Shown piece by piece: positions 1 through 64,000 of a stretch of DNA of 64,000 nucleotides; within the stretch, counting starts at the first letter, position 1; every line of letters begins with the position of its first letter. A program made the position numbers and the translations under genes. The stretch comes from an uncultured Candidatus Cenarchaeum sp. (GTDB lineage: Archaea; Thermoproteota; Nitrososphaeria; Nitrososphaerales; Nitrosopumilaceae). The notes under the pieces were generated by a model. The model searched no databases. It was given only the letters and a program-made list of their open reading frames with translations, and was not told where the DNA came from. The stretch spans positions 604,161 through 668,160 of the forward strand of contig OY282369.1 in assembly GCA_958295735.1 (NCBI GenBank). The letters are read 5' to 3'.

Positions 1-228
1 CCCCGGCGTCTCGGTGAGGAACTGCCAGCTCAGCGCCTCGGCGCCCCCCGCGAACAGCGTGGCCAGTATCCACACGAGCGGGGCTATGGCCAGGAGCGCG
101 CACGACATCACCACCCCCGTCATCACCCGGTCGACGGCGAGCCTCCTCCCCACGTTCGCCTTGAACATGGCCCTGTACCTGGCGCGCTTCTCGCCGCGGG
201 AGGCGCCCACGGCGGGCGGCGGGATCAC
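1..228 (-). CDS. pstA: phosphate ABC transporter permease PstA (N-terminal part; cut by window edge)
   Basis: This is the start of the second membrane permease of a Pst high-affinity phosphate importer; the gene runs off the left edge. The visible 76 codons give a short basic cytoplasmic lead and then a first hydrophobic segment (around residues 37-56, VVMSCALLAIAPLVWILATL), as expected for PstA. The GTG start at 226-228 overlaps the pstC stop (225-227) in a GTGA arrangement, so the genes are translationally coupled and the order pstC-pstA is conserved. The ATPase pstB, if present, would lie further left. The call rests mainly on position and topology. Confidence 0.8.
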   Translation of the reverse strand, partial: MIPPPAVGASRGEKRARYRAMFKANVGRRLAVDRVMTGVVMSCALLAIAPLVWILATLFAGGAEALSWQFLTETPG

Positions 229-1217
229 GCGTTTATCGCCCCCTCGCGTATGCGGAGCATCCGGACCACCAAAAAGTGGGCCGCGACGTTCACGGCTATG
301 GCCACCAGCAGCAGGACCAGCCCCACCGCTATCAGGGCGGGCACGTGGAACACGAGATCGGCCTCGATGAACTCGTTGGCGATGATGCTGGCCATGGACT
401 GGCCGGGGTCGAAGAGCGACCCCGGTATGGCCCGCGCCCCCGTCGCGTTGCCGATGAGCATCGTCACGGCCATCGTCTCGCCGACGGCCCTCCCCAGGCC
501 CAGCACCGAGGCGCCGATGAGCCCCGCCTTCGAGTACGGGAACACCGCCAGCCTGAACATCTCCCAGGTGGTGGAGCCGAGCATGTACGCCGCCTCCCTC
601 TGCTGCTGGGGGACGGCCGTCATGACCTCGCGCGAGACGGCCGATATGGTGGGTATTATCATTATGGCCAGTATGATGCTGGCGGACAGCACGTCGAGGC
701 CGAACGGGGCGCCCGAGAACAGGAATATCGAGTCGCCGAACGCCTCGTGGAGGGGCGCCTCGATCCAGTCCCTCAGGTACACGCGGAACACGAACAGGCC
801 CCACAGCCCGAACACGACGCTGGGGACGGCCTCTATGAGCTCGACCAGGTACCCGAGCGGGGCCCCTATCCGCCTGGGCGCGATCATCACGAACATCGCT
901 ATGCCTATGCTCAGCGGGACGCCTATCGCCATGGCGATCCCCGCGGTCAGGAGCGTGCCCACCACGTACGGCAGCGCCCCGAACGAGTCCCTTCCCGGAA
1001 CGGGGTTCCAGTCGGTCCCCCACAGGAACCCGGCCCCCTCCTTTTCCCATATGGGGACGGACTCTATCCCGAGCTGCAGCACCACCACGAGCACCATGGC
1101 CAGGACGTAGGCGCCGGCCAGCGTCGCGCCCCACTTGAAGATCTTGTCCGTTATCGGCCTGCCCGCCGCCGCCGGGGGTAGCCGACGCCGCGCCGGGCGC
1201 GCCGCTGGTGCCGCCAC
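225..1217 (-). CDS. pstC: phosphate ABC transporter permease PstC
   Basis: Membrane permease that forms the phosphate channel with PstA, fed by PstS. The 330-residue product has a cytoplasmic Pro/Arg-rich lead, a membrane segment near residues 34-52, a long outside loop (VPIWEKEGAGFLWG), and the binding-protein-dependent permease core. The PstC-typical stretches EAVPSVVFGLWGLFV and AVGETMAVTMLIGNA are clear. The GTG start at 1217 lies about 25 bases below a TATA-like box (rc of 1239-1247), consistent with a leaderless message. It is divergent from the PhoU-like regulator, overlaps pstA by four bases, and pstS is 2 kb away on the same strand rather than adjacent. Confidence 0.93.
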   Translation of the reverse strand: MAAPAARPARRRLPPAAAGRPITDKIFKWGATLAGAYVLAMVLVVVLQLGIESVPIWEKEGAGFLWGTDWNPVPGRDSFGALPYVVGTLLTAGIAMAIGVPLSIGIAMFVMIAPRRIGAPLGYLVELIEAVPSVVFGLWGLFVFRVYLRDWIEAPLHEAFGDSIFLFSGAPFGLDVLSASIILAIMIIPTISAVSREVMTAVPQQQREAAYMLGSTTWEMFRLAVFPYSKAGLIGASVLGLGRAVGETMAVTMLIGNATGARAIPGSLFDPGQSMASIIANEFIEADLVFHVPALIAVGLVLLLVAIAVNVAAHFLVVRMLRIREGAINA

Positions 1218-1238
1218 GCCGCCGTACGGGCGGGCGGG

Positions 1239-1291
1239 GTGGTTATCTGGGGTTGGGGGGGGTTTTACCGGCGGGATATAGTGCTATATAG
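1239..1291. promoter_or_regulatory. divergent promoter region between pstC and the phoU-like gene, with a palindrome
   Basis: The spacer carries a TATA-like AGATAACC (rc, 1239-1247) for pstC and AT-rich TATA sequence at 1276-1290 for the rightward regulator. Positions 1276-1289 form a short perfect dyad, ATATAG-TG-CTATAT, overlapping that TATA region. Such a dyad between a phosphate permease and a DNA-binding-type PhoU regulator is a plausible operator; the operator role is inference. Confidence 0.45.
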
Positions 1292-1335
1292 ATCACCTGC
1301 CAAACCGTAATAGGAGCCACGGATCCACGCGGGGC

Positions 1336-2406
1336 GTGGAACCGGAGGCGGGCGGGAGGCAGGTGAGGAGGCTGCAGGTGAGCGGCGGCTCCACGTTCAC
1401 GGTGTCCCTCCCGAAGGCGTGGGTCGAGGGCATGGGCATGGGCGCCGGGGACGGGGTGGCCATATCGAGGGGCTCGGGCGGCTCGCTCGTGCTGAACCCC
1501 GACTCGGATGCCGCGGGCGCGGGCGGGCGGGCGGTCGTGACGGCCGGGCGGAAGGACGCCGCCGGGTCGCTGGGCCGCAGGATCGTCGCCACGTACCTGG
1601 CAGGGTACGGGTCCATACTGGTGAGGTCGGGGGGCGGGGCGATCCCGCCGGGGCACGCGCGGGAGGTCAGGGATCTGGCGAGGTCCTCGCTCATAGGAAC
1701 CGAGATAGTCGAGGAGGGCCCCGGGGCGATCACCATGCAGGTGCTCACCAGGCTGCCCGATCTCTCGTTCGATGCGGCGATGAGGAAGATGGCCCTCACC
1801 GCGGCCTGCATGCACAGGGAGGCCGTGGAATGCCTCGCGGCGGGCGACGCGGCGCGGGCCGCGGGCGTGGCGGGCATGGGCGAGGAGGTGGTCAGGTTCA
1901 GCCTGTACATGAGGAGGAACCTCTCCCTTGCCGTGCAGGACGCCGGCGTGCTGGCCTGCATGGGGATAGCCAGGCCGGCGGACTGCCTCGGGCACAGGTA
2001 CGCGGTGGGCAGGATAGAGCGCGTGGCCGGACTGGCGGCCGCGGCGGCCGCGAGGGCCGGCGCGGGGGGCGGGCCGCTCGGCGCGCGCTCGGCGGGGAGG
2101 GTGAGGGGGCTCTCGCGGGGGGCGCTCGCGGCCCTCGAGGGCGCCATATCGGCCCTGCTGGACAGGGACTACCGGCTGGCCGAGAGGACGGCCGGCAGCG
2201 TGGCGGAGATAGTCGAGTCGGTGAGGGAGATCGCGGCCATGGAGCCGCCGCGCGGCGCGGCCGCGGCCGCGGCCAGGCTCGCGCTGGAGGACGTGCGCCG
2301 CACCGCGGAATACGCGGGCGACATAGCCGAGGTGGCCATCGACGAGAGCGTCGGGAGCGTCATACTGTCCGGCGGCGCGGGGGCGGGGCCGCGCGCGGCC
2401 GGGTAG
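1336..2406 (+). CDS. AbrB/SpoVT-PhoU type phosphate uptake regulator
   Basis: Two-part archaeal phosphate regulator. Residues 8-55 form an AbrB/SpoVT-like swapped-hairpin DNA-binding domain (VSGGSTFTVSLPKAWVEGMG followed by GDGVAI). Residues 140-340 are helical and PhoU-like, with two repeats around RKMALTAACMHREAVECL and the C-terminal RRTAEYAGDIAEVAID. In bacteria PhoU restrains Pst; in archaea this fusion probably binds DNA directly. The GTG at 1336 follows the palindromic TATA region by about 50 bases, so unlike most genes here it should have a short leader; GGAG at 1313 could serve as a ribosome-binding site. It converges with pstS across a 0.85-kb repeat-filled spacer. Confidence 0.85.
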   Translation: MEPEAGGRQVRRLQVSGGSTFTVSLPKAWVEGMGMGAGDGVAISRGSGGSLVLNPDSDAAGAGGRAVVTAGRKDAAGSLGRRIVATYLAGYGSILVRSGGGAIPPGHAREVRDLARSSLIGTEIVEEGPGAITMQVLTRLPDLSFDAAMRKMALTAACMHREAVECLAAGDAARAAGVAGMGEEVVRFSLYMRRNLSLAVQDAGVLACMGIARPADCLGHRYAVGRIERVAGLAAAAAARAGAGGGPLGARSAGRVRGLSRGALAALEGAISALLDRDYRLAERTAGSVAEIVESVREIAAMEPPRGAAAAAARLALEDVRRTAEYAGDIAEVAIDESVGSVILSGGAGAGPRAAG

Positions 2407-2489
2407 CGCGGGGGCCGGGCGCGCGGCGTCCCCCGCGGCGCGGGGGCGCGATCGGGTTTCGGGGGGAGCGCGGGGGCCGGGCGCGCGGC

Positions 2490-2590
2490 GTTGTGTAGAC
2501 TTGCGTCCGTTGTGATCCGGGCGCGGGATCGCGGAGCGGATTGTTGCCGCTAGGCGCGGTTTCGGTTTGGGCGCAAGTCTGCACGCGGCG
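2490..2590 (-). repeat. dispersed repeat family A, copy 1
   Basis: About 95 bp whose reverse complement matches the copy at 53345-53432 closely, including the AACCGAAACC end and the GATCCCGCGCCCGGATCA-type core. Other diverged copies lie at 25951-26038, 29398-29480, 32945-33060 and 43805-43880, all between genes. This is inverted relative to most others. No open reading frame is conserved, so it looks like a non-coding mobile or structural repeat. Confidence 0.7.
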
Positions 2591-2599
2591 TTCCCCGCG

Positions 2600-3132
2600 G
2601 CGCGGGGGCGCCCCCGCCGATCCGGGTTCGCGCCTCCCGGCCGGCCGCGTGCGGGTCGCACAGCTGCAGAGCGCGGGGGCGCCCCCGCCGATCCGGGTTC
2701 GCGCCTCCCGGCCGGCCGCGTGCGGGTCGCACAGCTGCAGAGCGCGGGGGCGCCCCCGCCGATCCGGGTTCGCGCCTCCCGGCCGGCCGCGTGCGGGTCG
2801 CACAGCTGCCGAGCGCGGGGGCGCCCCCGCCGATCCGGGTTCGCGCCTCCCGGCCGGCCGCGTGCGGGTCGCACAGCTGCAGAGCGCGGGGGCGCCCCCG
2901 CCGATCCGGGTTCGCGCCTCCCGGCCGGCCGCGTGCGGGTCGCACAGCTGCCGAGCGCGGGGGCGCCCCCGCCGATCCGGGTTCGCGCCTCCCGGCCGGC
3001 CGCGTGCGGGTCGCACAGCTGCCGAGCGCGGGGGCGCCCCCGCCGATCCGGGTTCGCGCCTCCCGGCCGGCCGCGTGCGGGTCGCACAGCTGCCGAGCGC
3101 GGGGGCGCCCCCGCCGATCCGGGTTCGCGCCC
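2600..3132. repeat. 71-bp tandem array (seven full units plus a part)
   Basis: A nearly invariant 71-bp unit is repeated head to tail; the CAGCTG mark recurs at 2661, 2732, 2803, 2874, 2945, 3016 and 3087. Each unit contains three palindromes: GCGGGGGCGCCCCCGC, CGGCCGGCCG and CAGCTG. Units differ only at one or two bases (GCTGCAG versus GCTGCCG). There are no spacers, so this is not CRISPR. The array fills the spacer (2407-3258) between the convergent ends of the phoU-like gene and pstS; open frames through it are artefacts of the repeat. Confidence 0.95.
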
Positions 3133-3162
3133 GCGGGAGGGGGCCGCCGGCCGCGTGGGCGC

Positions 3163-3260
3163 GGCGCCGCGGGCCGGCGAAAGGCGCGGGGATCGGTTGC
3201 GGAAGAGCGCGGCCCGGCCGTGACGGGCGGCGCCGCGGGCCGGCGAAAGGCGCGGGGATC
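3163..3260. repeat. 66-bp tandem duplication at the pstS 3' end
   Basis: The stretch beginning GGCGCCGCGGGCCGGCGAAA occurs at 3163 and again at 3229 (66-bp period). The second copy runs up to the bases of the pstS stop codon (TGA, rc 3259-3261). Confidence 0.8.
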
Positions 3261-4515
3261 AGACCCGCAGTATTCCCTGCGATATGAGGTACTGGATGGC
3301 CGCCGCGAACTCGGCGTCGGTTATGTCCCCGGCCGCCCACCAGCCGGCGGTCGACTTTACCCACCCCGGTATCTCGATCTCCGGCTCCCCGGGCGGCCAC
3401 ACGGCCTCGCCGCCGTAGGTGGCCCTCTGCAGGCCGGCCTGCCCTATCGCGGCGACGCTGCCGGGCAGCGGCACGTACAGCAGGGACGGGGAGAACTCCT
3501 GGCCGTCGGTGATCATCCAGTTCAGCAGGTGCACGGTCGCCGCGGCCTCCTCGGCCGACTTTGCCACCTTGCCCAGGTCCTCGTACAGCAGCAGGTAGGT
3601 GAACGAGGATATCGGGTACGAGCCGGGGCCCGGGGCGCTCACCATGGTGACCCCGCTCCAGTCGCCCTCGGCCGGCGGCAGCCCGCCGGCGGCGAGCCCG
3701 TCGGACGCGGCCGACAGCGACTCCAGCGTGGGCTCCACGAATGCCGTGCCGTCGGCGTTGCGCACGTGCGCGTACGCGATCCCCGACTTGAAGGCGTAGG
3801 CCAGCTCGACGTACCCCACGGAGTACGGGGTGGTCTTGATCACCCCCGCCACCCCCTCGTTGCCGGCGGCCCCGCGGCCGGCCGGCCACGGGACGCTCTT
3901 GCCCTTGCCCACGGCCGCGTCGAAGGCGGGGCTCACGCCGGCCAGGTAGTCCGTGAACACGAACGTCGTGCCGGAGCCGTCGGAGCGCTGCACCGTGGAG
4001 ATGGACCTGGACGGCATGTCCAGATCGGGGTTCAGGGAGGCTATCGCCGGGTCGTCCCACTCGGTTATCTCGCCCAGGAACATCCCCGCGATGGCCTCGC
4101 CGGTGAGTTTTAGCCCGCTGCCGGGGATCTCGGGTATGTTGTAGGCCACCACGACGCCGCCGATGGCCTCGGGTATGTGCAGCGTTCCGGGCGCCTGCCC
4201 CGCCTCGGAGCCGCTCATGGGCTTGTCAGAGGCCGCAAAGGCCACCGTCTTTTCTATGTGCTGCTTTATGCCCCCGCCGCTCCCTATCGACTGGTAGTTC
4301 AGGTTGACGTTGTCGTGCAGCTTGCCGTACTCGACGCGCCACAGGTCGATGAGCGGGAAGGGGAACGACGCGCCCGCCCCGTTGATCGTGAACTGCTGCG
4401 ATCCGGAAGGCTCCGGGGGCCCCTCCCCGAACGCCGCCTGCGATCCCGCGGGCAGCGCCGCGGCCGCGACCAGCGCCGCGGACAGGAGCACGGCCGCGGC
4501 ATGTCCCGTTTTCAT
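3259..4515 (-). CDS. pstS: phosphate-binding protein PstS with C-terminal two-Trp motif
   Basis: Extracellular phosphate-binding lipoprotein or secreted protein of the Pst importer. Residues 1-27 are a signal peptide (MKTGHAAAVLLSAALVAAAA). The PstS fold follows from residue 42 with the phosphate-contact motifs NGAGASFPFPLI, SIGSGGGI and QRSDGSGTTFVFTDYL. Residues 383-418 form an extra domain (IPGWVKSTAGWW...EFAAAIQYLISQGILRV) also found, doubled, in the unrelated secreted protein at 16783-18261. Function of that tail is unknown; surface attachment or a protein-protein contact is possible. A TATA box (GTATATAG, rc about 4532-4540) sits 25 bases above the ATG. It stands alone, apart from pstCA. 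Confidence 0.95.
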   Translation of the reverse strand: MKTGHAAAVLLSAALVAAAALPAGSQAAFGEGPPEPSGSQQFTINGAGASFPFPLIDLWRVEYGKLHDNVNLNYQSIGSGGGIKQHIEKTVAFAASDKPMSGSEAGQAPGTLHIPEAIGGVVVAYNIPEIPGSGLKLTGEAIAGMFLGEITEWDDPAIASLNPDLDMPSRSISTVQRSDGSGTTFVFTDYLAGVSPAFDAAVGKGKSVPWPAGRGAAGNEGVAGVIKTTPYSVGYVELAYAFKSGIAYAHVRNADGTAFVEPTLESLSAASDGLAAGGLPPAEGDWSGVTMVSAPGPGSYPISSFTYLLLYEDLGKVAKSAEEAAATVHLLNWMITDGQEFSPSLLYVPLPGSVAAIGQAGLQRATYGGEAVWPPGEPEIEIPGWVKSTAGWWAAGDITDAEFAAAIQYLISQGILRV

Positions 4516-4602
4516 CGCCCAAGGGCGGGCGGCGGGCTATATACGGATTGCACGCATAGATTACGTAGTCAGTACGCCCGCGGATCCGGCCCGCCCGCGC
4601 GG

Positions 4603-7600
4603 TCAGGACTCGCACGCGGCCGCCAGATCGCCGGCATCCGGCACGGGCCTGCCGGGCGCGCAATAGTCGCCGGCCCCCGGCCCGCCGTCCAGTATGTCGG
4701 CGCCGGCGCCGCCGTGCAGCCTGTCGTCGCCCGACTGGCCGCGGACGACGTCGTCCCCGGCGCCGGCCAGCACGCAGTCGTCCCCGGCGCCGGCCGATAT
4801 GACGTCGGCGCCGCCCAGCCCGAATATGACGTCGGGCCCGGCCGTGCCGGAGAGGACGTCGGCGCCGGCCGTCCCCGCCACCACGTTGTAGCCGTCGGCC
4901 GGCGCGCCGCAGGCGAGGACGGCCACCGTCTGGACGGCCGTGGCCGTGTTGTTGGACAGGTCGGTGGCGGTCCAGGTCACCGTAGTAGTGCCGAGCGGGA
5001 AGACCTCGGGCGCGTCGCTGGACACGGAGGCCACGCCGACCGCGTCGGCGGCGTCCGGCTCGCCCAGGGACGGGATCGCGGTGAGCGGGGCCTCGGCCTC
5101 TACGGACACGTCGGGCGGCGCCGCTATCGAGGGGGGCGTGGTGTCCCGGACGGCCACGGCCTGGACCGCCGTGGCGGTGTTGTTGGAGGCGTCCGTCGCC
5201 GTCCACACCACGGCGGTGCGGCCCAGCGGCAGGACGGGCGGCGCGTCCCCGGTCACGGCCACCGGGCCCGCGGCATCGGCGGCGGGAGGGGGCCCGAGTT
5301 CGGAGGACGGGACGCCTCCCGGCACCGAGGCCTCCAGCACGGCATCGGCCGGGGCGGTTATTGCCGGCGGGATCGTGTCCAGGACGGCCACCGTCTGGAC
5401 GGCCGTGGCCGTGTTGTTGGACAGGTCGGTGGCGGTCCAGGTCACCGTAGTAGTGCCGAGCGGGAAGACATCGGGCGCGTCGCTGGACACGGTGGCCACG
5501 CCTACCGCGTCGGCGGCGTCCGGCTCGCCCAGGGACGGGATCGCGGTGAGCGGGGCCTCGGCCTCTACGGACACGTCGGGCGGCGCCGCTATCGAGGGGG
5601 GCGTGGTGTCCCGGACGGCCACGGCCTGGACGGCCGTCGCGGTGTTGTTGGAGGCGTCCGTCGCCGTCCACACCACGGCGGTGCGGCCCAGCGGCAGGAC
5701 GGGCGGCGCGTCCCCGGTCACGGCCACCGGGCCCGCGGCATCGGCGGCGGGAGGGGGCCCGAGTTCGGAGGACGGGACGCCTCCCGGCACCGAGGCCTCC
5801 AGGACGGCATCGGCCGGGGCGGTTATTGCCGGCGGGATCGTGTCCAGGACGGCCACCGTCTGGACGGCCGTGGCCGTGTTGTTGGACAGGTCGGTGGCGG
5901 TCCAGGTCACCGTAGTAGTGCCGAGCGGGAAGACATCGGGCGCGTCGCTGGACACGGAGGCCACGCCTACCGCGTCGGCGGCGTCCGGCTCGCCCAGGGA
6001 CGGGATCGCGGTGAGCGGGGCCTCGGCCTCTACGGACACGTCGGGCGGCGCCGCTATCGAGGGGGGCGTGGTGTCCCGGACGGCCACGGCCTGGACCGCC
6101 GTGGCGGTGTTGTTGGAGGCGTCCGTCGCCGTCCACACCACGGCGGTGCGGCCCAGCGGCAGGACGGGCGGCGCGTCCCCGGTCACGGCCACCGGGCCCG
6201 CGGCATCGGCGGCGGGAGGGGGCCCGAGTTCGGAGGACGGGACGCCTCCCGGCACCGAGGCCTCCAGCACGGCATCGGCCGGGGCGGTTATTGCCGGCGG
6301 GATCGTGTCCAGGACGGCCACCGCCTGGACGGCCGTGGCCGTGTTGTTGGACAGGTCGGTGGCGGTCCAGGTCACCGTAGTAGTGCCGAGCGGGAAGACA
6401 TCGGGCGCGTCGCTGGACACGGAGGCCACGCCTACCGCGTCGGCGGCGTCCGGCTCGCCCAGGGACGGGATCGCGGTGAGCGGGGCCTCGGCCTCTACGG
6501 ACACGTCGGGCGGCGCCGCTATCGAGGGGGGCGTGGTGTCCCGGACGGCCACGGCCTGGACCGCCGTGGCGGTGTTGTTGGAGGCGTCCGTCGCCGTCCA
6601 CACCACGGCGGTGCGGCCCAGCGGCAGGACGGGCGGCGCGTCCCCGGTCACGGCCACCGGGCCCGCGGCATCGGCGGCGGGAGGGGGCCCGAGTTCGGAG
6701 GACGGGACGCCTCCCGGCACCGAGGCCTCCAGCACGGCATCGGCCGGGGCGGTTATTGCCGGCGGGATCGTGTCCAGGACGGCCACCGCCTGGACGGCCG
6801 TGGCCGTGTTGTTGGACAGGTCGGTGGCGGTCCAGGTCACTGTAGTAGTGCCGAGCGGGAAGACCTCGGGCGCGTCGCTGGACACGGAGGCCACGCCGAC
6901 CGCGTCGGCGGCGTCCGGCTCGCCCAGGGACGGGATCGCGGTGAGCGGGGCCTCGGCCTCTACGGACACGTCGGGCGGCGCCGCTATCGAGGGGGGCGTG
7001 GTGTCCCGGACGGCCACGGCCTGGACCGCCGTGGCGGTGTTGTTGGAGGCGTCCGTCGCCGTCCACACCACGGCGGTGCGGCCCAGCGGCAGGACGGGCG
7101 GCGCGTCCCCGGTCACGGCCACCGGGCCCGCGGCATCGGCGGCGGGAGGGGGCCCGAGTTCGGAGGACGGGACGCCTCCCGGCACCGAGGCCTCCAGCAC
7201 GGCATCGGCCGGGGCGGTTATTGCCGGCGGGATCGTGTCCAGGACGGCCACCGTCTGGACGGCCGTGGCCGTGTTGTTGGAGGCGTCCGTGGCGGTCCAG
7301 GTCACCGTAGTAGTGCCGAGCGGGAAGACCTCGGGCGCGTCGCTGGACACGGAGGCCACGCCGACCGCGTCGGCGGCGTCCGGCTCGCCCAGGGACGGGA
7401 TCGCGGTGAGCGGGGCCTCGGCCTCTACGGACACGTCGGGCGGCGCCGCTATCGAGGGGGGCGTGGTGTCCCGGACGGCCACGGCCTGGACGGCCGTCGC
7501 GGTGTTGTTGGAGGCGTCCGTCGCCGTCCACACCACGGCGGTGCGGCCCAGCGGCAGGACGGGCGGCGCGTCCCCGGTCACGGCCACCGGGCCCGCGGCA

Positions 7601-10600
7601 TCGGCGGCGGGAGGGGGCCCGAGTTCGGAGGACGGGACGCCTCCCGGCACCGAGGCCTCCAGGACGGCATCGGCCGGGGCGGTTATTGCCGGCGGGATCG
7701 TGTCCAGGACGGCCACCGTCTGGACGGCCGTGGCCGTGTTGTTGGAGGCGTCCGTGGCGGTCCAGGTCACCGTAGTAGTGCCGAGCGGGAAGACATCGGG
7801 CGCGTCGCTGGACACGGTGGCCACGCCTACCGCGTCGGCGGCGTCCGGCTCGCCCAGGGACGGGATCGCGGTGAGCGGGGCCTCGGCCTCTACGGACACG
7901 TCGGGCGGCGCCGCTATCGAGGGGGGCGTGGTGTCCCGGACGGCCACGGCCTGGACGGCCGTCGCGGTGTTGTTGGAGGCGTCCGTCGCCGTCCACACCA
8001 CGGCGGTGCGGCCCAGCGGCAGGACGGGCGGCGCGTCCCCGGTCACGGCCACCGGGCCCGCGGCATCGGCGGCGGGAGGGGGCCCGAGTTCGGAGGACGG
8101 GACGCCTCCCGGCACCGAGGCCTCCAGGACGGCATCGGCCGGGGCGGTTATTGCCGGCGGGATCGTGTCCAGGACGGCCACCGTCTGGACGGCCGTGGCC
8201 GTGTTGTTGGAGGCGTCCGTGGCGGTCCAGGTCACCGTAGTAGTGCCGAGCGGGAAGACATCGGGCGCGTCGCTGGACACGGAGGCCACGCCTACCGCGT
8301 CGGCGGCGTCCGGCTCGCCCAGGGACGGGATCGCGGTGAGCGGGCCCTCGGCCTCTACGGACACGTCGGGCGGCGCCGCTATCGAGGGGGGCGTGGTGTC
8401 CGAGACCATCACCTGCTGGACGGCCGACTGCTCGTTCCCCGCAGCGTCCGCGGCGATCCACGTTACGGCGGTGGGGCCGATCGGAAGGACGGGGGGAGCA
8501 TCGTTGTGGATGGACACGACGCCGACCAGATCGGAGGCCGTCGCCTCGCCCAGATCCGCCGGCGCGCCTCCCGGCCCCGTCGCCTCGGCAGAGACGGACC
8601 GCGGGGCGTACAGGGAGGGGGGGGTCGTGTCCACTACGCTGATCGCCTGCGAATCGGACGCGGCGTTGCCGGACTCGTCGGCGGCCGTCCAGGTCACCAC
8701 CGTGACGCCAACCGGAAACGCGTCAGGGGCATCGTTGCGCACGGATGCGACGCCGACCAGATCGGAGGCAGCGGCCTCCCCGCCGCCCTCCAGCTCTACT
8801 ATGTTCGCGTCCGCGGACGTGGCTTCCACGGTGATTCCCTCCGGGGCGGTCATGGCCGGCGGCACGGTGTCCCGGACGGTCACGTTCTGGACCGCCGTCG
8901 CGGTGTTGTTGTGCAGGTCGGTAGCGGTCCAGGTCACGGCAGTGGAGCCTATCGGGAACGACTCGGGCGCGTCGCTGGACACGGAGGCCACGCCTACCGC
9001 GTCGGCGGCGTCCGGCTCGCCCAGGGACGGGATCGCGGTGAGCGGGCCCTCGGCCTCTACGGACACGTCGGGCGGCGCCGCTATCGAGGGGGGCGTCGTG
9101 TCCCGGACGGTCACGTTCTGGACCGCCGTCGCGGTGTTGTTGTGCAGGTCGGCGGCCGTCCAGACTACGGCGGTGGAGCCTATCGGGAACGACTCGGGCG
9201 CGTCGCTGGACACGGAGGCCACGCCGACCGCGTCGGCGGCGTCCGGCTCGCCCAGGGACGGGATCGCGGTGAGCGGGCCCTCGGCCTCTACGGACACGTC
9301 GGGCGGCGCCGCTATCGAGGGGGGCGTCGTGTCCCGGACGGCCACGTTCTGGACCGCCGTCGCGGTGTTGTTGGACGAGTCCGCCGCGGTCCAGGTCACG
9401 GCGGTGGTGCCGATCGGGAAGACCGCGGGGGCGTCGCTGGACACGGAGCCGACCCGCACCGCATCGGAGACGGCCGGGGACCCCGGGTCCGCCGCCGTCC
9501 CCTCGGCCGAGGCGGCCTCCACCGCAATGTCGGGAGGCGCCGCTATCGAGGGGGGCACGGTGTCGCGGATCTCGACCGACTGGGCGGCCGTCGCGGTGTT
9601 GTTGAAGCGGTCGGAGGCCGTCCAGGTCACGACGGTGGTGCCGAGCGGGAACGATTCCGGCGCGTCGTTCGCGAGGCGGGCCACGCCCGTCGCGTCGTCC
9701 GCGCCGACCACCCCGAGGTCGGCCGGGCCGCCCTCCGGCGTCTCGGCCTCCCCGACTATCCTCCCCTCCAGCGACAGCGACGGCGGGACGGTGTCCCGCA
9801 CGGTCACGTTCTGGACCGCCGTCGCGGTGTTGTTGGACAGGTCGGTGGCGGTCCAGGTCACTACGGTGGTGCCGATCGGGAAGACTTGGGGGGCGTCGCT
9901 GGACAGCGCGAATTCCTGCGCGTCGGAGACCGCCGGGGCGCCGATCTCCACGGGGCCGGGATCGGCCGAGGCGGCCTCGGCGATCACCCCGGCGGGGGCG
10001 GTTATGGCCGGCGGGATCGTGTCCCTGACGGCCACCGTCTGGACGGCCGTGGCCGTGTTGCTGGAGGAGTCCGTCGCCGTCCAGGTCACGGCAGTGGCGC
10101 CTATCGGGAAGGCCTCGGGCGCATCGCTGGACACGGAGGCCACGCCTACCGCGTCGGCGGCGTCCGGCTCGCCCAGGGACGGGATCATGGTGAGCGGGCC
10201 CTCGGCCTCTACGGACACGTCGGGCGGCGCCGCTATCGAGGGGGGCGTCGTGTCCCGGACGGTCACGGCCTGCGCGACCGCGGCCTCGTTGCCCACCACG
10301 TCGCGCACCGTCCAGGTCACCTCCGTCGTCCCTAGCGGGAACAGCTCCGGCGCGTCGCTCTCCACGGACATGACTCCCACCGCATCGGCGGCAGGCGGCG
10401 GCGCGAGTTCCACCCTGTTGCGCTCCGGATCCTCGGCCTCCACCGCGACGTCCGCGGCGGCGCCCACGGTGGGGGGGACGGTGTCCCTGACGGTCACGGT
10501 CTGCGTCGCCACCGCCATGTTGCCCGAGCCGTCGATGGCGGTCCAGATCACGGTGCTGATGCCCAGCGTGAACGTCTCCGGGGCGTTGCTCTCGAGCGAC

Positions 10601-11838
10601 TTGATGCCGCTCCGGTCGTCCGTGGCCACCGCCAGCCCGACGCTGACCGGCGTGAGCGCCCCCGTCGCCTCCACCAGCAGGTCCGCCGGCGGGGTGATCG
10701 TCGGCTTTGTCAGATCGCCCGGCACGGCCGCCGCGGGGTCGGGGGAAGCCGGGGCCGGGGCCGGGGCGGGGGCGGGGGGCGGGGGGGCAACCGCGGGGGC
10801 GGGGGAAGCCGGGGCCGGGGCGGGGGGCGGGGGGGGCGGTTCCTCGCCGGCCGGCGCCGTGACGCGGAATTTTTGGATGCGGTGCCCGCTGGTGTCCACC
10901 ACGTACAGGGCGCCCGCCGAGTCCGAGGCCACGTCCTTTGGCATCTTGAACTGGCCCGCCCGTATCCCCTCGCCGCCCCACGCCGCCACCGCCGTCCCCC
11001 GGGGGTCGAGGTGCAGCACGCGGTCGCTTAGCGAGTCCGCCACGTACAGGCCCCCGCGGCCGTCGCCGTGCAGGCCGTGGGCCCGCACCGCGCTGCCGCC
11101 GACGCTGGAGTCGTAGTCCGCCGCGAGGCTCCCCGACGGGCCGAACTTTTTGATGCTGCCGCTTCCGGGATCCGAGACGAACGCGCTGCCCGACGCGCCG
11201 ATCGCCACGCCCACCGGCGAGACCAGCCCGGCGCCGGAGCCGAACTCGCGCAGGTACGTCCCGTTGGGGGAGAACGCCTGGATCCGCTGGTTCCCCGTGT
11301 CCGCCACGTACAGCGCGCCGGCCGGATCGGCCGCTATCCCGTTGGGCAGGAGGAACTGGCCGGGGCCGGAGCCGCGCCCGCCCCACTGGACCACGAACGT
11401 GCCGTCCGGCCCGAACGCCTGCACCCTGTCCAGCTGGCTGTCCACCACGTATACGGTGTGGTTGGCCCCCACGGCGATCCCCGCCGGCGACTTGAACTGG
11501 CCCGCGCCGGAGCCCTGCCCGCCCCACGAGGCGAGGTAGACGCCGTCGGCGTCGAACTTTTGGACCCGCATGTTGCCCAGATCCGTCACGTACACGCTGC
11601 CGTCGGGCCCCACGGCCGCCGCCTGGGGGCTCCTGAAGTGCCCCGGCGTGGAGAGCCCCGACTGCCCCCACTGCAGCTCGAACCGGTGCTCCGAGGAGTG
11701 CGCGGGGAGGCTGGCGTACGCCCTGTCGTGGAGGGGCCCCGCGCCGGGGCCGCCGTCCTGGGCGGCCGCGGCCAGGGCGAGCAGCATCAGGGCGCCGCCG
11801 GACGCGGCCCAGGCTGTGGAGGAGGCCGCGGGCTTCAC
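4603..11838 (-). CDS. giant secreted NHL/HYR-repeat surface protein
   Basis: A 2,411-residue exported protein, probably a cell-surface or adhesion structure. Residues 1-26 form a signal peptide. Residues 50-335 are NHL beta-propeller repeats (for example GSGAGQFKSPAGIAV, VADTGNQRIQAF). A Pro/Ala linker (about 342-378) leads into roughly 25 HYR domains of about 80 residues, each opening DTTPP or DTIPP and ending TWTATD...NNTATAVQ. The C-terminus (about 2335-2411) carries RTX-like glycine/aspartate repeats (GTAGADVLSG, GAGDDVVRGQSGDD) that usually bind calcium. HYR domains are an immunoglobulin-like adhesion fold, so host or cell contact is plausible. The GTG at 11838 fits the signal peptide, but no clear TATA box is visible. 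Confidence 0.92.
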   Translation of the reverse strand: MKPAASSTAWAASGGALMLLALAAAAQDGGPGAGPLHDRAYASLPAHSSEHRFELQWGQSGLSTPGHFRSPQAAAVGPDGSVYVTDLGNMRVQKFDADGVYLASWGGQGSGAGQFKSPAGIAVGANHTVYVVDSQLDRVQAFGPDGTFVVQWGGRGSGPGQFLLPNGIAADPAGALYVADTGNQRIQAFSPNGTYLREFGSGAGLVSPVGVAIGASGSAFVSDPGSGSIKKFGPSGSLAADYDSSVGGSAVRAHGLHGDGRGGLYVADSLSDRVLHLDPRGTAVAAWGGEGIRAGQFKMPKDVASDSAGALYVVDTSGHRIQKFRVTAPAGEEPPPPPPAPAPASPAPAVAPPPPAPAPAPAPASPDPAAAVPGDLTKPTITPPADLLVEATGALTPVSVGLAVATDDRSGIKSLESNAPETFTLGISTVIWTAIDGSGNMAVATQTVTVRDTVPPTVGAAADVAVEAEDPERNRVELAPPPAADAVGVMSVESDAPELFPLGTTEVTWTVRDVVGNEAAVAQAVTVRDTTPPSIAAPPDVSVEAEGPLTMIPSLGEPDAADAVGVASVSSDAPEAFPIGATAVTWTATDSSSNTATAVQTVAVRDTIPPAITAPAGVIAEAASADPGPVEIGAPAVSDAQEFALSSDAPQVFPIGTTVVTWTATDLSNNTATAVQNVTVRDTVPPSLSLEGRIVGEAETPEGGPADLGVVGADDATGVARLANDAPESFPLGTTVVTWTASDRFNNTATAAQSVEIRDTVPPSIAAPPDIAVEAASAEGTAADPGSPAVSDAVRVGSVSSDAPAVFPIGTTAVTWTAADSSNNTATAVQNVAVRDTTPPSIAAPPDVSVEAEGPLTAIPSLGEPDAADAVGVASVSSDAPESFPIGSTAVVWTAADLHNNTATAVQNVTVRDTTPPSIAAPPDVSVEAEGPLTAIPSLGEPDAADAVGVASVSSDAPESFPIGSTAVTWTATDLHNNTATAVQNVTVRDTVPPAMTAPEGITVEATSADANIVELEGGGEAAASDLVGVASVRNDAPDAFPVGVTVVTWTAADESGNAASDSQAISVVDTTPPSLYAPRSVSAEATGPGGAPADLGEATASDLVGVVSIHNDAPPVLPIGPTAVTWIAADAAGNEQSAVQQVMVSDTTPPSIAAPPDVSVEAEGPLTAIPSLGEPDAADAVGVASVSSDAPDVFPLGTTTVTWTATDASNNTATAVQTVAVLDTIPPAITAPADAVLEASVPGGVPSSELGPPPAADAAGPVAVTGDAPPVLPLGRTAVVWTATDASNNTATAVQAVAVRDTTPPSIAAPPDVSVEAEAPLTAIPSLGEPDAADAVGVATVSSDAPDVFPLGTTTVTWTATDASNNTATAVQTVAVLDTIPPAITAPADAVLEASVPGGVPSSELGPPPAADAAGPVAVTGDAPPVLPLGRTAVVWTATDASNNTATAVQAVAVRDTTPPSIAAPPDVSVEAEAPLTAIPSLGEPDAADAVGVASVSSDAPEVFPLGTTTVTWTATDASNNTATAVQTVAVLDTIPPAITAPADAVLEASVPGGVPSSELGPPPAADAAGPVAVTGDAPPVLPLGRTAVVWTATDASNNTATAVQAVAVRDTTPPSIAAPPDVSVEAEAPLTAIPSLGEPDAADAVGVASVSSDAPEVFPLGTTTVTWTATDLSNNTATAVQAVAVLDTIPPAITAPADAVLEASVPGGVPSSELGPPPAADAAGPVAVTGDAPPVLPLGRTAVVWTATDASNNTATAVQAVAVRDTTPPSIAAPPDVSVEAEAPLTAIPSLGEPDAADAVGVASVSSDAPDVFPLGTTTVTWTATDLSNNTATAVQAVAVLDTIPPAITAPADAVLEASVPGGVPSSELGPPPAADAAGPVAVTGDAPPVLPLGRTAVVWTATDASNNTATAVQAVAVRDTTPPSIAAPPDVSVEAEAPLTAIPSLGEPDAADAVGVASVSSDAPDVFPLGTTTVTWTATDLSNNTATAVQTVAVLDTIPPAITAPADAVLEASVPGGVPSSELGPPPAADAAGPVAVTGDAPPVLPLGRTAVVWTATDASNNTATAVQAVAVRDTTPPSIAAPPDVSVEAEAPLTAIPSLGEPDAADAVGVATVSSDAPDVFPLGTTTVTWTATDLSNNTATAVQTVAVLDTIPPAITAPADAVLEASVPGGVPSSELGPPPAADAAGPVAVTGDAPPVLPLGRTAVVWTATDASNNTATAVQAVAVRDTTPPSIAAPPDVSVEAEAPLTAIPSLGEPDAADAVGVASVSSDAPEVFPLGTTTVTWTATDLSNNTATAVQTVAVLACGAPADGYNVVAGTAGADVLSGTAGPDVIFGLGGADVISAGAGDDCVLAGAGDDVVRGQSGDDRLHGGAGADILDGGPGAGDYCAPGRPVPDAGDLAAACES
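4917..8402 (-). repeat. 465-bp internal coding repeats, seven near-identical copies
   Basis: Within the HYR gene a two-domain (155-residue) module recurs every 465 bp; the same mark falls at 5161, 5626, 6091, 6556, 7021, 7486 and 7951. Copies differ by few substitutions, mostly swaps such as DAS/DLS and PEV/PDV, while HYR domains outside the block (8403-10700) are well diverged. This points to recent homogenisation by unequal crossing-over or gene conversion and predicts copy-number variation. Confidence 0.95.
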
Positions 11839-12000
11839 GGCACTCGCCTCTACGCGCGCGGAAAAAGGGGGCCGTGTCAGCAGTTTTTGCCCGTTTTGTC
11901 AAATTTGGCGCACCGGCTCGCGCGCCCGCCGGCCGCGGGCTCGGGGGCGCCCGCGCCGATCCGGGCCCGCGCCCGGGGGAGCGGGCGGCCCCGGGCGGCC

Positions 12001-12120
12001 CGCCCGCCCCGCGTCTTCGGGGCCGGGGGGGCCGGCGGCGGTCGCGGGGAGCGGGCTGCCCGCCCGCCCCGCGCCTTCGGGGCCGGGGGGGCCGGCGGCG
12101 GTCGCGGGGAGCCGGCGGCC
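12001..12120. repeat. 60-bp tandem duplication in the spacer downstream of the ABC permease gene
   Basis: Positions 12001-12060 and 12061-12120 are almost identical. They lie in the 319-bp GC-rich spacer (11839-12157) between the end of the ABC permease gene and the start of the giant gene. I see no other feature there. Confidence 0.85.
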
Positions 12121-12157
12121 CCGGGCTGCCCGCGGGCCGGGACGCGGGCGGCCCGGC

Positions 12158-13000
12158 TCAGAACGGCTTGTTCACCTCTCGGGTGAAGACGTACCCGGCG
12201 GCGGCCGTCACGGCCAGGACGAAGGCCGCGACGATCCCGATGTTCAGCAGGGCCGCGGCCCCGTCGGCCGTCCCGGCCATGAGATCCCTGACCACGAGGA
12301 CGGTGTACGTGACGGGGTTGAGGGACGCGGCGGCGGCCAGCCATTCCGGGAGCAGCTCCAGGGGGAACAGGGCGGGGCTGAGCATGAACAGCGGCATGCC
12401 CAGGAAGTTGATCGTCCCCCAGAACGTCTCCTGCGAGCGGGCCGTGGCCGCCACCGACACGGATATGCCCGAAAAGCCGAGCGAGAACAGGACCACTATG
12501 GCCAGTATGGGGAATATGGCCAGCGGGTCTGGGAACCGCACGCCGAGCGCCATGGCGATCCCCACTATGAGCAGGGCCTGGAGCGCGGATATCACGGATA
12601 TTGCCAGCATCTTGCCCAGCGCGATGGCCGGCCGGGACATGGGGGAGGCCAGGACCCTGTTCATGAACCCGTACCGCCTGTCCCACAGCGTGTTGACCCC
12701 CCCGAATATGCTGGTGAATATCGCCGTGAGCACGATGACGCCCGGAGTCATGAACTCGATGTACTCGCCGTCGAACCCCACGGACTGGATGAGCGGCTGC
12801 GTGCCGGCGAAGATGTTGCCGACCACCACTATCCAGACGGCCGGCTGGATGAGCCGTATGAGGACGCCGCTGCGCGACTTGCGGTACCGCTTCATCTCCC
12901 GCCAGAACACCGCGTACGCGTCCGAGGCGAACGCGCCGGCGGCGCCGCCCGCGCGGCGGGCCCCCGCCGCGGCCGCGCGGCCGGATGCGGGGCCGGTCAC
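12158..13000 (-). CDS. ABC-2 type exporter permease
   Basis: Membrane half of a drug/lipid-export-type ABC system; partner of the ATPase just upstream. The 280-residue product begins at a GTG (12998-13000) overlapping the ATPase stop (GTGA), giving an Ala/Arg-rich lead and then the ABC-2 membrane core: six hydrophobic segments from about residue 55 (IRLIQPAVWIVVVGNIFAG) to the last (IVAAFVLAVTAAAGYVF). The conserved family stretch LGMPLFMLSPALFPLELLPEW and NPVTYTVLVVRDL are present. The frame is open to 13531 but that extension is a shadow of the ATPase gene. The substrate cannot be read from sequence. Confidence 0.9.
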   Translation of the reverse strand: MTGPASGRAAAAGARRAGGAAGAFASDAYAVFWREMKRYRKSRSGVLIRLIQPAVWIVVVGNIFAGTQPLIQSVGFDGEYIEFMTPGVIVLTAIFTSIFGGVNTLWDRRYGFMNRVLASPMSRPAIALGKMLAISVISALQALLIVGIAMALGVRFPDPLAIFPILAIVVLFSLGFSGISVSVAATARSQETFWGTINFLGMPLFMLSPALFPLELLPEWLAAAASLNPVTYTVLVVRDLMAGTADGAAALLNIGIVAAFVLAVTAAAGYVFTREVNKPF

Positions 13001-14049
13001 GCCAGCAGGCCCCTCTTCCGGGGCCCCCCCGTCTTGCCCGCCTCGGCCGCGGCGGACCGGCGGCGCCAGCGGCCCCCGCGGTCCTCGCGCGCCGGCGCGT
13101 CCCGCAGCTCGCGTCCCGTGTACGAGACGAAGACGTCCTCCAGGGTGGGGCGCGATATCGATATGGACGACACGCGCACCCCCATCCGCTCGGCCAGGCC
13201 GAATATGCGCGGTATGGCGGTGGCCGAGTCGTGGGCGAACACGGTCACGCCGGGGCCCCCGCCCGGGGGCGCGGAGACGCCCTCCACCCCGTCGGCGGCC
13301 CCCAGCGCCGCGGCGAGCTTCTCCCTGGCCGCGCCGTCCCCGTCCAGCTCCAGCGCGACCGCCTCCCGCCCGAGGGCGCCCTTCAGCCTTCCGGGGCTGT
13401 CGATCGCCTGGATCTTCCCGTAGTCTATTATCCCCACCTCGTCGCAGAGGCGGTCGGCCTCCTCCATGTAGTGCGTGGAGACGAACACGGACATGCCCAG
13501 CTCGTCGTGGAGCCTCCCGATGTACTCCCATATGCGCCGCCTCGTCTGTATGTCCAGCCCGACGGTCGGCTCGTCCAGGAACAGCACGCGGGGCATGTGG
13601 AGGAGGCCCCCCGCTATGTCCAGCCTCTTGCGCATCCCCCCGGAATACCCCAGGACCGGCTCGTGCTGCTTGTCCGCGAGCTCTATCAGGTCCAGCATCT
13701 CGTCTATGCGGGACGCGGCGAGGCCGGACGGCATGCGGTTCATCCTGGCCTGCAGCGCCAGGTTCTCGCGCCCCGTGAGGAACTCGTCGGCCGTGCTCTC
13801 CTGCTGGACGTACCCTATGCTGCGGCGCACGTCCCCGGGGCTGGCGGCCACGTCGTGGCCGGCGACCAGGGCCCTGCCGGACGTGGGCTTTAGCAGCGTC
13901 GTGAGGATCATCATGGTGGTGCTCTTGCCGGCGCCGTTGGGACCCAGGAACCCGAACACCTCGCCCTCCTCGACGCGCAGCGATATGCCGTCTATGGCCC
14001 TGACCCCGCCGAACTCCTTGGTGAGCGAGGCGGTCTCCACGGAATACAC
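12997..14049 (-). CDS. ABC transporter ATP-binding protein (daunorubicin-resistance type)
   Basis: ATPase that energises the ABC-2 permease encoded next. Walker A is GPNGAGKST, the signature is YSGGMRKRL, Walker B is VLFLDEPTVGLD and the switch region is STHYMEEADRLCDE; the C-terminal half has the DrrA-like extension (RPTLEDVFVSYTGREL). I chose the GTG at 14047-14049 (product VYSVETASLTKEFGG, 350 residues) because a TATA box (TTTATAC, rc about 14070-14077) lies 25 bases above it; the longer frame starting at 14088 would begin upstream of the predicted transcription start. The 3' end overlaps the permease by four bases. Confidence 0.92.
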   Translation of the reverse strand: MYSVETASLTKEFGGVRAIDGISLRVEEGEVFGFLGPNGAGKSTTMMILTTLLKPTSGRALVAGHDVAASPGDVRRSIGYVQQESTADEFLTGRENLALQARMNRMPSGLAASRIDEMLDLIELADKQHEPVLGYSGGMRKRLDIAGGLLHMPRVLFLDEPTVGLDIQTRRRIWEYIGRLHDELGMSVFVSTHYMEEADRLCDEVGIIDYGKIQAIDSPGRLKGALGREAVALELDGDGAAREKLAAALGAADGVEGVSAPPGGGPGVTVFAHDSATAIPRIFGLAERMGVRVSSISISRPTLEDVFVSYTGRELRDAPAREDRGGRWRRRSAAAEAGKTGGPRKRGLLA

Positions 14050-14150
14050 GCGGGGCGGGGCGGGGCGGCGGGTATAAATCGATGGCACGGCGGGCGCTCC
14101 GCGGGGGATGCCGCGGGGGATGCCCGCGGCGTTGAGAAAAATGGGCCGGC

Positions 14151-14612
14151 CTATGCCAGCTTTTCGAACTCGCGCTTCTTGATCCTCAGGATGATCCGCT
14201 CGCCTATCCCGTGGATCTCGCTGACCGACACGACCTTGGAGCCGAACAGCCCGTGCGAGACGGTTATGGACTCCAGCTCGTTGGTGTCGGACGTGCGGTT
14301 GAGCCTCTTGACCTTGCCCACGCGGTGGCCGTCGATGTCGTCCACGCGCACCGCGCGGCGCACGGGCGGCGCGCTGAGGAGGAGCGTCTCGTCGGTGAAC
14401 CGCTCTATGAAGGTCTCGGGGATAAAGTAGTCCTTGCGGAAGCCGTGGTGCACCGTGGCGCCGGAGACGGCGAGGGTGTCCCTGTTGATGTGGATGTGCT
14501 TCACCCTGCCGAAGTTGGTCCCCTCGCGGTCGACCACCCTCTTGCCCACGAAGGTGTCCGCCGTGGCCAGTTTCTGCGGCATCCCGTCCAGTTTCGCATG
14601 CATGCCACCCAT
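14151..14612 (-). CDS. PRC-barrel domain protein
   Basis: Small protein (153 residues) with two PRC-barrel-like halves: residues about 19-80 (FVGKRVVDREGTNFGRVKHI) and 88-145 (VRVDDIDGHRVGKVKRLN). PRC barrels occur in RimM and in many archaeal proteins of uncertain role linked to RNA or cell-division functions. ATGs at 14612 and 14603 are both possible; the upstream TATA (rc of 14658-14667) is shared with the rightward gene. The frame is open further to 14789 but that is antisense to the neighbour. Confidence 0.8.
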   Translation of the reverse strand: MGGMHAKLDGMPQKLATADTFVGKRVVDREGTNFGRVKHIHINRDTLAVSGATVHHGFRKDYFIPETFIERFTDETLLLSAPPVRRAVRVDDIDGHRVGKVKRLNRTSDTNELESITVSHGLFGSKVVSVSEIHGIGERIILRIKKREFEKLA

Positions 14613-14654
14613 TCTGGGCGTTCCCTTATCAGCGCGGCGGCAAGAAAAACCCAC

Positions 14655-14670
14655 CAAACGGGTTAAATTA
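14655..14670. promoter_or_regulatory. shared bidirectional TATA region
   Basis: GGGTTAAATTACTTGAC sits 25-30 bases above the rightward GTG at 14691 and some 45 bases above the leftward ATG. Both strands read TTAAATTA/TAATTTAA, so one AT-rich patch could serve both genes. Confidence 0.5.
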
Positions 14671-14690
14671 CTTGACACGGCCGCCGCCGC

Positions 14691-15029
14691 GTGAGGCCCC
14701 GCGAGGGCGGCCCGTTCAGGGCGGTGCTGACCACCTTCGGGAGGAGGACGGGCCGGCCGCACGCCGTCGAGCTGCTCGCCGTCCTGCACGGGGGCAGGAT
14801 CTACTTTTCCAGGCGCAGGCCCGACTCGGACTGGTTCAGGAACGCCGAGCGCAACCCCAGGGTGCTCGTGGATGCCCCCGCCCTGCGCATCGGGCCCGGC
14901 GCCGAGGGGACGGCCGCCGTGGTGCGCGACGCCGGCCTGGCCGCCGCGATCTCGCGGCTGAAGTACCCGGGCCAGGAGAGGGCGGCCGAGGCGAGGGTCG
15001 CCGTGGGGGTCGCCTTGCGCGGGGCGTGA
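14691..15029 (+). CDS. deazaflavin (F420)-dependent nitroreductase-like protein
   Basis: A 112-residue protein of the split-barrel DDN type, which binds deazaflavin F420 or FMN and reduces varied substrates. Seen: TTFGRRTGRPHAVELLAVLHGGRIYF and WFRNAERNPRVLVDAPAL, which match the family's strands and the W-rich-loop region. A GTG start 25-30 bases after the TATA patch suggests a leaderless message. The F420 link fits with the cofE gene at 59947-60765. The substrate is unknown and the C-terminus (ALRGA) is short. Confidence 0.7.
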   Translation: MRPREGGPFRAVLTTFGRRTGRPHAVELLAVLHGGRIYFSRRRPDSDWFRNAERNPRVLVDAPALRIGPGAEGTAAVVRDAGLAAAISRLKYPGQERAAEARVAVGVALRGA

Positions 15030-15045
15030 CCGCGGCGGCGGGGCG

Positions 15046-15681
15046 TCACGTCACGTGCACCAGCGTGGAGACGCCGCGCTTGTCGAGCACCTGCCCCTGC
15101 GCGTCCAGCTCGTTCACCGTGACCGTGAACGAGATGACGTCGCGCGGCGCGCAGGCCGTGGCGTCCAGCCTCAGGGCCGCGTCCATGAGCCCGTAGGCGC
15201 CGCCCGGCAGGGCCGACTCGTCCAGGAACGCCCGCGCGGTGGATTCGAGGCGGAACCGGTCCCGCTTGAAGTGGAACCCCAGCGAGGTCAGCCGGCCGTC
15301 CCTCCCCGCCGCCTTCACCCCCACGCTTATGACGCCGGGCCGCGCGGCCGTGTACCCGGACGCCCCGTTCACGAACACCCCTATCTGGAAGGGCCGCCCG
15401 GCCGTGGCCTCGGCCATCTTCTGTATGCCGTCGTTCATCACCACGTCGACGGCGCGTATGGTCTGGGCCACCCTGGCTATCCAGTCGCTGGTGCGGCGTA
15501 TGGTGGAGGCGATCTCGGCGCGGCGCCTGGCGTCCTCCTCGGCCGGCAGCGAGTATCGGTCCACCCAGGCCAGGTAGTCCGCGGATATGTCCCTGATGAA
15601 GTCCATGCACGTGACCCTGTAGCTCCCCACGTCGTCCGTCCTCTCGGACTCGTCGCGGGAACCGTCCACGGGCAGCGCCAT
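15046..15681 (-). CDS. conserved-looking hypothetical protein
   Basis: Not recognised. The 211-residue soluble product has a helical N-terminal half (CMDFIRDISADYLAWVDRYSL; RRTSDWIARVAQTIRAVDVV) and a beta-rich C-terminal half ending DVISFTVTVNELDAQGQVLD. No signal peptide or membrane segment is seen. The ATG at 15681 is 20-25 bases below a TATA-like CTAAAAAC (rc about 15693-15703), which also lies between this gene and the rightward one. Codon use matches neighbours. Confidence 0.7.
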   Translation of the reverse strand: MALPVDGSRDESERTDDVGSYRVTCMDFIRDISADYLAWVDRYSLPAEEDARRRAEIASTIRRTSDWIARVAQTIRAVDVVMNDGIQKMAEATAGRPFQIGVFVNGASGYTAARPGVISVGVKAAGRDGRLTSLGFHFKRDRFRLESTARAFLDESALPGGAYGLMDAALRLDATACAPRDVISFTVTVNELDAQGQVLDKRGVSTLVHVT

Positions 15682-15721
15682 GCCGGGCCACGTTTTTAGG
15701 CGGCTAAAAAGCCGATCCCGC

Positions 15722-16222
15722 GTGAGCTTTTCGGCGATCGCGGCAGACCTGCAGGCGGCGCTCAAGTCCAACCTGCCCCAGATCAGGTTCCTGCTGGGCA
15801 GGGACCCCGGCGCGTGCTATTCCAGGATCGTCGGGGTGGGCAAGGGCGTGGGCGCCAAGCACGGCATGAACCTGGTGGTCAACTTCCCGAAGGGGGGGCG
15901 CATAGCCGAGTTCGGCATGTACGGCAGGCGCGACCTGAGCCTCATAATGGACCTGAAGAGGACGCGGTTCCCCGTGGGCAGGGACGAGGTGAAGGGGGCG
16001 GCCCTGCGCCTCCTCCCCGGCTGCAGGACGGAGGACGCGTACATGTACGAGGGCAAGGAGGGCGTCAAGGTGTTCCTGGAAGGGGGCGCGGGGAGGATAG
16101 ACGTCCTGCCCCATTCGCTCCACGTGTGGTGCGAGTTCGCCGGGCCGGTGGCGGAGTACTGCGACTGGCTCATGGGAGCCGTCTACGGCCGCCCGGCGCC
16201 CGCCGCCCCGCCGGGGGGATAG
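15722..16222 (+). CDS. hypothetical protein
   Basis: Not recognised. The 166-residue product has no signal peptide and mixes alpha and beta: DLQAALKSNLPQIRFLLGRD, then MNLVVNFPKGGRIAEFGMYG, and LHVWCEFAGPVAEYCDWLMG near the end before a Pro/Ala tail. I chose the GTG at 15722 because a TATA box (TTTTTAGG, 15693-15700) lies 25 bases upstream; an in-frame ATG at 15680 would precede the promoter and overlap the divergent neighbour. Confidence 0.65.
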   Translation: MSFSAIAADLQAALKSNLPQIRFLLGRDPGACYSRIVGVGKGVGAKHGMNLVVNFPKGGRIAEFGMYGRRDLSLIMDLKRTRFPVGRDEVKGAALRLLPGCRTEDAYMYEGKEGVKVFLEGGAGRIDVLPHSLHVWCEFAGPVAEYCDWLMGAVYGRPAPAAPPGG

Positions 16223-16233
16223 CAGCTCGCCGC

Positions 16234-16337
16234 AGCTAGGCGCCGCCGCCGCTCCCTATGCGGTCCATCATCCTGCGGGCCGCCGCTAGGCGCCGCCGCC
16301 GCTCCCTATGCGGTCCATCATCCTGCGGGCCGCCGCG
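16234..16337. repeat. 52-bp tandem duplication of the TPR gene 3' end
   Basis: The block beginning CTAGGCGCCGCCGCCGCTCC appears at 16234 and at 16286. The second copy is the true end of the gene (CTA is its TAG stop, and the rest its last 16 codons); the first is a non-coding duplicate placed just after the stop. Confidence 0.9.
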
Positions 16338-16654
16338 TTGTCCCTGTCCACGTCCAGGATCCTCCTGCAGCAGGAGCGCGCCTCGCGGTTGTTCCCGAGC
16401 GCCTCGTGCACGTTCGCCTTCAGCAACAGCGTCTCGGTGTCCGAGTCGTGGATCCGCAGCGAGCGGTCAAAGTAGTGCAGCGCGCGGTCCGCGTTCTCCA
16501 GCAGGTAGTGTATGCTCCCCATGATGAACAGGAAGTCCGGATCGCGCGCGTGCCTCCCCTCTATGCTGGCGCCGAACTCCAGCGCCTCCCTATAGTCCCC
16601 GTTCTTCACCATCTTGCGCAGCTTGCGCTTCGGGTAGTTGAACATCCCCGTCAC
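16286..16654 (-). CDS. small TPR-repeat protein
   Basis: A 122-residue protein with about two and a half tetratricopeptide repeats: residues 18-50 (GDYREALEFGASIE), 41-74 (FLFIMGSIHYLLENADRALHYFDRSLRI) and 75-108 (LLLKANVHEALGNNREARSCCRRIL). TPRs mediate protein-protein contacts; no enzyme domain is present. The C-terminus DRIGSGGGA is encoded by the 52-bp unit that is also duplicated after the stop. The ATG at 16654 gives MTGMFNYPKRKLRKMVKNG; a TATA-like TATATTTT (rc about 16690) lies somewhat further up than usual. Confidence 0.8.
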   Translation of the reverse strand: MTGMFNYPKRKLRKMVKNGDYREALEFGASIEGRHARDPDFLFIMGSIHYLLENADRALHYFDRSLRIHDSDTETLLLKANVHEALGNNREARSCCRRILDVDRDNAAARRMMDRIGSGGGA

Positions 16655-16782
16655 CGCGCGCGCACCAACGCGGGGGGCGCGCGCCGGCGAAAATATAATT
16701 GGATCCGTGCCGGCGCGGGGGGCCGCCCGCTCCCCGGATGCGCGGGGCCCCGCCGGCCGGGGCGGCGGCGGCGGCGGCGCCG

Positions 16783-18261
16783 CTACCCGACCGACATCAC
16801 GCCCGCGCGGATGAGGTACTGGAGGGCGCTGACGAACTCCGAGTCCGCGGTCAGGCCGTCCGCCCAGAATCCCGTGGTGGTCTTCACCCAGCCGGGTATG
16901 GAGATCCCGCCGCCGCCGCCCTGCCCGTCCCCCGCGGGGACGGCGATCAGCCCCCTGCCTATGAGGTACTCGATGGCGCTGACGAACTCGGCGTCTGACG
17001 TGGCGCCGTCCACCCAGTAGCCGGCGGCGGTCTTTATCCAGCCGGGTATGGGCTCCGGCCCGGCGGGGGCCGGGGCGGGGGCCGCGCCCGGCGCCACCTC
17101 GACGTCGAACAGCAGGGAGTCGGGGGCCGACGACGGGACGATGTGCTCGGGCGAGACGCCGTATATCACCAGGGCGTAGTGCGCCGTCCCCGGATCCTCC
17201 TCAACGGTGACGAACGTGCGAACCTGCCCCGACGAGGAGAACAGGAAGCGCCTCGCATCCTCCCCGGCTACCGAGCGGACCTGCCTGCCGTCCCCGTCCA
17301 GCACCAGTATGTCGTACTGGAGCTGGTGGAGGAACTCGGTCTCGTCGAACTTGTTGTGGAAGTTTATGATCAGCTCCATGTCGCACCCGGACGCCGGGTT
17401 CTCCGGCCCGTACTTTAGGTCCACCAGGTAGTCGTGGTTGGCCGTCGCCTTTCTGACCTTCACGAGATCGTAGTTCTTCTGGCAGCCGAGCACCTCCCGC
17501 TCCTCCGACGTGTCCTCTATGTCCAGGAACGGGTCCTCCGAGACGCCCTCCTCGTAGTCTAGCAGCTCGAAGCGGTACTCCTGCGGGGGCACGCCCTCGG
17601 AGACGTGCGTCCACGTGCTGGCCTTCACGGGGAACGGGAAGCCGTCGACCACCCAGATCTTGCTGATCGCGCCGCCGGTCTTCCAGGATATGACCACCGC
17701 GTCGAACTCGCCGGCGCGGGTGGAGACCGTGTCCAGTTCCAGGGGCCTCACCTGCTCGCCCCCGATGTTGGCTATCTTCCCCCATGACGGCCTGCTGAAC
17801 TCCTTGGGCCCCTCCTGCCCCGCCCCGTGGTGGGCCGTGGCGAACGAGGACAGCCACACCAGCGAGGTCTTGAACACGCCGCGGTGGGACGCGATGTTGG
17901 GGGTGCCGCCGGTCGGCTCGGGGGCGATCTTGCCGAGCTCCATGTTGCCCTTGTACACCCTGCCGCCGTCGTACACCACGGCCTGCACCAGCCACTTGGT
18001 CTCCGTGCCGGTGCGCACGTCGCCCTCCACCCACAGCTCCATCTCAAAGTCGGCGCAGTCGTTGTGATCCACGTGGCAGATGACGTAGTAAAAGTAGTCG
18101 CCGCGCTTGAGGCCCTCGCCGGAGTACCAGGACCCCTCCTTGTCCACCCCCCCGCCGAACTCCTGCGCGCCGGCATCCGGAAGGTGCGCGGGGACGAGCA
18201 GGGCGGATGCCAGTCCGAGAAGCGCCGCCGCGGCCGCGGCGGATGCCCGCGATGTGCTCAA
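16783..18261 (-). CDS. secreted protein with two C-terminal two-Trp motifs
   Basis: A 492-residue exported protein of unknown function. Residues 1-32 form a signal peptide (AAAAAALLGLASALLV). The body (40-395) is beta-rich with several cysteines (VICHVDHNDCADF, EVLGCQKNYDLVKV, GCDMELIINF). After a Pro/Ala linker the C-terminus has two copies of a roughly 38-residue unit: IPGWIKTAAGYWVDG...EFVSAIEYLIGRGLI and IPGWVKTTTGFWADG...EFVSALQYLIRAGVM, the same unit that ends PstS. The start is TTG (18259-18261), chosen because a TATA box (ATTTAAC, rc about 18286-18294) lies 27 bases upstream. Confidence 0.85.
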   Translation of the reverse strand: MSTSRASAAAAAALLGLASALLVPAHLPDAGAQEFGGGVDKEGSWYSGEGLKRGDYFYYVICHVDHNDCADFEMELWVEGDVRTGTETKWLVQAVVYDGGRVYKGNMELGKIAPEPTGGTPNIASHRGVFKTSLVWLSSFATAHHGAGQEGPKEFSRPSWGKIANIGGEQVRPLELDTVSTRAGEFDAVVISWKTGGAISKIWVVDGFPFPVKASTWTHVSEGVPPQEYRFELLDYEEGVSEDPFLDIEDTSEEREVLGCQKNYDLVKVRKATANHDYLVDLKYGPENPASGCDMELIINFHNKFDETEFLHQLQYDILVLDGDGRQVRSVAGEDARRFLFSSSGQVRTFVTVEEDPGTAHYALVIYGVSPEHIVPSSAPDSLLFDVEVAPGAAPAPAPAGPEPIPGWIKTAAGYWVDGATSDAEFVSAIEYLIGRGLIAVPAGDGQGGGGGISIPGWVKTTTGFWADGLTADSEFVSALQYLIRAGVMSVG

Positions 18262-18314
18262 GCGAGTTCCGGGCCCCGCTTCACTAGTTAAATCTTGCCG
18301 GCGCGGGCCGGTAC

Positions 18315-18397
18315 GAGGTCAGCAACCCCCGCTCCTCGGGAGCGAATCCAGATCAGCGAAAGCGTTTTCACGCCTGTGACTGACGGGTGCGCGACCC
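18315..18397 (+). repeat. dispersed repeat family B, copy 1
   Basis: An 83-bp element opening GAGGTCAGCAACCCCCGCT and ending GCGCGACCCC, matching 25447-25530 and, in reverse orientation, 38525-38610 and 47813-47896. Termini are inverted (GAGGTC...GACC). It lies at the start of the 900-bp gene-free stretch 18262-19162. Confidence 0.75.
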
Positions 18398-18420
18398 CAT
18401 ACGCGGGCCGGGGCGCGCCG

Positions 18421-18598
18421 CCGCCGGCCCCGGGCGGGGGCCGCGCCGCCGCCGGGTGGACGAGCGGGACGGGATGGCGGACGTGGGCATGCCGCCGGCC
18501 CCGGGCGGGGGCCGCGCCGCCGCCGGGTGGACGAGCGGGACGGGATGGCGGACGTGGGCATGCCGCCGGCCCCGGGCGGGGGCCGCGCCGCCAGAACC
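18421..18598. repeat. 71-bp tandem duplication (two units plus a part)
   Basis: CCGCCGGCCCCGGGCGGGGG recurs at 18421, 18492 and 18563, a 71-bp period like the array at 2600-3132, though the unit sequence is different. Confidence 0.85.
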
Positions 18599-18624
18599 GC
18601 CGCGATCCCGCCCGGCGCCGCCCC

Positions 18625-18711
18625 GGCCCCCCAAACTTCGCGTTTCCGGGAATTCTCGGCCGGGAACGCCGTGTCGGGCGGCCTGCCCTTGCGTTAACTG
18701 CTGACCAGTCC
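18625..18711 (+). repeat. dispersed repeat family C, copy 1
   Basis: About 85 bp including GCGGCCTGCCCTTGCGTTAA. Its reverse complement recurs at 33727-33815. It directly abuts a family D element. Confidence 0.65.
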
Positions 18712-18779
18712 ATCCCACAACCATGCCTGCGGCGGCCGCGGTGGGCGGTCTTTCGCGCCCGAAATCCGAGTTGTGGGAT
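18712..18779 (+). repeat. dispersed repeat family D, copy 1 (10-bp terminal inverted repeats)
   Basis: A 68-bp element bounded by ATCCCACAAC (18712-18721) and its exact complement GTTGTGGGAT (18770-18779). A second copy lies at 24445-24513. No coding capacity; MITE-like. The rest of the spacer to the tRNA (18780-19130) is GC-rich with one T10 run near 19001-19011 and nothing else I can support. Confidence 0.75.
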
Positions 18780-19162
18780 GCCCTACTCCCGACTGCACGC
18801 CGGCGCCGGCCGCGCGGGCCGCGCCGGCGCCTCCCGCCCGGCCGCGGCCGCGCTGCCCGTGCTGCGGCCGCCCCGGGCGCAGCCGGCCAGGTTGCGCGGC
18901 CCGCGCGGGGCGCCGTGGGCGCCCGGGAACCGCGGGCGCCCGCGCTTTCGGCCGCCGCGCCGATCGCCCGTTCGTGCAGGCAGGGCTCCGCCCCGGGCCG
19001 CTTTTTTTTTACGGGGGTCAAAAAGACGCCGTGACTCCCTCGCGCATCCTCCGGCGGCCCGCCCCCCGGGGATCGCTGCCGCCCCCGGCGGCGGGTCCCG
19101 CCGCGCGCGCTGGCCGGATCCAATCAGTAGGCTTTAATACACAAATGCAGTCCGCCGGGCGG

Positions 19163-19239
19163 GCAGTCGTAGTATAGTTTGGTTATTATTCCAGCTTGCC
19201 AAGTTGGTGACCCGGGTCCAAATCCCGGCGACTGCACCA
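19163..19239 (+). tRNA. tRNA-Gly (GCC)
   Basis: Cloverleaf: acceptor GCAGTCG pairs with CGACTGC, anticodon stem CCAGC/GTTGG encloses loop TTGCCAA with anticodon GCC at 19198-19200, and the T arm is CCCGGGTCCAAATCCCGG. The discriminator is A and CCA is encoded (19237-19239). A TATA box (CTTTAATAC, 19131-19140) lies 25 bases upstream. No intron. Confidence 0.95.
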
Positions 19240-19314
19240 TCCGCCACCGCATCGCCGGCGCCGGGCCCTCCCCCGCCGAACCCCGCCCCGCCCGCGGCAT
19301 CCCCGCCCCGGCCG

Positions 19315-19773
19315 CTAGGCGGGCGGCCGCCCCTTCCCGCCGCCGCCCCCCGCCGCCAGGCCCTCCCGTATCATGCCCAGCGCGAGCTCCACCCGCTCCC
19401 TCTTCGGCAGCTGGATCGCGAACATCTTTTCCGCGCTCCCCCCAGAAGGGAGGAAGGCGATCGTCATGCTGCTCGCCATCAGCTCGAAGAACTCCAGCGA
19501 GTCGGCCGCGTTTAGCAGCACCTTCTCCGCCCCGCCGCATCCAGGGAACTTGAAGGACACCTCCACGTAGACGTGCCCGAGGCCGTCCCTCATGACGTCC
19601 AGGCCGGTCTCGGCCGCGACCGGCCTGCCGGCCGCCGCGGCCACTATGCGGTCCAGCCTCTCCCTGCCGAGCATTATGCACGGGGCGCGCCCCGCCTCCC
19701 CGCCCATGTCTATGGCGCCCGTCCCCCCGCGGTGCACCCTCCCCTCCATCTCCTCGATCCCGGCGCCCGGCAT
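19315..19773 (-). CDS. hypothetical protein downstream of the antiporter
   Basis: Not recognised. The 152-residue soluble product has a Gly-rich N-terminus and a central beta-type stretch (GHVYVEVSFKFPGCGG) followed by helices (ADSLEFFELMASSMTIAFLPSG; RERVELALGMIREGLAAG). Its ATG at 19771-19773 begins three bases after the antiporter stop, so the two form an operon, which suggests a regulatory or accessory role for the transporter. That link is inference from position only. Confidence 0.6.
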   Translation of the reverse strand: MPGAGIEEMEGRVHRGGTGAIDMGGEAGRAPCIMLGRERLDRIVAAAAGRPVAAETGLDVMRDGLGHVYVEVSFKFPGCGGAEKVLLNAADSLEFFELMASSMTIAFLPSGGSAEKMFAIQLPKRERVELALGMIREGLAAGGGGGKGRPPA

Positions 19774-19776
19774 CCC

Positions 19777-21141
19777 TCACCGCCCGCCGGATCCCGCGGG
19801 GGGCCCGGCCGCCGGCCCCGCGGCCCCGCGCCCGGCGGCCCCCTTCGCCCCGGCCACGGCATCGCCCAGCCTCATCATGAACGGGGCCATCACGGCGGTG
19901 AGCAGCGAGACTATCCCGACCAGCGGGAAGACGAACGCGCTCACGACCCCCAGATCGACGCCCACCTTGGCTATCACTATGGAGAACTCGCCGCGGGGGG
20001 CCGCCAGCGTGAACGCCGCCTTCGCGGACCGCCGCCGCTCCTGCCGCATGGCGAAGCTGCCCAGCAGGTTGCCGCCCAGTTTCGTGGCCGTGGCCGCCAC
20101 TATGAGCACCACGGCCAGGAGGACGTAGCTCTCCAGCTGGCTGACGTCCATCAGCGCCCCCACGGACACGAAGAAGACGGCCACGAACATGTCCTTGATG
20201 GGGCTGGAGAGCATCTTGGATACCTCGGCCGACTTGGACTCGGCCACCAGGACTCCCGCCAGGAACGCGCCGATGGCCACGGACAGCCCCACCATGCTGG
20301 CCAGCAGCGAGTACCCGAAGCAGACCCCGAGCACCCCGAGCAGCAGTATCTCCCTGTTCTCCACGGCGGCCACCCTGTCGATGAGCGGCGGGACCACGCG
20401 GATCCCCACGGTGAGCGTCCCGGCGATCAGCCCGACGGCCACCAGCACCACGGCCACCACCTCCTCCACCGAGACCGTCCCCACCAGCGCGATCGACTGC
20501 AGCGAGGAGATCAGGATGACGGCCACCACGTCCTCCACGATGAGCACGCCCAGTATGAGCAGGGACGAGTCCCTGCCCATCCGGCCCGCGTCGGTCAGTA
20601 TCTTGACTATGACGGCGGTGCTGCTTATCGAGAGGGCGGCGGCCACGAACAGCGAGTCCATGAACCCCATGCCCATCGCGCCCCCCACCACGAGCACGAC
20701 GCCCATGGTGGAGAACAGGCCGGCGGTCCCCATGCCCACCGCCACCTTCCCGATGGAGCGTATTCGGGCGAACGGGAACTCTATCCCTATGACGAAGAGC
20801 AGCAGGATGACGCCGATCTCGGCGAACAGGTCGAGCGACGGTATGTCGTACAGTATGCCCCCCACCCCGTCCCCGCGCGGGCCTCCCTCGGGGAGGAGCC
20901 AGGCCCACAGCGGGGAGAGCGGGCCTATGAGCATGCCGGCGAACAGGTAGCCGATTATCAGCGGCTGCCTTATCTTGAAAAAGGCGAGCGTGACGGCCGA
21001 GCCCACTATCATTATGATGGCCAGGTCCGTGGTGAACGCGGTGTGCGGGAGGTTGGCGGCGATGCGGTCGACCGCGGCCGAGACGCCCTCGCTTATGGAT
21101 CCCTGTATGCCGGAACTCGCCTGCAGGGCGATCTCGCGCAT
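19777..21141 (-). CDS. CPA2-type cation:proton antiporter (KefB/NapA-like)
   Basis: A 454-residue membrane protein with about 12 hydrophobic segments from residue 42 on. Family features are visible: QPLIIGYLFAGMLIGP (helix 2), FAEIGVILLLFVIGIEF, ALSISSTAVIVKIL, and VLIVEDVVAVILI, whose acidic residues resemble the ion-binding E-D pair of electroneutral Kef-type carriers. It should exchange K+ or Na+ for protons. No TrkA-N (NAD-binding) tail is present; the C-terminus is a Gly/Ala/Pro tail. The ATG at 21141 lies about 25 bases below a TATA box (GTTTTAAC, rc about 21163-21171). Confidence 0.9.
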   Translation of the reverse strand: MREIALQASSGIQGSISEGVSAAVDRIAANLPHTAFTTDLAIIMIVGSAVTLAFFKIRQPLIIGYLFAGMLIGPLSPLWAWLLPEGGPRGDGVGGILYDIPSLDLFAEIGVILLLFVIGIEFPFARIRSIGKVAVGMGTAGLFSTMGVVLVVGGAMGMGFMDSLFVAAALSISSTAVIVKILTDAGRMGRDSSLLILGVLIVEDVVAVILISSLQSIALVGTVSVEEVVAVVLVAVGLIAGTLTVGIRVVPPLIDRVAAVENREILLLGVLGVCFGYSLLASMVGLSVAIGAFLAGVLVAESKSAEVSKMLSSPIKDMFVAVFFVSVGALMDVSQLESYVLLAVVLIVAATATKLGGNLLGSFAMRQERRRSAKAAFTLAAPRGEFSIVIAKVGVDLGVVSAFVFPLVGIVSLLTAVMAPFMMRLGDAVAGAKGAAGRGAAGPAAGPPAGSGGR

Positions 21142-21171
21142 GCGCGTGCGTCCGCGCGTCGGGTTAAAACA

Positions 21172-21480
21172 TTGACGGTGCGCGCGGGGCCGCGGTCCGG
21201 GCGCGGCTTCTGCCTGCCCCGGCCCGTGCCGGGCGGGGCGGCGGCGCGCCCGCGGCCGGGCGGGGGCGCCGCGGACGATCCCGGGCCCGCGCGGGGCGGG
21301 AAAAGCGGCGGCGCGCCCCCGTTCCCCCCCCCCCCCCCCGCCCCTCGTGGGCGCGCGCCCCGCGCCGTCCAGGTACCCGCGGGAAAAGCGGCGGCGCGCC
21401 CCCGTTCCCCCCGCGGCCCGGCCGGGCGGGAAAAGCCGCCGCGGGCGCGGGGCGTGCAGGGCCGGCGCGCCTCAAACCTC
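21172..21480. other. gene-free GC-rich spacer with a 16-C run
   Basis: No gene or promoter is supported in 21172-21476. It holds a C16 run (21324-21339) and two related GGGAAAAGCGGCGGCGCGCC blocks near 21298 and 21380. Confidence 0.6.
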
Positions 21481-21504
21481 TTTATTCCCGGGGCGGGGGG
21501 CGGC

Positions 21505-21566
21505 GCCGGCGGGATGAGGAGCGGGCAGCTGACCGCGGTGATGAAAGACGCCTGGGGTATCCGACC
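21505..21566 (+). ncRNA. candidate C/D box sRNA
   Basis: A TATA-like CTTTATTCC (about 21479-21487) is followed by GGGATGA (C-like, 21511-21517), CTGA (D', 21529-21532), GTGATGA (perfect C', 21538-21544) and a weak D-like CCGA (21561-21564). C-to-D' and D'-to-C' spacings fit archaeal methylation guides. The first C box has one mismatch and the D box is imperfect, so this is a candidate only. Confidence 0.35.
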
Positions 21567-21670
21567 GCCTCTGCCCCCGCCCGCCCCGGGCGCCCGGCCC
21601 GCGCCGATGCCCCCGCGGGAGGGGGGAGGGGCACCGGCACCGTTTTTAACTTCCGCGGCCGGCGGGGGCC

Positions 21671-21928
21671 GTGGACGAGGATCTTCTCCGCGCCGTCTCG
21701 GCCAAGTTCGGCGAGGTGGAGGGGCGCGGGGACGCCGTGCTGTTCCTGCTGGAGCGCATGGGCGGCCCGGCGCCGGACCGCGGGTCGTTCCTGGCGGGGG
21801 CCAGGGCCGGCATGATGCTCAACTCGTTCCACTACCAGTGCAGGCGCATAAACGGCCGGGATCCGACGGGCGCCGAGATGGAGGAGTTCGCCCGCCTGAT
21901 CGCGGGGCACGAAATGTTCGGGGGGTGA
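21671..21928 (+). CDS. small hypothetical protein (85 residues)
   Basis: Not recognised. A short, mostly helical soluble protein: MDEDLLRAVSAKFGEVEGRG, then AGARAGMMLNSFHYQCRRIN and GAEMEEFARLIAGHEMF. The GTG at 21671 is 25 bases below a clear TATA box (GTTTTTAAC, 21641-21650), which supports a real leaderless gene. It converges with the L10e gene. Confidence 0.65.
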   Translation: MDEDLLRAVSAKFGEVEGRGDAVLFLLERMGGPAPDRGSFLAGARAGMMLNSFHYQCRRINGRDPTGAEMEEFARLIAGHEMFGG

Positions 21929-21977
21929 CCGGGCGCGGGGATGCGGCGCGCGCCGATCGCGATGCGGGAGGGGGGGC

Positions 21978-22496
21978 CTACTGCGCCGGCGCCTGCGCCC
22001 CGGCCAGCGGGATCACCCGCACCGTCGGCGTGCCCGGCAGCTTTACGCACGCGTGCTTCAGGGCCTTCTTGGTGTGCTCGAGGTGCTCCTTTTTCACGTG
22101 CGCCTCGTATATGACCTGGCCCCTGTTCACGCGGGCGCCCAGGCTGACGGCCTTGCCGAACGCGCGCCTCATCCCCTCCTGCAGCCTGTCCGCCCCCGCC
22201 GCGGCGATCATCTTGTTCTCCCGCAGCAGGACGTGCGGGTATATCCGGAGGCGCGAAAAGTACCCGGTCTCGCCGGTTGCCTTTTCTATGGTCTTGTTGG
22301 CCGCCAGCCTCGTCGACTCTATGGCCATGTGGCGGATCTGCGCCTTTTCGTTTATCAGCAGCTGCACGCAGTAGTCGTAGCCGACGCCGGGCCTGCCGGT
22401 CTGGAACTTTGCTATCTTTATCTGCGGCTTGCCCTTTATGTACTGCTTTCTGGCGTACGGCTGGCCGTTCCCCCGCCTGTAGTTGGCCCCGTGCAT
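21978..22496 (-). CDS. rpl10e: 50S ribosomal protein L10e (uL16)
   Basis: Large-subunit protein uL16, which sits near the peptidyl-transferase centre and tRNA binding site. The 172 residues match the family: MHGANYRRGNGQPYARKQYI at the N-terminus, GRPGVGYDYCVQLL, RIYPHVLLRENKM and GADRLQEGMRRAFGK. ATG at 22496 with a TATA box (GTTAAAATA, rc about 22521-22529) 25 bases above. It is a single-gene unit here, convergent with the 85-residue gene. Confidence 0.96.
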   Translation of the reverse strand: MHGANYRRGNGQPYARKQYIKGKPQIKIAKFQTGRPGVGYDYCVQLLINEKAQIRHMAIESTRLAANKTIEKATGETGYFSRLRIYPHVLLRENKMIAAAGADRLQEGMRRAFGKAVSLGARVNRGQVIYEAHVKKEHLEHTKKALKHACVKLPGTPTVRVIPLAGAQAPAQ

Positions 22497-22614
22497 CCAG
22501 CCCGCCGGGCCGCGCTCCCTATTTTAACGGTGGGGGCGGCGCGCGCCGGGGCGCCCCGCCGATCCGCGCGCGCCCGGCGTTTAGTTATATGGCGGGGCCC
22601 CGGCGGGCCCCCCG

Positions 22615-23427
22615 TTGGCAGCCGCAAGGCCCGGGCCGCGGGCGGGGGGGGAGCGCGCGCGCGGGGCGGGGCGCGCGGCCGCCGAGGAGGACGAGCCGCG
22701 GGCGGGGGGGGAGCGCGCGCGCGGGGCGGGGCGCGCGGCCGCCGAGGAGGACGAGCCGCGGGCGGGGGGGGAGCGCGCGCGCGGGGCGGGGCGCGCGGCC
22801 GCCGAGGAGGACGAGCCGCGGGCGGAGGGCATCCTGGTGGGGGACCGCGCGCTGGTCGCGGACGGGGAGGCGCGGCGCGCGCTCGAGAGGCGCGGGTACG
22901 GCGAGGAGGAGAAGGGCGGGTTCTTCCTGGATTCCTCCGAGGCGCTGTACCTGGTGTACCGCGGGAGCCTCCGGCTCCGCCGGCGCGGGGGGCGGGGCGG
23001 CGAGGTGGGGTTCGAGTCCCTGATGCGCTCGTGCAGGAGGCGGGACGCGGAGGCCCTCTCCAGGTTCCTCATATACAGGGACCTGCGCTCGCGCGGGTAC
23101 GCGGCCAAGGGGGGGTTCGGGTTCGGCTCCGACTTCCGCGTGTACGAGCGCGGGCGCTTCGGCGAAAAGGGCGCCCGCTACGTCGTGTTCGCGATGAGCG
23201 AGGGCACCGGCGAGAGGATAGGCGAGCTACACAAGAAGGTCTCGCAGATAACGCGCATGGGAAAGGAGCCGGTCATGGCGGTGATAGAGCGGCGGGGCGA
23301 GGTGATATACTACAGGGTCTCGAAGGCCTCGTTCCCGCGCAACCGCGAGGCCGCGCGGCGGGAGGAGGACGAAGAGGCCACCGCGGCGCTCGCCCCTAGT
23401 GCTCTGCCCACGCGAACGCGTAGCTGA
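22615..23427 (+). CDS. tRNA-splicing endonuclease subunit, EndA-like, with N-terminal 20-residue repeats
   Basis: The C-terminal half (about residues 146-240) matches the EndA nuclease fold: FLIYRDLRSRGYAAKGGFGF, DFRVYERG and EVIYYRVSKASF. Catalytic Tyr (Y177) and a Lys at about 217 (RMGKEPVMAVIE) are kept, but the His expected about ten residues after the Tyr is missing (the region reads GRFGEKGARYVV). It may be the non-catalytic partner of a heteromeric enzyme. Residues 11-70 are three exact 20-residue repeats (GGERARGAGR AAAEEDEPRA) from a 60-bp DNA duplication. The start is TTG at 22615, 26 bases after a TATA box (TTAGTTATATG, 22580-22590). The 3' end overlaps the convergent gene by 32 bases. 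Confidence 0.78.
   Translation: MAAARPGPRAGGERARGAGRAAAEEDEPRAGGERARGAGRAAAEEDEPRAGGERARGAGRAAAEEDEPRAEGILVGDRALVADGEARRALERRGYGEEEKGGFFLDSSEALYLVYRGSLRLRRRGGRGGEVGFESLMRSCRRRDAEALSRFLIYRDLRSRGYAAKGGFGFGSDFRVYERGRFGEKGARYVVFAMSEGTGERIGELHKKVSQITRMGKEPVMAVIERRGEVIYYRVSKASFPRNREAARREEDEEATAALAPSALPTRTRS
22628..22818 (+). repeat. three exact 60-bp tandem copies inside the EndA-like gene
   Basis: Identical blocks with a 60-bp period end at GAGGAGGACGAG in each line of the region and stay in frame, adding 20 residues each. Confidence 0.95.
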
Positions 23428-24055
23428 GCAGGTTGTCGCGCTCGGCGCGGGAAAAGTCGTGCACGCTGACATGCTCCGTCCTGTCGCTCCACAGGTTCTC
23501 AAAGTCGCGGATCTTGGTCTCCACCCTCCCCGCGTCCTCCCACGACGTGAACACGTCCACGGACTCGAAGTTGGCGCTGGCCTCGCCGAACGTCTGGTTG
23601 GACGTGCCGTTGAACGCCACCGCGTCGCCGGCGGCGTCCCTGAATATGCCCACCCGTTCCGCGAAGCCGCCCCGCGCCGGCTCGCCGTCGGGCACGGCCA
23701 CCCGCACCATGATCCTCCCGGCGTCCGCCATCCCCCGCATCACGTCCTCCGGCGTCGGCGCCCCGCCCCGCGGGGCCCCGCGCCGGCCCCGCCGCTTCCC
23801 GGCGAGCAGCCGCGAGGTGTAGTCGAGGTCCGACGCGAAGAACCTGTGCCCGCAGACCGCCCTCAGCCTCGCCCCGCCGCGCGCGAAGCCGGCGCCGGCG
23901 CCGGCGACCAGCGGCGCCAGCCCCCTGAGGGAGACGTACTCGGCGCAGCGGTCGTACTCGGCGCAGTTGTTCAGGCACGGGACTATGAGCTCCGACACTA
24001 TGTCGTTCCGGTCGAACCTGTACTCCTGCCTCAGCGGTATGTCGCGGAGCGCCAC
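23396..24055 (-). CDS. stand-alone PLD-like domain of the helicase-associated type
   Basis: A 219-residue protein resembling the N-terminal phospholipase-D-like module found at the front of certain DEAD/DEAH helicases: RFDRNDIVSELIVPCLNN, then VAFNGTSNQTFGEASANFES, VDVFTSWEDAGRVETKI and FENLW. Here no helicase follows; the protein stops after a 30-residue tail (LLSYAFAWAEH). A central insert (RRGRRGAPRGG) is low complexity. GTG at 24055 lies 25 bases below a TATA box (GTTTATTAGG, rc about 24076-24085), so it is expressed as a separate gene. It may be a defence-system fragment or a reduced nuclease; the paired HKD residues are not obvious. Confidence 0.6.
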   Translation of the reverse strand: MALRDIPLRQEYRFDRNDIVSELIVPCLNNCAEYDRCAEYVSLRGLAPLVAGAGAGFARGGARLRAVCGHRFFASDLDYTSRLLAGKRRGRRGAPRGGAPTPEDVMRGMADAGRIMVRVAVPDGEPARGGFAERVGIFRDAAGDAVAFNGTSNQTFGEASANFESVDVFTSWEDAGRVETKIRDFENLWSDRTEHVSVHDFSRAERDNLLSYAFAWAEH

Positions 24056-24444
24056 GCGCCCTTCCCTCCCCGTTGCCTAATAAACGGCGCGGGGCATGGC
24101 GCCCCCCGGCCGAACCGGCCCCGGCGGCGGGCCGTCGCGGCCGGCCCCGCGCCCGGGCCGCGGGGGGCGCGGGCCGCGCGGTTCCGGCCGATCCCCCCGC
24201 CGCGGATCGCGGGGGGCCGCGTTCCCGGTGCGCGCCCGCCTTGCCCGCCCGCCCGCCGCGCCGGTTCCTCGCGCAGCGGCGCCGTCCCCGGTCCCGCCGT
24301 TCCGGCGGCGCGGATCCGCCGTGCCGGCGCCGGCCAAGGGATCCCGCCGTCCGGCCGGGATTGCGCGGCGCGCGGGCCCGCCGGGGCGGCCCCGGGTCGC
24401 GGCGCGGGGGGGAGGCAGGCGCGCGCCGTTCCGGCCCGTAGCCC

Positions 24445-24513
24445 ACCCCACAACCGCGCCCGCGGCGGCCGCGGCGGGGCGGCCTTCCGCGCCCGAAATT
24501 CGAGTTGCGGGAC
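24445..24513 (+). repeat. dispersed repeat family D, copy 2
   Basis: A 69-bp copy of the element at 18712-18779, with slightly diverged ends (ACCCCACAAC...GTTGCGGGAC) and the shared inner CGCGCCCGAAAT. It lies in the gene-free, GC-rich stretch 24086-24531, where I see nothing else. Confidence 0.75.
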
Positions 24514-24562
24514 AGGCTGCCGGCCCGCATGGGTTATTATGCGGCCGAAGGATCCGCCGGCC

Positions 24563-24994
24563 GTGAACAGCGAGGACTTTAGGCTGCTCAGGAAGAGCGT
24601 CCAGGAAGCGTACGACATGACGGGGGAGATGAAATCCATGGCGGAGTTGGAGTTCAGGAAGGTGGACGAGGCGTTCAGGAAGGTGGACGAGGCGTTCAAG
24701 ATTGCGGATCTGCGGCTGTCCGACATGGAAAAAAGCGCCAAGAGGATGAGGCGGCGGATCTCCGACCTGGAGTCGGAGGCGGAGTCGACGAAGCGGCGCA
24801 TCACCTACCCGGAGGAGGCGAGGCGGCGGATCTCCGACCTGGAGTCGGAGGCGGGGGAGGCGAGGCGGCGGATCTCCCGCATGGAAGGGATCTTGGAGAT
24901 GCGCGGGGCGGGCGGCGCCGGGGAGGCCGCCGGCGGGATGCCGGAGGCGGACCGGGACGGCGCCGGCCCGGGCCAGAACCGAGGCCGCGCCTGA
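24563..24994 (+). CDS. coiled-coil protein, tandem paralogue 1
   Basis: Unrecognised 143-residue protein that is almost wholly helical. After a lead (VNSEDFRLLRKSVQEAYDM) come duplicated FRKVDEAF segments and three RRISDLE-type heptad modules (about residues 65-110), then RRISRMEGILEMRG and a Gly/Ala tail (GPGQNRGRA). GTG at 24563 is 25-28 bases after a TATA box (GGTTATTATG, 24531-24540). The last 110 bases are nearly identical to those of paralogue 2, indicating recent gene conversion or duplication. It is the first of four related units in a row. Confidence 0.75.
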   Translation: MNSEDFRLLRKSVQEAYDMTGEMKSMAELEFRKVDEAFRKVDEAFKIADLRLSDMEKSAKRMRRRISDLESEAESTKRRITYPEEARRRISDLESEAGEARRRISRMEGILEMRGAGGAGEAAGGMPEADRDGAGPGQNRGRA

Positions 24995-25043
24995 CGGGCG
25001 CGGGCCCGCGCGGGTTATTACGGCGGGGGGATGCACGGTCCCC

Positions 25044-25382
25044 GTGTGCGGCGAGTACGGCGAGGAACGCGAAAAGCACGCCATGAAAATATTCGAGTTG
25101 GCGGACAACATGGGATCCATGATGAATATGCTGGGGGAGGAGGCGAAGGGGGTGATCGGGGACTTGGGGCGGCACATCTCCGACCAGGAAAGGAAGGCGG
25201 GGCGGGCGGAGCGGCGGATCTCCCGCATGGAGGCCGCGGCGGCGGAGGACGAGCGGCGGATCTCCCGCATGGAAGGGATCCTGGAGATGCGCGGGGCGGG
25301 CGGCGCCGGGGAGGCCGCCGGCGGGATGCCGGAGGCGGACCGGGACGGCGCCGGCCCGGGCCAGAACCGAGGCCGCGCCTGA
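25044..25382 (+). CDS. coiled-coil protein, tandem paralogue 2
   Basis: A 112-residue relative of its neighbours, unrecognised outside this array. The N-terminus CGEYGEEREKHAMKIFELAD parallels paralogue 3 (GGKYGEEREDQETKILQTID); the middle has RHISDQE and two RRISRME modules; the tail is the same as in paralogue 1. GTG at 25044 lies 25-30 bases after GGTTATTACG (25012-25021). Each paralogue has its own promoter, so they are separately transcribed rather than an operon. Confidence 0.75.
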   Translation: MCGEYGEEREKHAMKIFELADNMGSMMNMLGEEAKGVIGDLGRHISDQERKAGRAERRISRMEAAAAEDERRISRMEGILEMRGAGGAGEAAGGMPEADRDGAGPGQNRGRA

Positions 25383-25446
25383 CGGCAGCGGGCCGCTCCC
25401 CGACCCCGCCGGCCGCGGCGGGCCGGGGCCCGCGCGGCTCCGGGCG

Positions 25447-25530
25447 CGAGGTCAGCAGCCCCCGCTCCGCAGGCGTGAACGCGGATCGACAGAGTCGTTT
25501 TCACGCCTGCGGCCAGCACGTACGTGACCC
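25447..25530 (+). repeat. dispersed repeat family B, copy 2 (strong hairpin)
   Basis: An 84-bp element from GAGGTCAGC to GTACGTGACC. Its inside holds exact 13-bp arms CCGCAGGCGTGAA (25467-25479) and TTCACGCCTGCGG (25500-25512) around a 20-nt loop, so transcripts would fold strongly. It lies between coiled-coil paralogues 2 and 3. Confidence 0.85.
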
Positions 25531-25584
25531 CACACGGCTCCTGGCTCGCACGAGTTATTACGAAGGGGGGGATGCCCGGCACCC

Positions 25585-25860
25585 GTGGGCGGCAAGTACG
25601 GCGAGGAACGCGAAGATCAGGAAACGAAGATACTCCAGACGATAGACGACCTGAAATCCATGATGATGTCTGTGGAGAAGGATGTAGACGTGGCGATAGA
25701 GGATGCGTTGGCGAGGATATCCGACCTGGAAAAGGGGGGGAAGCAGGCGAAGCGGAAGATCTCCGACCTGGAGTCGGTAGTGGAGAAGGGCAGGCGGCGG
25801 ATCTCCCACCTGGAAGAGATCCTGAAGACGCGCGGGGCAGAACAGGGGACGGGCTCCTAG
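25585..25860 (+). CDS. coiled-coil protein, tandem paralogue 3
   Basis: A 91-residue paralogue: GGKYGEEREDQETKILQTID, MMMSVEKDVDVAIEDALARI, then modules ARISDLEKG, RKISDLESV and RRISHLEEILKTRG. It ends early (AEQGTGS) and lacks the Gly/Ala tail of paralogues 1 and 2. GTG at 25585 follows GAGTTATTACG (25551-25561) by 25 bases. Base composition is slightly less GC-rich than in its neighbours. Function unknown; a structural or oligomerising role is all the sequence allows. Confidence 0.72.
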   Translation: MGGKYGEEREDQETKILQTIDDLKSMMMSVEKDVDVAIEDALARISDLEKGGKQAKRKISDLESVVEKGRRRISHLEEILKTRGAEQGTGS

Positions 25861-25950
25861 GGGCAGGGCGGGAAGGCGGGCTCCGCCCGGGCAGGCGGCG
25901 GCGGCCCGGGCCGCCGAATACGCGTGCCGCCGGCAGGCGGTTCCCGGTGC

Positions 25951-26038
25951 CGGCTCGGGTCAGGACCGAAACCGCGGGCGGCGGCGGCAGGCCGCTCCAC
26001 GATCCCGCGCCCTGATCGCGACGGACGCGGCATGCGCG
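25951..26038 (+). repeat. dispersed repeat family A, copy 2
   Basis: Diverged copy: GACCGAAACCGCGGGCGG ... CGATCCCGCGCCCTGATCGCG, between paralogue 3 and the decayed fourth unit. Confidence 0.6.
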
Positions 26039-26043
26039 GTTCC

Positions 26044-26436
26044 CGCCCCGCGCGGGCTGTTGCGGGAACGGGGGATCCGTCCGCCGCGAACGGTGGGGTC
26101 TTCCCGCCCTGCCGCGCGCAAGAGATCACGGCGCTGTACCAGATGCTGGAGAAGGTGAGTTCCACGGAGGCGGAGACGGCGGGCGAACTAGGCGGGATGG
26201 AAGAGGAGTCGAGAGGGCAGTTCTTCGGTCCGGAGCGGGGATGGCGGAGACGAAGAGGCGGATCTCCGGTCCGGAGGGTAGGATGGACGAGGCGGAGCGG
26301 CGGATCTCCGGCTTGGGGGGGGATGGTGAAAGAGATGCGCGGGGCGGGGGATGGCGGAAATTCCGGCGGAGGCGCCGGGCGGGGGAGCTGGCGGCGCCGC
26401 GGAGGCCGCCGGCAGGATGCGGGAAATCGACTAGCC
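26044..26436 (+). pseudogene. decayed fourth coiled-coil paralogue
   Basis: Aligned by eye to paralogue 1: the TATA box (GGTTATTATG there) reads GGCTGTTGCG here, and the start region GCCGTGAACAGC reads GCCGCGAACGGT, so the GTG is now GCG. Downstream, remnants lie in different frames: ALYQMLEKVSSTEAETAGEL in one, and MAETKRRISGPEGR / EAERRISGLGG in another, before MREID and a TAG near 26433. Loss of promoter, start and frame together support a pseudogene of the same family. Confidence 0.65.
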
Positions 26437-26703
26437 GCGCGTCTCTTGCGGCATGGCCACCGCACCACGGAACGGTCGTAGGCGAAATGCGGTAAGAAGG
26501 CAAGAGGGCAGGCTAACGGGGGCGATCCTGCGCAGGCAGCCAATTTTGCCGCAGGCGCAAGTTGCGTGCATCCTGTTGCGAGATGGCGGAGACGAACCTA
26601 CATCAATGGTAGTATTTGCAGTTCATTAGACATGGTGCCTGCCCGCGAGCAAAACCTTGGGGGGTTACGCCGCAGGCAGGCGTGATGGTGGTTACCTTTC
26701 AGG

Positions 26704-27354
26704 TTATAATTGTAGTCTGGCCAAAAGTTTTGACAGATCGTCCATAGTGCAGGCAAAGACATTACGTTTGTTGGATGCTTGGCGGAGACTCTCGATCTTG
26801 GTAGCGCCGCGGATCGTATTCGGCAGGTTGTAGTATGGGCCGTCGGCTATGGCGACGAATGCATCATCAGACGAATGGGACTCGTTGGCTTCCTTTATGA
26901 ACAGGTGAAGATCGCTGTATTGGTTGTCTTGCGCGCCGCCGCTTTCCTTGGTGTATTTGTGGGTGGCATAAACGGTGTATTTTCCAGTTTGCCACTGAAA
27001 GTCTATAGTCTTGGCAGCCGGATTACCTCCCCTTTGTGTTAGTTCCTTCCTAGTCATAACTAGTCCGGCGCAGATGGATTTGTCAGAGTTGTGAAGATCA
27101 ACAAAATCTCTGACAGCATCCATTTCTCGAATGTGCTTGGCGGCCAGATTTTCGTAAAAGTTTTGTTTTTTTGGATCTTTCACGAAAAACCACCTGAAGA
27201 TGGGGTCACGTCGTATCTTGGCCTTTATCTGATCTTCTGACAATCCCGTCATGTCCACAAACGATTTGATTTTTCGGGCCGCGTCAGACAGTCTGAACGC
27301 TTTGTAGTTTTCGACCCGTGCTCGCTGGAGTTCGGCTTCCCAGTCAGGAACCAT
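26704..27354 (-). CDS. putative type II restriction endonuclease
   Basis: A 216-residue protein directly after an adenine methyltransferase. No database match can be run, but the stretch THKYTKESGGAQDNQYSDL followed by LHLFIKEAN looks like the core of a restriction nuclease, and the context is decisive: its ATG (27352-27354) lies inside the last codons of the methyltransferase (ATGGTTCCTGA, 11-base overlap). It would cut unmethylated foreign DNA. Base composition is clearly less GC-rich than the window, as for the methyltransferase, which points to horizontal transfer. Between it and the decayed paralogue (26437-26703) I see no gene. Confidence 0.6.
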   Translation of the reverse strand: MVPDWEAELQRARVENYKAFRLSDAARKIKSFVDMTGLSEDQIKAKIRRDPIFRWFFVKDPKKQNFYENLAAKHIREMDAVRDFVDLHNSDKSICAGLVMTRKELTQRGGNPAAKTIDFQWQTGKYTVYATHKYTKESGGAQDNQYSDLHLFIKEANESHSSDDAFVAIADGPYYNLPNTIRGATKIESLRQASNKRNVFACTMDDLSKLLARLQL

Positions 27355-28266
27355 ACGCGATCACAAACTTGCGTGCCAAGCCGTAGTCAAGTCGCCTCCG
27401 ATACATCCCGTCTTTGCGGAGCCCTTTGAACGGTGTCAGAAATACGTCAAACGTATTCTTGCGAAACGTTGTGAACCGGCGATTTAGTTCTTCTATGTTT
27501 GGACGGCTTATGCCGCTAATCCGTGTAATTGACCTGGAACTGAACTTGATGTCGTGGGAGATCCCCCCCCCCCGCAGAATCGTATGGATGGCCCCACAGT
27601 GTTGTCTATGCCGATGAGCCCGAGGTTGCCGTTCTTGTCGTTGAATCTGACGGACATCCTCTCGTTGGGTTGCGGTATGAAACGCTCTAGGTTTTTCACG
27701 GTGTCGGCGTAGCAGTTGTCATAGTACACGCGAGTGTCCCGAACTGGGTCTCCGAAGAGCGCCAAACAGACAGGATTCTCAGTGTCGTCAAATGTCTTGC
27801 TGTTGAGGAATATGATGTGGGACAGCCTGTCCCTGAAAAGGCCGCTTTGGAGGAATGATGCGGGGATGATGAAACCCACGTACCGGCAGTGCTCCAGCGC
27901 CAGCTCAAGGCAATGCTTGTAGAGGTCGTCAAAACCTATGTCGGGGTAGTGGATCTTCCGGCGGCGGGCAGAATACCGGCCTAGCCACGGCGGGTTGCTT
28001 ATGCATACGTCGTAGCCGTTCGGGAATTTGGTCAGCGTGTCCTGCTTGCGGACATGGGGGGATGCAGGTCTTATGTCGTATGACGCGAATCGCCTACACT
28101 GATCGGTGCTCTGGAGCATCCTGATCAAGTTGTTCCTTCCGGCAAACGGCTCCAAGACCACCCTCTCCTTCATGCGGATCTTTATGCCCCATCTGCGAAA
28201 GGGCCTCAGTTTGAATGGATTGCCCTGCGTGTAGTAACGCCCTTCCTCGCGCTTTTGCCGCTCCAT
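27344..28266 (-). CDS. N6-adenine DNA methyltransferase, frameshifted at an 11-G tract
   Basis: Modification enzyme of the restriction pair. SAM-binding motif I is EPFAGRNNL (residues 39-47) and the catalytic motif IV is SNPPW (90-94). The frame from ATG 28266 stays intact to about residue 230 and then enters a run of 11 G (27563-27573, C on the plus strand); the as-read frame ends early at 27508. Adding one G (or removing two) restores a frame reading ISHDIKFSSRSITRISGISR and on to RKFVIAYGS with a stop at 27344-27346, overlapping the nuclease start, about 307 residues. Either phase variation or a homopolymer sequencing error. A TATA-like TTTTTAATTACC lies upstream (rc about 28288-28300). 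Low GC suggests transfer. Confidence 0.85.
27563..27573 (-). repeat. 11-nt poly-G tract in the methyltransferase gene
   Basis: Eleven consecutive C on the plus strand (G in the gene). Tract lengths of 9 or 12 give the full-length enzyme; 11 gives a truncated one. Confidence 0.95.
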
Positions 28267-28357
28267 GCAGAAGAATGTCCGGGTCTAGGGTAATTAAAAA
28301 TTTCATGATAGACTAGTTCTGCGCACAATTTAAATATGAAACAGGGATGTGCGCAAC

Positions 28358-29125
28358 ATGGACAAGATGATGGCCGGCACGATCGGGGCGATCGGGGCCA
28401 TAGCCGCGCTGGTGGTCGCGTCATCCCTGGCGTCCCTCGACGATCCCGCCGTGGCCCAGCAGCCGGCGGCCGCCCCCGAGTACGCGATCAGCGTGCGCGG
28501 CACCGCCTCGGCGGTGGTCGAGCCGGATCTGCTGCGCGTGTCCTTCGGCGTGGAATCGATAGGCGACACGGCCCACGAGGCCCTCCGCTCCAACTCGGAG
28601 ACGATGACCGCCGTCATGGAGGCCATGGCCGGCGCGGGGGTGCGGGAGGACGAGATAGGCACCGCGAACCTCAGGATACACCCCAACCACAACTACGATC
28701 CGGAGACGGGGGAGGTGACCACCACGAACTACGGGGTGTCCAACATGATCACCGTGGAGACGGGCAAGCTCGACTTGGCCGCCGACATAGTCGACTCGGG
28801 GGTGGAGGCGGGGATAGACAGCGTGAGGAGCGTCCAGTTCACGCTGTCCGACCAGAAGCGCCTCGAGTTGCAGGACTCCATGGTGGGCGAGGCGATGCTG
28901 GACGCCGAGGCCAGGGCCGAGGAGGCCCTGCGGCCGCTCGGCTACGTGGTGCTGGGGATAAAGTCGGCTACCGTCGATCCCGCGGACCATTCCCCGTACG
29001 GCTTCCCCGAGTCGGGCGCCCTCGCGATGGCCTCGGCCGACTTCCGGTCGCCCACCCCGCTGATGGCATCCGGGCAGACGGTGACCTCCAATGTGCACGT
29101 GACGTTCCTGATCGGGGCGGCCTGA
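28358..29125 (+). CDS. secreted SIMPL-domain (DUF541) protein
   Basis: A 255-residue exported protein. Residues 1-33 form a signal peptide (AIGAIAALVVASSLASL). The SIMPL fold follows: YAISVRGTASAVVEPDLLRV, then EDEIGTANLRIHPNHNYDP and DSVRSVQFTLSDQKRLELQD, ending SNVHVTFLIGAA. The family is periplasmic or surface, of uncertain role, sometimes linked to stress or signalling. I prefer the ATG at 28358 because the TATA box (ATTTAAATAT, 28328-28337) lies about 25 bases above it; the in-frame GTG at 28349 would precede the transcript start. Confidence 0.85.
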   Translation: MDKMMAGTIGAIGAIAALVVASSLASLDDPAVAQQPAAAPEYAISVRGTASAVVEPDLLRVSFGVESIGDTAHEALRSNSETMTAVMEAMAGAGVREDEIGTANLRIHPNHNYDPETGEVTTTNYGVSNMITVETGKLDLAADIVDSGVEAGIDSVRSVQFTLSDQKRLELQDSMVGEAMLDAEARAEEALRPLGYVVLGIKSATVDPADHSPYGFPESGALAMASADFRSPTPLMASGQTVTSNVHVTFLIGAA

Positions 29126-29265
29126 GTTCGCGGAACGGCCAGAAAATGCGGACGGCGCGGAAAGCGCGCGGCGTTCCCGATCGTGGGGCCCGGGTTCGCG
29201 GAACGGCCAGAAAATGCGGACGGCGCGGAAAGCGCGCGCGGCGCTCCCGATCGGGGCGGCTTGGG
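29126..29265. repeat. 68-bp tandem duplication at the SIMPL gene 3' end
   Basis: GTTCGCGGAACGGCCAGAAA recurs at 29126 and 29194. Each unit closes with a variant of the gene's last codons and stop (CGTTCCTGATCGGGGCGGCC at 29103, CGTTCCCGATC and CGCTCCCGATC further on). Confidence 0.85.
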
Positions 29266-29266
29266 T

Positions 29267-29345
29267 TGGTGCTCCCGCCGGGATTTGAACCCGGGATCAC
29301 TGCCTTGAGAGGGCAGTATGCTTGGCCGGACTACACCACAGGAGC
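29267..29345 (-). tRNA. tRNA-Glu (CTC)
   Basis: Acceptor GCTCCTG (5' end at 29345) pairs with CGGGAGC; anticodon stem CTGCC/GGCAG encloses CTCTCAA with anticodon CTC (plus-strand 29307-29309); T arm is CCGGGTTCAAATCCCGG. Discriminator A, CCA encoded at 29267-29269. TATA box ATTTAAAT (about 29369-29377) lies 25 bases upstream. Confidence 0.95.
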
Positions 29346-29397
29346 TAACGCGGACCGCCCCCGGTGACAATTTAAATCGTGCGCGGTTGCGCGCCGC

Positions 29398-29480
29398 GTA
29401 GACTTACGCCCGAACCGAAACCGCGCCCGGCGGCAACGAACCGCCCCCCGATCCCGCGCCCGGATCACGACGGACGCGAG
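29398..29480 (+). repeat. dispersed repeat family A, copy 3
   Basis: TAGACTTACGCCCGAACCGA ... GATCCCGCGCCCGGATCACG, the closest copy to that at 53345-53432. It lies between the tRNA-Glu promoter and purE. Confidence 0.75.
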
Positions 29481-29601
29481 CCTGCACTGCGCGCCGCGCG
29501 GATGCATCCGCCGCGATCCGGGCGCCGGATCGGGGGCGGCCTGCCGCCGCCGGGCGCGGTTCCGGCTCGCGCGCGGGCCCGGGCGCGGGGGGCCGGCGCG
29601 A

Positions 29602-30165
29602 TCAGCCGAACGCCGCCAGCCCGGTCCGGCGCATCTCCTCGGACGCGCCCACCACGGCGTCGTGCTGCCTGCGCTTCCTCTCCCCCAGGAGCAGGCGCAG
29701 CCGCTCGTCCGCGGTGGCCAGGATCTTCACCGCGTAGAGCGCCGCGTTGGCCGCCTTGTTCACCCCCACGGCCGCGACGGGGGATCCCGTCGGCATCTCG
29801 GTGATGGACAGGAGTGAGTCGAGCCCGCCGAACGCCGAGAACGGGCGCCGCCCGCCCTCCCCGTCGCCCCCGTCGTTGTACGCCATTATGGGCACGCCGA
29901 TCACCGGGACCGACGCGAACGAGGCCACCATGCCGGGCAGGTGCGCCGCCCCCCCCGCGCCGGCGATCACCGCCCCGAAGCCGCCCCGCTCAGCCCTCTC
30001 CGCGTACTCGGCCAGCCTCGACGGCGTGCGGTGCGCCGACACTATCTGGTCCTCGTGCGCCACCCCGAACTCGTCCAGCACGGCGGCTGCCTTGCGCATG
30101 ATCCGCGCGTCCGAGGCGGATCCCATTATTATCCCGACCCTGGGCGCGTCCGTGCCGCCTCGCAT
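29602..30165 (-). CDS. purE: N5-carboxyaminoimidazole ribonucleotide mutase PurE
   Basis: Purine biosynthesis enzyme that moves the carboxyl group of N5-CAIR to give CAIR. The 187 residues show the PurE signature: VGIIMGSASDARIM (substrate phosphate loop), QIVSAHRTPSRLAEY (catalytic His), and VIAGAGGAAHLPGMVAS. ATG at 30165 with a TATA box (ATAGATAATAAC, rc about 30186-30198) 25 bases above. PurK would be expected nearby in bacteria but is not in this window; the gene stands alone. Confidence 0.95.
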   Translation of the reverse strand: MRGGTDAPRVGIIMGSASDARIMRKAAAVLDEFGVAHEDQIVSAHRTPSRLAEYAERAERGGFGAVIAGAGGAAHLPGMVASFASVPVIGVPIMAYNDGGDGEGGRRPFSAFGGLDSLLSITEMPTGSPVAAVGVNKAANAALYAVKILATADERLRLLLGERKRRQHDAVVGASEEMRRTGLAAFG

Positions 30166-30297
30166 GGCCCGCGGGGGCGCGGGGCGTTATTATCTATAGC
30201 TGATCGGCGGCCGGCGCGGGCGGGGCCGCGCCGGCCGCGGGCGGGAAAGGAAAAGGCGGCCGGCGCGGTTTATACGGGGATCCCGCCCGGCCGCGCC

Positions 30298-31182
30298 GTG
30301 GAGTTCGTGGCGGGGCTGCTCGGGGATCTCTCCCTGGACGGCTTCCCGGCGGGGGTGGGCGGGTGCCGCGGCCCGGCGGGCGGCGCCCCGCACGGCTGCT
30401 GCGAGTACGACGTGTCGGTGTTCGACGAGAGGACCGAGCCGGACACCATAGTGGAGATCGGCGGCGGGGGGCTCGCCGCCGTGCACCACTGCACCCTCAG
30501 CGAGACCCGCTCCAACGTGCTCGCGCAGCTTGCCGACCTGCACGTGGTGCGCGACGAGCGGTGGGACCTGCGCATGATGCTCTCCCGCGTGAGGGCGAGG
30601 AGGGGCCGCATATACAGGGACTACATGAGGAACTGCCTCGTCGACGCCCTGTTCTGCATCACGAAGGCGCGCGGGGGGCTCGCCGCGTCGGACCCGCTGG
30701 CCCCGTGCTGGACAAAGTGCGCCGCGTTCTACCTGGCCGACGCCGTGCTGCTCGGCAGGGGGATCCGCCCCAGGCCCTCGCACATGCTGGGCGACGCGCG
30801 CGCGCTGGGCCCCGGAGGGGCGGCGGGGGGCTTTTCCGTGGTGAACGAGTGCGTCGGCACGGAGAGGGCCACCCCCGTCCTGCTCGAGCGGATGGCCGAG
30901 TCCGCCGCCGGCCTCTCGGACGAGGCGGAGGGCAACGGGCGCTCCCGCATAATCCGCGCGAAGGCAGCCTACCTGATCCGCAGATCGCTGCTGGCCGACT
31001 GCTACTTTTACCTGGGGTACGTCGGCCGCAACAACCTCGTCATGGTAAAGGACGGCATCGCGTCGCGCCCCGGGATGGTCCACCTGCTCCGCGTGGCGCT
31101 CGACCTGGAGGCCGACCCCGCGGCGGTCGAGAGGCACGCGGGCGCGCTGCACGAGGCCGTCAACAGGATGCTTTCCCAGTAG
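30298..31182 (+). CDS. conserved-looking hypothetical protein (294 residues)
   Basis: Not recognised. The N-terminal part resembles an alpha/beta domain with CCEYDVSVFDERTEPDTIVE and AVHHCTLSETRSNVLAQLAD; the rest is helical (MRNCLVDALFCITKARGG, RSRIIRAKAAYLIRRSLLAD) and ends ALHEAVNRMLSQ. A nucleotidyltransferase-plus-HEPN-like layout would fit but the key residues are not clear. GTG at 30298 sits 25 bases below TATA box GTTTATACG (30268-30276). It is cysteine-rich for a cytosolic protein (eight or more). Followed by an 800-bp simple repeat block. Confidence 0.7.
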   Translation: MEFVAGLLGDLSLDGFPAGVGGCRGPAGGAPHGCCEYDVSVFDERTEPDTIVEIGGGGLAAVHHCTLSETRSNVLAQLADLHVVRDERWDLRMMLSRVRARRGRIYRDYMRNCLVDALFCITKARGGLAASDPLAPCWTKCAAFYLADAVLLGRGIRPRPSHMLGDARALGPGGAAGGFSVVNECVGTERATPVLLERMAESAAGLSDEAEGNGRSRIIRAKAAYLIRRSLLADCYFYLGYVGRNNLVMVKDGIASRPGMVHLLRVALDLEADPAAVERHAGALHEAVNRMLSQ

Positions 31183-31975
31183 CGGCGGGCGGCTCCCCAC
31201 GCGGCCGGGCGGCTCCCCCGGGGGCGGCTCCCCACGCGGCCGGGCGGCTCCCCCGGGGGCGGCTCCCCACGCGGCCGGGCGGCTCCCCACGCGGCCGGGC
31301 GGCTCCCCCGGGGGCGGCTCCCCACGCGGCCGGGCGGCTCCCCCGGGGGCGGCTCCCCCGGGGGCGGATCCCCCGGGGGCGGATCCCCCGGGGGCGGATC
31401 CCCCCCCCCCCGCAAGGAGGCGGCTCCCCACGCGGCCGGGCGGCCCCGGGCGGCTCCCCCCCGCAAGGAGGCGGCTCCCCACGCGGCCGGGCGGCTCCCC
31501 CGGGGGCGGCTCCCCTCCCCCCCCCCTCCCACGCGGCCGGGCGGCTCCCCCCCGCAAGGAGGCGGCTCCCCACGCGGCCGGGCGGCTCCCCCGGGGGCGG
31601 CTCCCCTCCCCCCCCCCCTCCCACGCGGCCGGGCGGCTCCCCCGGGGGCGGCTCCCCTCCCCCCCCTCCCACGCGGCCGGGCGGCTCCCCCCCGCAAGGA
31701 GGCGGCTCCCCACGCGGCCGGGCGGCTCCCCCGGGGGCGGCTCCCCTCCCCCCCCTCCCACGCGGCCGGGCGGCTCCCCCGGGGGCGGCTCCCCCCCTCC
31801 CACGCGGCCGGGCGGCCCCGGGCGGCTCCCCCCCTCCCACGCGGCCGGGCGGCCCCGGGCGGCTCCCCCCCCCCTCCCACGCGGCCGGGCGGCCCCGGGC
31901 GGCTCCCCCCCCCCCCCTCCCACGCGGCCGGGCGGCCCCGGGCGGCTCCCAGGGAGCGGCTCCCCTCCCCGACGG
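31183..31975. repeat. large GC-rich degenerate repeat block
   Basis: About 790 bp made of variants of two motifs, CGGCTCCCCACGCGGCCGGG and CGGCTCCCCCGGGGG, with inserted C runs (C12 at about 31400) and CCGCAAGGAGG interruptions. All six frames are open through it, which is a composition effect; I find no gene. It starts four bases after a gene stop. Confidence 0.9.
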
Positions 31976-32036
31976 GGCGGCCGGGCCGCGCGGCGCTGTG
32001 ATAAACCTTTAAAATCCACCAAGAGAATAGCAACGC

Positions 32037-32171
32037 ATGTCAGATGCGGCATGCGGATGCGCGGCGCAGGCGGAGAATGGCACCGAATGCGACTGCACCA
32101 TGCAGAGCGAATGCTATTGTGACTCCACTTGTGACTGCAAGCTCGACCTCTGCAAGAACGCAGAGCGCTGA
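32037..32171 (+). CDS. metallothionein-like cysteine-rich microprotein (44 residues)
   Basis: A tiny gene too short for routine calling. The product MSDAACGCAAQ...CKNAER has nine cysteines in 44 residues at positions 6, 8, 18, 20, 26, 28, 32, 34 and 39, giving four C-x-C pairs (CGC, CDC, CYC, CDC), plus many acidic residues. That spacing is typical of metallothioneins and predicts binding of a cluster of zinc, copper or cadmium ions. ATG at 32037 follows the TATA box CTTTAAAATC (32007-32016) by about 25 bases. The base composition is lower in GC than the flanks, supporting coding. A T7 run at 32193-32199 could end transcription. The nearby NikR-like regulator (32551) hints at metal control. 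Confidence 0.75.
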   Translation: MSDAACGCAAQAENGTECDCTMQSECYCDSTCDCKLDLCKNAER

Positions 32172-32192
32172 GCGAAGGCACGCTCAAGAGCC

Positions 32193-32199
32193 GTTTTTT
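32193..32199 (+). terminator. possible T-run terminator after the cysteine-rich gene
   Basis: Seven T in a GC-rich context 22 bases after the stop at 32169-32171; archaeal polymerase stops at such runs. Confidence 0.4.
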
Positions 32200-32283
32200 T
32201 GAATCCAGGGTCCGCCGGATCGGGCGGGGACGCTCGGGCGCCTTTCCCGCGCCCGGCCCCCCGAACGCGGCGATGCGCGCCGG

Positions 32284-32395
32284 GACCCTCGATCCGGGCG
32301 GCGGCCAGCCCTTGCCCTCGCCGTCGACCGTCCCCGCGTCCGACGCCGGGAGGAGGCCCCGATCCGGGCGGCGGCCAGCCCTTGTCGTACTTTCT
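32284..32395. repeat. repeat unit E, first location
   Basis: The block CGATCCGGGCGGCGGCCAGC with TCGCCGTCGACCG appears twice here (about 32290 and 32360, 70 bp apart) and three times at 33068-33206. Confidence 0.7.
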
Positions 32396-32550
32396 TGCCC
32401 CCGCCATGCCGAGAAGCGGGGCTTCCAGTATATAACTATAATAGTCCCGTAAGAAAAATTATTAACAATTCAGCCGCGGGGCGGCTCGCGGGGCGCAGCA
32501 GTTGTGAAAAAATATGGTATTCTTAAATAACCGCGGGCCGGGGGGGAGGC

Positions 32551-32934
32551 GTGGCGGTGGTCTCCATATCTCTCAGCGACGCCCTGCTGGGGGAGATGGA
32601 CAAGCTGCAGGAGGGCGGCAGGTTCTCCGGGCGCTCGGAGATCATCAGGGCGGGGCTGCGGTCGTTCCTCGAGGAAGAAAAGCAGAGGCAGGACATGCGC
32701 GGGAAGCGCAGCGCCATACTCATGGCCGTCCACGACGAGCGGTTCGACGGGCAGGTGGTCGGGATAAAGCGCGAGTACGAGGACCTCATAACCACGCACC
32801 TCCACAGCAGGATCGGCGGCGGCAGGTGCGTCGAGATGTTCCTGCTGGACGGGGACGGCAGGAGGATAGAGTCGGTCACCAGGGGGTTCGTCGCGAGCAA
32901 GAACATGGACAACGTCCGCCTCGTGGTGCTTTAG
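32551..32934 (+). CDS. NikR/CopG-like ribbon-helix-helix metal regulator
   Basis: A 127-residue regulator. Residues 1-45 are a ribbon-helix-helix DNA-binding domain (VVSISLSDALLGEMDKLQEG, GRSEIIRAGLRSFL). Residues 50-127 match the NikR C-terminal ACT-like metal domain: ILMAVHDERFDGQVVGIKRE, TTHLHSRIGGGRCVEMFLLD. The H-x-H...C ligands of NikR are present, but the gap to Cys is eight residues instead of six, and the upstream His is not seen, so the metal may not be nickel. GTG at 32551 follows a TATA-like CTTAAATAACC (32522-32532). It lies between metal-binding-type microproteins, which suggests a metal-response locus. Confidence 0.82.
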   Translation: MAVVSISLSDALLGEMDKLQEGGRFSGRSEIIRAGLRSFLEEEKQRQDMRGKRSAILMAVHDERFDGQVVGIKREYEDLITTHLHSRIGGGRCVEMFLLDGDGRRIESVTRGFVASKNMDNVRLVVL

Positions 32935-32944
32935 GCGCGGGCCG

Positions 32945-33060
32945 GGCCGCGATCGGGCGCGGACCCGCGCCCAAACCGGAGCCGCACCAAGCGGCGGCGG
33001 GCCGCCCCGCGATCCCGCGCCCGGATCGCGGCGGGCGCGGGTCCGGGCGCGATCGGGTAC
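32945..33060 (+). repeat. dispersed repeat family A, copy 4
   Basis: Diverged copy: CCCAAACCGGAGCCGC ... GATCCCGCGCCCGGATCGCG, starting just after the NikR-like gene stop. Confidence 0.6.
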
Positions 33061-33067
33061 ACACTTA

Positions 33068-33206
33068 CCTTGCCCTCGCCGTCGACCGCCCCCACGTTCA
33101 ACGCCGGGAATAGGCACCGATCCGGGCGGCGGCCAGTCCTTGTACTCGCCGTCGACCGCCCCCGCGTCCGACGCCGGGAATAGGCACCGATCCGGGCGGC
33201 GGCTAG
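33068..33206. repeat. repeat unit E, 70-bp tandem copies ending at a gene stop
   Basis: CCTTG plus CTCGCCGTCGACCGCCCCC recurs with a 70-bp period (CCTTG at 33068, 33138 and 33208). The third repeat boundary is the TAG stop of the 58-residue gene (CTA, 33203-33205). Confidence 0.85.
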
Positions 33207-33379
33207 TCCTTGTCTTCGTCCTCGTCCTCGAAGCCCCAGGATTTGATCAGATCCTTCTGCAGCTTGTCCGCCTGCTTGCTGTTCAGGCTTGCCCCGCAGT
33301 TCTTGTGGGTGGGCACCACGATCATCCCCTCCAGCTTGTACTCCACCTCGTACAGGTGCACCTTCGGGCAGTCGCACAT
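33203..33379 (-). CDS. small Cys/His-containing protein (58 residues)
   Basis: A 58-residue product, MCDCPKVHLYEVEYKLEGMI to the acidic end EDEDEDKD. It carries a C-x-C at the N-terminus (C2, C4), H8, H25 and C28 (THKNCGASLN), which could bind one metal ion. The ATG at 33377-33379 is placed 25 bases below a TATA box (CAATATAG, rc about 33402-33410); the frame is open upstream to 33517 but that would precede the promoter. Function unknown; it may be a metal-binding or protein-contact microprotein. Confidence 0.75.
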   Translation of the reverse strand: MCDCPKVHLYEVEYKLEGMIVVPTHKNCGASLNSKQADKLQKDLIKSWGFEDEDEDKD

Positions 33380-33560
33380 GGCGCCAATTCCGGCGGCTCC
33401 TCTATATTGCTTGTGGGGCAGCGGGCGGCGATCGCAGCGCCGGTTCGCGGCGCGGCGCCCGGCCGGCGCGCCCGGCGGGGCGGCGCCGGCGCGGAACGCG
33501 CGGCCCACGGCGCGCATCGATCCGGCGGATTACTGCGCGCCGGCCCGCGGGCGCTGCCGA

Positions 33561-33680
33561 TCAGTCGCCAGGCGCGGAGCTGGACTCGCCGGGCCCCATC
33601 CCCGAGTTCGGGCCTAACGGTGCCCGAGGCACGGGCACCTCGCGGCCGTGATAGGACGTCTTCGTCTTTCTTGTCCTCAT
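33561..33680 (-). CDS. basic microprotein (39 residues)
   Basis: A very short gene in a low-GC patch. The product is MRTRKTKTSYHGREVPVPRA then PLGPNSGMGPGESSSAPGD: a basic N-terminus and a Pro/Gly-rich, disordered tail. ATG at 33680 lies 27-30 bases below a TATA box (TTTTTAAATAAATG, rc about 33706-33718); an upstream in-frame ATG at about 33710 would overlap the TATA box itself. Not recognised. The clean promoter spacing and the drop in GC support it, but there is no homology evidence. Confidence 0.5.
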   Translation of the reverse strand: MRTRKTKTSYHGREVPVPRAPLGPNSGMGPGESSSAPGD

Positions 33681-33726
33681 TTTCTGGAATGTTGTCTTGT
33701 CTGCTGTCATTTATTTAAAAATGCGA

Positions 33727-33815
33727 CGGGACGGCAGTTAACGCAAGGGCAGGCCGCCCTGCACGCCGTTTCCAGCCCTGGAATTCCGCGAAGCGCGGAG
33801 TCTGGCGCCCCGGGG
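33727..33815 (-). repeat. dispersed repeat family C, copy 2
   Basis: Reverse complement matches 18625-18711, sharing the TTAACGCAAGGGCAGGCCGC core. The rest of 33816-34145 is GC-rich with no supported gene. Confidence 0.65.
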
Positions 33816-34180
33816 CGGCGCCGGGCGGGATCGCGGCGGTCCCGGCTGCGCGCCCCGGGGCGCGGCGGCGGAAAGTAGCGGCAGGCCGGGGCAGGGGCAC
33901 GGCCGCGCGCGATGCGGCGCGCGGAATCACCCGGCGGAACGGGCCGCGGCGGAGGCCGAGGATGCGCCATTTCGCGCACCGCGAATGGCGGCTCCTCCAG
34001 GCCATGCCCGCCCCGACGATCGGCGGAGCGGGGCAGAACGTCGCCGCGGCGAATGCGGACGGCGGCGGGCGCGGGAGCACGTTTTCGGTTTTTGGCGGAG
34101 CCCGCGGCCGCCGGGGGCGCGATCGTGGGACGGCCGCCGGCCGCGCTAGTATTTTATAGTACGGTATTATACCTCGTTAC

Positions 34181-34285
34181 ATGATCACCTGCAGATGCTG
34201 CTCGAGGGACTTTCCGCCCACCAAGGACGGCCTGGCGGCGATGACCATGCACGAACTCATCCACGCCGCGGTCATTACGGACTGA
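34181..34285 (+). CDS. 34-residue microprotein with CxCC and HELIH
   Basis: The product MITCRCCSRDFPPTKDG and then LAAMTMHELIHAAVITD has three N-terminal cysteines (C4, C6, C7) and, near the end, HELIH, the pattern of zinc-binding HExxH sites. At 34 residues it cannot be a peptidase, but Cys3/His2 could bind zinc as a mini-finger. ATG at 34181 follows a TATA box (TATTTTATAG, 34150-34159) by 25 bases, and the low-GC promoter patch stands out. The coiled-coil gene begins 49 bases after its stop and has its own TATA box. Function unknown. Confidence 0.65.
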   Translation: MITCRCCSRDFPPTKDGLAAMTMHELIHAAVITD

Positions 34286-34333
34286 CCCGGAGCCCAACCC
34301 AACTTTTTTAACCGTTGCGGGGCGTTTTTTCGC

Positions 34334-36229
34334 ATGGCAGCGAAGGCATCCCCGAAAAGGCCGCAGGGCGGCGGTTCCGGGGCGGGGCCGGGGGCCAGGG
34401 CCAAGCGGGAGGCCGCGGGGCCGGGGGCCAGGGCCAAGCGGGAGGCCGCGGGGCCGGGGGCCAGGGCCAAGCGGGAGGCCGCGGGGCCGGGGGCCAGGGC
34501 CAAGCGGGAGGCCGCGGCGGCGAAGGCCAAGCGGGAGGCCGCGGGGCGCGGGGGCGGCCCGTCCGCGGGGCGCCGCCGAGCCGCGGCGCCCCCCGGCGGG
34601 GCGGGGGGGAGGGATCCGGCGCGGGGCGCCGTCGAGTCGGCGCTGCTCAGGATGGCCGGCACCACGAAGTCGCTGTTCGCCGAGGTGAAGGCCGTGTCCG
34701 ACTCGACCAGGGCGGTGGCCAGGGAGGTGAAGGCGGTGGCCAGGGAGGTGAAGGCGGTGGCCAGGGAGGTGAAGGCGGTGTCCGACTCGACCAGGGTGGC
34801 GTCGCGCGAGGCCAGGGCGATGGCGGGGATATTCGCGGAGAACCAGAAGATCCTCGTCTCCATGAGGTCCATGATGGACGCGCTGACCTCGGCCACGGAG
34901 CAGATCCAGGGGCAGTTCTCGAGGGTGGCCGTGCTGGAAAAGGACGCGCAAAAGCTGTACGCCGGGCTCAACTACGCGAAGGCCCAGTCGGCCGCGGTCT
35001 CCAGGATGGGCGACCAGGCGGCCAGGCTGCAGGAGAGGATGGAGAAGATCGAGAAGGACAAGGGCCTGGCGGACGCGGGGAGCATCGCGCGCAAGGTCTC
35101 GGACAGCGTGGACGCGGCAAGGAACAACGCGGTGATGATAACCAGGATAGGGAGGCGCCTGGACGAGGTCGGGAAGGAGGTGAAGGCGGTGGCGGGCAAG
35201 ACGGACTCGGCGCTGGCGGCCGGCCCCGGGATCGACGCGCTGGGTTCCAGGCTCGAGGAGATCAGGGCCGGCGCCGAGTCGTCGAGGGAGGCGGGGGAGA
35301 GGGAGGCCGAGTCCCTCCGGGACCAGATGCGGGCCCTGGCCGAGAGGATGCAGCCGGTCTCCGCGGTATCCTCCCAGGTGGCCGGGCTGTCCGCCGAGGT
35401 GGCCAGGCTGCAGGCGATGGCCGGCGAGGCGGCCGGGGGGGCCGGCGCGCTCGGGGCCGCGATGGACGGCGTGAGGTCGGAGGTGCGCGAGGCGGCGGCC
35501 AGGGCGGAGGTGCTGGCGGGGATGGCCGGAAAGCTGCAGGCGATGGAGTCGGAGGTGGCCGCGCTGGCCAAGCGGGCCGACGCGACGGCGTTCGCGGGCG
35601 AGGGCCTCAAGGCGGTCGAGTCGGACATCGCGGAGATGAAGCGGGACATGCTGTCCAGCTCCGCGTCGGTGCGGGACAGGGTCTCGTCGCTGGCCGCGGC
35701 GGCGGAGAGGTCGGGGGCCGCGGCGGCCGAGTCGCGCGCGAGGGCCGAGGGGGCGTTCGCGGAGATCAGGGCGCTGCGCGAGGATGCCGCCGCGTCGTCC
35801 GACGGCTCGTCCAGGGAGATGATGGCGCTGCTCAGGCTCGCTGGGTACCAGTCGGGAATCAGGATGAGGGCCGAGTCCAAGTACGGCGGCATCGGCGAGC
35901 TGAGGGGCATGGTGGAGCAGACGGCCGAGATCGCCGCGCTGTTCGGCAGGCTGTCGGCCGACTCGGCCGGCCGGATGCCCATGCCCCGCGAGGTCTCGCA
36001 GTGGGCCGTCTCGAAGATCCTCGACTGCGCGGACAGGTGGGAGGTGAGGTTCTCCGAGGTGTACGGGCTGCTCAAGGACGGCCTGGGCCGCGACGCGCTG
36101 AGGGAGGCGGCGGGGGCCAGGCAGGTGAGGGAGATATACGGATCCAGGGCGGCCGAGGAGATGAGGGCCGACCTGGAGACCGGGGACGCGGCGGCCGGCG
36201 GGCGGGACCCGGGGCGGGCGCCGGCGTAG
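34334..36229 (+). CDS. large coiled-coil protein with Lys/Arg/Ala-repeat N-terminal tail
   Basis: A 631-residue protein without signal or membrane segments. Residues 18-65 are four 11-residue repeats (GPGARAKREAA) encoded by 33-bp DNA repeats, giving a histone-H1-like basic tail. Residues 105-160 hold REVKAVA repeats, and the rest to about 490 is long coiled coil (MSSMMDAL-like and LQERMEKIEKDKG stretches). The C-terminal 130 residues (MALLRLAGYQSG to AVSKILDCADRWEVRFSEVY) look globular. ATG at 34334 lies 25 bases below TATA box TTTTTTAACC (34303-34312). A DNA-binding tail plus coiled coil suggests a chromosome-organising or cytoskeletal role, which is inference. Confidence 0.75.
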   Translation: MAAKASPKRPQGGGSGAGPGARAKREAAGPGARAKREAAGPGARAKREAAGPGARAKREAAAAKAKREAAGRGGGPSAGRRRAAAPPGGAGGRDPARGAVESALLRMAGTTKSLFAEVKAVSDSTRAVAREVKAVAREVKAVAREVKAVSDSTRVASREARAMAGIFAENQKILVSMRSMMDALTSATEQIQGQFSRVAVLEKDAQKLYAGLNYAKAQSAAVSRMGDQAARLQERMEKIEKDKGLADAGSIARKVSDSVDAARNNAVMITRIGRRLDEVGKEVKAVAGKTDSALAAGPGIDALGSRLEEIRAGAESSREAGEREAESLRDQMRALAERMQPVSAVSSQVAGLSAEVARLQAMAGEAAGGAGALGAAMDGVRSEVREAAARAEVLAGMAGKLQAMESEVAALAKRADATAFAGEGLKAVESDIAEMKRDMLSSSASVRDRVSSLAAAAERSGAAAAESRARAEGAFAEIRALREDAAASSDGSSREMMALLRLAGYQSGIRMRAESKYGGIGELRGMVEQTAEIAALFGRLSADSAGRMPMPREVSQWAVSKILDCADRWEVRFSEVYGLLKDGLGRDALREAAGARQVREIYGSRAAEEMRADLETGDAAAGGRDPGRAPA

Positions 36230-36444
36230 CCCGCGGGGGCGCCGCCCCCGGCCGGGGTTCGCGGCGGGCGGATCCCGGCCCGCGCGGCGGCCCGCCGCCG
36301 CGGGCCGAGCGCGCCTGGAGGGGGGGGATCGGGGCCCGGGGGCGCCGCCGGCCCCGCGCGCCGCGCCGCCGGATCCGGCCGCGCCGCCTCGGCGCGGAGA
36401 ATGCGCCCGGAGGGCGGCGGCCGCGTTCCCGGGGGCGGCCGGCC

Positions 36445-38472
36445 TCACGCGTCGCGCGCCGCGTCGTACCGCTGGATCTGGTCGCGCCGCCTCTTCAGCA
36501 CGGCGAATATGCCCACTATCCCGGCCACCCACATGGCGCTGAACAGCATGGTGTAGGGGTTGACGTACATGTAGGGCGTGGCGTTGCTTATGCTGGAGCG
36601 CAGCTCCAGGGCCGAGGCCTTGATGTTGGACATGCCGGTGTGGTATGCCGAGCTGTCCACGGGCGAGACGGAGATCCCGGTCGCCGTGGCCGCCATCGAG
36701 TCCAGGTGCGCGTGCATTATCCCCCAGTCGGTGTCCGACGTGCTGAATATCCACACGGGGTTGCCCGACTCGGGCAGGTGGGCCCTCACGTCCTGCACGA
36801 GGGACGCGGCGGCGAGCGGCTCGGTGGTGCGGGCTATCTCGGTGAGGTGGCCCCGCGCGAGGTCCAGGGGGTACACGCCCTTCGCGTACCCGTCGAGCGC
36901 GACGAACGCGCCGAACGCGATCAGCGCCACTATCCCGGATACTGCCATCTTGTAGGCGACGTCGGCCATTCTCTCCTCCCTTCCCCGATGCCCCGCCGGG
37001 GGCCGCCCGTCCCTTTTAAACCTAGAGTGGGCGAGGCTCATGTAGGCGATGAAAAAGTAGCCGGACGTCTGCAGCCCGATTATCGGGGCGAAGACGGCGT
37101 TGTTGGAGAATATCGCGACGAAGACGCCGAGCACCCCGTACACGCCGAAAAAGGCCTCGAGCAGGGTGGTCTTGGTGAACGGGAGGTTGTACGCCTTGTC
37201 GCGCCAGCCGTCGGTGTTCTTCACTATGCCGTACTTTGGGGTGCGCAGGAACTCGTTCTTCTTCCCCACCAGCGCGTCGAACACGGCCACCGTGTTGTTC
37301 ACGGACATGCCGAAGCTGTACACGAGGAGCGCCGGCAGGATCTTGGCCTTGGAGCGCCACGTCCCCCCGTACATGCGGTGTATCACCATCAGGTACGCGC
37401 CGGGCCCCATCGCGAGGTAGATGGCGATGGTCACGGCCGGCAGGAAGCTGACCAGGTGCATGTTGACGTCGGAGGCTAGCAGTATGGGCAGGGTGAGGAA
37501 CTGCACCAGCATGAGCGGGAAGACGATGTGGCGCGTGAGCTGGACGAACGCCTGGATCTTGGCCTCGGCGGCCAGGCCGCGCTTGACCACGATGTCCACG
37601 AGCAGCTTCAGCGCGCACTGGATGGAGCCCTTCGCCCAGCGGAACTGCTGCCGCTTGGCCGCGTTCATCTGCACGGGCAGCTCGGCGTCTATGACCATGT
37701 CCTTGAGGAACAGGCACCGCCAGCCGCGCATCTGCGCGCGGTAGCTCAGGTCGAGGTCCTCCACCAGCGTGGCGGTGTGCCAGCCGCCGGCGTCCTCTAT
37801 GCATTCCCTCCTCCATATGCCGGCGGTCCCGTTGAAGTTCATGAACAGGCGGGAGTCGCTCTTGGCCTTCTGCTCGACCAGGAAGTGGAAGTCCAGGCTG
37901 AGCGCCTGCGCCTTCGTTATGGTGGAATAGTTCTCGTTCACGTGGCCCCACCGGCACTGCACCATGCCTATGTTGGACTCGGCGAAGTGGGGCATGGCGC
38001 GGCTGAGGAACCACTTGGGGGGGATAAAGTCCGCGTCGAATATCGCGACGTACTCCGTGTCCGTGGTGCGCATGGCGTGCTTCAGGGCGCCCGCCTTGTA
38101 GCCGTCCCTGGTGCCGCGCCGCACGTGCTGTATGCGGAAGCCCAGGCGCCTGTACCGCTCCACCAGGCCCTCCACCATCTGGACGGTGCCGTCGTCCGAG
38201 TCGTCCAGCACCATTATCCGCATGCGGTCCTTCGGGTAGTCCATTGCGCAGACGGCCTCTATGAGCCGGGAGGCCACGTACTTTTCGTTGTATATGGGAA
38301 GGTGCACGGTCACCGCCGGCTCCCCCACCTGCGCTGTGGCGTGCATCCCGGTGCGCCGGGCCGAGAGCAGCGCGAGGTAGTAAAAGTTGCACGTGTACAG
38401 CGTTATCAGCACGGCGGACGTTATGAACACGTTGAAGATCATCATGGTGAACGGGTTGACGTCCAGAAGCAT
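36445..38472 (-). CDS. membrane glycosyltransferase family 2 (cellulose-synthase-like)
   Basis: A processive-type GT2 of 675 residues. Two N-terminal membrane segments (about residues 8-34) precede the catalytic domain with VHLPIYNEKYVASRLIEA, LDDSDDGT (nucleotide-binding Asp), FDADFIPP (DxD), EDLDLSYRAQMRGW (TED-like) and QQFRWAKGSIQ (Q-x-x-R-W). Five or more membrane helices follow, then an outside domain (about 520-640) and a last helix before an Arg-rich end. It probably makes or extends a surface polysaccharide from a nucleotide sugar. ATG at 38472 lies 25 bases below TATA box CATAAATACG (rc about 38491-38500); the frame above that is repeat sequence. Confidence 0.92.
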   Translation of the reverse strand: MLLDVNPFTMMIFNVFITSAVLITLYTCNFYYLALLSARRTGMHATAQVGEPAVTVHLPIYNEKYVASRLIEAVCAMDYPKDRMRIMVLDDSDDGTVQMVEGLVERYRRLGFRIQHVRRGTRDGYKAGALKHAMRTTDTEYVAIFDADFIPPKWFLSRAMPHFAESNIGMVQCRWGHVNENYSTITKAQALSLDFHFLVEQKAKSDSRLFMNFNGTAGIWRRECIEDAGGWHTATLVEDLDLSYRAQMRGWRCLFLKDMVIDAELPVQMNAAKRQQFRWAKGSIQCALKLLVDIVVKRGLAAEAKIQAFVQLTRHIVFPLMLVQFLTLPILLASDVNMHLVSFLPAVTIAIYLAMGPGAYLMVIHRMYGGTWRSKAKILPALLVYSFGMSVNNTVAVFDALVGKKNEFLRTPKYGIVKNTDGWRDKAYNLPFTKTTLLEAFFGVYGVLGVFVAIFSNNAVFAPIIGLQTSGYFFIAYMSLAHSRFKRDGRPPAGHRGREERMADVAYKMAVSGIVALIAFGAFVALDGYAKGVYPLDLARGHLTEIARTTEPLAAASLVQDVRAHLPESGNPVWIFSTSDTDWGIMHAHLDSMAATATGISVSPVDSSAYHTGMSNIKASALELRSSISNATPYMYVNPYTMLFSAMWVAGIVGIFAVLKRRRDQIQRYDAARDA

Positions 38473-38524
38473 GCGGGATGGCGGGCGCGTGGCCGTATTT
38501 ATGTACGGCGCGGCGCGGCGGGCG

Positions 38525-38610
38525 CGAGGTCGCGTACCCGCCGGTCGCAGGCGCGAAAACGCTTCCGCTGATCTGGATCCGCGCCTGCGGGGCGGGGGTT
38601 GCCGGCCTCG
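38525..38610 (-). repeat. dispersed repeat family B, copy 3
   Basis: Reverse-oriented copy: GAGGTCGCGTACCCG ... GGGGGTTGCCGGCCTC, with arms CGCAGGCGCGAAAA and GCGCCTGCGG inside. Confidence 0.75.
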
Positions 38611-38664
38611 TGCCGCGGCGGGCGCGCGGCCGCGGGGCGGGGGCGCGGAAACCGCCCCGCCGAT

Positions 38665-38880
38665 CCGGATCCGCGCCCGCAAGGCGGGGGCCGCCGGCCC
38701 CGCGCCGCGGAGGGCGCGGGCCCGCCCGAGCCGGATCCGCGCCCGCAAGGCGGGGGCCGCCGGCCCCGCGCCGCGGAGGGCGCGGGCCCGCCCGAGCCGG
38801 ATCCGCGCCCGCAAGGCGGGGGCCGCCGGCCCCGCGCCGCGGAGGGCGCGGGCCCGCCCGAGCCGGAACCGCGCCCGGAT
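38665..38880. repeat. 66-bp tandem repeats (three units plus a part)
   Basis: CGCGCCGCGGAGGGCGCGGG recurs at 38701, 38767 and 38833. The block fills the spacer between the glycosyltransferase promoter and the ferredoxin 3' end; no gene is supported in 38473-38900. Confidence 0.9.
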
Positions 38881-38889
38881 CGCGGCGGA

Positions 38890-39079
38890 TGCGGGCCCGC
38901 GCCGCGGCGGCCTACTTTTGCCCGAATATCTTGACGGCCTTCGGCGGGCAGATGCGGGCCCGCGCCGCGGCGGCCTACTTTTGCTCGAATATCTTGATGG
39001 CCTTCGGCGGGCAGACGCGGGCCCGCGCCGCGGCGGCCTACTTTTGCTCGAATATCTTGATGGCCTTCGGCGGGCAGAC
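38890..39079. repeat. three 63-bp copies of the ferredoxin gene 3' end
   Basis: CCTACTTTTG followed by CTCGAATATCTTGATGGCC occurs at 38911, 38974 and 39037. Only the last is the true gene end (CTA is its stop); the other two are downstream duplicates that copy the stop and about 13 codons. Confidence 0.95.
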
Positions 39080-40000
39080 GCCCTCGCAGGCCAGGCAGAA
39101 TATGCAGTCCGGCTCCTTGGACATGAGCGGCTTTTTGTCGGAGGCCGCGTTCCCCGGCGTGTCGAAGAACTCGTACACGCTCACCGGGCAGGCGTCTATG
39201 CACGCGCCGTCGGCGACGCAGATGTCGTAGTCGACGGAGACGAACTCGCCCCACACCCCCATCACCTTGTTGTCCGAGCCCTTGCGGCCCCACGTCTTGA
39301 TGGTGTGGTCGCCCGCGCCGAACGGGGAGGATGGCGGGATCTTGGTCTTGAAGGACACGTCGATGGGGCCCGGCTTGGCGCCGTCCACGTCCCACGTCAC
39401 CGGCACGTCCGCGCCGCCCGCGGCCGCTGCGGCGTCCGCCGGATCCGGCATCTTGAGCTTGGGCTTCGCGTCGGGGACTATCTTGGCCAGCGGGGTAAGC
39501 TCGATCAGGCGGGCCGCGGCCCCCTCCTCCGAGAGATCCTCGGCGGCGGCCAGGCGCTTGGTCATCTTGTCGGCCAGTATCGTATTGCGCAGTATGGTGT
39601 CCATCACCATCTTCGCGAAGTGGTCCGCCTTTTTCCTGTAGTCGCGGACCCACTGGCGGTCGCCGAACCTCTCCACGGGGAACACCTGGTAGATGATGTC
39701 CACCACCTCGCCGGTGACGATCTCGACGGTCACGCTCAGCTCGACCTCGTCGTACCCCGGCGCGCCGGGATCGTCCGAGCTGCGCTCCGTCCAGCGGTAC
39801 GTGGCGTACACCCTGTCGGCGTAGCGGTCCATCTCAAACGTCTTCTTCAGGCCGTCGTGCACGGACGCGATCTCGTCCGGATCGTCAAGGGTTATCGGCA
39901 ACCGGTACAGGCCGAGCTTGTAGCCGTGCAGCGGATAGACGCCCCGCTTCGCGGTGGGGGCCTCCATGGAATACACGCGGTCCTTGAGCAGGAGGGACAT
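39038..40000 (-). CDS. ferredoxin-domain protein (zinc/7Fe-ferredoxin-like C-terminus)
   Basis: A 320-residue protein. The C-terminal 85 residues form a two-cluster ferredoxin resembling the archaeal zinc-ferredoxin type: DYDICVADGACIDACPVSVY and CIFCLACEGVCPPKAIKIF, preceded by AGDHTIKTWGRKGSDN. The first site has Asp in place of the second Cys (C-x-x-D), so a 3Fe-4S or exchangeable cluster is likely. The N-terminal 210 residues are a domain I do not recognise (YATYRWTERSSDDPG, VELSVTVEIVTGEVVDI). It should carry low-potential electrons, possibly for the 2-oxoacid oxidoreductase at 62-64 kb. ATG at 40000, TATA (GTTTTTAAC) 25 bases above. Confidence 0.88.
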   Translation of the reverse strand: MSLLLKDRVYSMEAPTAKRGVYPLHGYKLGLYRLPITLDDPDEIASVHDGLKKTFEMDRYADRVYATYRWTERSSDDPGAPGYDEVELSVTVEIVTGEVVDIIYQVFPVERFGDRQWVRDYRKKADHFAKMVMDTILRNTILADKMTKRLAAAEDLSEEGAAARLIELTPLAKIVPDAKPKLKMPDPADAAAAAGGADVPVTWDVDGAKPGPIDVSFKTKIPPSSPFGAGDHTIKTWGRKGSDNKVMGVWGEFVSVDYDICVADGACIDACPVSVYEFFDTPGNAASDKKPLMSKEPDCIFCLACEGVCPPKAIKIFEQK

Positions 40001-40116
40001 CCAGCATGTGTGGGAGGCGCGCCGTTAAAAACCTTCCAATCGGGGGGCATGATGATGCCGGCGCAGGGGCGCCCCGAAGGCGGGGCGCGGCAGGGGCGGG
40101 GCGGCGGCGTGTTGAA

Positions 40117-40191
40117 AGGGCCCGGGGGGCTTCGATCCCCCGACCTGGCGGTCCGGAACCGCCCGCACTGTCCAGACTGTGCCACGGGTCC
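40117..40191 (-). tRNA. tRNA-Arg (CCG), unusual
   Basis: Anticodon stem GGCGG/CCGCC holds loop TTCCGGA with anticodon CCG (plus-strand 40154-40156). Acceptor GGACCCG against CGGGCCC has an A3:C70 mismatch, the T loop reads ATCGAAG (A at position 54 rather than T), the discriminator is T, and CCA is not encoded, unlike the two other tRNAs here. A TATA box (GGTTAATTACG, rc about 40211-40221) lies 25 bases upstream, so it is probably transcribed. Confidence 0.82.
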
Positions 40192-40298
40192 GGCCTCCGC
40201 CGGCAGGGCCGCGTAATTAACCTTGGCGCCGGCGGCGGCAACCGGCATGCGCGCCTGCCAGATTCCCAGGCGCTTCCCCGTCCGGAACGCGGAGCGCG

Positions 40299-41270
40299 TC
40301 ACGGCGAGGCGGCGCATGCCGGCCGCGCTCCCCGGCCGGCGGCGAGGCCCCTTCCTTGGCCGGCCCCGCGCGCGTCGCCCGCCCCGCCCTGCCGTTCCGG
40401 CGGGATGCCGGGATGCCCGGGGGACGCGAGCGCGTGCGGCCGCGCGCCGGGGAGGGCCGCGCGCATCTCGTGTCCCTCGCCGCACTCGGCCGCCATGCCA
40501 GGCACCACGCCCTCCGGCTCCCCGATCGCGGCCTCGCCCGCGGTGTCCGCATGCCCGACCGTCCCGCGCGTGCCCCGCGGCCGATCGTGCGGCTTCCCGT
40601 CCCCGTCCCCGGAGCGGACCGCGCCGCCCTCGGAATGGCGCGGGGTGCGGACGAGGCAGGCCCGCATCCCCTTGATGCCGCCGTGCCCCGAGCACCGGCC
40701 GGTCGCCGCCGGCTCGTCCTTCAGTCCGGGGAAATGGACGTCCAGCACGGCCGCGCTCCTGCCGGGAACTCGCGCCGCGCGCGCCGCATCCCCCGGCGGG
40801 CCAGCCGGGCGCACCCCCGGGCCCCGGCGATCCCGATCGGGGCCGCGTCGAACTGAACGAGCGCCGCGCGGGCCGCCGCGCGTTCCGGGATGCGCCGGCA
40901 CGGCGCCCCCGGGACGCGGGCGGCGGCCTCGCGGGCCTCCGGTACCGCGGACGGCAGGATCCCCGGGCCGCGCGGCTGCTCCGCGAGCCCGGACGCGCCC
41001 GCGTCCGCCGGGGCCTTCGCGGCGGGCGCGGCCGCGATCCCGGGCGGCGCCGAGCCCGGGCCAGTCCCTCCCGTGCCAGAACGAGCCGTCGCAGAACAGG
41101 ACCAGCCTGCCCTCCACGATGAAATCGGGCGAGCCGTGCAGCCTTGGGTGGGACCTGTACCGGATCCCGCCGCCCCTCATGAGCCGCGCCGCCTCCCGCT
41201 CCGGCCAGGTCCCGCTGCTCCTGATCTTCGACATCACCTCGGATCGCTTTTCCTTGGTGAACACGTCCAA
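40299..41270 (-). pseudogene. truncated Vsr-like (very short patch repair) endonuclease
   Basis: Residues 1-73 match the front of Vsr mismatch endonucleases: DVFTKEKRSEVMSKIRSSGT, then IRYRSHPRLHGSPDFIV (catalytic Asp) and LVLFCDGSFWHGRDW (catalytic His). After that the frame turns into a Gly/Arg/Ala-rich stretch of 250 residues without the expected W..KI..N..RD or WECEL parts in any frame. So only the first half of the enzyme survives, probably with a GC-rich replacement. The TTG start at 41270 has a TATA box (CTTTAATCC, rc about 41291-41299). Vsr repairs T:G mismatches from 5-methylcytosine; no partner cytosine methylase is in the window. Confidence 0.55.
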
Positions 41271-41365
41271 CGCGGGGCATCCCGGGGGCGCGGATTAAAG
41301 CGTGCGCCCGCGGGCGCCGGCGGCCCCGGGCGGTACCGGCCCCACAAGGCGCGCGCCCCGGGGGC

Positions 41366-41500
41366 CCGCCGGCCCCCGCGCCGGCCGCGGCTCCCGGGAA
41401 ATTGTCTCGCGCCCCGTGGGCCCGCCGCGACAACGGCCGCCGGCCCCCGCGCCGGACGCGGCGCCCGGGAAACTCCGGCCCGCGCCCGTCAGGGGCGGTT
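41366..41500. repeat. 71-bp diverged duplication at the TPR gene 3' end
   Basis: GGCCCCCGCGCCGG with the following GCGGC(T/G)CCCGGGAAA recurs at 41371 and 41442; the second copy leads into the gene stop at 41489. Confidence 0.7.
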
Positions 41501-43159
41501 CCTGCGGTCGTGCCCCGCGATCTTGTAGCACGCGTCCGCCTCGTCCAGCCTTCCGGATGCCTCGAGCATGATGCCCTTGTAGAAGTGCGATTTTTCGTAT
41601 CCCGGCTCGGACTTTATGGCCGCGTCGCACCAGCTTACGCCCTCGCCGCTCCTGCCGAGGCCGAAAAGCGAGAAGCCTTTTTCCGCCATCGCCCACGCGC
41701 AGCCCGGCCGCAGCCGCAGCATCGCATCGGCGCATTCGGCCGCCTCGGCGTGCCTGCCCATGCCGTTGAGCAGGCCCGACTTGCACTCCAGCGCGACGGC
41801 GTTTTCGGGGTCCAGCTGGAGGGCGCCGGAACAGTAGGACACGGCATCGTCGATGCGCATCAGCCTCGCGCACGCGCGCCCCATGAGCGCCATGGTTGCG
41901 GCGTGCCGCGGCTCGAGCCGCAGCGAGCGCTCGAAGCAGGCCGCCGCCTCCCCGTCCCGGCCCAGCGCGCACAGCACCAGCCCCCTGCTGCTGTGGACGT
42001 AGGCGTCTTCCGGCTCGAGCCGCGCGGCCACGTCCAGATGCCGCAGCGCCTCCTTCATGCGGCCCAGCGCGACGAGGGCCACCCCGATCTCGATCCGCGC
42101 ATCAGCGCGATCGGGCGCCGCCCGGATCGCCCCCTCGAGGCACCGCACGGCCTCGGCGTGCCGCCCCGCGCCCTTCAGCGCGGCCCCCTTCAAGCACGCC
42201 GCATCCGCGTTTCCCGGCTCGAGCCTGACGAGATCGAAGCACCCGGCCGCCTCCCCGTGCCTGCCGAGGAGGACGAGGACGATCGCCTTGCACCTCATGG
42301 CGCCCGCGTTGCCGGGCTCGATGCGCAGCGCCCGCTCGTAGTGCTCCAGGGCCTCCTCGTGCAGCCCCGCTCCCTGGTGCGCGTTTCCCACGAGCACGCG
42401 GGCCTCGGCGCCGTCGGGCCCGAGGCGCAGCGCCTCGTCGAGGCACGCGGCTGCCTCCCCGCGCCTGCCCGCGCGCAGCAGCGCGGCGCCCAGTTCCCTC
42501 GCCGCATCGGCGCTGCGCGGATCGAGCCGGCGCGCCTTCCTGAGGAACGGGATCGCGTCGCCGTGGCGCCCCAGCGCCGCGAGCGTGCTGCCCGCGAGCA
42601 GCGCCGCCTCGGCGCTCCCCGGATCCAGCCGGCACGCGGCCGCGACGTACCCGAGCGCCTCGCCGCGGCGCCCCAGCGTCACGAGGGCGCTGCCCGCGAG
42701 CAGCGCCGCCTCGGCGCTCCCCGGATCCAGCCGGCACGCGGCCGCGAAGCTTCCCAGCGCATCGGCGTGGCGGCCCCGCCTGCCGTGCGCGCGCCCCTTG
42801 TTCACGTGGGCCTGCGCCGACCCCGGATCGATGCGCAGCGCCGCGTCGTAGCACCGCATCGCCTCCGCGTGCCTGCCAAGCTCGGAGAGCGAGTTGCCCT
42901 TGTTCATGATCGCGCTGAACTTGTTCGGGTCGGACTTTAGGACGGCATCGTAGCACCGCACCGCCTCCGCGTGCCTCCCCGCGAGCTCGAGGGCCACGCC
43001 CTTGTTCACCATGGCCGCCACGTGATCCGGCGCGGCCTCCAGCACCTCGTCGTAGCGCCGGATCGCCTCCCCGTGCCTGCCGGCGTTCTTGAGGGCGATC
43101 CCCTCCTCGACGATGCCCGCCAGGCGGTTCACCTCGCGGATCCATTCCCGGCTTGGCAC
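41489..43159 (-). CDS. TPR-repeat protein (about 15 repeats)
   Basis: A 556-residue superhelical scaffold built from 34-residue tetratricopeptide repeats from residue 14 to the end (for example GIALKNAGRHGEAIRRYDEV, GNSLSELGRHAEAMRCYDAA, GVALVALGRMKEALRHLDVA). Two adjacent repeats near residues 138-205 are nearly identical in sequence (ACRLDPGSAEAALLAGS), showing recent internal duplication. No enzymatic domain, signal or membrane segment. The N-terminus is REWIREVNRLAG. GTG at 43159 lies 25 bases below a TATA-like ATTTTTTAGATC (rc about 43179-43190). Such proteins assemble complexes; the partner cannot be named. Confidence 0.88.
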   Translation of the reverse strand: MPSREWIREVNRLAGIVEEGIALKNAGRHGEAIRRYDEVLEAAPDHVAAMVNKGVALELAGRHAEAVRCYDAVLKSDPNKFSAIMNKGNSLSELGRHAEAMRCYDAALRIDPGSAQAHVNKGRAHGRRGRHADALGSFAAACRLDPGSAEAALLAGSALVTLGRRGEALGYVAAACRLDPGSAEAALLAGSTLAALGRHGDAIPFLRKARRLDPRSADAARELGAALLRAGRRGEAAACLDEALRLGPDGAEARVLVGNAHQGAGLHEEALEHYERALRIEPGNAGAMRCKAIVLVLLGRHGEAAGCFDLVRLEPGNADAACLKGAALKGAGRHAEAVRCLEGAIRAAPDRADARIEIGVALVALGRMKEALRHLDVAARLEPEDAYVHSSRGLVLCALGRDGEAAACFERSLRLEPRHAATMALMGRACARLMRIDDAVSYCSGALQLDPENAVALECKSGLLNGMGRHAEAAECADAMLRLRPGCAWAMAEKGFSLFGLGRSGEGVSWCDAAIKSEPGYEKSHFYKGIMLEASGRLDEADACYKIAGHDRRNRP

Positions 43160-43804
43160 GGTGCGCTTGCCGCCGCCGATCTAAAAAATGATCCGGCGCG
43201 GCGCCGTGCGGGCGGCGGCTCGGCCCCGAAGGGCGGGGTTTTTGGAGAGCGTCGGCGCGGCCGGGCGCCTCGGCGGCCCGTCCCGATGCGCGGCGGGCGC
43301 CGGCATGCCGGGGGAGTGCGGCGGCCGCGCCCCGCCGGGCCGCGGGGCGGGGCGGTCCGGCGCGCCCCCGGCGATGCCGCCCGGCGGCGGCCGCGCCCCG
43401 CGGGCGGGGGGGGGGCCGCGGGAGGGAGCGGGGGGATCGCCGCGGGCGGCCGCGCCGGGGAAAAGCCGCCGGAGCGCGGCGTTGATCCGGCAGGCGGCCG
43501 CTACTGCCGCCCGCGGACCGGCGGCGGGCCGCGGAGCCTCTCCGGGACTAGAGAGGCGGGGATCGCGCGCCGCGGGGGCCCGCCGGAATCAGCCGCGCCC
43601 CGCGGCGGGCGGCGGGGCCCCCGCCCGCCGGGCGCCGCCGGTTCGGGGGCCCCGCGCGGGGCATTCCCGGCCGGAAAGGCCGCGGGAGCGGGCGGGAAAA
43701 GCGGCCCGCGCCGGACGGGGGAGGGCGCGGACGGGCGGGCGGGCGGACGGGCGGGCGGGCGGGCGGCGCGGTTTCCGCGCGGCGCGCGGGGCGCGCGCCC
43801 GCGT

Positions 43805-43880
43805 CCAAGCAGGAACCGCGCCCGGCAGCAACGAACCGCCCCCCGATCCCGCGCCCGGATCGCGGCGGGCGCGGATCCGC
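43805..43880 (+). repeat. dispersed repeat family A, copy 5, within a gene-free stretch
   Basis: AGGAACCGCGCCCGGCAGCA ... GATCCCGCGCCCGGATCGCG. The surrounding 43190-43966 is GC-rich, with a (GGGC)n-type microsatellite near 43734-43772, and no supported gene. Confidence 0.65.
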
Positions 43881-43966
43881 GGCCCCGTTTTCTGGCGCGA
43901 AAAACCGCCGCGCTGCGGCCGCGGGATGCGCCTCCTCCCCGCCCGCGCGGGGCGGGGCGGGCCGCC

Positions 43967-44311
43967 TCACGCCCGGCTGCCGCCGTCGCTGCCGCCGCCG
44001 TCCGGGCAGGCCCCCCCGCGCAGGGCGGCGTACCGCTCCTCCAGCCGCGCGGCGCGGGCGAGCACGACGTCCAGCCCGTGCTCGCCCTTCGGGAAGAACC
44101 AGCGGATCGGGACGCGGCGCCCCGCGCCGTCCGCGCCGCGCACCACGCCCATGTCCGCCTCGGCCCCCGCCTCGGCGTCCACGGCGCGCTCCCTCGCCTC
44201 CAGCCCCCGCCTGGTGCCGTCCTCCAGCACGAAGAACCCCCCGGAGTCGGCCACCGTGTAAAAGCCGCCCCTGGCCAGCACCCTTCCCCCGCGGCCGGCG
44301 CCGCCGCCCAT
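43967..44311 (-). CDS. hypothetical protein downstream of the sulfurtransferase
   Basis: Not recognised. The 114-residue product has a beta-type N-terminal half (GGFYTVADSGGFFVLEDGTR, VPIRWFFPKGEHGLDVVLAR) and ends in a Gly/Ser tail. The ATG (44309-44311) lies one base after the sulfurtransferase stop (CTAGCATG), so they are co-transcribed and probably coupled; a role with sulfur transfer is possible but unproven. Confidence 0.6.
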   Translation of the reverse strand: MGGGAGRGGRVLARGGFYTVADSGGFFVLEDGTRRGLEARERAVDAEAGAEADMGVVRGADGAGRRVPIRWFFPKGEHGLDVVLARAARLEERYAALRGGACPDGGGSDGGSRA

Positions 44312-44312
44312 G

Positions 44313-45164
44313 CTAGCCCCTTTCGACGGGGTTGCCTATCATGTTGCCCCACTCGGTCCACGAGCCGTCGTAGTTGCGCACCCGCGGGTACCCGAGCAGG
44401 TACTTGAGGACGAACCACGAGTGGGACGACCGCTCGCCTATGCGGCAGTAGCAGATGACGTCCCTGTCCGGGGTGATCCCCGCGGGCTCGTAGTTGCGGC
44501 GCAGCTCCTCCGGCGACTTGAACGTGCCGTCCGAGTCGTTGACCGCGGTGGCCCACGTTATGTTGCGCGCCCCGGGTATGTGCCCGCCCCTCTGCGCGTT
44601 CTCGGTGGGGTACTCGGGGGGCGCCGTGACCTCGCCGGTGAACTCCTTGGGGGAGCGGACGTCGACCAGCGCGGAGCCCTCCCTGCCCAGGGACCTCCGC
44701 ACGTCCGGCAGGTAGGCCCTGAGCCCCTCGTCGGGCGGCGGGGCATCGTACGCGGCGGCGGGGACGTCCGGCTCCGCCTCGGCGTACGGCCTGCCCTCCA
44801 GCTCCCACTTTTTCCGGCCGCCGTCCATTATGCGCACCTTTTCGTGCCCGTAGTACTTCATGACCCAGAACGCGAACGCGGCGAACCAGTTGTTAAAGTC
44901 CCCGTACAGCACCACCTCCGTGTCGGGCGATATGCCGTTCCTCGACATCAGGCCCGAGAACGCCTTCCTGCCCACGATGTCCCGGGTCACGGGATCGTTG
45001 ATGTCGCGGCTCCACCACACCAGCGTGGATCCGCCAATGTGGCCCCTGCGGTACGCGCCGTCCGGATCGTAGTCCACCTCGACGAGCCGGCGGCCGGGCG
45101 CCGGAAACGCGGACGAGACCCATTCCGTGTCCACCAGGACGTCGGGGCGCGCGTAGCCGCTCAC
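44313..45164 (-). CDS. thiosulfate/3-mercaptopyruvate sulfurtransferase (two rhodanese domains)
   Basis: Moves sulfane sulfur from thiosulfate or 3-mercaptopyruvate to cyanide or a thiol acceptor. The 283 residues hold two rhodanese domains: an inactive first one (DTEWVSSAF, YDPDGAYRRGHIGGSTLVWW, VVLYGDFNNWFAAFAFW) and an active second one (ALVDVRSPKEFTGE, RGGHIPGARNITW, then CYCRIGERSSHSW with the catalytic Cys in CRIGERS). GTG at 45164 lies 25 bases below TATA-like GCAATAAAGC (rc about 45188-45197). It is divergent from nadK and followed directly by a small unknown gene. Confidence 0.93.
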   Translation of the reverse strand: MSGYARPDVLVDTEWVSSAFPAPGRRLVEVDYDPDGAYRRGHIGGSTLVWWSRDINDPVTRDIVGRKAFSGLMSRNGISPDTEVVLYGDFNNWFAAFAFWVMKYYGHEKVRIMDGGRKKWELEGRPYAEAEPDVPAAAYDAPPPDEGLRAYLPDVRRSLGREGSALVDVRSPKEFTGEVTAPPEYPTENAQRGGHIPGARNITWATAVNDSDGTFKSPEELRRNYEPAGITPDRDVICYCRIGERSSHSWFVLKYLLGYPRVRNYDGSWTEWGNMIGNPVERG

Positions 45165-45282
45165 GCGCGCCGCCCCTGGGGCGCGTGCTTTATTGCTTTC
45201 TGCGCGCCCCCCGGGGCGTTCCCCGGGGGCGCGGCCCGCCGATCCGCCATGATTTTAAGGCCGGCGGGGCCCCGGAGGCAGG

Positions 45283-46101
45283 TTGAAGCTGCGCAGGGTG
45301 GCCGTGGTGGGCAAGTTCGGCTCCGCCCAGGCCGAGGCGGCCGCCGCGTCGGTGGCCGGGAAGTTCCTCGCCATGGGCGGATGCTCGGTGTACACGATAT
45401 CGCCCACGTCCGTGCGGGGGGCCGAGATGGTCGGCGCCGTTCCCGACCTGAGGGGAAAGAGGCCCGACCTCGTGGTGACGCTGGGCGGGGACGGCACCAC
45501 GCTGCGCGCGTTCAGGGGCCTCGAGGACGAGACGCCGGTGCTGACGGTCAACGTCGGGGGGAACAGGGGGATCCTGGCGGAGGTGACCCCGGAGGGCGTG
45601 GACGGGGCCCTGCGGCAGATCGCCGCCGGCAGCGTCATACTGGAGCGGCGGACCAGGGTGGTCGCCTCGTGCGGCGGCGAGGAGTTCCCCCCCGCCCTGA
45701 ACGAGATCCTCATACAGCGCAAGAACCTCACCAAGACGGCGGAGCTGGAGATAAAGTTCCAGGACGACACGGTGAAGCAGAAGATGGACGGGGTGATAGT
45801 GGCCACCCCCAGCGGGTCCACGGGCCACTCGTTCTCGCTGGGGGGCCCCATACTGCACGAGAGCCTCAGCGTGCTGATAATCACCCCGATCGCGCCGGTG
45901 TACAGGCTGGAGTCGATAGTGGTCCCCGACGAGAAGATCCAGGTGACCAGCTCGCACGACTGCAGCGTGGTGATGGACGCGCAGGTGGTCAGGTCGGCCG
46001 GCTACGGCGAGCCCATAACGGTGAGGAGGTACGGGAAGCCGGCCGTGTTCGTGCGGCTGAAGAGGCGCGGGCTGAGGCAGATGAGCAGGCTTGGCTTCTA
46101 G
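45283..46101 (+). CDS. nadK: NAD kinase
   Basis: Phosphorylates NAD to NADP using ATP or polyphosphate. The 272 residues show the family motifs: LVVTLGGDGTTLRAFR (GGDG), VNVGGNRGILAEVTP, ALNEILIQRK (NE) and VIVATPSGSTGHSFSLGGPI, a variant of the usual TPTGSTAY. The TTG start at 45283 sits 25 bases below TATA-like GATTTTAAGG (45250-45259). Its end overlaps the nob1 start, so the two form an operon. Confidence 0.94.
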   Translation: MKLRRVAVVGKFGSAQAEAAAASVAGKFLAMGGCSVYTISPTSVRGAEMVGAVPDLRGKRPDLVVTLGGDGTTLRAFRGLEDETPVLTVNVGGNRGILAEVTPEGVDGALRQIAAGSVILERRTRVVASCGGEEFPPALNEILIQRKNLTKTAELEIKFQDDTVKQKMDGVIVATPSGSTGHSFSLGGPILHESLSVLIITPIAPVYRLESIVVPDEKIQVTSSHDCSVVMDAQVVRSAGYGEPITVRRYGKPAVFVRLKRRGLRQMSRLGF

Positions 46102-46615
46102 GGTGCTCGACGCCGGCGCGTTCTACGCCGGCCTGCCGTTCGCCTCGCGGGCCGCGTGCCACACCACCCCGGCCATACTCGGCGAGGTGGGGCACGTCAA
46201 GGGCCGGCACGGCATGGTGGACGCGCTGGTGGGGGCCGGGCGGCTCGTCCCGCGCGAGCCCGGGGCCGCCTCGTCGGCCAGGGCCAGGGCGGCCGCCGAG
46301 GCCACCGGCGACGCGGCGCGGCTCTCCGCGGGCGACCTGTCCGTGCTGGCGCTGTGCCTGGATCTCGGCGATGCCGAGCTCGTCACCGACGACTACGCGG
46401 TGTCCAACGTGGGGGCCTTCCTCGGCATACGCGTCTCCCCCGTCGCCACCGCGGGGATAAGGCGCGCGGGCAGGTGGACGCAGCGCTGCCCGGGGTGCGG
46501 CGCGGAGTGCGGGGCGAACGCCCCCGAGTGCCCGCGGTGCGGGGGGCGGCCGGCCCGCAGGCTCGCCGCCGGGGGGGGGCCCCGCCGCGGCCGGCGCCGG
46601 CCGCCGGCGGGCTAG
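46091..46615 (+). CDS. nob1: rRNA endonuclease Nob1 (PIN domain plus zinc ribbon)
   Basis: PIN-domain nuclease that matures the 3' end of 16S rRNA. Residues 4-120 form the PIN fold: VLDAGAFYAGLPF (first catalytic Asp), TTPAILGEVGHVKG, LSAGDLSVLALCLDLGDAEL and VTDDYAVSNVGAFLGI (acidic active-site residues). Residues about 133-154 make a zinc ribbon (RCPGCGAECG...CPRCGG), followed by an Arg-rich tail. The TTG at 46091 overlaps the nadK stop (46099-46101); a GTG at 46103 just after that stop is an alternative start. The 3' end overlaps the convergent xpf-like gene by four bases. Confidence 0.9.
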   Translation: MASRVLDAGAFYAGLPFASRAACHTTPAILGEVGHVKGRHGMVDALVGAGRLVPREPGAASSARARAAAEATGDAARLSAGDLSVLALCLDLGDAELVTDDYAVSNVGAFLGIRVSPVATAGIRRAGRWTQRCPGCGAECGANAPECPRCGGRPARRLAAGGGPRRGRRRPPAG

Positions 46616-47325
46616 CCGCCGTTCAGCGTCCGCTGCGCGGGCGGGCCACCCTCGGGCGCCTCCCCGGCGTCCAGCATCCCCCTTATCCGCCTGGCCCGCG
46701 CCCCCCCGAGCCCCTCGATCTTGGCCAGGTCGGCGGAGGTCGCGCCGAGCGCGGCGATGGGCGTGCCGAACCTCGCCAGCATGCGCGCGGCGATCTTTTC
46801 GCCGACCCCGGGCAGGCTGGCCAGCGACGAGAGCTGCTGCCGGCGCAGGTCGTCGTGCTTTCTTATCTTCTTCAGGAACGGCCCGCGCGGGGGCGACCCG
46901 CCGGCGCCGGCGCCCTCGCAGCACCGGGCGGCCAGCGCCACCAGCAGCCTCGCCGTGTGGTCGGCGCTGGGCGTCGGCACCACGGGGATCCTAAAGTCGA
47001 TGGCCACGCGGGACAGCGCCCCGTACAGGACCATCGGGTTCTCGGCCACCTCCGCCATCTCGTCCACATTCCCCTCCACCAGGAGGACCGGCGACTCGAA
47101 ATGCTCCCTGAGGCGGCTGCACTGGTCGAACAGCCTCCCGTCGAACACGGACGACACGAGATCGTGCATGCTCTTCCTCTCGGCCACGGTCTCCGGCGCC
47201 ACCACGTAGTCCCCCACGGGGAGCGTCCTGACCTCCGCCCGCACCCCCGCCTTCGCGAGAAGATCCGGTATCCCGCTCTTCCTCTCCCGCTCGTCCGCCA
47301 CTATGCGCAACCGGGACAGGTTCAC
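46612..47325 (-). CDS. XPF/ERCC4-type structure-specific nuclease (short form)
   Basis: DNA nuclease for flaps, forks or crosslinks. The 237 residues give the ERCC4 nuclease domain (RIVADERERKSGIPDLL, LPVGDYVVA, then VAERKSMHDLVSSVFDGRLF with the ERKxxxD active site) and a C-terminal helix-hairpin-helix pair (LASLPGVGEKIAARMLARFG, LAKIEGLGGARARRIRGML). There is no helicase part, as in crenarchaeal and thaumarchaeal XPF, which usually work with PCNA; a PCNA-binding end is not obvious here. GTG at 47325, TATA (GTTATTAGG) 25 bases above. Confidence 0.93.
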   Translation of the reverse strand: MNLSRLRIVADERERKSGIPDLLAKAGVRAEVRTLPVGDYVVAPETVAERKSMHDLVSSVFDGRLFDQCSRLREHFESPVLLVEGNVDEMAEVAENPMVLYGALSRVAIDFRIPVVPTPSADHTARLLVALAARCCEGAGAGGSPPRGPFLKKIRKHDDLRRQQLSSLASLPGVGEKIAARMLARFGTPIAALGATSADLAKIEGLGGARARRIRGMLDAGEAPEGGPPAQRTLNGG

Positions 47326-47369
47326 GCTGCCGCGCGGCCCGCTCGCCTAATAACTGTGCGCGGCGCGCC

Positions 47370-47762
47370 CTAGGCGCGGGGCGGGGCCTGCGCGCCGGGT
47401 TGCGGGCCCGCGCCCCCGCCGAGCATCTTCCTGATGCTCTCCTCCTGCTCCTTCAAGCTCTCTGCGAGCCGCTTTTCCTGCTTGTCCAGCACCTGCTGCC
47501 TCGTGGTGGCGAGGAGGGCCCGCTCCTCGAGGGAGGAGACGAGATCGGCCTTGCTGGTGCGCACGAGTATGGTGCCGGTGTGCCTGTACACGACCTGGTC
47601 GTCGGCGGCCTTTTTCAGCTCCTCCATCGCCGCGTCCGAGGACATCTTGTCGGAGTTGAGCTGCTGCTTTTGCGCCTGCACCGAGCGCAGATCGTACTCG
47701 GCCTGCCGGAACTTCGCCAGCTTTTCGCGCAACCACGGGGGGGTCTCCTGTCCGGCCGACAT
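47370..47762 (-). CDS. pfdB: prefoldin beta subunit
   Basis: Subunit of the hexameric prefoldin chaperone that delivers unfolded proteins to the group II chaperonin. The 130 residues have the typical two coiled-coil arms (WLREKLAKFRQAEYDLRSVQ ... and ...VLDKQEKRLAESLKEQEESI) around a short beta hairpin (VVYRHTGTILVRTSKADL). ATG at 47762 with a TATA box (AGATATAAGAAAA, rc about 47779-47790). In archaea it often follows L37Ae and Pcc1, as here, though a repeat-B element and its own promoter now separate it. Confidence 0.92.
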   Translation of the reverse strand: MSAGQETPPWLREKLAKFRQAEYDLRSVQAQKQQLNSDKMSSDAAMEELKKAADDQVVYRHTGTILVRTSKADLVSSLEERALLATTRQQVLDKQEKRLAESLKEQEESIRKMLGGGAGPQPGAQAPPRA

Positions 47763-47812
47763 GCACGGGGGGGGCGCCGGTTTTCTTATATCTTTACCGA
47801 TCCGCCGCGTGT

Positions 47813-47896
47813 GAGGTCACGTACCCGTCAGCCGCGGGCGTGAAAACGACTTCGTTGATCCGCGTTCGCGGCCGCAAAGCGGGGGTTGCCGACCTC
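47813..47896 (-). repeat. dispersed repeat family B, copy 4
   Basis: Reverse-oriented 84-bp copy: GAGGTCACGTACCCG ... GGGGGTTGCCGACCTC, inserted between pfdB and pcc1, genes that are usually adjacent in archaea. Confidence 0.8.
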
Positions 47897-47975
47897 GCGC
47901 TCCGCCGCGCGGGGCCGGCGGCCTCCTTCCCCCCGCCGCGGGCGCGAGCCCGGATCGGCCGCGGATCGGTCCCGC

Positions 47976-48311
47976 CTAGGGATCGCGGGCGCGCCCGCGG
48001 GACCCGCCGGGCGCCCGGCGGCGGCGGGAGCGCGCGGCCGGCGGCCCGTCCCCCGGCGGGGCCGCCGCGATCGCGCCGCAGCCCGCCTGGACGAGCCTCA
48101 GCGCCGAGCTTATCCCGGCGCGCAGGTGCGGGAGCTGGTCCGACTCGATCTCCAGCGCGGCCGCGTCCCCGCCCGGGCCGCGCTCCATGCGGACGGCGGT
48201 GCGGGTGGGCCCCTCCGGATAGTACAGGTAGTCGGCCTCCAGCGACAGGAACAGCGGGGCGGTGGCGGGGCCGGCCTCGGCCCTCACGACGGCGCTAAAC
48301 CTTGACGTCAT
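47976..48311 (-). CDS. KEOPS complex Pcc1-like subunit
   Basis: Small subunit of KEOPS, which makes the t6A modification on tRNA. The core (residues 1-85: FLSLEADYLYYPEG, AALEIESDQLPHLRAGISSA, LRLVQAGCGAI) has the Pcc1 pattern of two strands and helices with the ESDQLPHLRAGI motif. The last 25 residues are an Arg-rich tail (RSRRRRAPGGSRGRARD) probably added by GC-rich sequence. The start overlaps the L37Ae gene by 17 bases, and this neighbour is the usual one in archaea, which carries much of the assignment. Confidence 0.72.
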   Translation of the reverse strand: MTSRFSAVVRAEAGPATAPLFLSLEADYLYYPEGPTRTAVRMERGPGGDAAALEIESDQLPHLRAGISSALRLVQAGCGAIAAAPPGDGPPAARSRRRRAPGGSRGRARDP

Positions 48312-48504
48312 ACGCGGTGCCGGCCACCTTCAGGCCGCACTTGCCGCACGCCCATATGCCCACCGCGGCGCGGCCGAACCGCCGCGAGCCGCACTCGGGG
48401 CAGGCCCTGCCGGCCTTCAGCTTGAAGTGCACCTTTGTGTACTCTTTCCTGATCTTTATCCCGTAGCGGGCGCCGAGCCCCTTGAGCGACTTTTTCTTAG
48501 CCAT
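48295..48504 (-). CDS. rpl37ae: 50S ribosomal protein L37Ae
   Basis: Zinc-ribbon protein of the large subunit. The 69 residues show SLKGLGARYGIKIRKE and a four-cysteine zinc site CPEC...CGKC (KAGRACPECGSRRF, GIWACGKCGLKV), ending AGTAYDVKV as usual. It overlaps rrp42 upstream by eight bases and pcc1 downstream by 17, forming a tightly packed operon. Confidence 0.95.
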   Translation of the reverse strand: MAKKKSLKGLGARYGIKIRKEYTKVHFKLKAGRACPECGSRRFGRAAVGIWACGKCGLKVAGTAYDVKV

Positions 48505-49324
48505 CGCCGCGGACGGCCGCCCCCTTCGCGCGTATCTGCTCCCTGACGCGGGAGCCGACGGAGACCGAGAGCTCCGAGCACCTCACGAGCTCGTCGTACG
48601 TGAACCCCGAGCTGCCGCCCTTCTGCAGCGCGCAGACGTTCCCGTCCGAGTTGGTGGTTATCGTGACGCGCGCGTCCATGACGCTCCACTCGTCCTGGTT
48701 CGGGTCCACCACTATGCTGTCCCCTATCTTGGCCATCGTCACGGACGCGGGTATCGTCGTCACGGGGGCGTCGTACTCCTCCCCCTCGACGCGCGCCGGC
48801 GCGTCGCCGCGCATCTCCCACTTTGGGATCCTGGCGGTGAGCAGGGCCGCCGTCGAGGCGTACGAGCAGGCGTCGAACAGGTTGCCGTCCACGTCTATGA
48901 CGCTGTTGTCCGCGAACACGCCCATCACCGACTTGTTCTTCTCCAGCACGAGCTGCGAGAGGTCGATCATGCCGCTCTCCCGTATCCCCCTGTCCACCAC
49001 CCGCGCGAGCTCGATCACCGCGGGGTTCGGGGGGCCCGTCTCGATGTCGGGGTGGGCCAGCGGGAGTATCTCGGCCGTGCAGATGAATATCCCCCTGTCG
49101 CCCACGTCCGGGAAGGGCCTGTCGGGCTGGATCTTGACGCCGGCCACCACCTCTGTGTTGCCCAGGAATACCCTCGCCGAGCCGCTGGCCTTGGGTATGG
49201 CGCCCGTCTCTATGCGGACGGGGCGCTGCTCCTCCATGCCGCGGCCGTCGGCGCGCCTGCCGTCCCCGAGCATCTTTGTTATCTTCGAGCGCGTGAGCTC
49301 GTCGATTATGGTCTTATGCACCAT
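48497..49324 (-). CDS. rrp42: exosome complex subunit Rrp42
   Basis: Non-catalytic RNase PH-like subunit that alternates with Rrp41 in the archaeal exosome ring, guiding RNA for 3'-to-5' decay. The 275 residues show DGRGMEEQRPVRIETG, GSARVFLGNTEVVAGVK, PVTTIPASVTMAKIGDS and the RNase PH fold's second half (VTITTNSDGNVCALQKG). The start overlaps the rrp41 end by 11 bases. An ATG at 49324. Confidence 0.96.
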   Translation of the reverse strand: MVHKTIIDELTRSKITKMLGDGRRADGRGMEEQRPVRIETGAIPKASGSARVFLGNTEVVAGVKIQPDRPFPDVGDRGIFICTAEILPLAHPDIETGPPNPAVIELARVVDRGIRESGMIDLSQLVLEKNKSVMGVFADNSVIDVDGNLFDACSYASTAALLTARIPKWEMRGDAPARVEGEEYDAPVTTIPASVTMAKIGDSIVVDPNQDEWSVMDARVTITTNSDGNVCALQKGGSSGFTYDELVRCSELSVSVGSRVREQIRAKGAAVRGDG

Positions 49325-50069
49325 CGCCGGATCCCTCCTTCCCGCCGCCGCCGAAGAACCGGTCGGCCAGGGCCTTCTTCTGCACCTCGTACACCTGCCT
49401 GCACCCGTCCACCGCCGTCCTGACGCACCTCTTGTACTCGTCGGGCGTCAGCACGCCGTCGAGCTGTATGAGCGTGATCCTGTCCATGTTGGGCATGTAG
49501 CCGACGGGCATGTCGGCCTGGCCCGCCTGGTCCTCCTCGTTGTTCACGTCCAGGACTATGGTGTCGGCGACCTTCCCGGCGGCGCAGGCGCAGACCATGT
49601 CCCTCATGGGTATTCCCGCATCGGCCAGGGCCACCGAGGCCGCGGACAGCGCGGCGCACCGCGATCCGCCGTCGGCCTGGAGCACCTCCATGAAGACGTC
49701 CACCACGGTGCGGGGGAACTTTTCCAGCATCAGCGACGGCTCGAGCGCCTCCTTTATGACCTTGGATATCTCTATCTCCCGCCTGGACGGGGCGGGGTTC
49801 TTGCGCTCCGTGACGGAGAACGGCGACATGTGGTAGCGGCACCGCAGTATGCCCGTGTCCGTGTCGGACATGTGCTTGGGGTGGACGTCCCTGGGGCCGA
49901 AGACCCCCGCCAGTATCTTGTTGTCCCCGAACTCGATGTACGCCGAGCCGTGGGCGTTCCGCAGGACGCCGGCCCGTATCTCCACGCGCCTGGTCTGGTC
50001 TATCCTCCTGCCGTCGCAGCGCACGCCGTTCTCGTCCAGCAGAACTACGTCGGTGTCCCTTCCGCCCAT
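49314..50069 (-). CDS. rrp41: exosome complex catalytic subunit Rrp41
   Basis: Phosphorolytic RNase of the exosome ring; degrades or polyadenylates RNA. The 251 residues include DGRRIDQTRRVEIRAGVLRN, the RNA-contact arginines (ILRCRYHMSPFS, RKNPAPSRREIEIS), and the phosphate/active-site region LQADGGSRCAALSAASVALA with the later acidic pair (DTIVLDVNNEED). It lies four bases after rrp4, with rrp42 overlapping its end: rrp4-rrp41-rrp42 in the canonical archaeal order. Confidence 0.97.
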   Translation of the reverse strand: MGGRDTDVVLLDENGVRCDGRRIDQTRRVEIRAGVLRNAHGSAYIEFGDNKILAGVFGPRDVHPKHMSDTDTGILRCRYHMSPFSVTERKNPAPSRREIEISKVIKEALEPSLMLEKFPRTVVDVFMEVLQADGGSRCAALSAASVALADAGIPMRDMVCACAAGKVADTIVLDVNNEEDQAGQADMPVGYMPNMDRITLIQLDGVLTPDEYKRCVRTAVDGCRQVYEVQKKALADRFFGGGGKEGSGDGA

Positions 50070-50073
50070 GCCG

Positions 50074-50751
50074 CTACCCGGTCTCTAGCATAGACCGCAC
50101 CCTCTCGGAAATGCCGGCCTCGTGCGCCCCCTCGTCAATCATCCGGACGGCCCTTTCGGCCTTTAATAATCCATCGGGATCGTCGGCGGTGATCACGACC
50201 CACCCGTTGTCCCCCACCGCGAGCGTGGCCCTGCACGACTCTTCTATGGCGCGTATGGTGGAGCCGTTCTTTCCTATGAGGTGCGGCACCTTGCCGGGCG
50301 CGAGCGAGGCGAGCTCCCCGATGTCGATCTTGCCCAAGTCGCGGTCCTGGACGGTGAGCAGCGGATCCCGGGTCCTGTCGAAGTTGGCCACGCGGGCGGC
50401 GACCATGTCGCCCTTCGCCAGGTGGGAGGTGAGATCGTCGGCGTGGGCCGAAAAGTCCCTGCCGAAGACGTCCGAGGCGGGGAGGAACCCCACGTAGCAC
50501 GAGTTTATCTCCAGTTCCCAGGACAGCGACGTGTGCGAGACCACCTTCCCGATGACGAAGTCCTTCACCCTCGGGTAGTACATCCCGGCCAGCGGCACCA
50601 CGCGCACCGAGTCGTCGCGTATCTCCGAGACGCCGACCGCGGTGGCCAGTATGCGCTTGCCGTCCAGCACGGTGTGCTCTTCCGGCCTGTACGGCCCCGT
50701 CGTGATGACGTCCCCCGGCATGACGTTCTGGTGCCGGGCCCCGGCCATCAC
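50074..50751 (-). CDS. rrp4: exosome complex RNA-binding subunit Rrp4
   Basis: RNA-binding cap of the exosome. N-terminal domain (NVMPGDVITTGPYRPEEHTV), S1 domain (about 65-140: RVKDFVIGKVVSHTSLSWEL, GFLPASDVFGRDFS) and KH domain (about 140-200: APGKVPHLIGKNGSTIRAIE, with the GxxG reading GKNG). The start overlaps SBDS by four bases (ATGA). 225 residues, normal length. Confidence 0.96.
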   Translation of the reverse strand: MMAGARHQNVMPGDVITTGPYRPEEHTVLDGKRILATAVGVSEIRDDSVRVVPLAGMYYPRVKDFVIGKVVSHTSLSWELEINSCYVGFLPASDVFGRDFSAHADDLTSHLAKGDMVAARVANFDRTRDPLLTVQDRDLGKIDIGELASLAPGKVPHLIGKNGSTIRAIEESCRATLAVGDNGWVVITADDPDGLLKAERAVRMIDEGAHEAGISERVRSMLETG

Positions 50752-51446
50752 CGGCGGACCTCCGCGGTGGCGGTGCCCTTGGTGACGGAGCCGAGCCTGT
50801 CTATCACGCGCGGCCGCGCGGCCGCAGGTATTTCAAGTATTGCTTTTAGCGAGCCGTTCGGGAGCCACTCCTCGGACTTTATGGTGCCGGCCGACTTCAG
50901 CGCCGAGTACGACTGCGCCGCGTACTGGGGCGGCACCACCACCACGAGCTCGAGGTTCTCCGACCTCAGCGGGATCACGCCGCGGATCTTTTCCACCACG
51001 TCCTTCACCTGGTCCTGCGCGCCCCTCTGCGGGTCTATCGAGACCCTGGCGTCCTTCATGGCCCGCTCTATCCTCAGCGGGGGGTGCGGCAGGTGCGAGC
51101 GCGGGTCGACGAACGACTTTGCTATGCTCTCCACCACCTGCTTCCGCTTCTCCTCTACCAGCCTCCGCCTCTGCTCGGTGGTCATGTTGATCTCCCCCTT
51201 TTCCAGTATGATGCGGGCCGCCGCGGCCGCATCGGTCGTGCCGAAGGCCCTGGCCAGCTTTTCGGCCGGCGGCTTGGTGCCCTTGCCCGAGTCGGAGTAT
51301 ATCTCGTCCGAGACGAGCACCTTCGAGAGGTCCCCGCCGCCGCCCTTCCCCCTGCCCAGCTTGTAGTCCAGGGCGGGATCCGGCCTCACCAGGATCTCGA
51401 ACTTCTCCCCCTCGAAGGAGTAGCGCGCCACGGTCACGTCCGCCAT
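50748..51446 (-). CDS. sbds: ribosome maturation protein SBDS
   Basis: Acts in 50S maturation by releasing the anti-association factor aIF6. The 232 residues show the SBDS N-domain (KFEILVRPDPALDYKLGRGK, LVSDEIYSDSGKGTKP), RIILEKGEINMTTEQRR, and the C-terminal EF-G-V-like domain. It heads the operon sbds-rrp4-rrp41-rrp42-rpl37ae-pcc1. ATG at 51446 with a TATA box (AGAGATAAATAG, rc about 51467-51478). Confidence 0.96.
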   Translation of the reverse strand: MADVTVARYSFEGEKFEILVRPDPALDYKLGRGKGGGGDLSKVLVSDEIYSDSGKGTKPPAEKLARAFGTTDAAAAARIILEKGEINMTTEQRRRLVEEKRKQVVESIAKSFVDPRSHLPHPPLRIERAMKDARVSIDPQRGAQDQVKDVVEKIRGVIPLRSENLELVVVVPPQYAAQSYSALKSAGTIKSEEWLPNGSLKAILEIPAAARPRVIDRLGSVTKGTATAEVRR

Positions 51447-51505
51447 GCCCGCGGGTGGGCGGCCGGGCTATTTATCTCTGGTTCGCGGCTAGGCGGCATA
51501 TATTG

Positions 51506-52631
51506 TCCAAAAAGTAGTTCACCCCTTGTCATCGTATGTAAAGTCGGTCAAAAGCAGGCGCATCGGCCTGACTTTGAGCGGAGACAAAGGCGTGTGGGTC
51601 TGGCGCAAAAGGTTGGGGAAATATGTGAGCCTGGATCACCCGAACGGCATGAAACTAGAGGAGTCGCAGATACGGTGGATAGTCCGCCAGAAGAGGAAGG
51701 GAGAGCTCACCAACGCGGAGATAGCCGAATCCATGGGCGTGTCCGTGCGGTGGGTCCAAAAGATGTGGGCCAGGCACAAGGCCCGCGCGGTCGGCCAGAT
51801 GTCGCATCCTGCCCCGATGGGCAGGCCCCCGCAGGGGATGCCGGGGCGCAGGGAGCACTCCGCCGTGCTGTCCGCGCGGCAGGCGGAGCACACAGGGGCG
51901 GTGGCGCTGCAAAGGATCATAGCGAGTCAGACCGGAATGAATATCCCGCACGGCGCGATACACGCCGTGCTGAAGGACGAAAACATGGCAGAAACTCACC
52001 CCAAAAAGGCCAAAAGGCGCAAATGGGTGCGATACGAGCGCGAGCACTCCAATTCGCTGTGGCATACCGACTGGAAGCTGCTTGACGACGGCAGGTGGTT
52101 CCTGTGCTACGAGGACGACGCCTCCAGGTTCGTCACGGGGTACGGGGTCTTCGAGAGGGCCACCGCGGAGAACGCCCTGGCGGTGCTGGAACGGGCCATG
52201 GCCGACCACGGCAAGCCCGCCTCCATCATGACCGACCACGGCGCGCAGTTCTACGCCAACGAGTCCGAGGACAGGAAGCGCGGCAGGACGGAGTTCGAGA
52301 GGAGGCTGGTCGAGCTTGGAATACGCCAGATCCTGGCGGGCGTGAGGCACCCCCAGACGAACGGCAAGCTGGAGAGGCTGCACGGGGAGATCCAGCGCAA
52401 GCTGCCCGAGTTCGAGGCGATCATGATGAGGAAGAGCGATCCGGTGGATCTGTTCATGAGGTGGTACAACCACGACCGGCCCCACATGTCCCTCGACTGG
52501 GACAACCTGGAGACGCCGGCGCGGGCGTTCGCGAGGAAGATGCCCAAGAAGGCCGAGGAAAAGGTTATTGACGGGCAGACGGGAGAGGAGTACGATGTCG
52601 GCTAGGGAGGGGGGGTGAACTACTTTTCGGA
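51506..52631 (+). mobile_element. IS481-like insertion sequence with 20-bp inverted ends
   Basis: Inverted ends are TCC(A)AAAAGTAGTTCACCCC at 51506-51525 and its complement at 52612-52631 (one mismatch in 20). Flanks carry a 14-bp direct repeat CGCGGCTAGGCGGC at 51484-51497 and 52639-52652; the right copy includes the rpoD stop codon. The direct repeat sits seven or eight bases outside the recognised inverted ends, so exact element borders are uncertain. One transposase gene fills the element. Confidence 0.85.
51526..52605 (+). CDS. DDE (rve integrase-core) transposase, IS481-like
   Basis: A 359-residue transposase. Helix-turn-helix region about residues 57-85 (GELTNAEIAESMGVSVRWVQ). Integrase core about 170-330 with all three acidic residues: SLWHTDWKLL (D182), IMTDHGAQFY (D237) and NGKLERLHGE (E283), followed by RWYNHDRPHMSLDW as in IS3/IS481 families. 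TTG start at 51526 immediately after the left inverted end; a TATA (CATATATTG, 51497-51505) lies just outside the element, so its promoter may be provided by the insertion site. Intact and probably active or recently so. Confidence 0.92.
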   Translation: MSSYVKSVKSRRIGLTLSGDKGVWVWRKRLGKYVSLDHPNGMKLEESQIRWIVRQKRKGELTNAEIAESMGVSVRWVQKMWARHKARAVGQMSHPAPMGRPPQGMPGRREHSAVLSARQAEHTGAVALQRIIASQTGMNIPHGAIHAVLKDENMAETHPKKAKRRKWVRYEREHSNSLWHTDWKLLDDGRWFLCYEDDASRFVTGYGVFERATAENALAVLERAMADHGKPASIMTDHGAQFYANESEDRKRGRTEFERRLVELGIRQILAGVRHPQTNGKLERLHGEIQRKLPEFEAIMMRKSDPVDLFMRWYNHDRPHMSLDWDNLETPARAFARKMPKKAEEKVIDGQTGEEYDVG

Positions 52632-52643
52632 TTCCACACGCGG

Positions 52644-53285
52644 CTAGGCGGCGGGCGGGGGCGCGGCGATCTTGGATATGGCGTCGCCGAACTCGTCCAG
52701 CCTGCTCTGCAGCTCGGCCACGCCGGCCAGCACTATGCGCTCCGGCGGTATGGATCCGGTGGACTCTACGGTGAGGATCTGGTCGTTCCCGTCGTCCGCG
52801 TCCACCAGCACGGAGACGTTCGACGAGTTCCACTTTGCGTGCTCGGTGCCCCTGCCCAGACGCGCGTACGCCTCGACCTTGATCTTCTGGCCCGGCGCCA
52901 GCTGGACTATCGGGATGGCGTCCGAGATGGGCTTGACGTAGCTGTCCTCCGAGACCAGGTCGCCCGAGATCACCGTGCGGGTCTTAAAGTCCCCGCCAGA
53001 GTCCAGCGTCAGCATTATCCTGTTGGCCGGATCCTCCACGTCTATCTTTCCCGCGTCGGTGAACTCGGTGAGGTCGGTCTTGAGGGGCACGAGGCCCAGC
53101 CTGTGGGCCAGGCCCTCGTCGGCCAGCACCGACGTGTTGTCTATCACGTCCACCTTGTCTATGGCGAACACGGGCACGCCGTTGAGGCAGATCCGCCGCA
53201 GCGCGTTGGCGTACTGCGCGGGAATCCCCTTCAGCCTCACCGATATTCTCCGCTCGTCCCTTTCCACGACTTTGAGAGATGGCAA
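52644..53285 (-). CDS. rpoD: DNA-directed RNA polymerase subunit D (RpoD)
   Basis: Assembly platform of archaeal RNA polymerase (Rpb3/alpha homologue). The 213 residues include RLKGIPAQYANALRRICLNG, HRLGLVPLKTD and the dimerisation region, ending SRLDEFGDAISKIAAPPPAA. The cysteine-rich ferredoxin-like insertion found in many archaea is absent (only one Cys). TTG start at 53285 with TATA (GATTTTTATTGG, rc about 53308-53319). It is divergent from L18e; in most archaea RpoD precedes L18e on the same strand. An IS lies right after its stop. Confidence 0.95.
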   Translation of the reverse strand: MPSLKVVERDERRISVRLKGIPAQYANALRRICLNGVPVFAIDKVDVIDNTSVLADEGLAHRLGLVPLKTDLTEFTDAGKIDVEDPANRIMLTLDSGGDFKTRTVISGDLVSEDSYVKPISDAIPIVQLAPGQKIKVEAYARLGRGTEHAKWNSSNVSVLVDADDGNDQILTVESTGSIPPERIVLAGVAELQSRLDEFGDAISKIAAPPPAA

Positions 53286-53344
53286 GTCCGGGTGGCAGGC
53301 CCGGCGGTTCCAATAAAAATCTAGCTCGGCCGCGGCGGTGTGGG

Positions 53345-53432
53345 CTTATGTCCAAACCGAAACCACGCCTAGCGGCAACAATCCGCTCCGCGATCCCACG
53401 CCTAGATCACAGTGGACGCAAGTCTACACCCG
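53345..53432 (+). repeat. dispersed repeat family A, copy 6 (best preserved)
   Basis: TATGTCCAAACCGAAACC ... GATCCCACGCCTAGATCACA ... GTGGACGCAAGTCTACAC, between rpoD and the L18e promoter. It contains a small hairpin AGCGG-CAACAAT-CCGCT and a doubled CCACGCCTAG. Confidence 0.8.
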
Positions 53433-53489
53433 CGGCGAGCGCCCGGCGAGTGCACATGTTATATTTGGGTTCAGGAGGGAGGGTGCCCT

Positions 53490-53852
53490 ATGGTGCGGAG
53501 CGGCAGGACGGACCAGACCGTCCAGCGCATGGCGCGCGATCTCAAAAAGGCATCGAGGAGCAGCGGGGCCCCCATATGGTCGCGGCTCGCAAAGCTCGCC
53601 CTGAAGCCGACCAGGGCCAGGAGGACGGTGAACGTCAACAGGCTGGCCGGCCTCACCAAGCAGGACGACGTGGTCGTGGTGCCGGGAAAGGTGCTCGGGA
53701 CGGGCACCATCTCGCACGGCATCACGCTGTGCCCGTTCTCTATATCCGCCGCGGCGGCCGGCAAGATCAGGGGGGCGGGCGGAAGGGTGGTCGGGTTCGA
53801 CGAGGTGATACAAAAGTCCCCGACCGGAAGGGGGGTAGCCCTGCTTGCCTGA
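53490..53852 (+). CDS. rpl18e: 50S ribosomal protein L18e
   Basis: Archaeal/eukaryotic relative of bacterial L15. 120 residues: WSRLAKLALKPTRARRTVNV, DVVVVPGKVLGTGTISHGIT and SISAAAAGKIRGAGGRVV. ATG at 53490 lies 25 bases below TATA box GTTATATTTGG (53457-53467), so leaderless. First gene of the L18e-L13-S9 operon; overlaps L13 by eight bases. Confidence 0.96.
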   Translation: MVRSGRTDQTVQRMARDLKKASRSSGAPIWSRLAKLALKPTRARRTVNVNRLAGLTKQDDVVVVPGKVLGTGTISHGITLCPFSISAAAAGKIRGAGGRVVGFDEVIQKSPTGRGVALLA

Positions 53853-54864
53853 GCGCGGCGGCGCCGGCGGGGACCCGCCGCGGGACGGGGAGGAGCTGGG
53901 CGGCCCGCCGCCGTCCGGGGCCGCGGGGCCAGAAGGGGGCGCGGAAGAGATGGCGGAGGAGGACGCCGAGGAGGAGAGGGCCGCCGGGGCCGCGGAGGAG
54001 ATAGCCGCGGAAGAGATGGCGGCGGAGGACGCCGAGGAGGAGAGGGCCGCCGGGGCCGCGGAGGAGATAGCCGCGGAAGAGATGGCGGCGGAGGACGCCG
54101 AGGAGGAGAGGGCCGCCGGGGCCGCGGAGGAGATGGCGGCGGGGGTCGACGAGTATGAGACGGCCCCGAAAGAGGTGACGGCGGGGGTCGACGAGGAGGA
54201 GGGGGCCGCGGCCGCGGCCGCGGGAGGGCCGGGGGAGATCGGGCTGGATGATGCGGACGTCGATGCGGAGATAAACGCAAAGCTTGCCGAGATCGAGGCG
54301 GAGGTCGCCGCCAAGACAAAGGCGGGGATGCCCGAGGACGAGGCACGCGCGGAGGCGGCGGCCCCCGCGGCGGAGGAAAAGCGGCCCGCGGTTCCCGGCG
54401 GCACGCCGGGAAAGGACAGGCCCATAGTGGTCGACGCGACGGACCACGTGGCCGGCAGGCTGGCGTCCCACGTCGCCAAGCTCCTGCTGAAGGGGAACAG
54501 GGTGTCCATAATCAACTGCGAAAAGATAATGATCAGCGGGAGCAGGAGCAGCATAGTCGGGGAGTACAGGGACTTCCTCAAGATAGCCAGCATCCTCCAC
54601 CCAAAGCACGGCCCGTTCCACCCCCGCAGGCCCGACACCATAATCACCAGGATGGTCAGGGGGATGCTCCCGAGGAAAAAGCCGTCCGGGAGGGCGGCGC
54701 ACTCCAGGCTCAGGGCGTACGTCGGGTCGCCGAGGCAGCTGAGGCCGTTCGAGAGGGTGCGGTTCGAGAAGGCGCTCATCACGAGGCCGTCGGCTCGGTA
54801 CACCACCATGTCCGACCTCGGCGAGACCGTGGGATGGACGAAGGCGGGGGGCGGCGGGGCGTGA
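53845..54864 (+). CDS. rpl13: 50S ribosomal protein L13 with a 190-residue acidic N-terminal extension
   Basis: The last 150 residues are a normal uL13 ([39 protein letters not shown]). In front lies an extra Glu/Ala-rich region of about 190 residues not typical of the family, including three copies of a 22-residue unit ([22 protein letters not shown]-like, shifted) from 66-bp DNA repeats (marks at 53962, 54028, 54094). The frame has no stop and the TTG start (53845) is coupled to the L18e stop by an eight-base overlap. Within the extension, [20 protein letters not shown] could form a coiled coil. A shorter start inside cannot be excluded. Confidence 0.9.
53958..54140 (+). repeat. 66-bp in-frame tandem repeats in the L13 extension
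   Basis: GACGCCGAGGAGGAGAGGGC recurs at 53962, 54028 and 54094, each copy adding 22 residues. Confidence 0.95.
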
Positions 54865-55310
54865 CCACCCCCAAGACCGAAATATACTTCGCCACCAGGA
54901 AGGCGGCCAGCGCGCACGTGTACATAACGAAGGGCGCCGGCAGGGTGAGGATCAACAACGTCCCGGTGGAGATGATCGGCCACGAGCCCGCGCGCGAGGC
55001 GATCATGGTGCCCTTGGAGATAGCGGGGGACGCCAGGGGCGAGGTGGACATATCCGTCAGGGTGAGGGGCGGCGGGTTCATGGGCCAGGCGGGGGCCGTG
55101 GCCACGGCCATATCCAGGGCCCTCTCGGGCTGGACAAAGTCCAAGAACGAGCCGAGGGACCACCCCCTGCCCAAGCACGTCAGGGACGACATCAGGGCGA
55201 GGCTTTCGGAGTTCGACAAGTATTTGGTGAGCGGCGACGCCAGGAGGAAGGAGCCGAAGAAGTTCGGGGGCCCCGGCGCGCGCAGGCGCAAGCAAAAGTC
55301 GTACAGGTAG
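54861..55310 (+). CDS. rps9: 30S ribosomal protein S9
   Basis: uS9 of the small subunit; its C-terminal tail reaches the P-site tRNA. 149 residues with [39 protein letters not shown] and the basic end [15 protein letters not shown]. The GTG at 54861 overlaps the L13 stop (GTGA). Confidence 0.96.
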
Positions 55311-55312
55311 AA

Positions 55313-56107
55313 GTGAAAGCGGTAATCCTGGCGGGCGGCAGGGGGACCCGCGGCAGGCCGTACACGGACTTCGTGCCGAAGGCCATGATCCCCGTCCTGG
55401 GCAGGCCGCTCGTGGCCCGCGTGGCCGAGTTCCTCGCCTCGTCCAGGGCGGTGAGCGGCGTCGTGGTGCTGGCGGACATGGGGGGGATGGGGGCCCAGAT
55501 ACGCAACTACATGGAGCGCGGCGGGGGGCGCGGCGTCGCGTTCGTGCAGGATGCCCAGTCGGGGACGGGGGGGGACCTGCTGTGCCTGGAGGAGGAGCTG
55601 GCCGGCGAGTCCGAGTTCCTCCTGTGGTTCGCCGACAACCTCTGCTGGGTGGACGTGGGGGCGATGGCCCGCAAGTTCAGGGAGTCGGGGGCGGCGGCGT
55701 GCGTGGCCACCAGGTCGAGGAGGAGGGAGGCCACCGGCTTCGCCGAGGTGGACGGCTCCGGAATGGTGGCGCGGTTCGTCGAAAAGCCCGAGGCGGATCT
55801 GCCCATGCCGGAGTGCCTCGGGGTGTACGTCCTGTCCGCCGGCGTGCTCGACGTGGTAAGGGGGAAGGCGGCGCGGAAAAAGGGCGGCGTCAACCTCTCG
55901 TACGACGTGCTGGAGGAGCTGGCGGGGAGGGGGGAGGTGAGCGCCTACGACATCGGGGACAGCCCGTGGGTCGACGCCGAGTCCCCCGCGGCCCTGGACA
56001 GGAACGCGGATGCGGTCAGGAGGATAGTCGGGATGATGGAGGCCGGCCGCGCGGGGGGGCGCGCGACTCGAACTCGGAGATCGCCGCGCCGTGCTCCTCC
56101 AGCGTGA
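55313..56107 (+). CDS. nucleotidyltransferase (sugar-1-phosphate NTP transferase type)
   Basis: Makes an activated nucleotide sugar from a sugar-1-phosphate and NTP. The 264 residues open with MKAVILAGGRGTRGRPYTDF and VPKAMIPVLGRPLV, the GGxGTR...PK signature, and continue with ATGFAEVDGSGMVARFVEKP, the usual substrate-site stretch, and DSPWVDAESPAAL. Substrate (glucose or mannose type) is not decided. It follows rps9 by two bases, in the place where rpoN/rpoK commonly sit. The last 92 bases overlap the convergent leuD gene, and the tail (RATRTRRSPRRAPPA) is low complexity. Confidence 0.88.
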   Translation: MKAVILAGGRGTRGRPYTDFVPKAMIPVLGRPLVARVAEFLASSRAVSGVVVLADMGGMGAQIRNYMERGGGRGVAFVQDAQSGTGGDLLCLEEELAGESEFLLWFADNLCWVDVGAMARKFRESGAAACVATRSRRREATGFAEVDGSGMVARFVEKPEADLPMPECLGVYVLSAGVLDVVRGKAARKKGGVNLSYDVLEELAGRGEVSAYDIGDSPWVDAESPAALDRNADAVRRIVGMMEAGRAGGRATRTRRSPRRAPPA

Positions 56108-56624
56108 GGGCCACCTCGTCCAGCCCCTCCAGCAGGGCCCTCCGGCGGTGCGGGTCCACCGCGAACCGGAACGGCGGGAGCGGGGGGGCCGACACGGTGA
56201 GCTCCCCCAGGTCGATCTCGGTGCGGGGGGCGGCGCGCAGCGCGGCCGCCTGCCCTTTCGTGACGCGGACCGGCAGCACGCCGTTCTTGAAGCAGTTGGA
56301 ATAGAAGATGTCCGCGAACGAGGGCGCCGCCACCGCGGTGAAGCCGTGGTCGCGCAGGGCCCAGACGGCGTGCTCGCGGCTGGAGCCGCAGCCGAAGTTC
56401 TCCCCGGCCAGGAGTATCGGCGAGCCCGCGTACGCGGGATCGTTCAGCACGAATTCGGGATCGGGGCTGCCGTCGGGCAGGTACCTCCAGTTGTAGAACA
56501 GGTACCGGCCGAACCCCGAGCGCTGCACCAGTTTCAGGAACTGCTTGGGGATTATCTGGTCGGTGTCCACGTCGGCGCGGACCAGCGGGACGGCCGGCCC
56601 CGAGGCGCGGCGGAACGGCCTCAT
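56016..56624 (-). CDS. leuD: 3-isopropylmalate dehydratase small subunit (bacterial type)
   Basis: Swivelling-domain subunit pairing with LeuC to convert 2-isopropylmalate to 3-isopropylmalate in leucine synthesis. 202 residues: [37 protein letters not shown] and FADIFYSNCFKNGVLPVRV. Length and QFLK...RSGFGRYLFYNWRY are of the bacterial long type. ATG at 56624, 28 bases after the leuC stop. The final 30 residues are low complexity and overlap the convergent nucleotidyltransferase. Confidence 0.93.
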   Translation of the reverse strand: MRPFRRASGPAVPLVRADVDTDQIIPKQFLKLVQRSGFGRYLFYNWRYLPDGSPDPEFVLNDPAYAGSPILLAGENFGCGSSREHAVWALRDHGFTAVAAPSFADIFYSNCFKNGVLPVRVTKGQAAALRAAPRTEIDLGELTVSAPPLPPFRFAVDPHRRRALLEGLDEVALTLEEHGAAISEFESRAPPRGRPPSSRLSS

Positions 56625-56652
56625 CCCTTCCCTCCCGGGGGCGCGGGCGTCC

Positions 56653-58074
56653 CTACACCCACTCCCTCGCGTCCACGAAGCGGCCGGCGACGGCGGCCGC
56701 GGCCGCCGTCACGGGGCTCACCAGGTGGGTCCGGCCGCCGGCCCCCTGCCGCCCCTCGAAGTTGCGGTTGGACGTGCTCGCGCACCTCTCCCCGGCGGAG
56801 AGGACGTCCGGGTTCATCCCCAGGCACATGCTGCAGCCGGACTCGCGCCACTCGAAGCCGGCCTTCTCGAACGCGGCGCCCAGCCCCTCGGCCTCCGCCT
56901 CCCGCTTGACCTCCTGCGAGCCGGGAACGACCATGGCCCTCACGCCAGGCGCGACGGAGCGGCCCTCCACCATGCCGGCGGCATCGCGCAGGTCCTCCAG
57001 CCGCGCGTTCGTGCAGGATCCTATGAAGACGCGGTCCAGGCGCACGTCCGTGATCGGGGTCCCCGGCTCCAGGCCCATGTACCGCAGCGCGGCCCTGGCG
57101 GACTCCTCGGCGGCCGGGTCGCCGGCCCCGTACTCCTCCGGCGCCGGCACCGCGTCCGTGACGTCGCAGGTCATGCCGGGGCTCGTCCCCCAGCTCACCT
57201 GGGGCGCCACGGCGCCGGCGTCCAGCCGGAACGACTTCGCGAACTTGGCGCTCCCGTCGGTGCGGAGTTCGGAGAGCCAGCCCGCGGCCGCCGCGTCGAT
57301 GTCGTCAGGGGCGTACCTTTTCCCGCGGAGGTACTCGACGGTCTTTTCGTCGGGGGCCACCAGCCCGGCGCGCGAGCCGGCCTCGATGGACATGTTGCAG
57401 ACGGTCATCCTCTGCTCCACGGACATTCCCGATATGGCGCTGCCGCGGTACTCCACTATGGTGCCGGCGCCGCCGGCCGTCCCGATCATGCGTATCACGG
57501 ACAGTATGACGTCCTTGGCGGCCACGGCCGGGCCGCGCCGGAGCGAGCCGTCCACGCGTACTTCTAGCGGGGCGGGCCTGTCCATCCAGACGGTCTGGGT
57601 GGCCAGCACGTGCTCGACCTCGCTGGTGCCTATGCCGAAGGCCAGGGCCCCGAACGCCCCCTGGGTGGCGGTGTGGCTGTCGCCGCAGACTATGGTGGAG
57701 CCGGGAAGCGGCAGCCCGAGCTGCGGCCCTATCACGTGCACTATGCCCCTGCCGGGGTGCCCCATGCCGAACAGCTCCACGCCGAACTCGGCGCAGTTGC
57801 GCTCCAGCGCCTCCAGCTGCGCCGCCGAGTCCCCGTCCACCACGCGCAGCGGCCCGCCCCCGGTGGGCACGTTGTGGTCGGCGGTGGCCACCGTGAGGTC
57901 GGGCCTGCGGACCCGCCTGCCGCCCTCCCTGAGCCCCTCGAAGGCCTGCGGGGACGTCACCTCGTGCACCATGTGGCGGTCCACGTACAGGAGGGACTGG
58001 GCCCCGCGCCTCGCCACCTCGTGCGAGTCCCACACCTTCTCGAACAGCGTCCGGCCGGCCGCCACCGGGATCAC
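56653..58074 (-). CDS. leuC: 3-isopropylmalate dehydratase large subunit (bacterial type)
   Basis: 4Fe-4S aconitase-family subunit; with LeuD isomerises isopropylmalate. 473 residues: [55 protein letters not shown], and cluster cysteines in [14 protein letters not shown] and [11 protein letters not shown]. The GTG at 58072-58074 overlaps the stop of the upstream small subunit (GTGA). Third gene of a four-gene operon. Confidence 0.95.
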
Positions 58075-58556
58075 CCGTCGAGCCCGGCCTTGAACAGGCC
58101 GCCCGCCGCTATTATCCTGGATATTATGTCCGAGAAGGGGCGTGTCGGGTAGCTCTTCCCCGCCGCGGCGATGGTGCCGGCCCCCGTGTCTATCTCCAGC
58201 TCGTCCCCGTCGGATATGGCCGCGTACGCCTCCCCGCCTATCTCCACGGGCAGCAGGAACGCGCCGTCCACGCAGTTGCGGTAGAATATCCGGGCGAACG
58301 AGAGCGCCGCCACCGCCCGTATGCCGGAGCGGGACAGGGCTATCGGCGCGTGCTCCCGGGACGAGCCGCACCCGAAGTTGCGGCCGGCCACTATTATGCT
58401 CCCCCCCGCCGCCGCCCTCTCGCGGAACCGCGGGTCGAGCCCCTCCATGGCGTGGCGGCCCAGCTCGTCGTAGTCGTGCACCTTGAGGTACGCGCCGGGT
58501 ATTATCACGTCGGTGTCGATGTTGTCCCGCTCGTACTTTATGGCGCGCCCCCTCAA
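58071..58556 (-). CDS. aconitase-family small subunit (archaeal LeuD/HacB type)
   Basis: 161-residue swivelling subunit of the short archaeal type: [33 protein letters not shown] and [20 protein letters not shown]. It pairs with the large subunit encoded just upstream. The substrate-selecting loop after DTDVIIPG reads AYLKV, which I cannot decode for certain; isopropylmalate or homoaconitate are both possible. The TTG at 58556 overlaps the large-subunit stop (TTGA). Confidence 0.88.
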
Positions 58557-59842
58557 TCCAGGTCCCTCGGATCGGTTATGCGCCCCGTCACGGCCGAGGC
58601 GGCGGCCACCTGCGGCGAGGCCAGGTACGTCCGCGACTCGGGGTGGCCCATGCGCCCCGGAAAGTTGCGGTTCGTCGTGCTCACGCAGACCTCGCCCTTG
58701 GCGAGCACCCCCATGTGGGCCCCGCAGCAGGCGCCGCAGGTGGGGGGGCCCACCACGGCCCCGGCCGCCGCGAATATCCCGACCAGCCCCGACTCGACTG
58801 CCCTCCTGTATATGGACATGGCCGCCGGCAGCACCTCCGTGCGCACCTTCACGGTGCGGCCCTTGAGCACGCGGGCCGCCGCCTCGAGGTCGTGCATCTT
58901 GGCGCCCGTGCACGAGCCGATGTACGCCTTGTCCAGTTCCACGGACGAGGAGTCCCTGGCCGGCCCCACGTTGTCGGGCGAGAAGGGGCTGGCCACCATC
59001 GGCTCCAGCTCGGCCGCATCGTACTCGCGCGTGCTCTCGTACGAGGCGTCCCCGTCGCCGTACGCGGCGCCGGCCTCGGCCGCGCGCGCGGCCCCCGCCC
59101 CCGCCCGCTCCCCGATGTAGTCGAAGACCCTGCGGTCCGGCTCTATTATCCCGTTCTTGGCCCCCGCCTCGGTCGTCATGTTGGTCAGCGTGAGCCTCTC
59201 CTCGACGGGCATGCCGTACACGCCGTCCCCCGCGAACTGCATGGCCCCGTACGCGGCCCCGTCCGTGCCGATGTCGCCGAGTATGCGGAGTATGAGATCC
59301 TTGGCCATCACGTGGGCCGGCGGCGCGCCGCGCAGCACGAACAGCGCGGTGGGGGGCACCTTGAACCATATGCGCCCGTGCAGCAGGACGTACGCCACGT
59401 CGGTGTGGCCCAGCCCGCACGCGAACGCGCCGAGCGCGCCCGTCGTGTTGGTGTGCGAGTCGCCCCCCACGTAGACTTCCCCGGGCATCACCATGGCCTC
59501 CTCGTGCGAGAGCGTGTGGCATATGCCGTACTGGCCCATCCCGTACTTGAAGTGCCTCCCCACGCCGTACTTTTCGGCGAAGTCCTGCAGCTTTACGATG
59601 TTCTCGGCCGAGGCCTTTTCCGCGGACGGCACGAAGTGGTCCTCGGCGATCCAGACCCTCGACGGGTCCCACAGCCGCCCCGTGTCTATGCCCTGCTCCC
59701 GCAGCCGCTCGAAGACCTTGATGACCCCGGGGCCGGACACGTCGTGCACCATGGCCTTGTCCACCCCCGCCACCACCACGTCGCCCGGCTCCACGCGCTT
59801 CCTGCCGGACGCGCGCGCCAGTATGCGCTCGGTCACGTTCAC
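58553..59842 (-). CDS. aconitase-family large subunit (archaeal LeuC/HacA type)
   Basis: 429-residue 4Fe-4S dehydratase of the archaeal type: [40 protein letters not shown], and cysteines in [14 protein letters not shown] and [14 protein letters not shown]. The archaeal subgroup contains isopropylmalate isomerases and homoaconitases; thaumarchaea make lysine by an aminoadipate-type route that needs the latter, so this pair could be LysT/LysU-like. The GTG at 59842 lies 25 bases below TATA ATTTTAATC (rc about 59863-59871). It heads the operon. Confidence 0.9.
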
Positions 59843-59946
59843 GCGGGGCGGATGCGCGGTTCCGATTAAAATCTTCTTTTTCGGCGGGGGCGCCCCGCGG
59901 CTCCCCGGCCGGCAACAGTAAAAAGCGGACGGGCGGCGGGGGCGGC

Positions 59947-60765
59947 GTGCCCCTCACCGCCACGCCCGTCCCCGCCAGGAGGGAAAAGGAGAGGTTCGAC
60001 CTGTTCGCCGCCGTAGAGGCCGCGCTGCACGAGGCCGGCCTGCGCGCATCCGACGGCGACGTGCTGGTGCTGTCCAGCAAGTACGCCGCCGTCTCGCAGG
60101 GGCGCGTCCTGGACCTGGGCGGCGTCCGCGTCTCGCGCGCCGGCGCGGCCCTCGCCAGGAAGCACGGGATGAGCCCGCGGCTGGCCGAGGTCGTCCTGAG
60201 GGAGTCTGACCACATACTGGGCGGGATGGCCGGGTTCGTCATGGCGGCGGTGGGCGGGATGGTGGCGCCCAACGCGGGGATAGACCGGTCCAACTCCGGC
60301 GGCGCCGGCGCCGTAGTGCTGTACCCGGCGGAGCCGGACAGGCTCGCCGAGCGGGTGAGGAGGAAGGCCCTCGTGCGCTGGGGGGCCCGCATAGGCGTCA
60401 TAATATCGGACAGCAGGATCATGCCGGCCAGGGCGGGGACGGTCGGCGTGGCGGTCGCGTGCGCCGGCATCGAGCCCGTGGACGACATGAGGGCCTCCGC
60501 GGATCTGGACGGCAGGCCGCTGAAGGTCACGCGGCGGGCAACGGCCGACGGCCTGGCCACGGCCGCCAACCACGTCATGGGCGAGGGGGCCGAGTCGGTA
60601 CCCGTCTGCCTCGTGGGGGGGGCGGGGGGGGCCCTGGCAGGCCGCGGCGCGACGGCGGCCGAGGCCGCGATCCCCCACGACCAGTGCGTGTATTCCAGGG
60701 CGCTGGGCGGCCCGCGGGGGCGCGGGCGCCCCCGCGCGGGGGCGGCGCCGGCCGGACTGCTATAA
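59947..60765 (+). CDS. cofE: coenzyme F420:L-glutamate ligase CofE
   Basis: Adds glutamate to F420-0 with GTP. 272 residues with VLVLSSKYAAVSQGRVLDL, GFVMAAVGGMVAPNAGIDRS and GVIISDSRIMPARAGTVGVA, the family's metal/GTP-binding stretches. The GTG at 59947 lies 25 bases below a TATA-like CAGTAAAAAGC (59916-59926). Its tail (RALGGPRGRGRPRAG) is low complexity. The gene supports F420 use, in line with the DDN-like protein at 14691. Confidence 0.93.
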   Translation: MPLTATPVPARREKERFDLFAAVEAALHEAGLRASDGDVLVLSSKYAAVSQGRVLDLGGVRVSRAGAALARKHGMSPRLAEVVLRESDHILGGMAGFVMAAVGGMVAPNAGIDRSNSGGAGAVVLYPAEPDRLAERVRRKALVRWGARIGVIISDSRIMPARAGTVGVAVACAGIEPVDDMRASADLDGRPLKVTRRATADGLATAANHVMGEGAESVPVCLVGGAGGALAGRGATAAEAAIPHDQCVYSRALGGPRGRGRPRAGAAPAGLL

Positions 60766-60792
60766 ATAGAGCCGTCCGGGGCGCGGCGTACG

Positions 60793-61350
60793 ATGGAGTA
60801 CTTCACCAGGTACCCCAGGACGGTCGCGCTGTCCGGCGGCGGGGGGGAGAAGGAGAGCATACGGGTGGATGCGAGGGCCGGCGTGGAGCACCTGCACGTC
60901 GTGGTGAAGAGGAACGTGGACGAGCTGGTGAGGGTGTTCAGGAGCGAGGGGTTCACCAGCGTGAAGTTCGAGCACAAGAAGCCCTCCCAGATAGGCCACG
61001 GCCTGAACCTGAAGCTGAAAAAGCCGTGGGAGATGCACGTCAGGTTCGTCGAGATAAAGAAGGGCCTGGTGGCGATACAGGGCGAGGTCGAGGTGTCCAG
61101 GGACTACCTGCAGCACCTGTTCTGCCAGAACACGCCCGTGGTGTACGAGATAGAGGACCTGCTGAAGAGGCACGGCATAGCGTGCCGCATGTGGAACTCT
61201 CGCATAAGCCGGTACGTCCACTCCGTCGTGGACAACTACAGGATAAAGCTGGCCACCCCCAGCATGCCGGTCTTCGCGTGGAAGCCGATGGTCGCGTGCA
61301 TCGGGACGGTCGGCGCGCTGTACCTCTGGAAGTACGTCAACACGGTCTGA
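60793..61350 (+). CDS. hypothetical protein with a C-terminal membrane segment
   Basis: Not recognised. 185 residues: a soluble N-terminal domain with repeated beta/alpha segments (HLHVVVKRNVDELVRVFRSE, MHVRFVEIKKGLVAIQGEVE) and a single hydrophobic C-terminal helix (PMVACIGTVGALYLWKYV), so it is probably tail-anchored. ATG at 60793 lies 25 bases below a strong TATA box (GCTATAAATAG, 60759-60769). No operon partner. Confidence 0.75.
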   Translation: MEYFTRYPRTVALSGGGGEKESIRVDARAGVEHLHVVVKRNVDELVRVFRSEGFTSVKFEHKKPSQIGHGLNLKLKKPWEMHVRFVEIKKGLVAIQGEVEVSRDYLQHLFCQNTPVVYEIEDLLKRHGIACRMWNSRISRYVHSVVDNYRIKLATPSMPVFAWKPMVACIGTVGALYLWKYVNTV

Positions 61351-61405
61351 GGGCGGGGCCGCGCCTGCGATCAAGGTTTAATTACGAACCGCGGCCCTCC
61401 GCCGC

Positions 61406-61963
61406 GTGAGCGGGCAGCCGCGGGCCCTGGAGGCATCGATGAGGTCGTACGGCGTGTCCCCGTGGGAGCTTGAGGTGGCCTACGGCTACCTCAACGGCAG
61501 GTTCTCCGTGCGGCAGGAGGAGATGGGCGAGGGCGAGCCCGGGTTCGTCAGCGTGCTGGAGCTGGGGATCCCCCTGCCGTTCTCCATGGAGTTCTTCGAG
61601 TGGTTCGAGTTCCGCCGGTGGGAGAGGCTCAAGGCGCTGTTCCGGGAGATGAAGAGGCGGAGGGGCGGGGGCCGCGGCAGGGCGCTCATGGTGCGGGTGG
61701 ACTTCGGGGGCGAGCCGGCCGTCTCGTTCGTGGCCGACGCGGACGAGAAGCAGCTGTTCGACAACGCCGTCGAAAAGATCGACTTCGTGCTGGAGCTGCT
61801 GCCGTACCACCTGAGCCCGGACAGGCTGCCGGCGGGAGTCACCCGCGTGGTGTACCGGTACGACACGGGGGCGCGCAGGTGGAGGTTCGGGGAGGCGCTC
61901 GCGGGCGGCTGGCGGTTCGCGTTCTCGGGGGACGGCTGGAAGAGGGAGCGGGAAGGGGGCTGA
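61406..61963 (+). CDS. hypothetical protein (185 residues)
   Basis: Not recognised. Seen: PWELEVAYGYLNGRFSVRQE, an aromatic helix FSMEFFEWFEFRRWERLKAL, then VRVDFGGEPAVSFVADADEK and HLSPDRLPAGVTRVVYRYDT. No signal peptide or membrane segment. GTG at 61406 lies 25 bases below TATA GGTTTAATTACG (61374-61385). Ends immediately before the duplicated 3' end of the neighbouring oxidoreductase gene. Confidence 0.7.
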   Translation: MSGQPRALEASMRSYGVSPWELEVAYGYLNGRFSVRQEEMGEGEPGFVSVLELGIPLPFSMEFFEWFEFRRWERLKALFREMKRRRGGGRGRALMVRVDFGGEPAVSFVADADEKQLFDNAVEKIDFVLELLPYHLSPDRLPAGVTRVVYRYDTGARRWRFGEALAGGWRFAFSGDGWKREREGG

Positions 61964-62058
61964 CCGGCGGGGTCAGATCTCCAGCGAGCCCGGCTTGCCG
62001 GAGCGGATCCCCTCGGCCCCGTCCCCGAACTGGCCGGCGGGGTCAGATCTCCAGCGAG
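61961..62058. repeat. 70-bp duplication of the korB gene 3' end
   Basis: The stretch from CCGGCGGGGTCAGATCTCCA to GCGAG occurs at 61964 and 62034. The right copy is the true end of the oxidoreductase beta gene (TCA at 62043 is its stop); the left is a downstream duplicate carrying the same stop and last codons. Confidence 0.92.
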
Positions 62059-63029
62059 TCCAGCAGGGCCGAGACGTCGGTCGACGGCTCCGTCCCGGTC
62101 AGGCCGGGCCCCGCTATGCGCTGCGCGGCCGGCGGGTTCTCCGCATAGTTGGGTATCGCGTCCGTTATGCGCCCCTCGTACGGCGTTATGATCTCGTTCC
62201 TGTAGAATACCCCGGTGGGTATGCGGTCCCCCCATTCCAGCGACTTCACCAGCGCCTGGCTGAGCCTCGCGTTCACCTCGGACTCCTCGCTGAAGTGGAC
62301 CTCGGGGTCGTAGTCGGTGTCCTCCAGCTTGTATATGCGGGAGTGGCGCGCGGCGGCCTCGCGCTCGCCTTCCCCGCCCTGCTCCGGGCCGCAGCCGGCG
62401 CCGGCGTACCAGTCGCGCGTGTTGATGTCGTTGTACGTGGGGCACGGCTGGAGCACGTCCAGGAATGCCAGGCCGCGGTGCCGCACGGCCGCCACGATCA
62501 GGTCCTTGAGGTGCCGCACGTCGTAGGCGTAGCCCCTGGCCACGAACGTGAACCCGCTGGCCACCGCCAGGCCTATCGGGTTGACCGCGTAGTTCGTGTT
62601 GGGCGAGGGGAGCGACTTTGTCTTCTCGCCGAGCTTCAGCGTGGGCGAGGCCTGCCCCTTGGTTAGGCCGTACACGCCGTTGTCGAATATTATGTACGTC
62701 ATGTCGACGTTGCGGCGGCCGGCGGCCACGAAGTGCCCCGCGCCGATCCCCAGCCCGTCGCCGTCCCCCCCGGCCGCGAGCACCGTGAGCCCGGGGTTCG
62801 CCAGCTTGGCCCCCTGCGCGAAGGTCAGGACGCGGCCGTGCAGCGTGTGTATCCCGTACACGTTGACGAAGTGGGAGGTCTTTCCCGAGCAGCCTATCCC
62901 CGAGAACAGGACAGTCCGGTGCCGCGGCAGCCCCATCTCGGCCAGGGCCATCTGCATGGCGCTCACTATCCCAAAGTCGCCGCAGCCGGGGCACCAGTCG
63001 TTGTGCACCTGCGTCTTGTAGTCGGCCAG
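62043..63029 (-). CDS. 2-oxoacid:ferredoxin oxidoreductase beta subunit
   Basis: Thiamine-diphosphate subunit of a CoA-dependent 2-oxoacid oxidoreductase (2-oxoglutarate or pyruvate), reducing ferredoxin. Seen: [57 protein letters not shown] (ThDP/Mg site) and [19 protein letters not shown]. The first ordinary start is GTG at 63008, but the frame continues up to LADYKTQ with CTG at 63027-63029, one base after the alpha-subunit stop; homologues usually begin MADYKT-like, so I extend to that CTG as a possible non-standard start. Downstream of and coupled to the alpha gene. Confidence 0.9.
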
Positions 63030-63030
63030 C

Positions 63031-64000
63031 CTAGGCGCCGTGCACCAGCACCTCCCTCTTGCCCGCCTTGCCCGACACGATGCGGCGGAGCGCCCCTAGC
63101 AGCTCCGTGCAGGTGATGGCCCTCCCCGTGTACTTTGAGATGTAGTGGTCCGGATCCCTGCCGAGGCCCTGCCGCATGAGCGCCCCGAGCTGGCCGGTCT
63201 GGTTGGCCTCCACGTCTATTATGACGGAGGCATCCTCCAGCAGGGAGCCGAGCAGCGCGGCGGGGAACGGCCACAGCAGCTTCACCTGCACCAGCCCCAC
63301 ATCCACGCCGTCCTCCTCCTTCAGCATCGAAATGGCGTCCAGCGCGGGCCCCTTGGCCGAGCCCCAGCACACGACGGTGTGCCCGCGCACCCCGTACGAT
63401 GCGACCTGCTCTTCCTTGGGGACCTCCTCCAGTATCCGCCCCTCCTTCATGAGCCGCTTGTCCATCATCTCGGCGCGCACCACGGGATCCTCGGTGATGT
63501 GGCCGCGCTCGTCGCTCTCGTCGCCCGTGTTCCAGAATATGCCGTTCTCCAGCCCCAGGACGGAGCGCGGGGACACGCCGTCCTCCGCACGCGCGAACCG
63601 GCGGTAGCCCCCCTCCGTCGGCGGGACCTCGCGGAGCAGCTTGCCCCTCCGCACCGAGACCCTGGACGGATCGAAGCGCGGGCAGGTCGTCACCGAGCTT
63701 GCTATGAGCTTGTCCATCATGTGTATGACGGGCAGCTGGTACTTTTCGGCGTAGTTGAAGCACCTCCCCGTGTCGTAAAAGCTCTCCTCCACGTCGCCCG
63801 AGGCGTACACCATCCTCGGGAACTCGCCGTGCCCCGCGTGCACGGCGAACAGCAGGTCGTCCTGCCCGTGCCGCGTGGGGAGGCCGGTGGACGGGCCGCT
63901 CCTCTGGTAGAGCGTCACCACGAGCGGGACCTCGTTTATCCCCGCCCAGCCGAGCATCTCGGCCATGAGGGAGAACCCGGGGCCCGAGGTGCACGTGGCC
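63031..64000 (-). CDS. 2-oxoacid:ferredoxin oxidoreductase alpha subunit (C-terminal part; cut by window edge)
   Basis: Partner of the beta subunit; in these enzymes it carries the gamma/alpha fusion. The visible 322 codons read [20 protein letters not shown] at the right edge (family TSGPG motif) and on through [45 protein letters not shown] and [15 protein letters not shown]. The gene continues beyond the window. Substrate is most likely 2-oxoglutarate or pyruvate and not resolved by what is visible. Confidence 0.93.

Follow-up and report, generated by a model that had tools for sequence, protein, structure and literature searches.

Three small genes in tandem, followed by a broken fourth unit and a set of restriction-modification (R-M) genes, raise the question of what this locus makes and how it arose. 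We addressed this question in the window, a 64-kb stretch corresponding to positions 604161-668160 of a single 3,166,131-base contig, with a GC content of 71% in the window.

Layout and coding signature of the array

The original prediction had placed three intact open reading frames and one decayed unit in this segment, and all four were present. Together with their candidate promoter boxes, they are arranged as follows:

24534..24539, plus strand: TTATTA promoter box (putative) of gene 1, 23 nt 5' of the GTG
24563..24994, plus strand: gene 1 (P0001), predicted coiled coil of 143 aa with a Gly-rich tail
25015..25020, plus strand: TTATTA promoter box (putative) of gene 2, 23 nt 5' of the GTG
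25044..25382, plus strand: gene 2 (P0002), predicted coiled coil of 112 aa with three 14-residue modules and the same tail as gene 1
25555..25560, plus strand: TTATTA promoter box (putative) of gene 3, 24 nt 5' of the GTG
25585..25860, plus strand: gene 3 (P0003), predicted coiled coil of 91 aa with three 14-residue modules and one predicted helix (residues 4-88)
26057..26062, plus strand: decayed promoter box of unit 4, CTGTTG
about 26086..26436, plus strand: decayed unit 4, frameshifted and without codon periodicity, with approximately two 42-nt modules remaining

The RRIS(D/R)(L/M)E modules described for these genes do repeat, often at a spacing of 42 nt, and a 79-nt reference recovered seven register copies at an identity of at least 60%. 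Gene 1 carries four RRIS-type modules, one of which is four residues shorter and contains a proline, as well as an in-frame 21-nt tandem repeat at 24652-24698. In decayed unit 4, the GTG start has become GCG at 26086, which lies 23 nt from the CTGTTG box. Genes 1 and 2 were said to have an identical end of 110 bp; the shared end is real, but it comprises 101 identical nucleotides up to and including the stop codon, plus three beyond it. This identical end sits within a block of about 197 nt at approximately 91% identity and adjoins divergent sequence, a pattern expected from gene conversion or unequal crossing-over.

Given that open frames are poor evidence of coding in GC-rich DNA, where many frames overlap, we tested the GC content by codon position. 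The contrast between codon positions was 0.455 for gene 1, 0.420 for gene 2 and 0.451 for gene 3, values that none of 5000 shuffles reached for any of the genes, and the same was true (0 of 5000 shuffles each) when only the N-terminal non-repeat parts of the three genes were considered. The contrast was absent from decayed unit 4 (0.078) and from three intergenic stretches (0.029-0.070). Genes 1-3 are truly coding; decayed unit 4 is not. Third-position GC (GC3) was 0.93, 0.91 and 0.80 in genes 1, 2 and 3, respectively, with the first two resembling seven nearby genes (0.91-0.96).

Could the units nonetheless be decaying remnants, no longer under selection and kept merely by a locus that is rich in repeats and prone to recombination? 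One of the four units is clearly dead, and the paralogues have diverged to an extent near the neutral expectation, as this scenario would have it. However, codon periodicity is complete in three frames that have stayed open, 85 codons of genes 2 and 3 align with 78 base differences and zero indels, and boxes and starts are retained in all three intact units. Moreover, drift at 71% GC should raise the GC content of the first and second codon positions, yet these stay at 0.61-0.71 (GC1) and 0.35-0.50 (GC2) in genes 1-3. We therefore regard such a remnant as unlikely.

The description of the products as coiled-coil paralogues was borne out by prediction. Indeed, the hydrophobic period of P0001-P0004 (P0004 being a dispersed gene described below) was 3.50, 3.54, 3.54 and 3.56 residues, close to the 3.5 of a heptad. 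AlphaFold models of the monomers consisted of long helices: a single one in gene 3 (residues 4-88; mean pLDDT 89.4) and two in gene 1 (3-78 and 83-118; mean pLDDT 82.1), interrupted close to the proline of the short module. Model confidence was low for the gene 1 tail, as is the case for disordered tails.

A promoter-start cassette and the search for relatives

Each gene of the array had been proposed to have its own leaderless-type promoter, and the boxes support this. The TTATTA box does precede the GTG of genes 1-3, at 23, 23 and 24 nt rather than the "about 25" bases given before, and the PLD-like gene next to the array, which is conserved in relatives, has a TTATTA 22 nt 5' of its own GTG. 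Such spacings of 22-24 nt agree with an archaeal TATA box ahead of a leaderless start. TTATTA occurs only 10 times in the 64-kb window, counting both strands, and the extended pattern TTATTAYGN{6,9}GATSC is found at five places in the 3.17-Mb genome, compared to 0 and 0 for reversed controls. Given this rarity and these pattern counts, we dropped chance as the origin of the TTATTA-GTG spacing. The five places are the three array genes, a site at 704 kb (L084) that lies 5' of P0004, and a further site (L085). As the pattern was derived from the array genes and the P0004 gene, these four match by construction, and the test lies in the fact that almost nothing else does. L085 was left out of the family, since it is a T/A-rich stretch that lacks a coiled-coil gene among the listed open reading frames.

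The dispersed gene is located approximately 75 kb from the array:

L059:880-1557 (about 703.4-704.1 kb of the contig), minus strand: P0004, predicted coiled coil of 225 aa

P0004 contains five identical 54-nt repeats, GGLEDAKEQISDLKEEVA, and shares the promoter-start cassette with the array, accounting for one of the five genome-wide matches. Its tail motif, GGMREPGQ, is similar to the GGMPEAD of genes 1 and 2. When its protein was searched against its own genome, the array genes appeared only at E 0.38, which is not significant by itself, and coiled-coil similarity is in any case weak evidence of homology. P0004 is thus a probable further member of the family, mainly on account of the cassette, the short start context and the GGM(R/P)E tail motif.

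P0004 scored above three curated Pfam cut-offs (DUF883, 30.0 vs 25.4 bits; REST_helical, 27.8 vs 27; DUF2746, 23.3 vs 23), and passing three mutually unrelated families at once is a sign of a composition effect. DUF883 and the other Pfam coiled-coil models share amphipathic helix repeats with P0004, whereas genes 1-3 pass none of them. DUF883 proteins carry a C-terminal membrane anchor; reading the P0004 tail revealed no long hydrophobic stretch, and therefore no anchor of this type.

Consistent with the earlier statement that no known family could be recognized, genes 1-3 exceeded no curated cut-off in Pfam or NCBIfam, and their matches in Pfam, NCBIfam, PHROGs and PADLOC were weak and of the coiled-coil type. 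Gene 2 had no match at E 0.01 in any of the 249 other genomes among 250 of the family, and a search of genome contigs with gene 3 returned no relatives. The only relative from the corresponding gene 1 search (L102) was the coiled-coil region of a V/A-type ATP synthase subunit E, which has the peptide MKSMAELEFRK in common with gene 1 and aligns at 34% over 92 columns. With 257 Gb searched from short peptide seeds such as KSMAELEF, some matches will arise by chance; of the 83 stretches picked up by seeding, one was retained. A Pfam search of gene 1 at E 0.1 did not bring up subunit E. We judged L102 to be a seeded chance or coiled-coil match.

Searches with P0004 and with alignment A2 gave matches in nine of 249 other family genomes at E ≤0.001 (best 6.6e-6) and six of 399 other genomes of the class (best 1.7e-5), respectively. 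We inspected the loci for four of these 15 matching genomes and took all four to be compositional matches: a coiled-coil linker before another domain, presumably a copper-protein domain (L086), a fragment at a contig end (L093) and two other small coiled coils (L094 and L096). The last two, of 146 and 74 aa, are small archaeal heptad-repeat proteins, short and repeat-built like those of the array and with heptad units that look expandable. Their similarity to the array is, however, weak and of the coiled-coil-composition kind (E 8.5e-5 for L094 and 8.9e-4 for L096); L094 has a hydrophobic, membrane-type segment at its end, L096 is short, at 74 aa, and neither locus showed a tandem array or the promoter cassette among its listed open reading frames. 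A fold search of gene 1 against the PDB gave a best E of 1.0, with none at 0.001, and sequence searches of the PDB gave 0.0072 (a laminin chain) and 0.0095 (a designed protein), neither of which was informative.

Might the genes derive from phage structural proteins, for example scaffold or tail coiled coils, that the host has domesticated? Some PHROG families of scaffold and tape-measure proteins did match, weakly. Those PHROG families are themselves coiled coils, though, and many unrelated models match in the same way. In addition, gene 3 had no match to phages at E 0.01, alignment A1 and P0004 had 0 and 0 matches in viral contigs, and the GC3 of the array is native, all of which makes a phage origin highly improbable. 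Gene 1 also had no match among plasmids. Judged by similarity searches, the family appears to have no convincing relative in the 249 other family genomes, the two genome-contig scans, viral contigs, phages or plasmids. Among the genomes searched, the array is restricted to one, and its species is represented by that one genome. The part of the literature that we surveyed held nothing on this family. Archaeal 'dark matter islands' (PMC4158269) are described as resembling the array in this respect: they consist of narrowly spread, fast-evolving archaeal genes without assigned function.

Neighbouring genes and dispersed repeats

The array is flanked by the following genes:

23396-24055, minus strand: stand-alone PLD-like protein, 219 aa
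26704-27354, minus strand: type II restriction-enzyme-like protein (phrog_18366, E 9e-5; GC3 0.54)
27508-28266, continuing to about 27340, minus strand: Eco57I-like methyltransferase, frameshifted at an 11-C run (27563-27573)

In another genome of the same genus (G005; 2,045,086 bases) and in a second relative (G011), the flanking endA and SIMPL genes are close neighbours, separated only by the PLD-like gene, which runs in the opposite direction. The spacer between the PLD-like and SIMPL genes, as read from the sequence, is about 160 bases in G005; in the present genome it extends over 24056-28348 (approximately 4.3 kb) and is filled by the array and the R-M genes. Compared with these two relatives and their short spacers, this stretch is an insertion.

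This comparison also bears on the PLD-like protein, which the original prediction had called an orphan. It is not one: G005 and G011 both have the conserved gene in this position, and the G005 counterpart is 49% identical. It matched PbeA (E 6.6e-34; profile positions 2-222 of 672) through the N-terminal PLD-like region, and the proteins of all three genomes match only the N-terminal third of PbeA. The helicase region of PbeA is absent from the 219-aa protein and from its homologues of 218-219 aa in the two relatives. Read by eye, the histidine of the HKD motif appears to be missing.

The implied link of the array to defence neighbours was not supported either, since the R-M genes are foreign in composition, with a GC3 of 0.54 and 0.71, compared to 0.80-0.93 for the array, and the PLD-like gene has long been established at the locus. 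On these grounds, composition for the R-M genes and the conserved position in both relatives for the PLD-like gene, we rejected the array as part of the R-M system and the PLD-like gene as part of the array's history. The restriction-enzyme-like gene was probably acquired together with the methyltransferase. In the latter, the first part matches positions 4-218 of the phrog_18657 profile, and the piece past the C tract matches 256-296 in the next frame; the frameshift reflects either a phase-variable archaeal R-M gene or a sequencing error in the run.

Several dispersed repeats were also observed:

25447..25532, plus strand: one copy of a dispersed 86-nt palindrome, 5' of gene 3
25360..25409, plus strand: rep2 copy, 80% over 50 nt (E 1e-7), spanning the last codons and the stop of gene 2
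25965..26027, plus strand: rep2 copy, 82.5% over 63 nt, downstream of gene 3
2504-2572, 29408-29476, 29507-29572, 32969-33037, 43805-43871 and 53352-53418: other rep2 places

The 86-nt element has at least 43 matches in this genome, where 40 of 128 candidates were scored (L014-L042 among them); 20 relatives, with the same-genus genome among them, had no match. Several copies lie just 5' of TATA-like boxes, and the element is reminiscent of a MITE or of a structured regulatory repeat. For rep2, eight places were found in the window at E 1e-4, the query itself included, and the copies at 29408 and 29507 are mutually inverted. Separately, clustered C runs of 10-13 bases occur at 31400-31917 in a region rich in Pro/Arg/Gly repeats. 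The GC-rich 3.17-Mb contig exceeds every listed genome of the family, with the same-genus genome at 2.05 Mb.

Divergence and growth of the family

The earlier description of the family as diversifying stands with regard to changes in repeat number, the near-identical end beside divergent sequence, and an excess of changes at the first and second codon positions over the third. Between genes 2 and 3, the changes at positions 1, 2 and 3 numbered 29, 32 and 17, with a Nei-Gojobori ratio of about 2.2. Neutral simulations at an equilibrium GC of 0.71-0.93 (300 runs per setting) gave about 26/29/23, and 17 or fewer third-position changes occurred in 2-9% of runs. Since neutral runs reach similar third-position counts, we did not accept a dN/dS near 2 as proof; positive selection on the array paralogues is suggested, not proven. 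Genes 2 and 3 show no purifying signature at the protein level, and some copies could be drifting. By heptad register, they are identical at 6 of 11 a positions, 2 of 10 d positions and 3-4 of 10-11 at the others. The d positions are poorly conserved and the core is not uniformly more conserved, which counts against a simple picture of a fixed core and a free surface.

The codon-position pattern, along with the R-M genes that adjoin the array, would be in line with an arms race in which positive selection acts on the outer surfaces of the proteins, whether their task is anti-phage, anti-restriction or host interaction. Besides the neutral runs with equally few third-position changes, however, the GC3 bias depresses synonymous counts, the composition of the R-M genes is different, relatives that lack the array have nonetheless kept the PLD-like gene, and the PADLOC matches were weak and of the coiled-coil type only. 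We consider this explanation improbable.

The reading that we favour, and hold to be reasonably probable, is that of a young, lineage-specific family of cytosolic coiled-coil oligomers that grew by duplication, repeat-length change and gene conversion. This mode of growth is well supported, with the 21-nt repeat in gene 1, the 54-nt repeats in P0004 and the 101-nt identical end arguing for repeat-driven change. We infer that each intact copy is transcribed separately from its TTATTA TATA-type box and that translation is leaderless, from the start codon 23-24 nt past the box. The predicted product would be a small, soluble, rod-like helix that oligomerizes via an Ile(a)/Leu(d) heptad core, with the number of modules (14-residue in the array, 18-residue in the dispersed member P0004) setting the length of the rod and, in genes 1 and 2, a flexible Gly/Pro-rich tail following it. 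New copies would arise by tandem duplication of promoter and gene, change length by in-frame gain and loss of repeats, and swap 3' ends by gene conversion or unequal crossing-over; a copy would die through the loss of its box, start and frame.

As to cellular role, we can only speculate; our tentative proposal is that the products act as a scaffold or adaptor inside the cell, each paralogue pairing with itself and with the others. Similarly tentative is the idea that promoter-plus-start cassettes captured repeat-built DNA in this GC-rich genome and made coiled-coil genes of it; on this view, diversifying pairing rods, with ends derived in part from rep2, grew within the lifetime of the species or genus. 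If right, this would be archaeal gene birth and diversification caught in the act, with a defined insertion site, live copies beside dead ones, a separate promoter for each gene, and repeat units whose number can be compared across strains. The family would then offer a direct test of whether coiled-coil pairing codes diversify by selection or by drift.

What the first reader, a model, noticed from the sequence alone, without database searches (positions are those of the whole stretch)
27344..28266. Poly-G tract switches a DNA methyltransferase gene in an archaeal restriction-modification pair
The adenine methyltransferase frame breaks exactly at an 11-G run. Changing the run to 9 or 12 restores a continuous C-terminal region that reads on to an 11-base overlap with the nuclease start, so the rest of the gene is under selection or recently intact. 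G-tract phase variation of methyltransferases is well known in bacteria (Mod genes) but little described in archaea. A truncated methylase with an intact nuclease would also be dangerous, which makes the switch or a sequencing error the two options.
Basis: partly seen in the sequence, partly recalled or inferred. Interest (0 to 1): 0.78.

Follow-up and report, generated by a model that had tools for sequence, protein, structure and literature searches.

The report
Poly-G switch in archaeal restriction-modification gene
In a Cenarchaeum-type archaeon of the kind that lives in sponges, a run of 11 Gs breaks the reading frame of a DNA-methylating gene in the way bacterial on/off 'phase variation' switches do, and at least four other DNA-methylation genes in the same genome are broken the same way, which suggests that archaea also use this bet-hedging trick.

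Summary
On the minus strand, the 307-codon frame of an Eco57I-type adenine methyltransferase breaks at a G11 run (27563-27573). Runs of 9 or 12 Gs restore a conserved C-terminus ending in an 11-nt overlap with a downstream gene, modelled with high confidence as a PD-(D/E)XK-like nuclease (closest solved fold BstEII). The pair is a conserved, horizontally spread Type II-like restriction-modification (RM) cassette.

Evidence beyond the locus strengthens the phase-switch reading. The genome has about 35 methyltransferase genes; at least four more (Type III Mod G17, HmaB-type DUF1156 G16, Type ISP G10, Type IIG-like G13) are broken exactly at a tract, both halves matching one family. In 864 kb sampled, 72 tracts of 10 or more were almost absent from called genes (1 of 562). 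An orthologue in sponge archaeon S13 gained its own frame-breaking G10 at a different site. Related Nitrosopumilaceae carry tracts at 5' ends of surface-protein genes.

Length variation within a population was not shown, so switching is inferred. Sequencing error could set the apparent ON/OFF state but would not explain why tracts cluster in RM genes. I found no report of poly-G phase variation in archaea in an open-access search.

The parts
27508..28266 (-). Adenine methyltransferase ORF as assembled (252 aa, OFF-type frame with 11 G)
   Evidence: the ORF listing; Pfam Eco57I PF07669 E 5e-7, above cut-off; EPFAG and NPPW motifs invariant in homologues
27563..27573 (-). G11 tract at which the frame breaks (C11 on the + strand)
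   Evidence: 9 or 12 G restore the frame; 12 G aligns without gap to three homologues
27344..27562 (-). C-terminal 72 codons of the methyltransferase in the shifted frame, conserved (KFSSRSITRI...DVFLTPFKGLRKDG.YRRRLDY)
   Evidence: identity to homologues after the tract is as high as before it
26704..27354 (-). Putative restriction endonuclease, 216 aa, PD-(D/E)XK-like fold
   Evidence: AlphaFold pLDDT 93; Foldseek best hit BstEII E 4.4e-4, then Can2 and R.BspD6I small subunit; downstream of the MTase in about 30 homologous loci
27344..27354 (-). 11-nt overlap of MTase stop and nuclease start (ATGGTTCCTGA), probably translational coupling
   Evidence: same 11-nt overlap in L002, 8 nt in S13; coupling is inference
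28328..28337 (.). TATA-box-like ATTTAAATAT in the intergenic region shared with the divergent gene at 28349
   Evidence: read from the sequence; promoter role is inference

Best explanation
The G11 run is a slipped-strand-mispairing (phase-variation) switch in the methyltransferase gene of a horizontally acquired Type II-like RM cassette in a Cenarchaeum-genus archaeon. Shown: the tract sits in the gene; tract length sets the frame; the rest of the gene is intact and conserved; the cassette is conserved elsewhere; at least four further methyltransferase genes of the genome have the same architecture. Inferred: replication slippage changes tract length within the population; 9, 12, 15 G make the full enzyme (ON), other lengths make a protein lacking the conserved C-terminal (probably target-recognition) region (OFF); the overlapping nuclease, probably translated by coupling, falls with it. 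The population then carries a shifting mosaic of active RM systems against viruses and foreign DNA. The assembly shows one OFF-type state.
For: Frame arithmetic and overlap. Gap-free alignment with 12 G and undiminished post-tract conservation. S13 orthologue independently broken at its own G10, in frame with 8 or 11, from Illumina data (PMC6697440). Five of about 35 methyltransferase genes of the genome broken at tracts, both halves matching one family: Type III Mod (PADLOC PDLC03644 1-369 | 374-540), HmaB-type DUF1156, Type ISP (ResIII 2-47 | 55-163), Type IIG-like. Tracts of 10 or more otherwise almost absent from genes: 1 of 562 called genes; Fisher p = 3e-6, and 4e-5 without the window gene. 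Related Nitrosopumilaceae carry tracts at 5' ends of secreted surface genes, including three paralogues with a C run directly after the ATG.
Against: No reads, so no direct evidence of mixed lengths. Intact relatives in the same genus lack the tract. This lineage expands G runs in non-coding DNA generally, so some genic tracts could be passive. The gene/non-gene comparison is approximate: the gene caller was trained on high-GC genes and misses foreign ones. Only one genome of the species is held.
Confidence: 0.74

Rival explanations
1. Consensus length error: the true tract is 9 or 12 G and the gene is simply ON; the break is a long-read homopolymer artefact.
For: Tracts of 10 or more are the hardest lengths to call; the window genome's sequencing method is unknown here. 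S13 is only about 9x covered (PMC6697440).
Against: Frame-shift rate at G/C runs of 4-7 in coding DNA is flat at 1.4-3%, so the assembly is not generally error-ridden. An error cannot place long tracts preferentially in methyltransferase genes, and even if 12 is the true number, an 11-12 G genic tract remains a slippage-prone site.
Confidence: 0.12
2. Pseudogene: an RM gene under relaxed selection was inactivated by the lineage's general G-run expansion and is decaying.
For: RM genes are often dispensable; G runs expand genome-wide; some homologues (L083, L086, L087, L089) are broken without any tract.
Against: Each of the five broken genes has its lesion at the tract and is otherwise a long open frame (for example 215 + 1340 codons in L220, 109 + 808 in L215). 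The post-tract part of the window gene is as conserved as the rest. Non-RM genes, dispensable ones included, almost never carry tracts.
Confidence: 0.11
3. Transcriptional slippage (or ribosomal frameshifting) on the G run makes a constant fraction of full-length enzyme from an 11-G gene, so the tract tunes dosage rather than switching.
For: Slippage on long homopolymers is a known recoding route (PMC3711429).
Against: The well-known sites are mostly A/T runs. Tract position and length are not conserved between own, S13 and C. symbiosum-type copies, unlike programmed sites.
Confidence: 0.03

Closest known systems
Poly-G/C phase-variable Type III mod genes of bacteria (phasevarions; Srikhanta et al. 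2010, cited in PMC3711429)
   Same: Homopolymeric G/C tract inside a DNA methyltransferase frame; length sets ON/OFF; L207 in this genome is itself a Type III Mod broken at G17.
   Different: The window gene is a Type II-like MTase; host is an archaeon; switching and gene-regulation effects not shown.
Multi-locus phasomes of Campylobacter, Neisseria and Helicobacter (for example PMC6321876)
   Same: Many long G/C tracts, enriched in RM and surface genes.
   Different: Most long tracts here are intergenic in a high-GC genome; archaeal promoters and replication machinery; no variation data.
BstEII restriction endonuclease (PDB 9ibq)
   Same: Best fold match of the nuclease model (E 4.4e-4, TM 0.45 by query).
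   Different: 18% identity, partial superposition; no sequence match to any solved structure.
MTase/nuclease homologues in sponge-associated bacteria and cyanophages
   Same: Same gene pair and short overlap; cyanophage copies beside 'restriction endonuclease II'.
   Different: None of the surveyed homologues except S13 has a G/C run of 7 or more in the gene.

Membership tests
Type II RM system | DNA methyltransferase gene with catalytic motifs | tested here: met
   Pfam Eco57I above cut-off; invariant EPFAG and NPPW motifs
Type II RM system | Cognate endonuclease encoded next to it | tested here: met
   Conserved linked gene in about 30 loci; PD-(D/E)XK-like fold model nearest BstEII
Type II RM system | Both enzymes act on the same DNA site | not testable with these tools
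   Needs biochemistry or a methylome
Slipped-strand phase-variable gene | Simple repeat whose length changes put the gene in or out of frame | tested here: met
   (9/12 in frame; 8, 10, 11, 13, 14 out of frame)
Slipped-strand phase-variable gene | Both halves of the gene kept under selection | tested here: met
   Conservation before and after the tract similar; no further lesion in the frame
Slipped-strand phase-variable gene | Tract over-represented relative to other genes of the genome | tested here: met
   5 of about 35 methyltransferase genes vs 1 of 562 called genes, p = 3e-6; comparison approximate
Slipped-strand phase-variable gene | Reversible length variation within a population or between strains | not testable with these tools
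   No reads and one genome per species
Phasevarion | Switching methylation changes expression of other genes | not testable with these tools
   Needs methylome and transcriptome of ON and OFF states

The most novel reading that the evidence does not exclude
Nitrosopumilaceae, above all sponge symbionts, run a genome-wide poly-G/C phasome, the first described in archaea. RM genes of several types are switched by tracts inside the frame; surface-protein and glycan genes by tracts in the signal peptide or just upstream. Each archaeal population would be a mosaic of defence and surface states, convergent with bacterial pathogens.
Probability: 0.55. Interest if true: 0.87.

Novelty: new variant of a known kind. 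Interest (0 to 1): 0.74.

Why it matters
Simple-repeat phase variation is described almost only in bacteria, mostly pathogens and commensals; a 2025 review still lists archaeal distributions as future work (PMC11868660). A multi-locus poly-G phasome in a sponge-associated archaeal lineage would mean that the strategy evolved outside bacteria, would link host association and virus pressure to it, and would explain 'broken' RM genes in archaeal genomes that annotation pipelines call pseudogenes. It is directly testable with existing long-read sponge metagenomes.

Tried and rejected
(b) Viral contig scan for the MTase: nothing. (c) Codon-model frame test at the window locus: uninformative, because the island is 52% GC and the model was trained on 71% GC genes. 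(d) Pfam, NCBIfam, PDB sequence and PADLOC for the nuclease: no usable hit; approached by fold prediction. (e) Tracts in the open frames of MTase loci L206, L214 and L098: on inspection upstream of the likely start codon, not counted. L212 (C13) is in frame and L209 (G13) is near an uncertain start; neither is counted as broken. (f) L096:17070 C14 and several high-GC 'SHIFT' calls: judged spurious antisense frames or repeats. (g) S13 Type III Res C10: kept as a candidate only, because the start codon is uncertain. (h) Strain-level comparison of tract lengths: not possible with one genome per species.

Full report
What is in the sequence. The coding strand is minus. An adenine methyltransferase ORF starts at 28266 and, as assembled, stops at 27508 after a G11 run (27563-27573). 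Changing the run to 9 or 12 gives 306 or 307 aa ending at 27344; other lengths truncate. The next gene starts at 27354, an 11-nt overlap. The region is about 51% GC in a 71% GC window, so it was probably acquired horizontally.

Host. The window lies in a 3.17-Mb single-contig genome.

The two genes. The methyltransferase matches Pfam Eco57I above its cut-off and has EPFAG and NPPW motifs invariant in homologues. The second gene had no usable sequence-library match. An alignment of 25 homologues gave an AlphaFold model with pLDDT 93. Its best solved fold is the restriction enzyme BstEII (E 4.4e-4), followed by Can2 and the R.BspD6I small subunit; TM-scores are modest (0.45 or less). A genome-collection scan returned 80 methyltransferase homologues, many from sponge-associated bacteria. 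About 30 homologous loci in all have the nuclease homologue directly downstream, usually with a short overlap. Homologues also occur in cyanophages beside 'restriction endonuclease II'. This is a mobile Type II-like RM cassette; cleavage itself is untested.

Is the frame break meaningful? With 12 Gs the protein aligns without a gap at the tract to three homologues. The 72 codons after the tract are as conserved as the part before it. Of 83 homologous loci surveyed (S13 appears twice), only the window copy and that of 'Ca. Cenporiarchaeum stylissum' S13 contain a G/C run of 7 or more. Both are broken exactly there, at different places in the gene: S13 has G10, in frame at 8 or 11. S13 was sequenced with Illumina at about 9x (PMC6697440). 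With 8 tracts in 1.4 Mb, the chance of one in a given 0.97-kb gene is about 0.006.

Genome-wide test. Run lengths in 464 kb fall geometrically to 8 and then plateau at 9-13: 38 runs of 10 or more against about 5 expected. In 864 kb, 72 tracts of 10 or more were found; only one lies inside a codon-model-called gene (562 genes, 69% of the DNA), and none of 71 tested lies in a well-coded context. A model-free open-frame scan of the same stretches found no convincing broken non-RM gene.

Methyltransferase genes are the exception. Profile searches of the whole genome gave about 35. Besides the window gene, four are broken at a tract, with the two halves matching the same family. L207: Type III Mod, G17, PADLOC profile positions 1-369 before and 374-540 after. 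L215: HmaB-type DUF1156 methyltransferase, G16 in the glycine-rich motif I. L220: Type ISP enzyme, G10 after the Walker A motif, with ResIII split 2-47 / 55-163 and the post-tract half aligning to LlaGI and LlaBIII. L223: Type IIG-like N6 methyltransferase, G13. Fisher 5/35 vs 1/562 gives p = 3e-6; without the window gene p = 4e-5. The comparison is approximate: native and foreign genes differ in codon usage, and the gene caller misses low-GC genes.

Beyond this genome. In the C. symbiosum-type genome, tracts sit just upstream of several large secreted genes. In G013, three paralogous secreted genes carry a C run directly after the start codon, one in frame and two out of frame. In G057, G14 lies in frame inside a sugar-nucleotide epimerase-like gene. 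These are the gene classes that bacterial phase variation favours.

Mechanism. Shown: tract, frame dependence, conservation, and recurrence in RM genes. Inferred: replication slippage switches the genes between full-length and truncated forms. Because MTase and nuclease overlap by 8-11 nt in own, C. symbiosum-type (L002) and S13 copies, an OFF frame probably also lowers nuclease translation, which would make OFF safe. The main gap is the lack of reads.

Rivals. A length error could change the apparent state but not the placement of tracts. Passive decay is possible, since this lineage expands G runs, but single lesions at tracts in otherwise open long genes argue against it. Transcriptional slippage remains a minor alternative.

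Literature. Open-access searches found no description of homopolymer phase variation in archaea. A 2025 review names archaea as future work (PMC11868660). Enrichment of RM systems in sponge-associated Thaumarchaeota is known (PMC7848895, PMC6697440). Subscription journals and preprints were not searched.

Noticed in passing
L207 (G000:C1:2656500-2662500), tract at locus 3398: Type III Mod gene broken at G17 near its 3' third; the Res-like helicase follows in the same island (GC 0.38).
   Followed up: yes
L215 (G000:C1:35000-41000), tract at locus 4252: HmaB-type DUF1156 methyltransferase broken at G16 that runs through the SAM-binding motif I.
   Followed up: yes
L220 (G000:C1:192000-199500), tract at locus 6030: Type ISP (LlaGI/LlaBIII-like) single-chain RM enzyme broken at G10.
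   Followed up: yes
L223 (near G000:C1:2467660), tract at locus 2808: Type IIG-like N6 methyltransferase broken at G13.
   Followed up: yes
L212:2313 and L209:2689: In-frame C13 just before the DPPY motif of an N6/N4 methyltransferase, and G13 near the N-terminus of a Type III Mod: possible ON-state tracts.
   Followed up: partly
L271:2008, L272:2000, L273:2048 (genome G013): Three paralogous secreted surface proteins with a C run directly after the start codon in the signal peptide, one in frame (C14), two out of frame (C11).
   Followed up: partly
L127, L129, L132, L133, L134 (genome G001): G/C tracts of 11-17 shortly upstream of, or at, the start of large secreted genes; L131 has an in-frame G12 inside a SAM methyltransferase-like gene.
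   Followed up: partly
L258:2008 (genome G057): G14 in frame inside a sugar-nucleotide epimerase-like gene.
   Followed up: no
L221:2010 (S13, G028:C101): C10 at the 5' end of a Type III Res-Mod operon; an ATG upstream of the tract is out of frame with Res.
   Followed up: partly
L080:2130: Brachyspira catarrhinii homologue of the methyltransferase changes frame near an A8 run.
   Followed up: no
window 31400-31917 and 21324-21339: High-GC repeat array with C runs of 10-13, and a C16 run, both outside recognised genes.
   Followed up: no
L097, L106, L144, L148, L150: A repeated coiled-coil gene (MAESGVALLRKELAAALEKIAGLE...) with a G/C tract of 10-11 exactly 102 nt upstream in each copy: probably a mobile element that carries its own tract.
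   Followed up: no
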